Source: a virus
DNA: 20,838 bases
Strand: one strand, 5' to 3'
IMG/VR virus record: IMGVR_UViG_3300008107_004101
Span: 1-20,838 of that record
The notes below the pieces were generated by a model that was given only the letters and a program-made list of their open reading frames with translations, had not been told where the DNA came from and ran no database searches. Made by a program: the position numbers and the translations under genes. This document shows positions 1 through 20,838 of the stretch, one piece after another; position 1 is the first letter of the stretch, and every line of letters begins with the position of its first letter.

Positions 1-226
1 GGAGGCCAAATGATTTCCGAGTATAAGCAGCCCAAGCATACAAAGCACACCCAATAATCCAAATAGGATAAAGAACAAGTAACGGAGGGTTCGGTACCGT
101 AAGAGCCATCGTAATACTACAGCCAATGCTAATAGCCCAAGCAACAAGTTCAACAATAAAACGCCAACGATTAGACTGCCAATCATCTTTTATCCATTCG
201 AATATTCCGTTAAATATGTCATTCAT
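1..226 (-). CDS. Small two-helix membrane protein, 3' end cut by the window
   Basis: The start codon overlaps the gp44 stop as ATGA, and the frame stays open to the window edge, giving 75 residues. The protein begins MNDIFNGIFEWIKDDWQSN. It then has a hydrophobic segment (about residues 27-47, with GCSITMALTVP) and a second one (about 52-68, LLVLYPIWIIGCALYAWAAY), so two membrane spans are likely. Short membrane proteins of this style occur next to the clamp-loader genes of T4-like cyanophages, and I recognise the pattern but know no assigned function. In T4 the clamp-loader small subunit gp62 follows gp44; here this protein takes that place. It is translationally coupled to gp44. Confidence is high that it is a gene, and low for any role. 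Confidence 0.8.
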   Translation of the reverse strand, partial: MNDIFNGIFEWIKDDWQSNRWRFIVELVAWAISIGCSITMALTVPNPPLLVLYPIWIIGCALYAWAAYTRKSFGL

Positions 227-1155
227 ACAAACTCACAATTCACCATCAACTCAGTCAAGCAAGCGACAGTATTGATTTCTTGGTCTGCAACAAAGGCAGC
301 CTTGTATTGATAATCTGCAAGAATCAAAACTGCTTGTGGAATTGATGTGGGTTTCATTGTATCATACAATGCATCATATAACTTACGAAACAATGTATTA
401 CTATCAATCTCATTTGATGCGACCCACTTACGAATTGCACCAAAGTCTTTAGAGGAGACATACTTTACAATCTCCGTAATTGATACATCTCCGATTTGTG
501 CAAGGATGCCAGTATCAATCTTACCAAACTGTGAGTATCGTTGAAGTTCATTTAGAACACGGCGAAAGTCTGGAAAATGTTTCTTTACAAGTTCAGCAAG
601 AACCTTGTCATCCGAGTCAACTTTTTCACTTTGCAAAATCATCTGAATTCGTTTAAAAAATGCAGATGCCATCTTAGCCTTCTCACCATTCTTCAAACCA
701 AAATCAATTACTGCACACCGTGAATGGAGTGGTTCAATGATTCGATTCTTATAGTTACAAGTAAAGATGAACGAACAGTTCGGTGCGAATTCTTCAATCG
801 CATTACGAAGTGCCGGTTGTGTTGAGTTTGGATTTAGATAGTCTGCTTCGTCAATAATGATGACCTTGCGACCACCAGACAACGACATTGATGAAGCATA
901 GTTCTTAATCTTGGTACGAAATGTATCGATACCAGATTCATCAGAACCATTGATGACCATAAAGTCACAACCAATCTCATTGCACATGGCTTTTGCAACA
1001 GTAGTTTTACCTACACCTGCACCGCCACTCAGCAAGAGATTGGGTATGCTTTGTTGGTTTACATATTCTTGGAAAGGCTTTTTAAGTCTTTCAGGAAGAA
1101 TACACTCCTCGATTGTTTTTGGACGATACTTCTCTGTCCATAACAGATGTTCCAT
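223..1155 (-). CDS. 44: Sliding clamp loader large subunit gp44
   Basis: This is an AAA+ ATPase that opens and loads the gp45 clamp onto primer-template DNA. The 310 residues show the N-terminal WTEKYRPKTIEE box of RFC-type loaders (6-17), a Walker A GGAGVGKTT (44-52), a Walker B VIIIDEAD (98-105), a sensor-1 region FTCNY (131-135) and the SRC arginine-finger motif at 145-147. Length is close to T4 gp44 (319 aa). An AAAGG ribosome-binding site precedes the ATG. The stop overlaps the next ATG. The partner small subunit gp62, adjacent in T4, is not visible in this window and may lie beyond the left edge. Confidence 0.97.
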   Translation of the reverse strand: MEHLLWTEKYRPKTIEECILPERLKKPFQEYVNQQSIPNLLLSGGAGVGKTTVAKAMCNEIGCDFMVINGSDESGIDTFRTKIKNYASSMSLSGGRKVIIIDEADYLNPNSTQPALRNAIEEFAPNCSFIFTCNYKNRIIEPLHSRCAVIDFGLKNGEKAKMASAFFKRIQMILQSEKVDSDDKVLAELVKKHFPDFRRVLNELQRYSQFGKIDTGILAQIGDVSITEIVKYVSSKDFGAIRKWVASNEIDSNTLFRKLYDALYDTMKPTSIPQAVLILADYQYKAAFVADQEINTVACLTELMVNCEFV

Positions 1156-1183
1156 AATATAAACCTTTCACAAAAATCATAAT

Positions 1184-1354
1184 TTAATTTGATGTGTTCA
1201 ATCGAGCAACAACATCAAGAATTGGTTCTTTCAATTGAATCGAACCTTTAAGTGTTTCAACAACTGTATTGGAATCTGTTTCGTAAACACTTGTCACATG
1301 GCGATTATCGATTGCGACTTGTTTTCCATAACTGTTAGTGAACCATATCAACAT
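1184..1354 (-). CDS. 56-aa conserved small protein, FlbD-like
   Basis: A 56-codon frame starts at an ATG overlapping the gp45 stop (TAATG) and ends 28 nt before gp44. GAGG inside the end of gp45 serves as ribosome-binding site. The protein begins MLIWFTNSYGKQVAIDN and continues with HVTSVYETDSNTVVETLKG and a C-terminal IQLKEPILDVVARL. The layout is a short beta-rich start, 'V-x-E-T-D-S-N-T-V', then 'L-K-x-P-I-x-D-V-V-A-R-L'. This resembles the small FlbD family of flagellar proteins (NG-x-x-I-x-V-N, D-T-V-I-T-L, V-x-E-S-V-E-E-V). The resemblance is by eye only. Its position between clamp and clamp loader suggests a replication-associated role, which is inference. Confidence 0.75.
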   Translation of the reverse strand: MLIWFTNSYGKQVAIDNRHVTSVYETDSNTVVETLKGSIQLKEPILDVVARLNTSN

Positions 1355-2037
1355 TAGGATGCCTCAAACTTAGAGCCTGCTTCAGTAGAAATATAATACT
1401 GGAGTGGAACATTTTTGTTCTTAAAGTGTGATACACCTTTTGAAGAAATACGAACCTCATATGAACCTGGCATCACTTTAGTTAGGTTCTCAGTTTTAAA
1501 AATCATCTTAAACTTGTTACCATTACCATCTGCAATTTCAAGTGCATCGGTGTGAGCAGAATCATTTTGCAAGTCTAGTGTAACGATACTAACTTTTTTA
1601 CCATCAGATTCAATTGCAATATGTGGTGAAGAAAGAACAGAAGCGGCACGAAGAACCCAATCAAAATCTTCCGATGAAAGCGTGAAAGTAATTTCTGCAT
1701 CAGGCATTACGAATTGTTTCTCAGGAGGAGTAACAATCATTGTTGGTTCACAGAATCGATATTTAATCTTACTGCGACCTTTGTTACCAACGATTACAAC
1801 ATGTTTCTCATCGAACTCAAAAGATGGGTCGTCTTTGTGTAGAGATACAACCGACAAGAAATTGTTTAGGTCATAAACACCAAAGTCAGCAGGAATTTCT
1901 TCCTTGATTGTGACTTCAGCAAGAATGTTTTTATGTGACGAGACAGTTTTAAGTGTCTTGCCTTGTTTAAAGAAGATACCTTGGTTGATTGTTCCAAAGT
2001 TCTTCAATACGGACAATGTTTCATTTGATAGTTTCAT
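1354..2037 (-). CDS. 45: DNA polymerase sliding clamp gp45
   Basis: The 227-aa protein matches the length of T4 gp45 (228 aa). It starts MKLSNETLSVLKNFGTINQG, like the T4 clamp, and has alternating beta strands with the late segment MPGSYEVRISSKGVSHF and a C-terminal LQYYISTEAGSKFEAS. The trimeric ring tethers the replicative polymerase, and in T4 it also acts as mobile activator of late transcription through gp55 and gp33. GAGGT precedes the ATG by about 8 nt. Its stop overlaps the start of the 56-aa gene, so clamp, small protein and clamp loader form one translational unit. Confidence 0.96.
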   Translation of the reverse strand: MKLSNETLSVLKNFGTINQGIFFKQGKTLKTVSSHKNILAEVTIKEEIPADFGVYDLNNFLSVVSLHKDDPSFEFDEKHVVIVGNKGRSKIKYRFCEPTMIVTPPEKQFVMPDAEITFTLSSEDFDWVLRAASVLSSPHIAIESDGKKVSIVTLDLQNDSAHTDALEIADGNGNKFKMIFKTENLTKVMPGSYEVRISSKGVSHFKNKNVPLQYYISTEAGSKFEAS

Positions 2038-2051
2038 TTAATACCTCATAA

Positions 2052-2390
2052 TTAAGATTTATCAACGGAATACAGTATATCATGTTCATACAGAAACATG
2101 AGGCAACAAAGAGCATGTGCTAAGTGGTGTCTACCTGATTCTGGGTCATCTTGTTCTCCTTCTTTCCATGCCCATAGATGCCTTTGCATGGCATCAAAAT
2201 AACGGCGTTTGGAATCAGGAACATTTTTCCAGTTATCAGGTTCATACTTTTCCGCACCAAAGGTCAATACATCAACAGTAGCCTTCAATGCAAGTGGTGG
2301 TAGTAAACCATATCGCAATTTACCACCATCGAACTTACGACCTCCGGTTGTAGCAGTTTGACTTGCTTTAACTAGGTCGTTTTCGTTCAT
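2052..2390 (-). CDS. dATP/dGTP diphosphohydrolase-like protein (DUF5664 type)
   Basis: The 112-residue protein contains KFDGGKLRYGLLPPLAL (about 19-35), a GAEKYEPDNWKNV box (45-57), an RHLWAWKEGEQDDPESGRHH box (about 70-89) and LAHALCCLMFLYEHD at the C-terminus. This pattern belongs to the phage family annotated as the N-terminal domain of dATP/dGTP diphosphohydrolase, related in style to all-alpha NTP pyrophosphatases. Members are thought to hydrolyse dNTPs to dNMPs. In phages they adjust the nucleotide pool or supply precursors for modified DNA. The ATG overlaps the stop of the upstream glycosyltransferase (ATGA), and gp45 follows 14 nt later. Family assignment is by motif memory; substrate is unverified. 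Confidence 0.8.
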   Translation of the reverse strand: MNENDLVKASQTATTGGRKFDGGKLRYGLLPPLALKATVDVLTFGAEKYEPDNWKNVPDSKRRYFDAMQRHLWAWKEGEQDDPESGRHHLAHALCCLMFLYEHDILYSVDKS

Positions 2391-3202
2391 AGCTTGCCTG
2401 TGTATTGTGCAACTGCCGGCATATTACCAGTAAATGCGTAAGTACCGATATGTTGTGTTTTCATCCATGGACACAAATAGATTTGACCACCCATTTTGCG
2501 CCACATTTGACAGAACATATAATCTTCACTCAGATATCTGTCAGAACCACCTCCAACGATAGATTCTTTAGTGTCGATTACTGTATCAAAGTATGCATGA
2601 ATGTATCTTGTACCATCGAAATTGGCCTGTCCAACATGGTCTGGTTTGTATCGAATCATTGGATATTGTTTTTCCATTTTTTCAAATACTTCCCGTTTAA
2701 CCATCATAAAACCTGTGCCGATTTCCATGACTTCAAGTGGGTCTGTAACAGTAAATTGTTTTGTGCCTTTTACGACATTGAAAACATATTCGCCAACTAA
2801 TTGTTCAAGTTCTCTTGGCTCCATATTTGGTTGAGAACGGGCAGCTTGTGCAACATTACCCCAATTGATTGATTTTTTAGGATAAGGACCACCAATCACA
2901 TCTTTGTCCAATGCCATTAAAGCAAGAACATCTTGTGGATTGTAGTGAATGTCCGAATCGATAAAAAGTAAGTGTGTGTGGTCTGAACGAAGAAACTCAT
3001 CGACTAGGTAGTTTCTTGCTCGTGTAATAAGTGATTCATTGAACAGGAATGAAAACTTGGTTTCGATTCCATACTTGTTCATTGTTGTCTGTAAGTCGAG
3101 GCTTGATTTGATATACAAACCATGTGCCATGCCACCATACATCGGTGTAGCAATAAACAGCTTATTTTTTCTTAATTTTTCTAATTCAACTTTGATTTCC
3201 AT
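2387..3202 (-). CDS. GT-A fold glycosyltransferase (family 2-like)
   Basis: The 271-residue protein opens with LFIATPMYGGMAHGLY (about 15-30), typical of nucleotide-sugar binding in GT-A enzymes. It carries FLFNESLITRARNYLVDEFL, then the metal-binding segment HLLFIDSDIHYNPQD with a D-x-D (SDI/DSD) centre, GGPYPKK, and a later IGTGFMMVKREVFE followed by SEDYMFCQMWRKMGG, which resembles the acceptor/catalytic E-D of family 2 enzymes. Similar proteins are common in T4-like aquatic phages. The acceptor (phage DNA base, capsid protein or host glycan) cannot be told from sequence. Its ATG has a GGAG site and lies just after a strong terminator, with no obvious promoter of its own. That implies some readthrough. 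Confidence 0.85.
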   Translation of the reverse strand: MEIKVELEKLRKNKLFIATPMYGGMAHGLYIKSSLDLQTTMNKYGIETKFSFLFNESLITRARNYLVDEFLRSDHTHLLFIDSDIHYNPQDVLALMALDKDVIGGPYPKKSINWGNVAQAARSQPNMEPRELEQLVGEYVFNVVKGTKQFTVTDPLEVMEIGTGFMMVKREVFEKMEKQYPMIRYKPDHVGQANFDGTRYIHAYFDTVIDTKESIVGGGSDRYLSEDYMFCQMWRKMGGQIYLCPWMKTQHIGTYAFTGNMPAVAQYTGKL

Positions 3203-3218
3203 GACAACTCCATAAACG

Positions 3219-3255
3219 AAAAAGAGGAAGTGGTACCTATATGTATCACTTCCTC
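3219..3255 (-). terminator. Strong intrinsic terminator after the winged-helix gene
   Basis: On the minus strand a GAGGAAGTG...CACTTCCTC stem (9 bp, extended by TAC/GTA beyond one A-C mismatch) is followed directly by TTTTT. It lies 20 nt after the stop of the 90-aa gene and 17 nt before the glycosyltransferase ATG. Confidence 0.9.
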
Positions 3256-3274
3256 ATTGCTTTAAGCCTTAAAA

Positions 3275-3547
3275 TTAGGCAAAAGCACGCTCACCTTGTG
3301 AACGAATTGCGGCAATACCTGCAGCGACCATGCGCTTAGTAGGAGTGCCAAGGCGATAGAAAGAAACTTTCTCGCCGTTTGCGTTGATGCGGCTATTCAA
3401 GTAAATAGCGTGACCTTCATTACGCAACTCATTAATGGTTGCAGAAGGATTAGCAACACCAAAAACAGACTGCATCTTCTGAGCGGTCAAGGTGTTGTAT
3501 TCACTATCTTTAGAAAGATAAGCAAGGATTTTAGATTTGGTAGACAT
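3275..3547 (-). CDS. Small winged-helix / helix-turn-helix protein
   Basis: The 90-residue protein starts MSTKSKILAYLSKDSEY. It shows a helix (about 3-12), a helix-turn-helix-like segment TLTAQKMQSVFGVANPSATINELRNEGH (about 18-45) and a beta wing AIYLNSRINANGEKVSFYRLG (46-66), then a basic tail. This is the layout of a winged-helix DNA-binding domain, seen also in small proteins of aquatic T4-like phages. An ATG five codons upstream (3562) is in frame, but it overlaps GGAG, the ribosome-binding site 9 nt before the chosen ATG at 3547, so the shorter form is preferred. The gene is a single-gene unit with its own promoter, structured leader and terminator. This suggests an abundant, possibly self-regulated protein; that role is inference. 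Confidence 0.85.
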   Translation of the reverse strand: MSTKSKILAYLSKDSEYNTLTAQKMQSVFGVANPSATINELRNEGHAIYLNSRINANGEKVSFYRLGTPTKRMVAAGIAAIRSQGERAFA

Positions 3548-3567
3548 TACAAAATACTCCATAAAAT

Positions 3568-3613
3568 GGTCTCACGATTAAAAAATATTTGAGAGGAGAC
3601 CGTTCTCTCAAAT
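3568..3613 (-). promoter_or_regulatory. Predicted H-type pseudoknot in the mRNA leader
   Basis: On the minus strand ATTTGAGAG (3613-3605) pairs perfectly with CTCTCAAAT (3595-3587), a 9-bp stem. Its 9-nt loop is AAC plus GGTCTC, and GGTCTC (3601-3596) is perfectly complementary to GAGACC (3573-3568) downstream. Stem 1 is 9 bp, loop 1 is 3 nt, stem 2 is 6 bp, there is no nucleotide between the stems, and loop 3 is 13 nt and AU-rich. These dimensions fit a classical H-type pseudoknot. The predicted transcript starts at about 3614, so the fold would sit at the very 5' end, ending 7 nt before the GGAG ribosome-binding site. Alternatively the stem plus the following TTTTTT could act as an attenuator. 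Confidence 0.65.
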
Positions 3614-3620
3614 TAGAATC

Positions 3621-3649
3621 ATTGTATCAGATTGAAACGAGGTTGTCAA
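3621..3649 (-). promoter_or_regulatory. Sigma70-type promoter of the winged-helix gene
   Basis: TTGACA (3649-3644), a 17-bp spacer and TACAAT (3626-3621) read on the minus strand: a perfect -35 and a 5/6 -10. The predicted start near 3614 coincides with the first base of the leader stem. Confidence 0.85.
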
Positions 3650-3669
3650 CACTTATACAGGTAAAGAAT

Positions 3670-3699
3670 AAAAAACTCCCACAGTCTTACCTGTGGGAG
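3670..3699 (-). terminator. Intrinsic terminator of the AAA+ gene
   Basis: CTCCCACAG, a 6-nt loop GTAAGA and CTGTGGGAG form a perfect 9-bp stem followed by TTTTTTAT on the minus strand. It sits 17 nt after the stop of the CobS-like gene and 20 nt before the -35 of the next unit. Confidence 0.95.
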
Positions 3700-3715
3700 A
3701 AGTGCCGAACTACTA

Positions 3716-4915
3716 TTAGAAAGGAATTTCGTCTTTGTTTTCAGTTTCAGGTACTTCAGGTTCAATTACAGGTGCGAGTAATTGTTCGGCAGAAGCACCT
3801 GCATCAACTTTGGTATACAAATCAATAAATGATGCCTTGGTGTCATCATCAAAACGATTCAAACACAAAGTAATTGCCTTCATTTTATCACCAAAGATGC
3901 CGTATGTTTCAACAATATGCACAAGGCGGCGAGTAGAAATCACTTCATCACAACCGCCATCATTGAATGTTTTACGAATTACATCAGCCCATGTAACAAG
4001 TTTCTCGGCGAAATCATCATCAGCACGACCAACAGAGGTCAATTCTTTTTCGATAATCTTCCGCTCAGTCTTAACAGGAGGGAATTCTTGTTCCATTGTG
4101 GTGCGGAATCTTTCGAGGAATGCTTCGTTAAGCACATTCGTAAACATGTAACGACCATCATCAGAACCTTTACCTTTTGTATTCGCAGTAGCAAACACAG
4201 TAAAACCAGGTGCAGGTGCAATTACTTCACCTTTCTTTTTGAGCATGAAAGGTTTACCTTCAAGAACCCGTTGCAAAGAGGAAAGGTTTTGAGCACCATA
4301 ATCAATCTCATCGATACACAAAACGGCACCTTGTCGTGCAGCAGTGGTCACAGGACCATCACGCCATTCCATATTACCATCGATAAGAACATAGTTACCA
4401 AGTAGGTCACTCTCATCGGTTTCAGGTGTCATTGATACGCAAACGAATTTTCGTTTTGCCTTGGCACATGCCTGTTCAATAGACATTGTTTTACCATTAC
4501 CAGAATGACCAGAAACGAAAACAGGAAAGAAACGCATCGATTGAACGATTGAAAGAACATCATCAAAGTTACCAAATGGTACATAATTTTTGTAAACATT
4601 GGGAACTAGGTTAGTATTGTCCAAATCAGTTTGAACATTTTGAATTTTATGATTTGATTTTTCAACTGGTTTGGTCATAGGAACTACCTGTGCTTGTAAT
4701 GCAATGGTTTGAACGGGTTGTGCAATAGAGGCAGAACCAGGTACTTTATACACACCACGCTTCACACGGTTTGCATCATCATTAGTAAACCAATAAGGAT
4801 GAGCAATATTTGATTTACTGCAAATTTCTTTAATCTCATCGGTTGTTACAGTAGGTTTACCGAGAGCAATAACTGCATTGATAAACTTTTCACGAATTTC
4901 GGCACGCTTAGTCAT
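3716..4915 (-). CDS. MoxR/CobS-like AAA+ ATPase
   Basis: The 399-residue protein has an N-terminal winged-helix-like domain (about 1-58), a low-complexity linker (about 60-100) and an AAA+ core: Walker A GHSGNGKT (136-143), Walker B VLCIDEID (198-205), sensor-1 FATANTKG (241-248) and LERFR (267-271) as candidate arginine finger. It ends in an acidic tail (ETENKDEIPF). This is the family called CobS in cyanophages, after the ATPase subunit of aerobic cobaltochelatase. The MoxR clade also includes chaperone-like ATPases that pair with VWA proteins, and here the VWA partner lies directly upstream. No other cobalamin gene is visible in the window, so a remodelling role for the pair is as likely as cobalt insertion. 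The gene has its own consensus promoter and terminator. Confidence 0.88.
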   Translation of the reverse strand: MTKRAEIREKFINAVIALGKPTVTTDEIKEICSKSNIAHPYWFTNDDANRVKRGVYKVPGSASIAQPVQTIALQAQVVPMTKPVEKSNHKIQNVQTDLDNTNLVPNVYKNYVPFGNFDDVLSIVQSMRFFPVFVSGHSGNGKTMSIEQACAKAKRKFVCVSMTPETDESDLLGNYVLIDGNMEWRDGPVTTAARQGAVLCIDEIDYGAQNLSSLQRVLEGKPFMLKKKGEVIAPAPGFTVFATANTKGKGSDDGRYMFTNVLNEAFLERFRTTMEQEFPPVKTERKIIEKELTSVGRADDDFAEKLVTWADVIRKTFNDGGCDEVISTRRLVHIVETYGIFGDKMKAITLCLNRFDDDTKASFIDLYTKVDAGASAEQLLAPVIEPEVPETENKDEIPF

Positions 4916-4948
4916 AATATAAAAAACTCCTTCACAATTTATACATCA

Positions 4949-4977
4949 ATTATAACATGGCTGAATTGAACTGTCAA
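4949..4977 (-). promoter_or_regulatory. Perfect sigma70-type promoter of the AAA+ gene
   Basis: TTGACA (4977-4972), a 17-bp spacer and TATAAT (4954-4949) on the minus strand. It lies within the shared 35-bp element and the inverted repeat described separately. An AAGGAG site follows before the ATG. Confidence 0.9.
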
Positions 4978-4988
4978 CCAGCCATGTT
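4954..4988. repeat. 10-bp perfect inverted repeat spanning the promoter, possible operator
   Basis: AACATGGCTG (4954-4963) and CAGCCATGTT (4979-4988) are exact reverse complements separated by 15 bp. One arm abuts and overlaps the first base of the -10, and the other lies upstream of the -35, so the -35 and most of the spacer are enclosed. The related promoter at 7465-7493 lacks the -10-proximal arm, so this symmetry is specific to the AAA+ gene. It could bind a dimeric repressor or form a hairpin; which is unknown. Confidence 0.6.
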
Positions 4989-5002
4989 GCACAAAAACAA
5001 CA
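4968..5002 (-). repeat. 35-bp promoter-upstream element, copy 2
   Basis: On the minus strand it reads TGTTGTTTTTGTGCAACA followed by TGGCTGGTTGACAGTTC. It matches copy 1 (7484-7518) at 31 of 35 positions. The first 18 bases can pair as TGTTGT/GCAACA, with a T-G wobble where copy 1 has T-A, so the pairing is kept. The element ends just after the -35 hexamer. Confidence 0.8.
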
Positions 5003-5003
5003 C

Positions 5004-7436
5004 TTAGGCAGCAATACCTTGAATGAATTTGGAAACCAAAACACGGTTCACTGCTTTCTTTTTATTCATTTTCATAAAAGCATTTTTAAGTTTGCTTGAG
5101 GTCACTTTACCTTCAATTTCAATTTCATCACTTTCAGTTTTCAGGTCATCACCACCTGATACCAAGAAGAATGAATTGAAACCAGGTGTGTTGGATACAA
5201 GGTACTTATCAGCTTTGAATTGTTTTGCAATATCTTTAACCTTTTGGTCAATAGCATACTGTTCTTGCCAACGACTTGGGTCTTTACGACATTCTTCCCA
5301 TCTCTGTGCATATGTTTTGCCATCTTCAAGGACATAACGACCATTAATGATACTACGAACCCAAGCAGGACGACTATCAGGTACTAAGAAGAAACCAAAA
5401 ACTTTTGCACCAGTTGTTTTTCTAAACCAATCAAGCAACAAGTGTGTCATTGTTTCGGAGTTTCTGACATTACCCATCTTCTTTTCAAACTTGTGTTCGT
5501 TATCACGCAAGAAGAAATTGTAATTGTAAGTGTCGATACTACTTACACCCAATGTCGTATATGGTTTGTCATCACGGTCTGTAACTTCTTTATTGCAAGA
5601 ATAATAGTTAGTCCAGTCGGCATCACCATCGTGGACAATTACCAAACTTGTCATATCAAGGTTGTTTGAAGTTTTGAATTTTTTCATCACTTCGGCAGTA
5701 GCAACAATAGCCTGATTCAAAGGTGTATTTGAAAGGTGTTCACTTTCAGGACGACCACAAGGACCGATGTAACGACCACCTTCAAATGATTTCTTCAACA
5801 TAATCATATTACGCAAAGCGGCATTAAATTCTGCATTGGTCATTTTGTTGTTGATATATTCACGCAAGTAAATATGGTCAAGTGCCAAAGTTTTTTGTTT
5901 CAAATCAAAACAAGGGTGGTTTCGTTGTCTGTAATTAGATTGTTGTTCGTAGGTTGTCAAACCAAGGTCTTGAAATTTCGATTCAATCGAATCACCGAAA
6001 CCATACACAACAAAAGGAATATTCACTTTGCGACAGAACATGGCAAGAACCAAAATCTGTTCAATTGAACCTGCCATGTTGTTTGACATAGAACCAGACT
6101 TATCGAGCAACAGAACCAAACCGTGACTTTTACCTTTTGGTGTCAACATTACTTTGCGGAAGATATTGTCATCAAATCGATATGATGCCAATTTGTTGAT
6201 ATCGATATCACCCGTATCGGACAGTTTTGATTTACTAAAAGCTTTTGCCGCTTTACGCATTTCAAATTCTTTTGCAAGTAGACCAATATATCTTTCATTC
6301 TTGGTTTTGAATTCATTGACCCAAGACTTCACTTTTTCATTAGAGATATAACCTTCAGTAACTTCTTTTGCATAATGCACCGTCAATTGTTCTTGCACCC
6401 GTTTTGCAGGTGTAATAATGTTTGACAAAATAGGTTTTGGTAATGTGACATACACATACTCTTTACACTTTTCATCAAGCAATTGCATTTCGTTGTGGCG
6501 ATAGTTATCATCCGTTTCACATCTCGGTTCAAACATATCACGGCTTGCAGGTGCAGAATCTTTGTATCGGTCGAATACGCTATTAGGTTGTTTATCTTCA
6601 TTTTCTTCAGTATCTTCGCCTTGTGCATCTTCACCATTTTGCGATTTTGATTTAGATTGTTTTTCGGTTTCTTCACCGTTACCATCGCCATCATTATCAC
6701 TATCCATTTCTTCTTCCGAATCTTCGGACTTAGATTGTGATTTAGATTTTACATCGGATTCTTCTGGTTCATCACCGTATTCATCCGAATCATAATCGTA
6801 ATCATAGTCACCATCACCGTATTCATCCGAATAATCAAATGATTGGTATTCTTCTACTGCCATTTCATGTTGTTCACCTTTTGAATACTCATAAATTTCA
6901 TCCGTAAGGCGAACAACATCTTCCCAAGTTTCACATGATTGGACTTTTTTGACTAGAATTTCTTCTTGAGCAGAGAATTCAATAGGCATGGTGTATTGAG
7001 ATTTGGTGAAAAGATTCAACCTCTCAATAAATGCCATTTTGTTGATATCACGGTTACGCAAACCGAAAAAGTCTCGGTTCATCAATTCAGAATAAGCATC
7101 TTTGAATTGTTTTGTCAAACCAGGATATTTGCGTTTTACTTTTTTCTCAATGCGGGCATCTTCGACCACATTCAAAAAAGATTTGTAGTGTTTGCCTTTT
7201 GATTCATCTACAACCGCATCATGCCAACCAGTAGCAGGTGTATAAAGAGCGTGACCAACTTCATGCCCGCAAAGCAGGTCATAAAGAGCGCCAGTCATAT
7301 TTTGCCAGATTGGGAGATACAGGACACGATTCTGAGGGTCGAATCGAGCGGTTTTAATCTTTTGGTGTTCAACCGTAAGATTCTCGGTCGCCATTAGTTT
7401 GGCTAATTGAGATTTTTGTTCAGCAGTAAATAGCAT
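5004..7436 (-). CDS. CobT-like protein: zincin motif, acidic linker and VWA domain
   Basis: This 810-residue protein starts at an ATG with AAAGGA 9 nt upstream; the in-frame GTG at 7454 would fall at the promoter's start site and is rejected. The N-terminal domain holds the zinc-peptidase motif HEVGH (58-62) followed by NVVEDARIE (89-97), whose glutamate could be a third zinc ligand. About residues 195-285 are extremely acidic and low in complexity (runs of D, E, S and Y). A VWA domain follows with a MIDAS motif LLLDKSGSMSNN (440-451) and later IVHDGDADW. Phage proteins of this type are labelled CobT or peptidase. With the AAA+ gene downstream, it resembles MoxR-VWA pairs. Whether the zinc site is catalytic is unknown. 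Confidence 0.85.
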   Translation of the reverse strand: MLFTAEQKSQLAKLMATENLTVEHQKIKTARFDPQNRVLYLPIWQNMTGALYDLLCGHEVGHALYTPATGWHDAVVDESKGKHYKSFLNVVEDARIEKKVKRKYPGLTKQFKDAYSELMNRDFFGLRNRDINKMAFIERLNLFTKSQYTMPIEFSAQEEILVKKVQSCETWEDVVRLTDEIYEYSKGEQHEMAVEEYQSFDYSDEYGDGDYDYDYDSDEYGDEPEESDVKSKSQSKSEDSEEEMDSDNDGDGNGEETEKQSKSKSQNGEDAQGEDTEENEDKQPNSVFDRYKDSAPASRDMFEPRCETDDNYRHNEMQLLDEKCKEYVYVTLPKPILSNIITPAKRVQEQLTVHYAKEVTEGYISNEKVKSWVNEFKTKNERYIGLLAKEFEMRKAAKAFSKSKLSDTGDIDINKLASYRFDDNIFRKVMLTPKGKSHGLVLLLDKSGSMSNNMAGSIEQILVLAMFCRKVNIPFVVYGFGDSIESKFQDLGLTTYEQQSNYRQRNHPCFDLKQKTLALDHIYLREYINNKMTNAEFNAALRNMIMLKKSFEGGRYIGPCGRPESEHLSNTPLNQAIVATAEVMKKFKTSNNLDMTSLVIVHDGDADWTNYYSCNKEVTDRDDKPYTTLGVSSIDTYNYNFFLRDNEHKFEKKMGNVRNSETMTHLLLDWFRKTTGAKVFGFFLVPDSRPAWVRSIINGRYVLEDGKTYAQRWEECRKDPSRWQEQYAIDQKVKDIAKQFKADKYLVSNTPGFNSFFLVSGGDDLKTESDEIEIEGKVTSSKLKNAFMKMNKKKAVNRVLVSKFIQGIAA

Positions 7437-7464
7437 GTAATGTCCTTTTGTCACTATACACTAT

Positions 7465-7493
7465 ATTATATCATAGGTATTCCGAACTGTCAA
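7465..7493 (-). promoter_or_regulatory. Perfect sigma70-type promoter of the zincin-VWA gene
   Basis: TTGACA (7493-7488), a 17-bp spacer and TATAAT (7470-7465) on the minus strand. The expected start near 7458 leaves a leader of about 22 nt carrying AAAGGA before the ATG at 7436. Confidence 0.92.
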
Positions 7494-7518
7494 CCAGCTG
7501 TGTTGTATAAAAACAACA
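7484..7518 (-). repeat. 35-bp promoter-upstream element, copy 1
   Basis: On the minus strand it reads TGTTGTTTTTATACAACA then CAGCTGGTTGACAGTTC. TGTTGT and ACAACA form a 6-bp stem around a T-rich 6-nt loop, upstream of the -35. No T tract follows the stem, so it is not a standard terminator. The AT-rich stretch may serve as an UP element or a protein site. Copy 2 is at 4968-5002. Confidence 0.8.
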
Positions 7519-7545
7519 GTCGGAAAGTCAGTCGGAACAAGTATT

Positions 7546-7608
7546 TGGAGCGGTTCATAGGAGTTAAACCTATCTGCCTACGGGGGTAGGGTGTCTCGGA
7601 CTCACCGC
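7546..7608 (-). ncRNA. tRNA-like small RNA ending in CCA
   Basis: On the minus strand GCGGT (7608-7604) pairs with ACCGC (7554-7550). The flanking GA/GA could form tandem G-A pairs, making a 7-step acceptor-like stem. The 3' strand continues T-CCA. Inside are a weak GTC-CGA-GAC hairpin, a CCTAC-CCCC-GTAGG hairpin with a 4-nt loop, and ATAGG-TTTAACT-CCTAT, a 5-bp stem with a 7-nt loop close to the tRNA T-arm consensus TTCRANY. The RNA is only about 63 nt and has no 7-nt anticodon loop, so it is not a normal tRNA. A promoter with a start predicted at about 7610 lies exactly upstream. A degenerate tRNA, a tRNA mimic or a leader element are all possible. Confidence 0.5.
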
Positions 7609-7617
7609 ATTAAGGAC

Positions 7618-7646
7618 ATCTTACACTATTACTTATGCTTTGTCAA
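7618..7646 (-). promoter_or_regulatory. Sigma70-type promoter of the tRNA-like RNA
   Basis: TTGACA (7646-7641), a 17-bp spacer and TAAGAT (7623-7618) on the minus strand: a perfect -35 and a 4/6 -10. It lies 5 nt beyond the DUF4338 stop codon and would start transcription at about 7611-7608, at the 5' end of the tRNA-like fold. Confidence 0.7.
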
Positions 7647-7651
7647 GTGTT

Positions 7652-8929
7652 TTATCGACCTACTTGAGGCAAATATTTCGCTTTTGCCTGTTCCCAAGTT
7701 AGGTATATAAGGTCATCATAGAACAAAGATTCGGTAGATACATTATTCTTTTTCGCAAGTTGTTTGATACGAGGTTTGGCATGTTTCTGTTTCCAAATAT
7801 TCACCAAATGTTCAACACTTGTATCAAATGATTTTGTCAAGTCTTTTACTTCACATTCTTTACGGAGAAAATCACAAGACTTATCGTAAAGTGGTGTGTA
7901 GTAAATGCCACGGGCATGTTCACTACGAATTAATTCTTTAGGTATTTCTAATTGTGAATATGCAAAATTCAATGAACGATTCTTGTGGTCTCTTTTATGA
8001 GGTTGACCACTAGGTTTTTTCGCCACATACCACTCAAAGTATTTTCTTGTGTGATTCTTCTTCAACCATTCTCTGATTAGATAACGGGTGTCTTTCAATG
8101 GTTCAAATGATACAGAACCTGAGGTAAATCCCATAGGTTGCCAATAATCAAGGTTGTCATATTGTGACAAACCACCCGCCTTAGTTTTACCATAAAGTGA
8201 AGTGGTCGTTACTGAAACGAGTTTATCACCATACAGTTTTTCCCACAACTCTTGCACAGGGTCAGATAAACACAATAATGCAAGTAACTTACCACCCACA
8301 TAATTAAAACCAAGTGGTTGCAATGGCACAATTGTAGAACCGATTGCAGTATGGTTAATCATTGCACCTTGCGTTTTGATTTCTCTTGACCAGCCGATAA
8401 AGTTATCTCTTGGTGTCAAATCAAGAAAGTCGGATGAAATACAAATAACACCAAGGTACTTCTTAGTAGGTTTATCTCTCACAACAAAATTGAGATTTCT
8501 GCCAATGTTTGAATTGTTTTTCATTGTGGATGAAAATGTTCGTATTGTATTCCACAACTCAGGCAAATCTTCTTCTTTGTTTGTATATACTAATTCAGGT
8601 TCTAATTTGAGATAGTCATCAGGGTCTTTTTGTATCCAAAAGTTTGATTTGACTTCTGCAATTGCACGGCGTTGTTTCTCATCTGCAAGAACCTTTGTCT
8701 CGCCTTCCCATAAATCATTAACTGTAATTGTAGGGTATTTGTCTTGAACCTCACACCATTTTTGGAACAGAGTGTATTCACGAACATCCATTGCTGACAC
8801 ATAGGTCAACTCATTGATTGTTTGTTCACGCAACTTACCAGGGTCAACATCTGTAAATTCAATACCAGAATCAGACCACTTCTGCCATTGGGCTTCAACA
8901 TCATCTTTCGGGTCAAAACTATACGCCAT
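7652..8929 (-). CDS. DUF4338 (DruA-like) protein
   Basis: The 425-residue protein has an N-terminal region of no clear family (about 1-140). The core resembles DUF4338: KYLGVICISSDFLDLTPRDN, FIGWS, an N-H-T-A-I-G-S-T-I-V-P-L-Q stretch, VGGKLLALLCLS, WEKLYGDKLVSVTTTSLYG and YWQPMGFTSGS. This order (RDxxIGWS, N, GKxLA, W..xYG, T..xYG, W..GxT.G) is the signature of the domain found in DruA of the Druantia anti-phage system and in related orphan proteins. A basic C-terminal region follows (HKRDHKNRS, then KPRIKQLAKKNN). The biochemical activity of DUF4338 is not known to me. The ATG overlaps the upstream glycosyltransferase by 11 nt. Assignment is by motif reading only. Confidence 0.7.
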   Translation of the reverse strand: MAYSFDPKDDVEAQWQKWSDSGIEFTDVDPGKLREQTINELTYVSAMDVREYTLFQKWCEVQDKYPTITVNDLWEGETKVLADEKQRRAIAEVKSNFWIQKDPDDYLKLEPELVYTNKEEDLPELWNTIRTFSSTMKNNSNIGRNLNFVVRDKPTKKYLGVICISSDFLDLTPRDNFIGWSREIKTQGAMINHTAIGSTIVPLQPLGFNYVGGKLLALLCLSDPVQELWEKLYGDKLVSVTTTSLYGKTKAGGLSQYDNLDYWQPMGFTSGSVSFEPLKDTRYLIREWLKKNHTRKYFEWYVAKKPSGQPHKRDHKNRSLNFAYSQLEIPKELIRSEHARGIYYTPLYDKSCDFLRKECEVKDLTKSFDTSVEHLVNIWKQKHAKPRIKQLAKKNNVSTESLFYDDLIYLTWEQAKAKYLPQVGR

Positions 8930-9911
8930 TCAATATCTCATTCATTCTATTTTCAAAGTTTTCGTAGTACCATGATTTGGGTTTCATTGTATTACGGACA
9001 TAATAATCTTCAATCGCAGGAAACATCTTATCTGCATCCTGCATTTTTTCATACAGTTCTTCAACTGATTCAACTCTCTGCCATTGGTCAGCTACAAGTG
9101 TATTATTACAATCATAGTTCTTCCAAACAAATGGAAGAATACCGCAGGCAATGGCTTCGTGGTATCTACTTGTCGTGGCGGCAGGATCCAACCAATTAAA
9201 ACAGAGAGTCGATTTTGCACCAGTTAAATCATTTAATAGATTATACATCGAATCTATCTTCTTGTCAGGCACAATTGAGTTATATTTGCCAATAAAGTAT
9301 GACTTCAACTTGCCTTCTTTTTTAATTCGTTTGAAAACTAGGTGTCTTTCGTCACCCGATTCAATGTTATCAATGAGTTTGCGTTTATCACAACCCCAAT
9401 AAATGAAATCAAATTCTCTTTCAGATTCAAACAATCGCATCGGCATATTTTCTTTAATGAAATGATACTTCATGCCGTGGAGACCACCAGGTAAATCCAT
9501 CTCATCAAAGATAGAAAACTTACCGATAGTCTGGTCTTTGAAAGTTCTTGTGCGATAGAGTTCTTCATTATCGGCACGGTCACTACGCATTAGAATGACA
9601 TGTTTGTTGGAGAGATGTTCACCAATTTGATGAATGAATTCGTCAGACCTTTCTTTGTGTCTTGGGTCAACATAACCTTTGATATGTTGGAAGAATTCAT
9701 TCTCACTTGGAATGAGAATAACATCGGCATCAACAATGTCATCCAACTTTTTACGATTGGCTGCACCCCATCCAAAGTTACACACACCATAAGTGTGTTG
9801 TGGATTCTTAGAGATATACTCTTTGTATAACTCATAAAAAGAATCCATGATATCATGGAGTGGAGTTTTATAATTTGTGCCGCTTCGCAGGCGAGTAATC
9901 GTTAATTTCAT
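8919..9911 (-). CDS. GT-B-like glycosyltransferase
   Basis: The 330-residue protein has an N-terminal half with VCNFGWGAANRKKLDDIV and ADVILIPSENEFF (about 43-72), and a C-terminal half with TLCFNWLDPAATTSRYHEAI followed by ACGILPFVWKNYDC and VESVEELYEKM. The E-A-I-A-C-G-I-L-P-F motif is the nucleotide-sugar-binding 'EAxAxGxxP' signature of GT-B retaining enzymes. T4-like phages use such enzymes on DNA bases or virion proteins. The acceptor here is unknown. It sits inside the recombination operon: the ATG overlaps the deformylase stop (ATGA), and the stop overlaps the DUF4338 start. A similar GT-B protein with a different target cannot be excluded. Confidence 0.78.
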   Translation of the reverse strand: MKLTITRLRSGTNYKTPLHDIMDSFYELYKEYISKNPQHTYGVCNFGWGAANRKKLDDIVDADVILIPSENEFFQHIKGYVDPRHKERSDEFIHQIGEHLSNKHVILMRSDRADNEELYRTRTFKDQTIGKFSIFDEMDLPGGLHGMKYHFIKENMPMRLFESEREFDFIYWGCDKRKLIDNIESGDERHLVFKRIKKEGKLKSYFIGKYNSIVPDKKIDSMYNLLNDLTGAKSTLCFNWLDPAATTSRYHEAIACGILPFVWKNYDCNNTLVADQWQRVESVEELYEKMQDADKMFPAIEDYYVRNTMKPKSWYYENFENRMNEILNGV

Positions 9912-10489
9912 TTTTTCTTATGACGAACAATTTTCTTAATAATCTTCTCTTGTTTTTTTCTTGCCATTTGTAATGCAACAGGACCTACATGGTCAGTCAT
10001 ACGAATTCCATCCATATGGTCTAGTTCATGTTGAAAACATCTTGCAGTTACACCTTCTAATCGCATCTGTTTTAGTTCACCTGATTCATCGGTAAATTCA
10101 ACTTCAACCCAATCTGGTCTGTCAATCTTAACATACAAACCAGGATAAGAGAGGCAACCTTCACTCTCTTTAATTGTTGAGGGTGATTTACCTACAATGC
10201 GAGGGTTGATACATGCAATTTGAAATTGGTCTGTACCGATAACAAATACTCTTTCAAAGACACCACATTGATTTGCCGACAGTCCGATGCCACCATAAAG
10301 TTTCATGGTCATTTTTAGGCGTTTAACTAACAAATCCATTAGTGGGTTTGGTAAGTTATGTTTGTATTCGGGAACTTGAACTTTCAACATTGGATGATTT
10401 TCATCATACAACGGCAAAGGTTCAACACGAACTTGTTGTGATGGTGTCGATAGTGTCGCACCTGTATCAATTACTAAAGTTTCACTCAT
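9908..10489 (-). CDS. def: Peptide deformylase
   Basis: The enzyme removes the formyl group from the initiator methionine of new proteins. The 193-residue protein has all three family motifs: GIGLSANQ (67-74, GxGxAxxQ class), EGCLS with the metal-ligand cysteine (110-114) and QHELDH with the two metal-ligand histidines (153-158). It should be active. Relative to bacterial enzymes it carries an N-terminal extension of about 20 residues and a strongly basic tail (KKQEKIIKKIVRHKKK). Deformylases are frequent in aquatic T4-like phages, where they are thought to keep up with fast synthesis of phage (and photosystem) proteins. The ATG overlaps the gp46 stop. Confidence 0.95.
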   Translation of the reverse strand: MSETLVIDTGATLSTPSQQVRVEPLPLYDENHPMLKVQVPEYKHNLPNPLMDLLVKRLKMTMKLYGGIGLSANQCGVFERVFVIGTDQFQIACINPRIVGKSPSTIKESEGCLSYPGLYVKIDRPDWVEVEFTDESGELKQMRLEGVTARCFQHELDHMDGIRMTDHVGPVALQMARKKQEKIIKKIVRHKKK

Positions 10490-12198
10490 TTCATTATCCT
10501 TGAAAAGTTTTTCTCTTTCACAAACCGAATGACATTTGCAAATTTATCTTGCAGTATATCACCTTTGTGTGAAATCACAAATAGGTTTACACCTTCTAAC
10601 ATATGTAGGATTTTCATTAGTTCTTCTGTGCCATTGGCATCTAATGAAGAATCGAATGTTTCATCCAAAATCAACAAATTAGTATTTGATGAATTCTTTA
10701 ACTTGGCAACTGCACGCCATGTTAGCATCAATGCCATATCAATTCGTTGTTTCTCACCTTCAGAAAAGTTATTGTATGTAAACTCATCTCTGTGGCGAGA
10801 TTTGATTGTTTCTTTAAATGATTCATCCAAATTGAAGTTCACAAAAAAATCTAACGAAGCAAGATACTTGTTCACCAATTTGTTGATGACAGGTAAATAC
10901 TGTTTGACAATCTTTGTTTTAATGCCTGTATCTTTCAACAGATTACCGGCAACTTCATAATAAGTTCTCTCATCGATAAGCACTCTTAAATCGTTCTTTA
11001 AGTTAGTTAAGCACTCTTTTATGTCGCTTAATTCTTTTTCTTCTTTGTCAGATACCGTTTTAGAGTTCTTCAATTCTTCTGCCAACTTTGTCAGTCGAGC
11101 AATCATCTTGTTTGTTTCTGTGATTGTCGTATTCAATGTGGCAATTTCAACTTGTTTTGTATTGAGTTCTTTTTGTTTTTCTGAAATCTCATTTAGTTTT
11201 TCTTGTTCTGCATTTAGTTTTTCTTCTAATTGCTTGAGACCGTGTTCGCACTCAGATACTTTACCGGAGAGATTGGTAAGTTCTTCTTCTTTAAACTCCA
11301 TGGCAATGGTTTGCCTACATGTTGGACAATTATCATGCGATTGAAAGAAACCGATATCCTTGCGAAATTTGGATAAGTTGCTTTCAATTTGCGATTCAAG
11401 TTTTGTAATCTTCTTGACCTTACTCTCCGTTTCAATTTTAGTTTCCACATAGGTTTGGAGAGTTGTGACTTCAGTTGTAAGGACGGTAACATTTGCCAAT
11501 AAGTCGGATACGGTATCGCTATGACATTGAATCTCTGTATCATATTCTTTTACCTTTTCATCATTATTTTGTTTGAGTTCATCGATATGTTTTTTCTGCA
11601 TATCGTATTTCTGTTGCTTCAAATCAATTTCATGTTTTCTATTTGCAACCAAATCTTTGTTATTACTCAATCGGTCTTTCACCAAAGAGTTCATGGTAGA
11701 AAAGATTTGAATATCAAGCAAATCTTCAATGATATCTCTGCGGTCTGCCGCTTTCAATTGCATGAAAGGAGTAAATGATGCTGAACCTAGAATTACAATC
11801 TGTGTGAATGATTTGTAATTTAATTTGAGAATAAATTTCTCTAGGTATTCTTGATAGTCTCTACTTGCGGCTTCTTGATTGACAAGTTCACCATTGCAAT
11901 AAATTTCAAAGATGTTAGGTTTAATACCTCTTATAATCTTGTATGATTTATTACCTGTGTCAAACTCAACCTCAACAACACAATCTTTGTTATTGATTGA
12001 ATTCAACAACTGCGGTTTGTTGATATCACGAAACGGTTTGCCAAATAGACCAAAGCACAACGCATCGAGCATCGTGCTTTTTCCTGAACCATTCTCACCA
12101 ACAACTAATGTGTTAGAGTTACCTGATAGGTTAATCTCTGTAAAGTAATTGCCGGTGCTTAGTAAATTTTTCCAACGAACATATCGAAATATTATCAT
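10486..12198 (-). CDS. 46: Recombination endonuclease subunit gp46 (Rad50/SbcC-like)
   Basis: This is the SMC-type ATPase of the gp46/gp47 complex, which resects DNA ends for recombination-dependent replication. The 570 residues (T4: 560) show Walker A GENGSGKST (34-42), a Q-loop region FTQIVILGSASFTPF (about 131-145), coiled coils around about 165-285 and 300-415, a zinc hook CPTC (291-294), a signature FSEGEKQRIDMAL (about 475-490) and Walker B LLILDETFD followed by the D-loop SSLD. A final H (VISHKGD) is the switch histidine. The ATG overlaps the gp47 stop as ATGA, consistent with coupled production of the two subunits. Confidence 0.97.
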   Translation of the reverse strand: MIIFRYVRWKNLLSTGNYFTEINLSGNSNTLVVGENGSGKSTMLDALCFGLFGKPFRDINKPQLLNSINNKDCVVEVEFDTGNKSYKIIRGIKPNIFEIYCNGELVNQEAASRDYQEYLEKFILKLNYKSFTQIVILGSASFTPFMQLKAADRRDIIEDLLDIQIFSTMNSLVKDRLSNNKDLVANRKHEIDLKQQKYDMQKKHIDELKQNNDEKVKEYDTEIQCHSDTVSDLLANVTVLTTEVTTLQTYVETKIETESKVKKITKLESQIESNLSKFRKDIGFFQSHDNCPTCRQTIAMEFKEEELTNLSGKVSECEHGLKQLEEKLNAEQEKLNEISEKQKELNTKQVEIATLNTTITETNKMIARLTKLAEELKNSKTVSDKEEKELSDIKECLTNLKNDLRVLIDERTYYEVAGNLLKDTGIKTKIVKQYLPVINKLVNKYLASLDFFVNFNLDESFKETIKSRHRDEFTYNNFSEGEKQRIDMALMLTWRAVAKLKNSSNTNLLILDETFDSSLDANGTEELMKILHMLEGVNLFVISHKGDILQDKFANVIRFVKEKNFSRIMK

Positions 12199-13265
12199 TC
12201 AGCCACTTCAGTATTCAATGCTTCAACATATAGTTCACGCATTAGTATTTTAAGTTTTTCAGGTTCAACATCAAGTGAAAGATTATCAATATACTTAGAA
12301 AGAATTGTCATTGTATCTTCCGCTTGGTCAATAATGTCTTGGTCATTATCAATTAAAGTATCGGTAAAATCTTCAACGATTGATAAGTCAGAAACACCGG
12401 CCTTATATAAGTTATCAACAACATGGTCAAACAAATAAGGATTCTGTTTGTTTAATACCACAACTTTAACATAACATTCTTTTAATTTGGCAAAGTCGAA
12501 CTCTTTCCAATCTTCAAATGTTTTTGACCCATCATCATAGTTTATTTTATGAAACATAGAGAATGGGTTTTGAACAAAAGATAATTCACGACTATCGGTA
12601 TCAAAGATGTGAAAACCTTTTGGGTCGTTCCAATCTGCCCATGTCATTTCATAAGGCGTACCAACATAGGTAATATTACCATCTGTTGATTTGTGATGGA
12701 AGTGTCCAGTTAAAACAATATCATACTTTGTTAATAGTTTTTTGTCAAGGCCTGTATCGCAAACATTGCCTCTGTCCATTTCAAAACCGGCAATCTCAAA
12801 GTGCCCGAAACAAATTTGTGCCTTTGATTCTTTCATTCTATCGAATATTGCATCGACATTATCATCACATATCCAAGGCACTACATCAATTTCGACACCA
12901 TCAAACTCTACGGTATCAAACTCATCGTAGTATTCGATATTGTTGTATTCATTTAAAAGTAGACCAGTTGAATTTACTTCTAATGTATTTTTAAATGCAA
13001 CATCATGGTTGCCAAGAAGTGTGTGAACTTTAATGCCTAGTGTTTCGCATTTATCAAAAAAATATTTGCGGCACAAGTAGAGAGTATTGAAGTTGATAAA
13101 CTTTCTGCGGTCGAATAAGTCGCCCATTTGAAAGATTACTTCAATATTGTTTTGTTGTAGATGTGGAAAAAATACCTCATCATAAAACTTTTGAAAGTAT
13201 TTGTGGAAATCTAAAGAATCACCTCGAGCACCGAAGTGAGTATCACCCAATATGCATAATTTCAT
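12195..13265 (-). CDS. 47: Recombination endonuclease subunit gp47 (Mre11/SbcD-like)
   Basis: The metallophosphoesterase partner of gp46. The 356 residues (T4: 339) carry the full set of phosphoesterase motifs: GDTHFG (7-12), GDLFDRR (48-54), LGNHDV (about 101-106), CFGHFE and LTGHFHHKS. The catalytic metal site appears intact. The C-terminal part (after about 230) should contact the gp46 coiled coil. The ATG overlaps the stop of the 59-aa DUF465-like gene as ATGA. Confidence 0.97.
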   Translation of the reverse strand: MKLCILGDTHFGARGDSLDFHKYFQKFYDEVFFPHLQQNNIEVIFQMGDLFDRRKFINFNTLYLCRKYFFDKCETLGIKVHTLLGNHDVAFKNTLEVNSTGLLLNEYNNIEYYDEFDTVEFDGVEIDVVPWICDDNVDAIFDRMKESKAQICFGHFEIAGFEMDRGNVCDTGLDKKLLTKYDIVLTGHFHHKSTDGNITYVGTPYEMTWADWNDPKGFHIFDTDSRELSFVQNPFSMFHKINYDDGSKTFEDWKEFDFAKLKECYVKVVVLNKQNPYLFDHVVDNLYKAGVSDLSIVEDFTDTLIDNDQDIIDQAEDTMTILSKYIDNLSLDVEPEKLKILMRELYVEALNTEVAE

Positions 13266-13441
13266 AACTGTCTTTTATAGTGTTCTATTTGGTCTTTCAG
13301 GTGTAACCTTTGTTTTTTCATAATCTCTATTTGAAAATCGGAATATGTTCCTACTTTTTCCAAATTATCAATTGTCTTATTGAGAGTTTTATGCCTATCT
13401 TCAAGAACTTTAAGGTGATGTTCTACCTTTAACTTATCCAT
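13262..13441 (-). CDS. 59-aa DUF465 (YdcH-like) coiled-coil protein
   Basis: A 59-codon frame begins MDKLKVEHHLKVLEDRHKTL, continues NKTIDNLEKVGTYSDFQIEI and ends with MKKQRLHLKDQIEHYKRQL. The pattern H-L-x-x-L-x-x-x-H-x-x-L-x-x-x-I-x-x-L, then L/M-K-K-Q-R-L-x-L-K-D-Q-I, is that of the short helical-hairpin DUF465/YdcH family of proteobacteria. An AAGGAG site lies 4 nt before the ATG, and the TGA overlaps the gp47 ATG. It is the first gene of the gp47-gp46 operon. Function is unknown; a structural or adaptor role next to the Mre11/Rad50-like complex is inference. Confidence 0.85.
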   Translation of the reverse strand: MDKLKVEHHLKVLEDRHKTLNKTIDNLEKVGTYSDFQIEIMKKQRLHLKDQIEHYKRQL

Positions 13442-13468
13442 TCTAACTCCTTTTTAAAAGGTTGTCAA
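13440..13468 (-). promoter_or_regulatory. Possible promoter for the gp47-gp46 operon
   Basis: TTGACA (13468-13463), a 17-bp spacer and TAGAAT (13445-13440) on the minus strand. The last two bases of the -10 are the first two of the ATG of the 59-aa gene, and the spacer contains its AAGGAG. A transcript from here would start inside that gene and express only gp47 onward. Confidence 0.45.
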
Positions 13469-13470
13469 TA

Positions 13471-14016
13471 CTATTCAGGTAATTCTTCTTCCATAAATTT
13501 TTCAAGACCTTTGGTTTTACCTTCTTTCTTTTTTCGTTTGTTTTCTTCAAAATTATAAATGAATTCGGAAATGTTATCATACAATTCAAACTGCCTCATA
13601 TTTCCATTTTCATCTTCAAACATTTCATGTTCATCAAGAATACCAAACTGTTCTGTTGCCTTGTATTTGACATAGAGTTGTTTTTTCTCTTTCATAATAC
13701 GGCGAAGAAATGCATAGTAAATGATTTGTGTGAAATAGGCAAATGGGTTCTTTGATTTATCAGGGTCAAAGTTTCTGAAATACATTAGGCAGTTTTCTAT
13801 ACCATCTGCAATCATTTCATCACGGAAAGAATATGATATGAAATTCGGTTTGCGAGACAGGTGGTCTGCAATCTTATAGAAACACTCTCCAATGTAGTTT
13901 GGAATTTGTGGATCCTCTTTACCTTCTGTCTTTGCTGTCGCACATTTATCACGATAGTCAATTAACGCCTGAAGGAAATCGGCGTTGTTTACATAATGTT
14001 TAGTCGCTTTACTCAT
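13471..14016 (-). CDS. 55: Late-transcription sigma factor gp55
   Basis: This divergent sigma70-family protein directs host RNA polymerase to late promoters (TATAAATA) and couples it to the gp45 clamp. Starting at the ATG at 14016, the 181-residue protein begins MSKATKHYVNNADFLQALID, which aligns by eye with T4 gp55 (YNYVNNKELLQAIIDW). It keeps FRDEMIADGIENCLMYFRNFD followed by NPFAYFTQIIYYAFLRRI-KEKK, the core sigma region 2 block. The C-terminus GLEKFMEEELPE mixes hydrophobic and acidic residues like the T4 sliding-clamp-binding tail. A GTG at 14055 would extend it by 13 residues but finds no counterpart in T4. Only a weak AGG site precedes the ATG. Confidence 0.93.
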   Translation of the reverse strand: MSKATKHYVNNADFLQALIDYRDKCATAKTEGKEDPQIPNYIGECFYKIADHLSRKPNFISYSFRDEMIADGIENCLMYFRNFDPDKSKNPFAYFTQIIYYAFLRRIMKEKKQLYVKYKATEQFGILDEHEMFEDENGNMRQFELYDNISEFIYNFEENKRKKKEGKTKGLEKFMEEELPE

Positions 14017-14085
14017 ATTATTTACCTGGTTAAGTGTTGACAAAAGGCTTGACACAGCGTATCATCACGGTGTTCCCTTTGAATG

Positions 14086-14505
14086 TTAATGTATGTTGTG
14101 TTTCTTCTTTTCGTTAAGTATTTCAAATAATTCTTCTGCATCAATATCTTCCTCATCTTCTTCTTCATCATCGTATTCTTCATTGAAGTTTCTTTTTTCT
14201 TCCATTCTTAGTTGTGCTTCAGACACAACACTACCGTAATAACGAACTAAATCATCTTTCGGTTCAATGATTGTAAGAATGTCTGTTGAATATACAATCG
14301 CATTATTCTCTTTAATAATCTCAATTGGTAACCAAGGCATCATCATCATTACAGTTTGACCTGTAGGTACTCTTTTAAAAATAATGTGCATTGGGTTATC
14401 TAACAAGATGGTATCATTTTCTTCATCTTGTATAATATCTGCCATAATATCTTCACCACTTTGCAGTCTTACTATTTTAATGTTATTGTTAGGTGTTAGT
14501 TCCAT
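14086..14505 (-). CDS. Sm-like small protein with acidic C-terminus
   Basis: The 139-residue protein opens with IKIVRLQSGEDIMADIIQDE (about 9-28), then NDTILLDNPMHIIF (about 30-43), the 'x-L-x-x-G-x-x-x-x-A-x-I / D-x-x-x-L-x-N-P' layout of Sm/LSm-fold domains found in phage proteins. The C-terminal third is highly acidic (EEYDDEEEDEEDIDAEELFE, about 107-126), ending in ILNEKKKHNIH. It overlaps uvsW by 17 nt and precedes gp55. Function is unknown. The Sm-like call is by eye. The acidic, leucine-phenylalanine-bearing tail could bind a partner such as the clamp or polymerase, which is speculation. Confidence 0.8.
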   Translation of the reverse strand: MELTPNNNIKIVRLQSGEDIMADIIQDEENDTILLDNPMHIIFKRVPTGQTVMMMMPWLPIEIIKENNAIVYSTDILTIIEPKDDLVRYYGSVVSEAQLRMEEKRNFNEEYDDEEEDEEDIDAEELFEILNEKKKHNIH

Positions 14506-15961
14506 TTTTCAATTCTATGTTGTAAAACTTGTAGTTGAATTTTTCATCATCATATATTTTAACACGCTCGATGAAATGTTTCAATGTGTAATTGGCAAAT
14601 TTGCCTACACGAAAATCATCGACTATATCAAATAGTGTTGCCTCAGTTTTGTTTTCACCTATACGAAGTCCACGACCAATAGACTGCAAATTACGAACCC
14701 TTGACTTAGAAGGACTTGCAAAGATGATGTTGTGTAGATTGCGAATGTTGACGCCAGTAGAAAAAGTGCCATAAGATGCCACAATAATTGCGTCCTTTTC
14801 TTTTTCAGTAATTGAACGAACTGATTCACGGACTTCAACTTCTGTACCACCAAATACAAAAAATACATGCCTATTTTTCGCATGTTCTTTAATATTGGCA
14901 TACAAATCTTTTCCGTGTTTCTCTACAAATTGGAATAAAATAAGAGAGTTACCATCTAATGATAGTGTCAAGTTTCGGATAAAATCGTTTCGTGCTTTGT
15001 TCTGCACTATGTAATCGATTTCTGTATTGTAGTCCCATTCTTTTGCCATCTTGCATGTTGCCTCTGGATATTTTAAGATGAGACATTTGATTTTAAAATC
15101 TGCAAGTTGACCCTTTTCAATGAGTTCTGATGTAGATGTGGCTTTGTAAACAGGTCCAAACAAACCTTCTAATACAAGTCGGTGTGTTTGCGTACCATCT
15201 AAAGTACCTGTTGTACCTATTCTATATTTAGCTCTTGTGCAACCCGAAAGAATAGTTGTCAACGATTTGGCCTTAAATTGGTGTGCTTCATCACCAAGAA
15301 CAAAGTCAAATTGTTCAAAGTATTCTTTGTCGTTTTTATAGATTGATTGCCATGTAGTAATTGTTAAAAACTTGTTTGTATGTTTTTCTTTACCTGCATA
15401 TTGTCGATGGCAATATTCTTCTGAATTGTAACCATAAGATTCAAAGTCACTATACATCTGTTCTACAAGTGAGGTTGTAGGAACAATTAACAAACCTCTT
15501 TTATGTTCTTGTTGAAGGTGACGAACAATAAGGTATAGAATTAAACTTTTGCCACTAGCCGTTGGTGACAGTAGTAAAATACGCTTGTTGCGTATCGCAT
15601 AAACATAAGACTTTAATTGATAGTCTCTGACTTCATGTGGTAAGTTTAGTGTCTCAATAAATTCCTTTGCTTCATTCAATGAGTAGTTTTCTGTGGCAGA
15701 CACATCAGAATCAATTTCTAATGTGTATTCTCTTTCATCACAGAATTTTTGAATGTAAGGAACAAGACCATGATAAATGGTAAATGACCGCAAGTCAGCA
15801 AGTCTAATCTTACCATCCCACATGCGAGATTTGTATGCAGGTGTAAATTGATAACCTGGTACATAGAATGTAAAGTAATCACTCAGTTCTTGTGCAGTAC
15901 CTTTATCACACTCAAACTGTATAAATGCTTCATTCTTTTTATGAAGAATAATATCAGACAC
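14489..15961 (-). CDS. uvsW: UvsW-type superfamily 2 helicase
   Basis: This DNA/RNA helicase unwinds branched recombination intermediates and R-loops, shifting replication from origin to recombination mode. The 490 residues (T4: 502) have an N-terminal DNA-binding domain with YQFTPAYKSRMWDGKIRLAD (37-56), like T4, then motif I SPTASGKS (132-139), GLLIVPTTSLVEQM, the DEAH box GDEAHQF, motif III GTTGT, and the C-terminal lobe VASYGTFSTGVNIRNLHNII and QSIGRGLR. The start is a GTG (15961) whose frame overlaps the uvsY stop by 8 nt, indicating translational coupling. No nearby ATG gives a better match. Confidence 0.96.
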   Translation of the reverse strand: MSDIILHKKNEAFIQFECDKGTAQELSDYFTFYVPGYQFTPAYKSRMWDGKIRLADLRSFTIYHGLVPYIQKFCDEREYTLEIDSDVSATENYSLNEAKEFIETLNLPHEVRDYQLKSYVYAIRNKRILLLSPTASGKSLILYLIVRHLQQEHKRGLLIVPTTSLVEQMYSDFESYGYNSEEYCHRQYAGKEKHTNKFLTITTWQSIYKNDKEYFEQFDFVLGDEAHQFKAKSLTTILSGCTRAKYRIGTTGTLDGTQTHRLVLEGLFGPVYKATSTSELIEKGQLADFKIKCLILKYPEATCKMAKEWDYNTEIDYIVQNKARNDFIRNLTLSLDGNSLILFQFVEKHGKDLYANIKEHAKNRHVFFVFGGTEVEVRESVRSITEKEKDAIIVASYGTFSTGVNIRNLHNIIFASPSKSRVRNLQSIGRGLRIGENKTEATLFDIVDDFRVGKFANYTLKHFIERVKIYDDEKFNYKFYNIELKNGTNT

Positions 15962-16388
15962 CTTGAATAAATCTTTCCCATGCTATAAAGTCACGCAATT
16001 GAAATGTGCGACTGTTTAATTCTTTAAGTATAGCGGTACAAATATCAACAATCTCATCATGCATAATTTTTTGTGCCTGATACTTGTTTAAATCTTCATC
16101 ACTATCCATATATGTAGATAGGTCGGATTTGAGAACAAATGGAAAAGGTTCCCATCCATGTTTCTTCAAATCATCATCATCTAATTTACCTGTGTAGTAT
16201 TCCCATTTAATCTTTTTCATTTTATTATACTTGAACTCGGCTTCTTTCGAAAGCAAACGGTGCCTTGAAAGTATGTTCAAATACTTACTATGTAATTTGG
16301 GAATATCAAGAAGTGCCTTACCAGGTTCGGTTCGGTCAATATCGGCGTCTTTACGCCATTCTTCCAATAGTTCGTCTAATTTGCTCAT
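15954..16388 (-). CDS. uvsY: Recombination mediator UvsY
   Basis: UvsY loads the UvsX recombinase on gp32-coated single strands. The 144-residue protein from the ATG at 16388 begins MSKLDELLEEWRKDADIDRT, matching T4 UvsY (MRLEDLQEELKKDVFIDSTKL). It shares LHSKYLNILSRHRLLSKEAE, KKIKWEYYTGKLDDDDL and the C-terminal KELNSRTFQLRDFIAWERF. T4 UvsY is 137 aa. An in-frame GTG at 16418 lies upstream of the AGGAGG ribosome-binding site and inside the -10 region, so it is rejected. The stop overlaps the uvsW GTG. Confidence 0.92.
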   Translation of the reverse strand: MSKLDELLEEWRKDADIDRTEPGKALLDIPKLHSKYLNILSRHRLLSKEAEFKYNKMKKIKWEYYTGKLDDDDLKKHGWEPFPFVLKSDLSTYMDSDEDLNKYQAQKIMHDEIVDICTAILKELNSRTFQLRDFIAWERFIQGV

Positions 16389-16397
16389 AATAAAAGC

Positions 16398-16411
16398 CTC
16401 CTTCAGAGGAG
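16398..16411 (-). promoter_or_regulatory. Hairpin hiding the uvsY ribosome-binding site
   Basis: On the minus strand CTCCT (16411-16407), a CTGA loop and AGGAG (16402-16398) form a 5-bp stem that buries the ribosome-binding site. A transcript from the promoter at 16410-16438 would begin near 16403 and lack the 5' arm, leaving the site free. Confidence 0.5.
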
Positions 16412-16438
16412 AATACACTAATTGACGGTGATTGTCAA
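16410..16438 (-). promoter_or_regulatory. Sigma70-type promoter of uvsY
   Basis: TTGACA (16438-16433), a 17-bp spacer and TATTCT (16415-16410) on the minus strand: a perfect -35 and a 4/6 -10. It lies directly after the tail-tube gene stop and would give uvsY/uvsW an early promoter independent of the late genes upstream. Confidence 0.6.
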
Positions 16439-16444
16439 GCGTTT

Positions 16445-16984
16445 TTAGATAAGTTTTTCTATATCGTAGTAACTGTACCTGAATGTTCCGTCTGCCGTAA
16501 TTTGACTGTCGGGACTATCAGACGCTGCCATAATAAATGTAGATAGTGTTGTAGGGAACACATCGTAAAATTTAAACCTGTAATGAGGTTTGTTTGCGGA
16601 TGATAAAATGGTAATTGATGCATCAGAGTATTGCGGTTTCAAAGATGCTCTCATGCCAGAAACTTTATTTAAATTACCTAAGTTTCTGTATTCTGCAAAG
16701 TCAGTTGGAAAAGTCATTGCACGAATCCAATCGTGTATTTCTCTCCATGCAGTCAATTCTTCATCAACAAAAAATGTAACATTCAATAAATCATAAATTG
16801 CTTTTTCACCAGGTAAATACAAGTCAACAAATGGAGTATTTTGTGGAATTTCAGACAAAGAAATGCCTGGCACAGATAAAGACTGGCAAAAGAATTGTGT
16901 ATTTGGCAACCTACTAAAGTTTAACGAAAACTTATTAGGTTGTAAAAAATTTTGATTTGTTGGATTTCTGTCGAGTGCTGTCAT
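16445..16984 (-). CDS. Tail-tube-fold structural protein (gp19/gp54-like)
   Basis: From the ATG at 16984 the protein has 179 residues. It contains NKFSLNFSRLPNTQFFCQSL (about 17-36), SVPGISLSEIPQNTPFVDLY, PGEKAIYDLLNVTFFVDEEL (about 58-77), TAWREIHDWIRAMT and a C-terminal FKFYDVFPTTLSTFIMAA. This order ('F-x-x-x-S-x-x-x-P-G-x-x', 'V-T-F-x-V-D-E-x-x-x-A', 'I-x-x-W') matches T4 gp19 tail tube, a fold shared by gp54 and other tube-like virion proteins. In related phages the gene after 23 is often the tail terminator gp3, so synteny offers another reading. The longest frame starts at a GTG (17014) inside the terminator stem and is rejected. No ribosome-binding site precedes the ATG. Confidence 0.72.
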   Translation of the reverse strand: MTALDRNPTNQNFLQPNKFSLNFSRLPNTQFFCQSLSVPGISLSEIPQNTPFVDLYLPGEKAIYDLLNVTFFVDEELTAWREIHDWIRAMTFPTDFAEYRNLGNLNKVSGMRASLKPQYSDASITILSSANKPHYRFKFYDVFPTTLSTFIMAASDSPDSQITADGTFRYSYYDIEKLI

Positions 16985-16989
16985 ATCTT

Positions 16990-16997
16990 TATTTATG
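16990..16997 (-). promoter_or_regulatory. Late-promoter-like CATAAATA before the tail-tube gene
   Basis: CATAAATA matches 7 of 8 bases of the T4 late promoter TATAAATA. Its downstream edge is 5 nt from the ATG, so transcription would begin at or next to the start codon and give a nearly leaderless mRNA. It follows a strong terminator, where a new promoter would be needed. Confidence 0.45.
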
Positions 16998-16999
16998 CG

Positions 17000-17033
17000 A
17001 AAAAAAAGACCCACTTTTTAAGGTGGGTCTTTT
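17000..17033 (-). terminator. Intrinsic terminator after gp23
   Basis: AAAAGACCCAC and GTGGGTCTTTT form a perfect 11-bp stem around an 8-nt loop, followed by further T residues on the minus strand. Being A/T-flanked on both sides, it could also stop transcripts on the plus strand. Confidence 0.93.
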
Positions 17034-17037
17034 AAGG

Positions 17038-17071
17038 AAGTCTCTTATTGTTATTATTATTAACGAGACTT
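17038..17071 (-). other. Second hairpin in the gp23 3' region
   Basis: AAGTCTC (17071 down) and GAGACTT (17044 down) pair as a 7-bp stem around a 20-nt A/T-rich loop with a TAATAATAATAA run. It lies between the gp23 stop and the terminator. It may protect the 3' end of the abundant capsid mRNA from exonucleases; there is no T tract directly after it. Confidence 0.5.
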
Positions 17072-17077
17072 TAGAGA

Positions 17078-18421
17078 TTACATCAAGTTGGAAATCTTGA
17101 AAGCACGATAGTAAACATTGGAGTTTACATTGATTGTGCCATTGCCAACAGTTGTACCTTGTGCAAATGGGTTGGCAACTAGACCATAACGAGTCTTGAA
17201 ACCAATCTTTGGTTGGAAGGTACCTGTATCAACTGCACGAACCATTTGTAGAGGAACATATGGGCAGTAGAACAGACCAGCGTCATAAGCGTTAGAACCC
17301 TTATAACCGATAACTGCGAACTCAGATGTAGATGATGTTGGGAAGTATGGGTCGATATAGACCTTGATACGACCAAACAATGTACCTGCAAAGGTGTTGC
17401 CAGTGTCATCAACTGTCAATGAAACATTTGATGCAAGAGCTGAGTTGTAATCCAAGATGCCTGCCATTGCAAGTGCAGAAGCAACATCTGAAGAACAAAT
17501 CATAATGTTACCTTTACCACGGCGAGTTTGCTTAGCGATGGTATTAGCTTCACGCTCGATTTGGAATGCCAAACCTTTAACTTTTTCAACCATCCAACGA
17601 CCGTTAGAGTCGGTGTCTAAGTCGAATGTACCAGCAGTAGTTGTACCTACTTGAGCACCAACTTTTGCAGTTGAGTAGATTGTGCGGATAACTTCACGGT
17701 TAATTTCTGCAAGAATTTCGCTAGAAAGAATGTTAGCGAGTTCTGTCTCAGCGTCAAGACCATGAACTGCTTTCAAGTCTTGTGCGAGTTCCATTGAGTA
17801 TTCTGCCTTGAGAGCACGGCTACGAGCAGTAACAGTAACTTTCTCAATTGAGAATGCCATTTCTTGGAATGTGTTAGAACCATCACCTAATGCTTCAGAA
17901 GCACCAGTTGTCATTGTTGCAGGAAGATTTGAGAACACGGTGTTCGCAAATACATTACCTGAAGTTGCAGTATTAGACTGCAATGATAGAGCAGCTTGAG
18001 AAGCAGCGCCTGAGAAACCTGCGTTGGCTTCGTCATAGAAAGCTTCTGTACCGCCTTGTGTTGCATAGCGTGAACGCATTGCAAAAATCAAACCAGTTGG
18101 ACCAGTCATTGGTTGAACGCCTGCGATATCATAAGCGATAAGGTTAGGCAATGAACGGCGAACTAGAGAGATTAAGATTGGATCAAAACCTGCAACAGGT
18201 GACGATGCAGAACCACCGAAACCACCAGATGCAACTGTGTTAACCATTGAGTTTGTTGGGCCTGTTTCGTTAAGAACAGATGCTGCTTTTGTCATCTCAG
18301 AAGCTTGGTTCTCAAGAATAACGGCAGTAACCGCTTTACGATATGGGTCCTTGATAGGTGCTAATTCTGGGTGCTCCAGAACGCCTTCCCATTTCTTTTG
18401 TAGTTGTTCGGACAAATACAT
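17078..18421 (-). CDS. 23: Major capsid protein gp23
   Basis: This forms the hexamers of the head after proteolysis by gp21. The 447 residues are shorter than T4 gp23 (521), mainly because an insertion-domain segment is missing. Strong T4-like blocks are LVRRSLPNLIAYDIAGVQPM (about 86-105), SPTG-type MTGPTGLIFAMRSRYATQGG, EMAFSIEKVTVTARSRALKA, YSMELAQDLKAVHGLDAETE, EIXXEINREV, VIGYKGSNAYDAGLFYCPYV and FQPKIGFKTRYGLVANPFA. A gp21-type cleavage site (L/I-x-E) is seen at VLNE-TGPT, after Glu52, matching the T4 position (Glu65). An AAAGGAG site precedes the ATG. Confidence 0.98.
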   Translation of the reverse strand: MYLSEQLQKKWEGVLEHPELAPIKDPYRKAVTAVILENQASEMTKAASVLNETGPTNSMVNTVASGGFGGSASSPVAGFDPILISLVRRSLPNLIAYDIAGVQPMTGPTGLIFAMRSRYATQGGTEAFYDEANAGFSGAASQAALSLQSNTATSGNVFANTVFSNLPATMTTGASEALGDGSNTFQEMAFSIEKVTVTARSRALKAEYSMELAQDLKAVHGLDAETELANILSSEILAEINREVIRTIYSTAKVGAQVGTTTAGTFDLDTDSNGRWMVEKVKGLAFQIEREANTIAKQTRRGKGNIMICSSDVASALAMAGILDYNSALASNVSLTVDDTGNTFAGTLFGRIKVYIDPYFPTSSTSEFAVIGYKGSNAYDAGLFYCPYVPLQMVRAVDTGTFQPKIGFKTRYGLVANPFAQGTTVGNGTINVNSNVYYRAFKISNLM

Positions 18422-18451
18422 TTAAGTTTCTCCTTTAGGGTTTTACTTTAA

Positions 18452-19522
18452 TTAAATTTTTGTTTTAGAAATTGCTTGTGATACCATTGCAACTAGAGGG
18501 TCGTTAATATCAACCTTCTTAGCATCAGTATCTTCTACCTGTTCGTGTAGTTGTTTCTCATCTGCCTTTTTAACACCAGATGGGAAATAGTTCTCACGGA
18601 TTGTCTCAATCTTATTTTTGTATTCGTCCTCTGTGGAGAATTCTACACTCTCTGCGAGTGATTTGATTTTTTCGATTTGAGTTGTTGTGAGACCTTCACA
18701 AGCTTCACGGGTAATATCATTCTTGCGAGATTCTACAAGTGCTTTTGCAAAACCAACACCACGCTCGATTTCTTCGTTGAGTTTGCCTTCAAGTTCTTCA
18801 ACTTTAGTGGCAAGTTCATCAACCAAGTCAACCTTTTCAGATGGAACATCGATGTAATGTTCTGCAAATAGATTGCGTAGACCTGCAATGAATTCTTCAG
18901 TAAGTTCGGCACGGAGACCGGACTCAATTGCAATTTCGTTGTCTGCTAACCATTGTTCAACAACATAGTTTAGGTAGTCATCTACCTTAGTTGTTAGGTC
19001 AGACTTAATTTCTGCAACTGCTTCTTCGAGCATTGAGGCATATTTTGACTCAACTTCTTCTTCAATTTGTTGAACACGGTCCATGACACGAGCTTCAAAA
19101 ATTGTAGCAGCTTTAGTTTTGAATTCTTCAGAAATAGTAGAATCATCAGAGAACAATGAATCAATATCCTCTTTCATTTTCTTTTTCATTTCTTCTTTTT
19201 TCATGTGAGAAGTTTCTTCCAAAGTTTCATCTTCGGTAATAACTTCATCTTGTTTTTCTTCTTCTTCAGCAACTTTCTTCATAGTGTCTTGCTTGTCGGC
19301 AGAAGCAGCTGAAGGTTTTGTTGTTGGAGCTGCGGCGCTCTTAGCAGCCTTAGTTGCATCGATTTTATTAGAATCGTCATCTGGCTTGCTATTTTGAGGA
19401 GTAGGACCGCCAAGGTCTACTGCATCAGCACCTGGTAATTTTTCTGGTGGCATAGCTGGAGCGGACTTCTTGCTTCCGGCAAGAATTTCTGCTGCGGCTT
19501 CCATGAGTTTATTTGTTGCCAT
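18452..19522 (-). CDS. 22: Prohead scaffold core protein gp22
   Basis: The internal scaffold around which gp23 assembles and which gp21 degrades. The 356-residue protein (T4: 269) starts MATNKLMEAAAEILAGSKKS. It has a long Ala/Pro/Ser/Lys-rich, probably disordered stretch (about 20-85), a strongly charged region EEEEKQDEVITEDETLEETS, and then predicted coiled coils (about 140-320) rich in E, K, L and A (for example KVEELEGKLNEEIERGVGFA). Identity rests on position between gp21 and gp23 and on this composition. L/I-x-E sites such as TISE-EF could be cut by gp21. AGGAGA precedes the ATG, and a perfect late promoter lies upstream. Confidence 0.9.
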   Translation of the reverse strand: MATNKLMEAAAEILAGSKKSAPAMPPEKLPGADAVDLGGPTPQNSKPDDDSNKIDATKAAKSAAAPTTKPSAASADKQDTMKKVAEEEEKQDEVITEDETLEETSHMKKEEMKKKMKEDIDSLFSDDSTISEEFKTKAATIFEARVMDRVQQIEEEVESKYASMLEEAVAEIKSDLTTKVDDYLNYVVEQWLADNEIAIESGLRAELTEEFIAGLRNLFAEHYIDVPSEKVDLVDELATKVEELEGKLNEEIERGVGFAKALVESRKNDITREACEGLTTTQIEKIKSLAESVEFSTEDEYKNKIETIRENYFPSGVKKADEKQLHEQVEDTDAKKVDINDPLVAMVSQAISKTKI

Positions 19523-19544
19523 TAGGAATCTCCTTATGATTTCT

Positions 19545-19552
19545 TATTTATA
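19545..19552 (-). promoter_or_regulatory. Perfect T4-type late promoter before gene 22
   Basis: TATAAATA on the minus strand, in the 33-bp gap between the gp21 stop and the gp22 ATG, 22 nt upstream of the ATG and followed by AGGAGA. This is the gp55-dependent late promoter consensus, and it would drive 22 and 23. Confidence 0.88.
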
Positions 19553-19555
19553 AAA

Positions 19556-20206
19556 TTAAAGTTTTCTGAGGTAATTTTCAAACAGTTTAAGAGCGGTTTC
19601 CTCTAATTGTGATTTGGAAGCTCTCTGAATTGTTTTTTTGTAACGGTCATGGTCTGCTTCAACAAACTTACCGTCAATCATCATCCATTCTTTGTTTTCC
19701 ATAATACCGTTAACAAAGGCACCTGGTGCTGATGGATCCGCAACAATATCTGCCGCAGTTGCTAGGCGCAAGTCATCTTGAACCAAATTGTATCCTTCTT
19801 TAGTTTGCATTAGAGAACCTAATGCTCGTGAAGATACTCCCACTTGAATATCGTTATCGATAAAGTTTTTTACAATTTGTCCATATGGAGTTTCAAGAAT
19901 TAGTGCTTTACCGTAAAATGAATTACCATCTTCCACTAGAGAAACAATTTTATGTGATACTCTTTCAAGGTTGATAGATGGTGTGTCAGGATGACCTAAT
20001 TCACCCAATGCACGGTTTGAATTAATAAACTCGTCTGTATATCTCTCTACTTCACGGCGTAGAGTATCCATTTTATACATACGATTATTTTTATTGACTT
20101 GTTCGCCAACTAAAAATGTACCTTCAATAAAAAGTTTTTTCTTACCATTTTCTGATGCTTCAGTAAGATACTTTACATCATCAATTGTTTCTGTAATAAG
20201 TTTCAT
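19556..20206 (-). CDS. 21: Prohead core protease gp21
   Basis: A serine protease of the T4 prohead family (MEROPS S80) that degrades the scaffold and trims gp23 during head maturation. The 216 residues (T4: 212) include GTFLVGEQVNKNNRMYKMDT (about 29-48), LGELGHPDTPSINLERVSH with candidate catalytic His72, VGVSSRALGSL with the candidate nucleophile Ser125/126, and AADIVADPSAPGAFVNGI (151-168). Both catalytic motifs look intact. The start follows the upstream stop by one base and has only a weak AGGT site, so translation is probably coupled to the upstream gene. An early LITE could be a self-cleavage site. Confidence 0.96.
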   Translation of the reverse strand: MKLITETIDDVKYLTEASENGKKKLFIEGTFLVGEQVNKNNRMYKMDTLRREVERYTDEFINSNRALGELGHPDTPSINLERVSHKIVSLVEDGNSFYGKALILETPYGQIVKNFIDNDIQVGVSSRALGSLMQTKEGYNLVQDDLRLATAADIVADPSAPGAFVNGIMENKEWMMIDGKFVEADHDRYKKTIQRASKSQLEETALKLFENYLRKL

Positions 20207-20207
20207 G

Positions 20208-20573
20208 TTAGATACCTGTTAATGCTGGACTGTATTCAGCAGTTTTATTTAACGACAGAATTAAAGTGCCGCCAGTTCCAGAGTTTGTGATATGTAGATT
20301 AGCAGAACTTGTGTTTGCAACTACAATATCGTGTTGTGCAAGTGGTAAAGAATTTTCACCAAACAGTTCTAAGACAAGAACACCAGAGGTGCTATTGCCA
20401 CGATAAATTCTCCAAACACCATCCGTTGATGAATGAATGCCAGCAATTGCGGCATTAGATACTGTTTCATCAGCACCAGTAGATAAACCTGCCAATGTAA
20501 CATTGGTTGCGGTATTACCTACAACACGAATAACTGATTTACTTCTTTTATTATTAATGACTTCGTATGGCAT
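20208..20573 (-). CDS. Beta-rich hypothetical virion protein
   Basis: The 121-residue protein begins MPYEVINNKRSKSVIRVVGN and is rich in T, S, V, N, G and A with alternating short hydrophobic stretches (TNVTLAGL, DGVWRIYRG, GVLVLELFG, ANLHITNSG, GTLILSLN). No cysteine, signal peptide or membrane segment is present. Such a pattern fits an all-beta structural domain. I know no named family for it. Its place between the edge gene and the protease inside the head module suggests a head-associated role, which is inference. It overlaps or abuts both neighbours within 2 nt. Confidence 0.8.
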   Translation of the reverse strand: MPYEVINNKRSKSVIRVVGNTATNVTLAGLSTGADETVSNAAIAGIHSSTDGVWRIYRGNSTSGVLVLELFGENSLPLAQHDIVVANTSSANLHITNSGTGGTLILSLNKTAEYSPALTGI

Positions 20574-20574
20574 T

Positions 20575-20838
20575 TTATCTTAGTCCCATTGATGCACGCC
20601 TACGCATTGACATTTTTCTTTTCAACATCGTGCGGCGTAATTTAGCTCTTCTAGTTGTTTTCCAAGACCGTTTTAATAAACGAGCCTTTCTTAATCTTTC
20701 TGTTGCAGGTATTCTTTTTACGGTGTTACCTGAAATTCTATAACCTTTAATACCAGAGCGTCTGCGATTCTTTTGAACCACAATACGACCCTTTGCGTTT
20801 CTTCTAATTCTACGGCGAACTTTTGTAATTCTACCTTG
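20575..20838 (-). CDS. Very basic small protein, 5' end outside the window
   Basis: The frame is open to the right edge: 19 codons before the first GTG (20781) encode QGRITKVRRRIRRNAKGRIV in the same arginine-rich style, so the gene continues beyond the window and the GTG is internal. The visible 87 residues are about 40% Arg plus Lys (for example KNRRRSGIKGYRISGNTVKR and TTRRAKLRRTMLKRKMSMRR), with almost no acidic residues. A nucleic-acid-binding or head-internal protein is the simple inference. T4 has small prohead core proteins (gp67, gp68) at this place, but I cannot show homology. Confidence 0.8.
   Translation of the reverse strand, partial: QGRITKVRRRIRRNAKGRIVVQKNRRRSGIKGYRISGNTVKRIPATERLRKARLLKRSWKTTRRAKLRRTMLKRKMSMRRRASMGLR

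Follow-up and report, generated by a model that had tools for sequence, protein, structure and literature searches.

The window, that is, the whole stretch of DNA analysed here, is a 20.8-kb IMG/VR virus fragment whose genes, among them those for a clamp loader, a sliding clamp and a late sigma factor, are those of a T4-like phage. A gene for a 90-aa winged-helix protein sits among the replication genes on the minus strand, between a gene for a CobS-like AAA ATPase (3716-4915) and a glycosyltransferase-like gene (2387-3202). The features of this locus are listed below in the order of transcription.

3676-3699, minus strand: terminator-like intrinsic hairpin of the upstream CobS-like AAA ATPase gene, CTCCCACAG...CTGTGGGAG TTTTTT
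3621-3649, minus strand: sigma-70-type promoter TTGACA-17-TACAAT (-35 TTGACA at 3649-3644; -10 TACAAT at 3626-3621)
3605-3613, minus strand: 5' arm of stem 1, ATTTGAGAG, 9 bp, with the core UGAG as its slowest-changing part
3602-3604, minus strand: loop 1, AAC, 3 nt (1-5 nt in relatives)
3596-3601, minus strand: 5' arm of stem 2, GGTCTC, 6 bp
3587-3595, minus strand: 3' arm of stem 1, CTCTCAAAT, directly abutting stem 2 with no junction (L2) nucleotide
3574-3586, minus strand: loop 3, ATTTTTTAATCGT, 13 nt, fast-changing (9-19 nt in relatives)
3568-3573, minus strand: 3' arm of stem 2, GAGACC
3557-3560, minus strand: Shine-Dalgarno (SD) sequence GGAG, 7 nt past the pseudoknot
3275-3547, minus strand: 90-aa winged-helix gene with ATG at 3547 (HTH_39 / PHROG 4973)
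3224-3255, minus strand: intrinsic terminator about 20 nt 3' of the winged-helix stop codon

The promoter of the winged-helix gene, with its 17-nt spacer, matched the consensus at 11 of 12 positions, and the 7-nt rule placed the predicted start site (+1) at 3614. Strong -35 and -10 elements with a 17-nt spacer were found at this gene in nearly all relatives, and a terminator-like hairpin followed it in 80 of 82 distinct relatives. An alternative in-frame start, ATG 3562 (95 aa), overlaps the SD sequence, and ATG 3547 was the better start. As the gene has its own predicted promoter and its own terminator, it constitutes a one-gene transcription unit with a predicted mRNA of approximately 390 nt, bearing the pseudoknot at the 5' end and the terminator hairpin at the 3' end. 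The predicted promoter and terminator place the fold at the 5' end of a one-gene transcript.

The encoded protein is basic (pI about 10) and about 84-100% identical within the main clade. It matched Pfam HTH_39 at the cut-off, with 17 of 19 aligned members matching at E up to 0.1, and was assigned to PHROG 4973, a family of unknown function. An AlphaFold2 model showed a winged helix (pLDDT 79), with which Foldseek returned only generic winged-helix regulators, below significance. When the protein profile was searched against PDB sequences, the matches were all weak and unrelated.

Several other features were noted on the minus strand of the window. The genes for the CobS-like protein and a VWA/peptidase-like protein have similar promoter modules at 4949-4977 and 7465-7493 (GCTGGTTGACAGTTC..., consensus -35/-10 elements and a 17-nt spacer), which come after a GTTGTTTTT.T.CAAC hairpin and lead into short, unstructured leaders. 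In the region 7480-7650, a promoter-like TTGACA-17-TAAGAT (7646-7618) is followed by a non-coding stretch of about 110 nt with a tRNA-like outline, GCGGT...ATAGGTTTAACTCCTAT...ACCGCTCCA, and then by a terminator-like GTTGTTTTTATACAAC before the next promoter. ARAGORN found no tRNA and Rfam no credible match in this stretch, which is possibly a degenerate tRNA or a small RNA. The region 7652-8929, inside the T4-like phage gene cluster, encodes a protein of 425 aa with a match to DruA of Pfam (E 2e-19), a Druantia defence protein.

Fold and covariation of the leader

The sequence-only reading of this locus had proposed an H-type pseudoknot that begins at the first base of the mRNA and ends 7 nt before GGAG. 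Its coordinates and its stem and loop lengths (3, 0 and 13 nt) were correct, with all the elements in their assigned places: the fold covers 3613-3568 and consists of a 9-bp stem 1 (S1), a 3-nt loop 1 (L1), a 6-bp stem 2 (S2), no L2 nucleotide and a 13-nt loop 3 (L3), and 7 nt separate its end at 3568 from the GGAG at 3560-3557. The fold was likewise 5'-terminal, but by the 7-nt rule the stem begins at the predicted +2 and not exactly at +1. None of 1000 dinucleotide shuffles of the leader reached its pseudoknot score, and a scan of both strands found no other pseudoknot of that score in the window. The ordinary folding z-score was unremarkable (-0.46), because the ordinary folding program cannot form pseudoknots.

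A protein search of IMG/VR yielded at least 80 close relatives, and two further searches added more; the counts from IMG/VR viral scans are lower bounds. The clade of these close relatives of the window is called freshwater here, as a label and not as the origin of each sample. Every sufficiently long freshwater leader showed the same layout as the window. The strict pseudoknot search was passed by 93 of 97 distinct freshwater leaders among the matches listed, and the remaining four contained the pseudoknot with a bulge or mismatch. The geometry in 89 leaders was S1 of 6-10 bp (mostly 9), L1 of 1-5 nt (mostly 2-3), S2 of 6-8 bp, L2 of 0-1 nt (0 in 84 of the 89) and L3 of 9-19 nt (mostly 10-13). 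Of 93 freshwater leaders, 84 had the first base of stem 1 between the predicted +2 and +6, and the gap between the pseudoknot and GGAG was 6-14 nt in nearly all relatives.

The search for compensatory changes in homologous leaders, suggested as a check when the fold was first proposed, was performed on a MAFFT alignment of 51 distinct leaders, and both stems kept their pairing by double changes, the opposite of the refuting outcome named with the proposal, in which homologues would have kept neither pairing. Pairing was observed in 95.4% of the alignment cells, and both sides had changed in 13 of the 15 pairs, to which none of 500 shuffles came close. When the partners were slid by 1-3 columns as a control, pairing fell to 30-48%. 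On a tree of the coding sequence, approximately 36 double changes were counted in stem 2 and 16 in stem 1. Seven of the 51 leaders came from a scan with the stem-1 pattern, a possible source of bias; the result was intact without them, with 24 double changes in stem 2 and 14 in stem 1. The variants of stem 2 included GGTCTC/GAGACC, GGTCGC/GCGACC, GAATCGC/GCGATTC, GAACCAC/GTGGTTC, GGCCTC/GAGGCC, GACTGC/GCAGTC, GGTCAC/GTGACC, GATTCAC/GTGAATC and GGTTGC/GCAACC, among others. The claim of an H-type pseudoknot on a phage winged-helix mRNA was thus borne out by the covariation in the 51 leaders. These data demonstrated the fold and the selection on it, and as the fold was preserved through dozens of paired mutations, the pseudoknot must have a function, most probably in setting the amount of the small DNA- or RNA-binding protein that the mRNA encodes. 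Judged by comparative analysis, the conserved 5'-terminal H-type pseudoknot leader is real, this test being decisive for its confirmation.

Distribution of the pseudoknot and leaders of distant homologues

Eight larger phage records, 32-136 kb in length, were searched with a covariance model of the element; each gave one clear match, which adjoined its single winged-helix gene. The pattern scan of IMG/VR for the stem-1 hairpin, covering 2.9 million viral contigs, detected promoter-linked pseudoknots only before the winged-helix gene among the matches listed. The other leaders behind strong sigma-70 promoters in the window and two relatives were short and had no pseudoknot. A general leader device on many phage genes was rejected, as none emerged from the pattern scan (among the matches listed), the covariance-model searches or these other promoter leaders. 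The pseudoknot was shown to be restricted to the winged-helix gene and, in the eight larger records, to be single-copy; the leader acts in cis as an RNA element dedicated to that gene.

Rfam 15 gave no match at the gathering threshold in the window and 18 relatives, and a search with the leader at E up to 5 returned three spurious matches and nothing relevant. No plain DNA similarity to cultured phages was detected, and no description of the pseudoknot leader was found in the open-access literature. From these searches, the leader pseudoknot seems to represent a phage RNA family that is new and as yet has no name, and metagenomic phage leaders hold RNA families that are not yet in Rfam.

In marine homologues (the cultured Methylophilales phage Melnitz and IMG/VR contigs), whose protein is about 30% identical, the leader forms a simple hairpin whose start is within about 2 nt of the predicted +1, with variable sequences unrelated to the pseudoknot. 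A hairpin is likewise present in Stenotrophomonas phage DLP_6, at the predicted 5' end (+1) of the transcript. These marine and DLP_6 hairpins were individually modest, as 10 to 134 of 2000 shuffles did as well. Further relatives, L341 and L348 among them, had no 5'-terminal hairpin on the winged-helix gene, and in HTVC008M the gene follows rpsU without a 5' hairpin leader. A base-paired 5' end, as predicted from these leaders, is recurrent on the winged-helix gene, and in the freshwater clade it has become fixed as a pseudoknot.

Some further features were noted around the gene in relatives. In Pelagibacter phage HTVC008M (L203, 2634-3174), the homologue lies directly after the gene for a phage ribosomal protein S21, in the same CobS / sliding-clamp neighbourhood. 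L330, L334, L341, L345, L348 and other marine relatives have a terminator-like hairpin, AAGAGGGG...CCCCTCTTTTT, upstream of the winged-helix gene, whose loop holds the -35 TTGACA of the next promoter, so that the two elements overlap. Inverted repeats also span the -35 element at some freshwater loci, L232 and L051 for example.

Constraint on the two stems and candidate functions

The four positions of the UGAG core in the 5' arm of stem 1 had undergone 1, 0, 1 and 1 changes, and stem 1, above all this core, changed at roughly the slow pace of the first two codon positions. The number of changes per site was approximately 8 in stem 2, 10 at third codon positions and 14 in loop 3. The rate of stem 2 was thus close to the third-codon rate, but its changes were compensated; loops 1 and 3 were at or above that rate, and the nucleotides 5' of stem 1 were fast-changing. 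The compensated changes in stem 2 and the slow change of stem 1 indicated that stem 2 is preserved for its pairing, and stem 1 for its pairing and its sequence alike. The sequence constraint suggests that stem 1 is recognized in a sequence-specific manner. A G-U pair was present in stem 1 in 24 of the 51 leaders, indicating that an RNA helix and not a DNA palindrome is conserved.

We tentatively favor the reading, to which we give a little less than an even chance, that the leader is an autogenous translational operator of the winged-helix protein. The first approximately 46 nt of the transcript would fold once RNA polymerase leaves the promoter, giving a coaxially stacked H-type pseudoknot beside the ribosome-binding site without covering it. 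Winged-helix protein in excess would bind the pseudoknot, recognizing stem 1 by sequence and stem 2 by shape, and the bound protein would block 30S loading at the GGAG 7 nt downstream. The free operator would permit good translation, and the base-paired 5' end would probably also lengthen the life of the short mRNA. We infer the encoded protein as the bound factor, repression on binding and protection of the 5' end.

The strong covariation of both stems, the gene-specific and single-copy occurrence, the sequence constraint on stem 1 and the position of the fold beside the ribosome site are consistent with such an operator, as is the product, a small basic protein (pI 10) of a nucleic-acid-binding type. 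The full pseudoknot was retained instead of a plain hairpin, even where the protein has drifted to 57-69% identity (L093, L120 and L257). Precedents are provided by T4-type gene 32 (PMC3014915, PMC535899) and by rpsO/S15 (via PMC3014915). On the other hand, the pseudoknot does not cover the SD sequence, and the homologues at 28-54% identity have sequence-unrelated simple hairpins or none, so that there is no recognition element common to the whole protein family. The conservation of stem 1 could also stem from tertiary contacts within the RNA, and 5'-end protection explains the strict 5'-terminal position at least equally well.

Such protection is the core of the next explanation, a serious possibility that we put at roughly a third: the leader would be a 5'-terminal stabilizer and spacer, in which the paired terminus is hidden from RppH and RNase E and the SD sequence stays open, giving a long-lived, well-translated mRNA with no feedback by the protein. 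Secondary structure at the 5' end stabilizes mRNA, as both RppH and RNase E require a single-stranded 5' terminus (PMC3997798), and the T4 gene 32 mRNA, autoregulated via its pseudoknot, is also the most stable T4 mRNA (PMC3014915), a stability that speaks for the same role here. The location of the stem 1 start close to the predicted 5' end (+2 to +6 in 84 of the 93 leaders of the freshwater clade), the unrelated hairpins at the same place in the marine homologues and DLP_6, the free SD sequence and the short one-gene transcript with its terminator hairpin (80 of 82 relatives) agree with this explanation. A plain hairpin would suffice for it, yet the covarying second stem and the zero-length junction were kept throughout the freshwater clade, and the sequence of stem 1 was conserved beyond pairing. 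In several leaders, moreover, 3-5 nucleotides at the 5' end are predicted to be unpaired, a sufficient length for RppH-type enzymes.

It is unlikely that the pseudoknot is instead bound by a small molecule or by another factor (a host ribosomal protein, an Hfq-like protein or another phage protein), in a riboswitch-like or host-sensing role. In favor of this reading, H-type pseudoknots are used by small riboswitches. Phages of this group also carry glutamine riboswitches (PMC9004378). No conserved unpaired nucleotides that could form a ligand pocket were found, however, since loops 1 and 3 changed at or above the third-codon rate; the window and 18 relatives had no Rfam match, and there was no conserved alternative structure sequestering the SD sequence. 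A riboswitch or other known RNA family was rejected for the lack of an Rfam match and of conserved loop nucleotides. Sequestration of the SD sequence was also rejected: CTCC in the window could pair with GGAG, but relatives that have GGTCGC or GAATCGC do not keep it.

DNA is the usual ligand of winged-helix proteins, and the arms of stem 1 form an inverted repeat of conserved sequence at the start site (+2). Stem 1 might accordingly be mainly a DNA operator of a transcriptional autorepressor, with the RNA fold secondary, but we consider this very unlikely. The G-U pairs of stem 1 in 24 of 51 leaders keep the RNA pairing and break the DNA symmetry, stem 2 covaries independently of stem 1, the half-site was not enriched in the window (27 found against 26.5 expected), and a second strong element was absent in the eight larger records. 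A reading as DNA operator only was rejected on the stem-1 G-U pairs and the absence of extra genomic copies. Transcription attenuation, in which stem 1 and a U-run terminate and stem 2 competes, had been raised from the stem and TTTTTT and is hardly credible: stem 1 is followed by ATTTTTT in the window, but the U-run was not conserved, as 30 of 67 distinct elements had no T run longer than 3 within 14 nt of the end of stem 1. Few parts of the leader change as fast as loop 3, stem 1 is 5'-terminal with a base rich in A+U, and stem 2, having no bases in common with stem 1, would not act as an antiterminator.

Returning to the autogenous operator, its broader form would be a new class of phage operator in which a winged-helix protein recognizes the 5'-terminal pseudoknot of its own mRNA. 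Such a class would have no connection with the T4 gene 32 system and would be common among the T4-like phages of freshwater; in marine relatives, simple 5' hairpins would be either its source or its replacement. We regard this broader form as possible, with chances clearly below even. The element offers a way to approach what this highly conserved but uncharacterized phage protein does, and the natural alignment of compensated stems is ready for direct tests.

Comparison with known systems

The leader was compared with four kinds of characterized element. An analogy with T4 gene 32 had been drawn from the sequence at the outset; it held for the architecture, but the protein family, the sequences and the spacing between pseudoknot and SD sequence differ. 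The gene 32 leader of T4, T2 and RB69, the autogenous operator of the ssDNA-binding protein gp32, is likewise a 5'-side H-type leader pseudoknot with coaxial stems in a T4-type phage, and both leaders precede a gene for a small nucleic-acid-binding protein. The gene 32 leader belongs to gp32, whereas the freshwater element belongs to a winged-helix protein of HTH_39 / PHROG 4973. The gene 32 pseudoknot lies more than 40 nt upstream of the SD sequence, with an unstructured stretch of UUAAA repeats overlapping the ribosome-binding site; the freshwater element lacks such a stretch and has a gap of 6-14 nt. As the two have no sequence relation, the freshwater leader resembles the gene 32 leader but is neither homologous to it nor a member of its family. 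Within the same broad group of phages it adds a second candidate, unrelated to the first and backed by far denser comparative data.

The operator of rpsO (ribosomal protein S15) is similar in that its pseudoknot lies beside the ribosome-binding site and the gene encodes a small basic protein that binds nucleic acid. It is not homologous, the SD sequence of the freshwater element lies outside the fold, and ribosome trapping belongs to the rpsO side of the comparison. The 5' stabilizing stem-loops of the ompA/papA type share a paired element a few nucleotides from the 5' end (a predicted end in the freshwater element), protecting in principle from RppH and RNase E, whereas the freshwater element is a covarying pseudoknot restricted to one gene. 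The operator hairpin of T4/RB69 gene 43 resembles the putative operator described here as an autogenous phage element that precedes the gene it controls and has a partly conserved sequence, but it is a simple hairpin without a pseudoknot, and the gene encodes a DNA polymerase.
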